NCBI GenBank assembly: GCA_903904545.1
Contig: CAIVDB010000138.1
Span: forward strand, 1-5,939
DNA from: an uncultured bacterium
Lineage (GTDB): Bacteria; Patescibacteria; JAEDAM01; Absconditabacterales; Absconditicoccaceae
Direction of reading: 5' to 3'
Length of the DNA: 5,939 nucleotides
The position numbers and the translations under genes were made by a program. Every line of letters begins with the position of its first letter. Within the stretch, counting starts at the first letter, position 1. Below the pieces are notes generated by a model. It had not been told where the DNA came from. It saw only the letters and a list, made by a program, of their open reading frames with translations, and searched no databases. Positions 1 to 5,939 of the stretch are shown here, in pieces.

Positions 1-555
1 GATAAGAAGCCATACGGAGATAAGAAACCGTACTGAGAGAAGAAGCCATACGGAGATAAGAAACCGTACTGAGATAAGAAGCCATACGGAGATAAGAAAC
101 CATACGGAGATAAGAAACCGTATGGAGATAAGAAACCATACTGAGATAAAAAACCATACTGAGACAAAAAACCGTATGGAGACAAAAAACCAGCATGAAG
201 ACCTTTTGGTGATAGAAAGCCATTTGGAGCTAAGCCATTCGGTGCCAAACCTTTTGGTGCTAGAAAACCCTATGAGGAAAGAAAACCCTATGAAGATACT
301 CCTTACTGAGATAAAAAGTCTGAAACTAGGCCCTTTGGTGATAGGAAACCGTTCTGAGCCAAAAAACCCTTCTGAGCAAGGAAACCCTATGGTGAACAGA
401 GACCTTACGGAGACAAAAAACCGTTCTGAGATAAAAAACCATTTTGAGATAAAAAACCATTTTGAGATAAAAAACCATTTTGAGCAAAGAAGCCTTATGG
501 TGAGCAGAAGCCCTACGGAGATAAGAAACCATACTGAGACAAGAAACCCTTCCAG
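1..555 (+). repeat. 18-bp in-frame tandem repeat array encoding KKP[Y/F]G units
   Basis: The period is 18 bp, one hexapeptide per unit. At the left a 36-bp double unit is visible: 1-36 and 37-72 differ at one base (GAT/GAG), and each holds one GGA-ending and one TGA-ending unit. At 430-483 three 18-bp units (GATAAAAAACCATTTTGA) are identical. Units between about 196 and 306 have diverged (KPFGA, KPYEE). Near-identical neighbours beside worn copies point to repeated local duplication by slippage or unequal exchange. The array runs off the left end of the window. Confidence 0.92.
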
Positions 556-717
556 AATTCGTCCGAAGGCCTCATTCGCAAGGACAGGCCTTATGGGAAT
601 TCCGCTGGTAAATTTATTGAGAAAGAGAGAACTTTCGGTGCAAAAAAAACGTATGGGGATAAAAGACCATCTGGAGAAAGAAAAACGTTTGGAAATTCTA
701 GACCATTCAAAAGATAA
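1..717 (+). CDS. Low-complexity hexapeptide-repeat protein, C-terminal part (TGA = Gly)
   Basis: The gene is open from the first base in frame 1 and ends at TAA 715-717, giving 238 residues; its start lies before the window. It reads only if TGA is Gly: 13 in-frame TGA codons (34, 70, 142, 160, 196, 307, 355, 373, 427, 445, 463, 481, 535) fall almost all at the last position of a [D/E/A][K/R]KP[Y/F]G hexapeptide, where other copies have GGA or GGT. Differences between copies are mostly synonymous in this frame (AAA/AAG, CCA/CCG, TAC/TAT), which supports it. Early units are mostly KPYG, middle ones mostly KPFG, and the last ~60 residues are degenerate, ending SRPFKR. The chain is rich in Lys/Arg, Pro, Gly and aromatics, with no hydrophobic core, membrane segment or catalytic motif, so it should be disordered. 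Similar basic tails occur on bacterial RNA-binding proteins such as helicases and pseudouridine synthases, but the domain that would show this is missing. The function is unknown. Confidence 0.88.
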
Positions 718-718
718 T

Positions 719-1396
719 CTATTTCGTACTATTATCTCGGACAGGGACTCAGAGAAAGATTCCTAATTTTTGTGCGTCTTTACGCATTGAATGGAGTCCT
801 TTGTGATCTATGATATTCATACGACTTCCGTCTTTTAGTATGAGATTGAGTTCATAACTATTGTAAGCTGTTTTTCCTCCATAACACCATTCTCCTACAA
901 GTTGAAGTGCATGTATTTCTTTGAGACTTACATAAGACTTGTGATTTTCTTCTTGTGCAATACTTTGAAATGGAGATGTCCCTTTCCAAAACATACCTAC
1001 TCATGTATCGAAGATAATGGGAGTATGATATTTTTTTAGCATAAGTAGTCCTACACTGGTGAATGCAATGAAAAAAAGTAGACAAGCAGCTAGAAATATA
1101 GGATCAATAGTTTTAATCTTTTCGATAATGATATATAATGAAAGCGCTCCACAAGCAATTCCGGGGAGAAGAAATATAAAAACAAAAAATCGTCCACCAA
1201 ACGCCATTTTGAATTGAGCTTGAAAGGGTGTCTTTTGGTGAAATCTATGGGTGACCACATTGTTTCCTCCGACAATAAGTGGTGTCCAATCTATAGTCAT
1301 GGCCAAAGGATCTCAGAAAATAGTGGGATCAAAATCTTCTCTTTGTCCAAGAACTGCTTTGGCTTGCTCAAATAGTGTAGTAAGAAAAGCTGACAT
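719..1396 (-). CDS. Conserved membrane protein of unknown function, two transmembrane helices (TGA = Gly)
   Basis: The protein has 225 residues, from ATG 1396-1394 to TAG 721-719. Three in-frame TGA codons (Gly28, Gly132, Gly216) would split it under the standard code. Order: a soluble N-terminus (1-65) containing MTIDWTPLIVGG and THRF; two hydrophobic helices at about 70-92 and 98-120 joined by a short charged loop; then a C-terminal domain (about 125-225) with FWKG, EIHALQLVGEW, YELNLILKDGSR, IIDH and LGVPVRD. I recall this C-terminal pattern from uncharacterised membrane proteins of other bacteria, where the last block reads FLG.PVWD; TGA 216 supplies that Gly. I cannot verify this without a search. 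A TTG at 1306 is a possible internal start, but it would lose conserved-looking N-terminal sequence, and ATG 1396 is the first start after an upstream stop. The gene is last in the minus-strand run, 26 bp after the MFS gene, and no clear Shine-Dalgarno sequence precedes it. Confidence 0.85.
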
Positions 1397-1403
1397 GTTT
1401 TTG

Positions 1404-1423
1404 GAGTTTAGCAACTAAAACTC
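1404..1423 (-). other. Small imperfect hairpin between the MFS gene and the last gene
   Basis: On the minus strand GAGTTTTAG and CTAAACTC flank a TTG loop, pairing with one bulged T. The hairpin overlaps the TAG stop of the MFS gene and sits just before the next ATG. No U-run follows, so it is not a typical terminator. It could affect translation start or mRNA processing, or be chance in A/T-rich DNA. Confidence 0.25.
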
Positions 1424-2580
1424 TATTTAAACTTCCTAATAAAGATTGGCATCAGGAGAATAATAAATCCAAAAAAGACAAAAGGGATAATGATCCCTAT
1501 ACTCTTGGTCAGTATATCGGAAAGAATCATAATAAGAAATGTAATGATATTGATGACAATGCCATATGCAGCAGCGCCATATTCTTTTTTGTGGTCTTCT
1601 CCCATATGATAAAATAACCTTCCTTCAAGGAGATTTACTGCGATACCAAAGAAAACTCACATAAGGAAACTGCTGATATTTAGGGTAATATAATAATCAA
1701 ATCTGGAAATAATGTAAGGAAAATACATTGTACTGAGTCCGAATATGATCGTGAAGATAATGGCATAACGTTTTTTTCTTCTCTTGAAGAGGGTAGAGAT
1801 AAGGTGTCCTACAATTGCCCCTACGATAGAGATAACTACTACCATAAGCGAATTATTGGGGACTCTATTAAAGATGTCTATTCCGATTTCCAGCATCTTT
1901 TGTCCTATTGCTGTGGAGATTGCCCAGAGTGCACCGATAGGGATAAAGAGCCAGATGTATTTTTTGATGATGCCAATGATATGAGGGAAGGTCTCACGAA
2001 ATACAGGGAGAAATTTACTTGGTACATGTTCTCTTTCGTATCTTAAGAACTTGTTGATGATAAGAGTGATAAAAACTATGCTGAGTAATCATCGAAATCC
2101 TTGTGCTCACCATTTTGCAAAACAAAAAAATCATAAATAACTTCAGAGGATGGTTCATGCAAGGATTGCTATATTTATAGAACCGTTGATAGTGGTCTCA
2201 GATGACTGGGATTCATAGATTTCTGTAATCAAAAGCATAGATTTGATGATGAGCCAAATCCCATAGACAAATCCCATCATACTCATCAGGAGCACGAATA
2301 CTCGGAATGGTATATAATGGAGGAAATGACCTATGAGTAAACAAATCATCATGATTAATAATATCCATACTGACATCTTTTTGTGAGGGAAAATATATGC
2401 TAGAGATCCTCCAATAAGATATGCAATCATACCTCCCAAGCTTAGATACCCCATGATTTCTTCCAGACTAATATTTATGTCTTTGAGATATGACCACAAG
2501 AAAAACTTGAGCATAGCCATAAAGACGCTCCAGAGAAATGTAACGAGAATAAATAAAATGAGATGTTTATATTTGCGCAT
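1423..2580 (-). CDS. Major facilitator superfamily-like transporter, about 12 transmembrane helices (TGA = Gly)
   Basis: The protein has 385 residues, from ATG 2580-2578 to TAG 1425-1423; a stop codon shortly upstream excludes a longer start. Six in-frame TGA codons are Gly142, 146, 150, 158, 164 and 308; under the standard code only fragments of 141, 79 and 60 residues would be seen. Hydrophobic segments lie at about 7-27, 43-63, 69-86, 91-112, 135-155, 161-177, 206-226, 246-264, 272-290, 297-317, 338-358 and 361-380. Length, 6+6 helix spacing, a basic loop between helices 2 and 3 (FPHKKMS), a central polar loop (180-205) and a basic loop RRKKR (267-271) all fit the MFS fold. The run GTILGSYLG in helix 5 is a normal small-residue packing helix only if TGA is Gly. 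MFS proteins move small solutes across the inner membrane, but I see nothing that identifies the substrate. The gene starts one base after the HIT gene's stop and is probably translated by coupling to it. Confidence 0.85.
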
Positions 2581-2584
2581 ATTA
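2578..2584 (-). promoter_or_regulatory. Stop-start junction TAATATG, likely translational coupling
   Basis: The HIT gene's TAA (2584-2582) and the MFS gene's ATG (2580-2578) are one base apart on the minus strand. No purine-rich Shine-Dalgarno sequence precedes this ATG (the upstream sequence is CCTCATACTTAAT). Ribosomes ending the HIT gene could restart here. The junction is visible only when TGA 2668-2666 is read through. Coupling is inferred. Confidence 0.45.
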
Positions 2585-3028
2585 AGTATGAGGCATAAAG
2601 AGGTTTTTTATTTGAGTGATTTTTTGTAAATAGTCTTCGTTTCCCAAAAACTCACGATTTTCACCTCAGTTTGCTGCTACTAATTGACAATCGGGTATGA
2701 GATGAAAATGGAGATGTTCTATGGTTTTCCCTGTCTCTCCCACAACACAATCTTTGAGAAAAAGATCTACATTTTTGTGTTGATCGTGAAGACGAATGGT
2801 CCATGCCTCTATGAGTTCGAATAGATCATTTAGTTCGTTATGATTGAGATCCTTCATCCAGACTTTATGCTCTTTTGGAACAATAAGTATATGATGGGGA
2901 ACGTATGGAGCACGATTGAGTGTTACATAAAAAAAATCACTTTCCTGAAGTACATGTTGTGGAGGAAGTGAGCAAAAGGGGCAGATGTGGTTTTTTCTTT
3001 CTTCTTGTAATGCTTCAGAGTACTTCAT
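2582..3028 (-). CDS. HIT-family nucleotide-binding protein/hydrolase (TGA = Gly)
   Basis: The protein has 148 residues, from ATG 3028-3026 to TAA 2584-2582. Motifs in order: Cys16-x2-Cys19 (ICPFC), a likely zinc-binding N-terminal pair common in HIT proteins; PHHILIVPKEH at 44-54; and the defining HIT triad His105-x-His107-x-His109 (HLHFHLIP) near residue 105. In the family the middle His forms the nucleotidyl intermediate when phosphoanhydride or phosphoramidate bonds of nucleotides (Ap4A, AMP-lysine and similar) are cleaved. TGA 2668-2666 is Gly121, giving NGGENREF, a Gly-rich turn after the triad; reading it as a stop would remove the last 28 residues. The total length is usual for the family, and the fold is cytosolic. 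The gene lies 71 bp after the SbcC-like gene and one base before the MFS gene. The exact substrate cannot be told from sequence, and a GalT-like branch is possible. There is no clear Shine-Dalgarno sequence. Confidence 0.92.
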
Positions 3029-3052
3029 TAGGAATTGCTGTATTCAGAATAA

Positions 3053-3075
3053 AATATCTTCAACTGAAAGATATT
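3053..3075 (-). other. A/T-rich hairpin in the SbcC-HIT gap
   Basis: AATATCTT and AAGATATT form a perfect 8-bp stem with a 7-base loop, in the 71-bp gap between the ATPase stop and the HIT start. On the minus strand the stem is followed by TTATTCTG, which is only partly U-rich. The stem has one G-C pair, so it would be a weak terminator at best; attenuation or mRNA processing are other possibilities. Confidence 0.3.
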
Positions 3076-3099
3076 GATTTGGAAGAGAATTGCAAAAGA

Positions 3100-5658
3100 T
3101 TAGACAGCTGTGGAGATATCAATTGTAGCATCTCGGATGTCCATATCTTGAATATGTTGGCTATGGGTGACGGTATAGAGTTTCATTGCTCTTTGATGGA
3201 CAAAATTTTCCAAAAGTTCAGCTACTTTGCCGACAGTTTCTCCATCGAGATTATTGATTGTTTCATCTAGAAAGAGCATAGGGGAGTGAAGATACGATGA
3301 GATAGATAACATCCAGACAAGCTTAAGTACTACCATTTGTCCTCCACTGAGACTCTTGATCTCTCTTTCTCCTCTTTCATCCAAAATACTTGCTGCAAGT
3401 TCTAATTTATCTGATCCTGTTTTTTCTAAGGTAAATTTGATTTGATAATCCACCACTTGAGTAAGGTAATTATTGATGATATCATTCAATACCGGTAAGC
3501 TGTCTTGGAGGACGAGTAATAATAATTCTTTGGCAAAGATATTGTAGAGTTCTCAGAGCATTTTTTCCTCTTCTTGGAGCGCTTTTACTTCGATTTGAAT
3601 GTCCTTGAATTCATTGATCAAGACCTGTAAATCGCGTCCTGTCTCTTTGATGGTTGTTGTCAGTGTTTCTACTTTCTGAAGACGAGCAGGATCTAATGAC
3701 TGGATTTGTCCCCTGAGCGTTGTAATCTCTTTTTCTTGTACTTCTTGATCTTTGAGTGTCTGTGCTATTGTTTCTTTCATGCTGGTGATTTGGATCTTGC
3801 ATTTTTCTTTTTCTCCTCTCAATGTTTCCATCTGGCGAAGCATATCTTCTAGGAGGATAATGTCTTTATCTAAGGTTTTGATCTTTGTCTCTTGGGTTTG
3901 ATAGCTCGTAAATTCTTCTTGAAGTTTACTATAATTTACCCCATTCAAAAAGCTTTTGATCTCGCTAATGAGGGACTGGAGTCTTTCTTGTTCTGCCTTA
4001 TGGGTCGTTATTGTCTGACTCGTTTTGCTTGCTTCTAAAAGTTCTTGGAGTTGGACTTCTTTTTGGGTTTTGCTTGCTTGCGTGGCCAAGATGTTTTTTT
4101 CTAGGATTTCTTTTTCTTCCAAAAATCTCTTTTTTTGCTCCTCCAATTTCTCAAAGAGCTGTTTATTGATGACTTTAATAAAGGGACAATTAGTACCTAT
4201 TTTACTACAATCAAATGCTGCTTGCTGCTCGGTCTCTTGGTCAAATAATTGGATTTTTTTCTCTAGGTTTTCTTTCTGTTGCTGGAGATCTTGTATTTTT
4301 TCACTGGTGTTTTTGATGTCTTGTTCTCGTGTTGTTTTTTGTTGACTTGAGCGAAGCTCTTCGTTCTTTATTTGGAGATCAATATTTTGTACTTTCTCAT
4401 TGATGTTCTTGCCGAAAGTGATTATCCCTTGGACAAAAAGCGAAAGATTGCTTATGTGGATGTCTGCTCCATTCTTAGGAAGCACGCTATCGAGGTCTTT
4501 CTCATATTTCAAATAAAAATCTAGGAATGCTTGCTTAGGTAAAGCTTCCTCTATTTTTTCTTGTTGAGCGAGAAGCTCATTTTTCTCATTTTTTATCTTC
4601 TGGAGTTTTTCTGGATCTGATCAAGATATTTTTGTATCGATACTCAGGATCGTTTTTTCTGTCTCTTGTATTTTCCTTTGGGTATCTTGGATGCTTATTT
4701 TGTTTTTTTCCAGTTCTTTCTCTTTCAATTCTTTGCTTTGTTGTAATGAGCTGCATTGCTGTTTGTAAGAGTCAATCCGTCATTGGAGGGTCTCTACGAG
4801 ATCACGAGGTAGATTCTCCAAAGAAAAGTCAGTAATAGTTACTTTCTCTCTAATAAGCTCTATATCATCCAAGAAATCTTGATATTCCTTTTTCTCTATG
4901 ATATTCCCTAGGTCTGCATAATCCTTATAGGTCAGGAGGGTAGAAAAATTTTCAGTATAACGATTGAGCAGGTTTTGGAGCTTGGTATCGTATTTTGAAG
5001 TGTCGGCAGTTGCCTTGAGCTTATAGCCTACCTCTCTTTTTTTATCTGCAATAATCTCCTTTCCTTCATCGATAGCGAGTAGATTGAAGACGTTTTTGAG
5101 TACATTCAATCTGTCTGCGGGAGTAAGTTGGAAAATGTTTTCTGAGTCTTGCATGAGAAAAGAGGTATTCAGAAAGACTTCTTTGGGAGCTAACATACTC
5201 TGGAGGGTTTGTTGGAGGTCGGTTTCGTTTTTGAAGGATATTTCTTCAAAACTTGCTCCATTATTTCTTAAAAATTTCTCTATATCTATGTTTTTTTCCA
5301 AAATGGCATATCCTTGCTCGTTTTTTATCTGCCAGAATTTCTCTTGATCAATGCTAATTTTATACAAGAGTGATGAACAACTATCTTTGCTTTTGCCTGC
5401 TTTGAGATTTCTAATAACGAGATATTTTTCTTCATCCAGTTCAAAGAAAATTTTAATCCGTCCTTCTTTGGATTGAGCATTTAGCATGTTCCTATTTGCG
5501 ATTTTGTAGAGTCCAAACAGTGGCCCATCAAAGAAGAGGAAACTCTTCCCCGATCCTATAGGTGCCTTGATGAGATATTTCCCTTGATCGAAAAAACAAG
5601 AGAGGGGAGTATCTTTGAAGGGGCCTATATTGAGATATGAGATAGCAAGGAGATTCAC
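3100..5658 (-). CDS. SbcC/Rad50-like coiled-coil ATPase (TGA = Gly)
   Basis: The protein has 852 residues, from GTG 5658-5656 to TAA 3102-3100. In-frame TGA codons are Gly293, Gly346 and Gly702; the standard code gives three separate fragments in one frame. Domain order is that of the SbcC/Rad50/SMC class: an N-terminal ATPase lobe with Walker A APIGSGKS (32-39, first Gly replaced by Ala) and a Q-loop at Gln170 (FLMQDSENIF); long Gln/Glu/Lys-rich coiled coil at about 195-480 and 495-700; Cys484 and Cys491 (CSKIGTNC) at the turn, where Rad50 has its zinc hook; and a C-terminal lobe with signature LSGGQ (770-774), Walker B MLFLDE (794-799), D-loop NNLD (802-805) and H-loop His832. Relatives pair with the nuclease SbcD/Mre11 to process DNA ends and hairpins; no sbcD is in the window. 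The length is below that of E. coli SbcC (about 1,050). No ATG or TTG exists between GTG 5658 and the upstream stop at 5724-5722. The gene is first of the minus-strand run. Confidence 0.9.
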
Positions 5659-5688
5659 TGGTTCGAATTGATAGAGTAAAGTAGGTAG

Positions 5689-5716
5689 AGTGTACGAGAA
5701 TCTTCTATTTTTTCAA
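5689..5716 (-). promoter_or_regulatory. Candidate sigma-70-type promoter for the minus-strand gene run
   Basis: On the minus strand TTGAAA (5716-5711, 5 of 6 matches to TTGACA) is followed after 16 bases by TACACT (5694-5689, 4 of 6 matches to TATAAT). Transcription would start near 5682 and leave a leader of about 24 bases before the GTG at 5658. It is the best match I see in the gap upstream of the run, but such matches arise easily in A/T-rich DNA. Confidence 0.4.
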
Positions 5717-5809
5717 GGTATTTAAGTATTTATTCTGGACTTTTGTTTGTTCTTTTAATTAAATCCCCCGTCCTAAAGGACCTCCCGCAGCTTTTGCGGG
5801 ACAGGCTCT

Positions 5810-5829
5810 CCCCCTTTGAGTAAAGGGGG
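5810..5829. other. Perfect 8-bp hairpin inside the palindromic element
   Basis: CCCCCTTT (5810-5817) and AAAGGGGG (5822-5829) pair around a GAGT loop. No T-run follows on either strand, so it is not a standard intrinsic terminator. It is best read as part of the folded repeat. Confidence 0.6.
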
Positions 5830-5849
5830 TACACAATTATCCCAATTGA

Positions 5850-5894
5850 ATTCCCTCTTTATTTGACCGAAGGGAATCCTGTGGATAAAGAGGG
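5850..5894. other. Two mutually exclusive stems inside the palindromic element
   Basis: ATTCCCT (5850-5856) can pair with AGGGAAT (5871-5877). The overlapping CCCTCTTTAT (5853-5862) can pair with ATAAAGAGGG (5885-5894), a perfect 10-bp stem. Both cannot form at once. This resembles a two-state RNA switch, but within a mobile-type repeat it may only reflect nested palindromes. Confidence 0.5.
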
Positions 5895-5939
5895 GGGACC
5901 CCGGCGTCCCGAGGGCAAGCCGGAACGGTGGGAGATTTA

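Follow-up and report, generated by a model that had tools for sequence, protein, structure and literature searches.

In SR1/Absconditabacteria and Gracilibacteria, UGA specifies glycine, a code filed as NCBI translation table 25. Papers on this code cite Campbell 2013, and a passage of PMC13092985 counts 53 genomes of the class JAEDAM01 with UGA as glycine. For a BD1-5/SN-2 bacterium, part of the report by Hanke (2014, PMC4032931) describes mass spectrometry in which 97 glycine-specific versus 3 tryptophan-specific peptides were obtained at UGA. Passages of Shulgina and Eddy (2021, PMC8629427) assign CGA and CGG to tryptophan in Absconditabacteria.

We analyzed a 5,939-nucleotide stretch of DNA (the window) from an uncultured bacterium. 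It holds five frames, with the repeat gene on the plus strand and the other four genes on the minus strand (Table 1). All five are continuous only if TGA is a sense codon: TGA occurs in frame 26 times, and no TAA or TAG was found before the gene end in any of the five. An earlier note on this DNA had given per-gene TGA counts of 13, 3, 6, 1 and 3, and all were reproduced. Translated with table 11, the four minus-strand genes are split at TGAs, with ORF ends at 749, 1001, 1657, 2155, 2666, 3553 and 4780. The same note had seen known architectures running across the TGAs. Of the five frames, those of the MFS and HIT genes pass a Pfam cut-off, and the ATPase gives SbcC/Rad50-type matches below cut-off only. 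No Pfam or NCBIfam family matched the repeat gene or the membrane protein. The window gave no tRNA or Rfam match, positions 5690-5939 held no inverted repeat of 12 or more, and promoter-like sites showed no excess (18 seen, 18.0 expected from shuffles).

Table 1. Genes of the window, with the positions of selected in-frame codons
Feature	Position	Strand	Basis and remarks	In-frame TGA	CGA and CGG
Repeat gene, 3' part, low-complexity	1..717	+	Probable tail of a DEAD-box RNA helicase that has a DbpA domain	13
Putative membrane protein, TTG start	719..1414	-	Membrane nature by eye; alternative ATG at 1396	3 (749-751, 1001-1003, 1313-1315)	CGA 737-739, 1190-1192
MFS transporter	1423..2580	-	PF07690 (MFS_1), 41.4 bits; 77 homologues (E 0.001 or less)	6	CGA 2302-2304, 2092-2094
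HIT-domain protein	2582..3028	-	PF01230, 49.4 bits, residues 23-113	1 (2666-2668)
SbcC/Rad50-like coiled-coil ATPase, GTG start	3100..5658	-	SbcC/Rad50 matches below cut-off; 345 homologues (E 0.001 or less; names from the best 120 of 345)	3 (3553-3555, 4621-4623, 4780-4782)	CGA 3133-3135, 4327-4329; CGG 4777-4779, 5458-5460
CGA codon at Trp column, motif MDI-W-D near ATPase C terminus (codon 842)	3133..3135	-	Codon alignment

Placement of the organism with Absconditabacteria (SR1) and Gracilibacteria, as the earlier note proposed, is backed by two lines of evidence. Among the MFS and ATPase matches listed, 14 of the 15 named organisms are SR1, Absconditabacteria or Gracilibacteria, and the other is an 'uncultured bacterium (gcode 4)'. 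In an ATPase tree of 22 rows, the window joins L001, from SR1 MAG 36_8, at 97/95, and then L010 at 100/100. We assign the window to an uncultured member of the SR1/Absconditabacteria group, as presumably chromosomal DNA. A contig scan based on the ATPase alignment found 34 loci: an ATPase frame came from 26 (L001-L026), and the other eight matched short ATPase stretches only. Six of the 26 keep the order ATPase, HIT, MFS, and MFS comes next after ATPase in 12 of them. The genome of L001 (G001) is the nearest relative; RAAC1 (G004), a complete SR1 genome, is that of L008. A wider set comprised 59 relatives of G001, G001 included.

For the alignment of the window with its relatives, TGA, CGA and CGG were masked, and the codons were read back once the rows were in place. 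Rows were the best matches above 95 bits (12 for MFS, 13 for HIT and 26 for the ATPase); the membrane and repeat genes stood outside this alignment, having no matches above 95 bits in those loci. Columns were judged on the relatives' DNA, not on database proteins alone, because public proteins of the group seem to mix translations, with W written for Gly and R for Trp. Such mixtures mislead alignments and function prediction. Among 59 other sense codons, the residue inference recovered the standard residue for 55; the exceptions were ACG, CAG, GCC and GCG.

We hold one reading with great confidence: the window is DNA, presumably chromosomal, of the SR1/Absconditabacteria group, in which UGA is glycine, presumably by way of tRNA(UCA), RF2 is probably absent, and CGA, probably with CGG, is tryptophan. 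On this reading UGA serves as a normal glycine codon, for which a tRNA-Gly(UCA) would be the decoder. Loss of RF2 would leave UGA free, with UAA and UAG remaining as the stops at which RF1 acts. Tryptophan would be inserted at CGA, and probably at CGG too, by tRNAs bearing the anticodons UCG and CCG. The open frames, the glycine at UGA columns and tryptophan at CGA columns (both pooled), and the kinship come directly from the window.

Four of the six CGA codons, those in aligned genes, entered the residue inference. Pooled, they score W +10.0 nats, ahead of Q (–0.9) by 10.9 and of R (–6.3) by 16.3. W is top singly in three of the four columns (MFS 93, MFS 163 and ATPase 842) and in every leave-one-out. 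The ATPase codon at 3133-3135 is the clearest sign that CGA stands for tryptophan: across 26 relatives its column holds 16 TGG, 7 CGA, 2 CGG, 1 gap and no Arg codon, and scores W +5.2 and R –2.0 nats. Opposite these window CGAs lie 71 cells, of which 20 are TGG, 15 are CGA/CGG and none is AGA, AGG, CGT or CGC. Viewed from the window's TGG codons, the relatives have CGA/CGG in 72 of 151 cells, TGG in 30, Arg codons in 3 and others in 46. Their 161 CGA/CGG cells fall opposite window Trp 72 times, CGA/CGG 18 times and Arg (AGA, AGG, CGT or CGC) never, and their 543 AGA/AGG/CGT/CGC cells fall opposite window Arg 207 times and Trp 3 times. These alignments support the reading of CGA in the window as Trp, not Arg.

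The earlier note had assigned table 25 to the whole window. As to UGA this stands, yet the table is incomplete: since the CGA columns score Trp, CGA as Trp must be added. Plain table 25, with UGA as Gly and all CGN left as Arg, seems to us quite unlikely. It has in its favor that the NCBI table alters TGA alone, that CGA and CGG are few in the window (8 codons, 6 CGA and 2 CGG), and that the relatives show nothing Trp-like at two of the six CGA columns (ATPase 444 and membrane 75). Yet it is at odds with the pooled CGA score and its constant winner, with the lack of Arg codons opposite window CGA, and with the relatives' frequent CGA/CGG at window TGG sites. The two CGG columns, pooled, score Y +3.8, F +2.0, W –3.2 and R –4.1 nats. 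At one of them, ATPase codon 294, R or W stands in six of the eight near homologues among the matches listed, and a gap in two. Under plain table 25, as many as eight sites of the window that may be Trp become Arg; contigs of this kind, translated by that table alone, would show Arg at sites where the cell probably inserts tryptophan.

For UGA, the inference covered the 10 TGA codons, out of 26, that lie in the MFS, HIT and ATPase genes. Their pooled score is G +16.3 nats, 15.7 better than the next residue (N, +0.6), with W at –17.2; G stays on top with any single column dropped. Singly, G is top in 6 of the 10. Gly or TGA stands in 12, 12, 12, 9 and 11 of 12 rows at MFS columns 142, 146, 150, 158 and 308, respectively, and in 13 of 26 rows at ATPase column 702, where Asn stands in 5. 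The other four columns (MFS 164, HIT 121, ATPase 293 and 346) are variable, Gly not being top, so they indicate that UGA is sense there and do not give its meaning; the HIT codon sits in the variable C-terminal part, where 1 of 13 relatives has G and 5 have S. The 149 cells opposite window TGA comprise 44 GGN, 32 TGA, no TGG and 73 others. Thus the alignment of TGA columns with conserved Gly that the earlier note looked for is found in the pool and in six columns singly, but not in the four variable ones; Trp at these columns, which it named as the contrary outcome, is absent. Pooled, the columns support glycine as the meaning of UGA in the window.

The repeat gene adds to this from within the window. 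Its unit is K-K-P-[YF]-G-D, with a tandem period of 18 nt, and 11 of its 13 TGAs come after [KR]KP[YF], a place held by GGN in other copies. TGA makes up a larger share of Gly codons here (13/35) than in the other four genes (13/84; Fisher p 0.014). Matches to this gene occur in 8 of the 59 relatives, and those ranked second and third (L108 and L109) are tails of DEAD+Helicase_C+DbpA proteins. The gene probably encodes the C-terminal tail of a DbpA-domain DEAD-box RNA helicase; this identity is put no higher than likely because comparable repeats also occur in other proteins, labelled or marked pseudouridine synthase, RlmB, RNA-recognition-motif or helicase. The membrane protein has a homologue in 1 of the 59 relatives (L105, E 5.9e-24, 31% identity) and a marginal match (E 6.5e-4) in one more. 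Against L105, one of its TGAs lies opposite TGA and the other two opposite N and L; one CGA lies opposite CGG and the other opposite Y.

The tRNA set and the absence of RF2 were seen in relatives only. ARAGORN was applied to 21 of 30 tRNA loci and to stretches around further matches. In both G001 and RAAC1 it called a tRNA with anticodon UCA, which the program labels SeC, and UCG and CCG tRNAs, which it labels Arg. In the UCA tRNA, G1-C2-G3 pairs with C-G-C and position 73 is U (positions by eye), which are glycine-type acceptor features. By eye, the UCG and CCG tRNAs have G73, like tRNA-Trp, whereas A73 was seen in three Arg tRNAs of either genome. The identity rules applied here are those quoted in a passage of PMC8629427. 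A full-length release-factor gene, above the RF1 cut-offs and below those of RF2, was found in 8 of 8 relatives, with a further short, weak match in 2 of them. No RF2 over cut-off was found in G001 or RAAC1. Among the 59 relatives, 20 have RF2 over cut-off, 29, G001 and RAAC1 among them, have a UCA tRNA (anticodon checked in each), none has both and 10 have neither. RF2 over cut-off is missing from 39, including G001 and G005, which stand closest to the window. An RF1-type gene with in-frame TGA is present in 35 of these 39; in G032, which does have the UCA tRNA, that gene has no TGA; and the remaining three gave no match to any release factor, which leaves their lack of RF2 with little weight. 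G005, the second-nearest relative, has no RF2 over cut-off and no strong UCA tRNA match; UCA and CCG tRNAs were not seen among its 39 tRNA matches, at least one of which ARAGORN left uncalled. A related tRNA cluster starts ∼320 bases from a contig end in G005, so its UCA tRNA gene may lie beyond the assembly. By analogy with these relatives, the genome of the window itself would have the same tRNAs and lack RF2.

A Mycoplasma-like code, with UGA as Trp (table 4), is highly improbable. Frames would be just as open under it, and W does appear at TGA columns in many database homologues, for which table 4 was probably the translation table (one carries the label 'gcode 4'). At the codon level, however, the pooled columns put W far below G, TGG is absent opposite window TGA, and the relatives' tRNA(UCA) has glycine-type acceptor ends. 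Outside the five frames, stop triplets number 217 TGA versus 334 TAA plus TAG; at that ratio, the chance of finding 26 TGA and no TAA or TAG in frame is ∼3e-11 in a simple binomial, which takes no account of codon composition. Decayed genes under the standard code, or readthrough of stop codons, would account for frames interrupted under table 11 but are scarcely credible, for the interruptions over five genes are always TGA and never TAA or TAG, the same TGA columns return in relatives, and the gene order recurs as for kept genes. Both of these rivals, like plain table 25, were weighed and set aside.

With UGA as Gly and CGA as Trp, the window can be set against its relatives. The ATPase, HIT and MFS genes share among them nine columns of conserved Trp, where the window has UGG 7 times and CGA twice. 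In L004, L005, L020 and L022, all covered sites at those columns (9, 5, 8 and 9, respectively) are CGA/CGG and none is UGG. Crude locus-wide counts of CGA+CGG versus TGG, per 10,000 codons, are clearly higher for CGA+CGG in L020 (104 versus 23) and L005 (73 versus 46), and about equal in L004 (76 versus 71) and L022 (79 versus 77). We tentatively suggest, at somewhat less than even chances, that CGA and CGG are now the main tryptophan codons in part of the lineage, a takeover beyond what is reported; the near-equal counts of L004 and L022 weaken this suggestion.

Compared with table 25, the window shows no difference in UGA: it shares kinship and UGA at Gly columns with that system, and its relatives likewise have a glycine-type tRNA(UCA) and no RF2. 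CGA and CGG fall outside that table. The BD1-5/SN-2 bacterium, as described in part of PMC4032931, has the same UGA reassignment in a related yet separate candidate division. The system set out in passages of PMC8629427 resembles the window in having CGA at Trp columns and Arg encoded by AGA, AGG, CGT and CGC, and resembles its relatives in the G73 of their UCG and CCG tRNAs; for CGG, the two columns of the window score Y/F, with W and R both low. UGA as Gly in the window is correct and already published for the group, and the addition of CGA as Trp is likewise in print for Absconditabacteria, in those same passages. The window is a clean example of a known code and, set against the portions of these papers cited, goes no further than published descriptions. 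CGA/CGG usage in its relatives may do so: where a passage of PMC8629427 tells of one species with CGA and CGG nearing the frequency of UGG, some relatives here have more CGA+CGG than TGG at conserved Trp columns.

Four of the relatives' loci that carry the ATPase frame (L004, L005, L020 and L022) used CGA or CGG exclusively at nine conserved tryptophan columns, with TGG absent. By a crude ORF rule, locus-wide counts clearly matched this preference in L020 and L005; the same rule gave counts without clear agreement with the nine-column pattern in L004 and L022.

The tRNA with anticodon UCA was 99–100% identical across 74 bases in ten genomes, including that of the nearest relative, SR1 MAG 36_8. 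In most of the loci read, tRNA-Tyr and tRNA-Ala lay within ∼1 kb of it, and tRNA-Arg(UCU) and tRNA-Glu(CUC) were often nearby too. In the second-nearest relative's genome, a tRNA match of 112 bases (L139:224-335) was above the usual length and went uncalled by ARAGORN.

The intergenic end of the window gave short, dispersed matches in 9 of 59 relatives, the best being 93% across ∼45 bases. This pattern suggests an interspersed repeat.

Features with their coordinates
Feature	Location	Remark
UCA tRNA	L099:103-176	matching loci L142-L169
Intergenic end	window 5690-5939	partly GC-rich, judged by eye
ATPase residues 484, 491, 492	window 3100-5658	C484, C491-P492

The HIT gene was not found in the nearest relative's locus, where a frame encoding another protein, of 132 aa (L001:12560-12958), takes the place that HIT would occupy between ATPase and MFS. 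Within the ATPase itself, the two cysteines and the proline following the second were unvarying across a 25-row alignment, window included. These residues may represent a variant form of the zinc hook known from Rad50.
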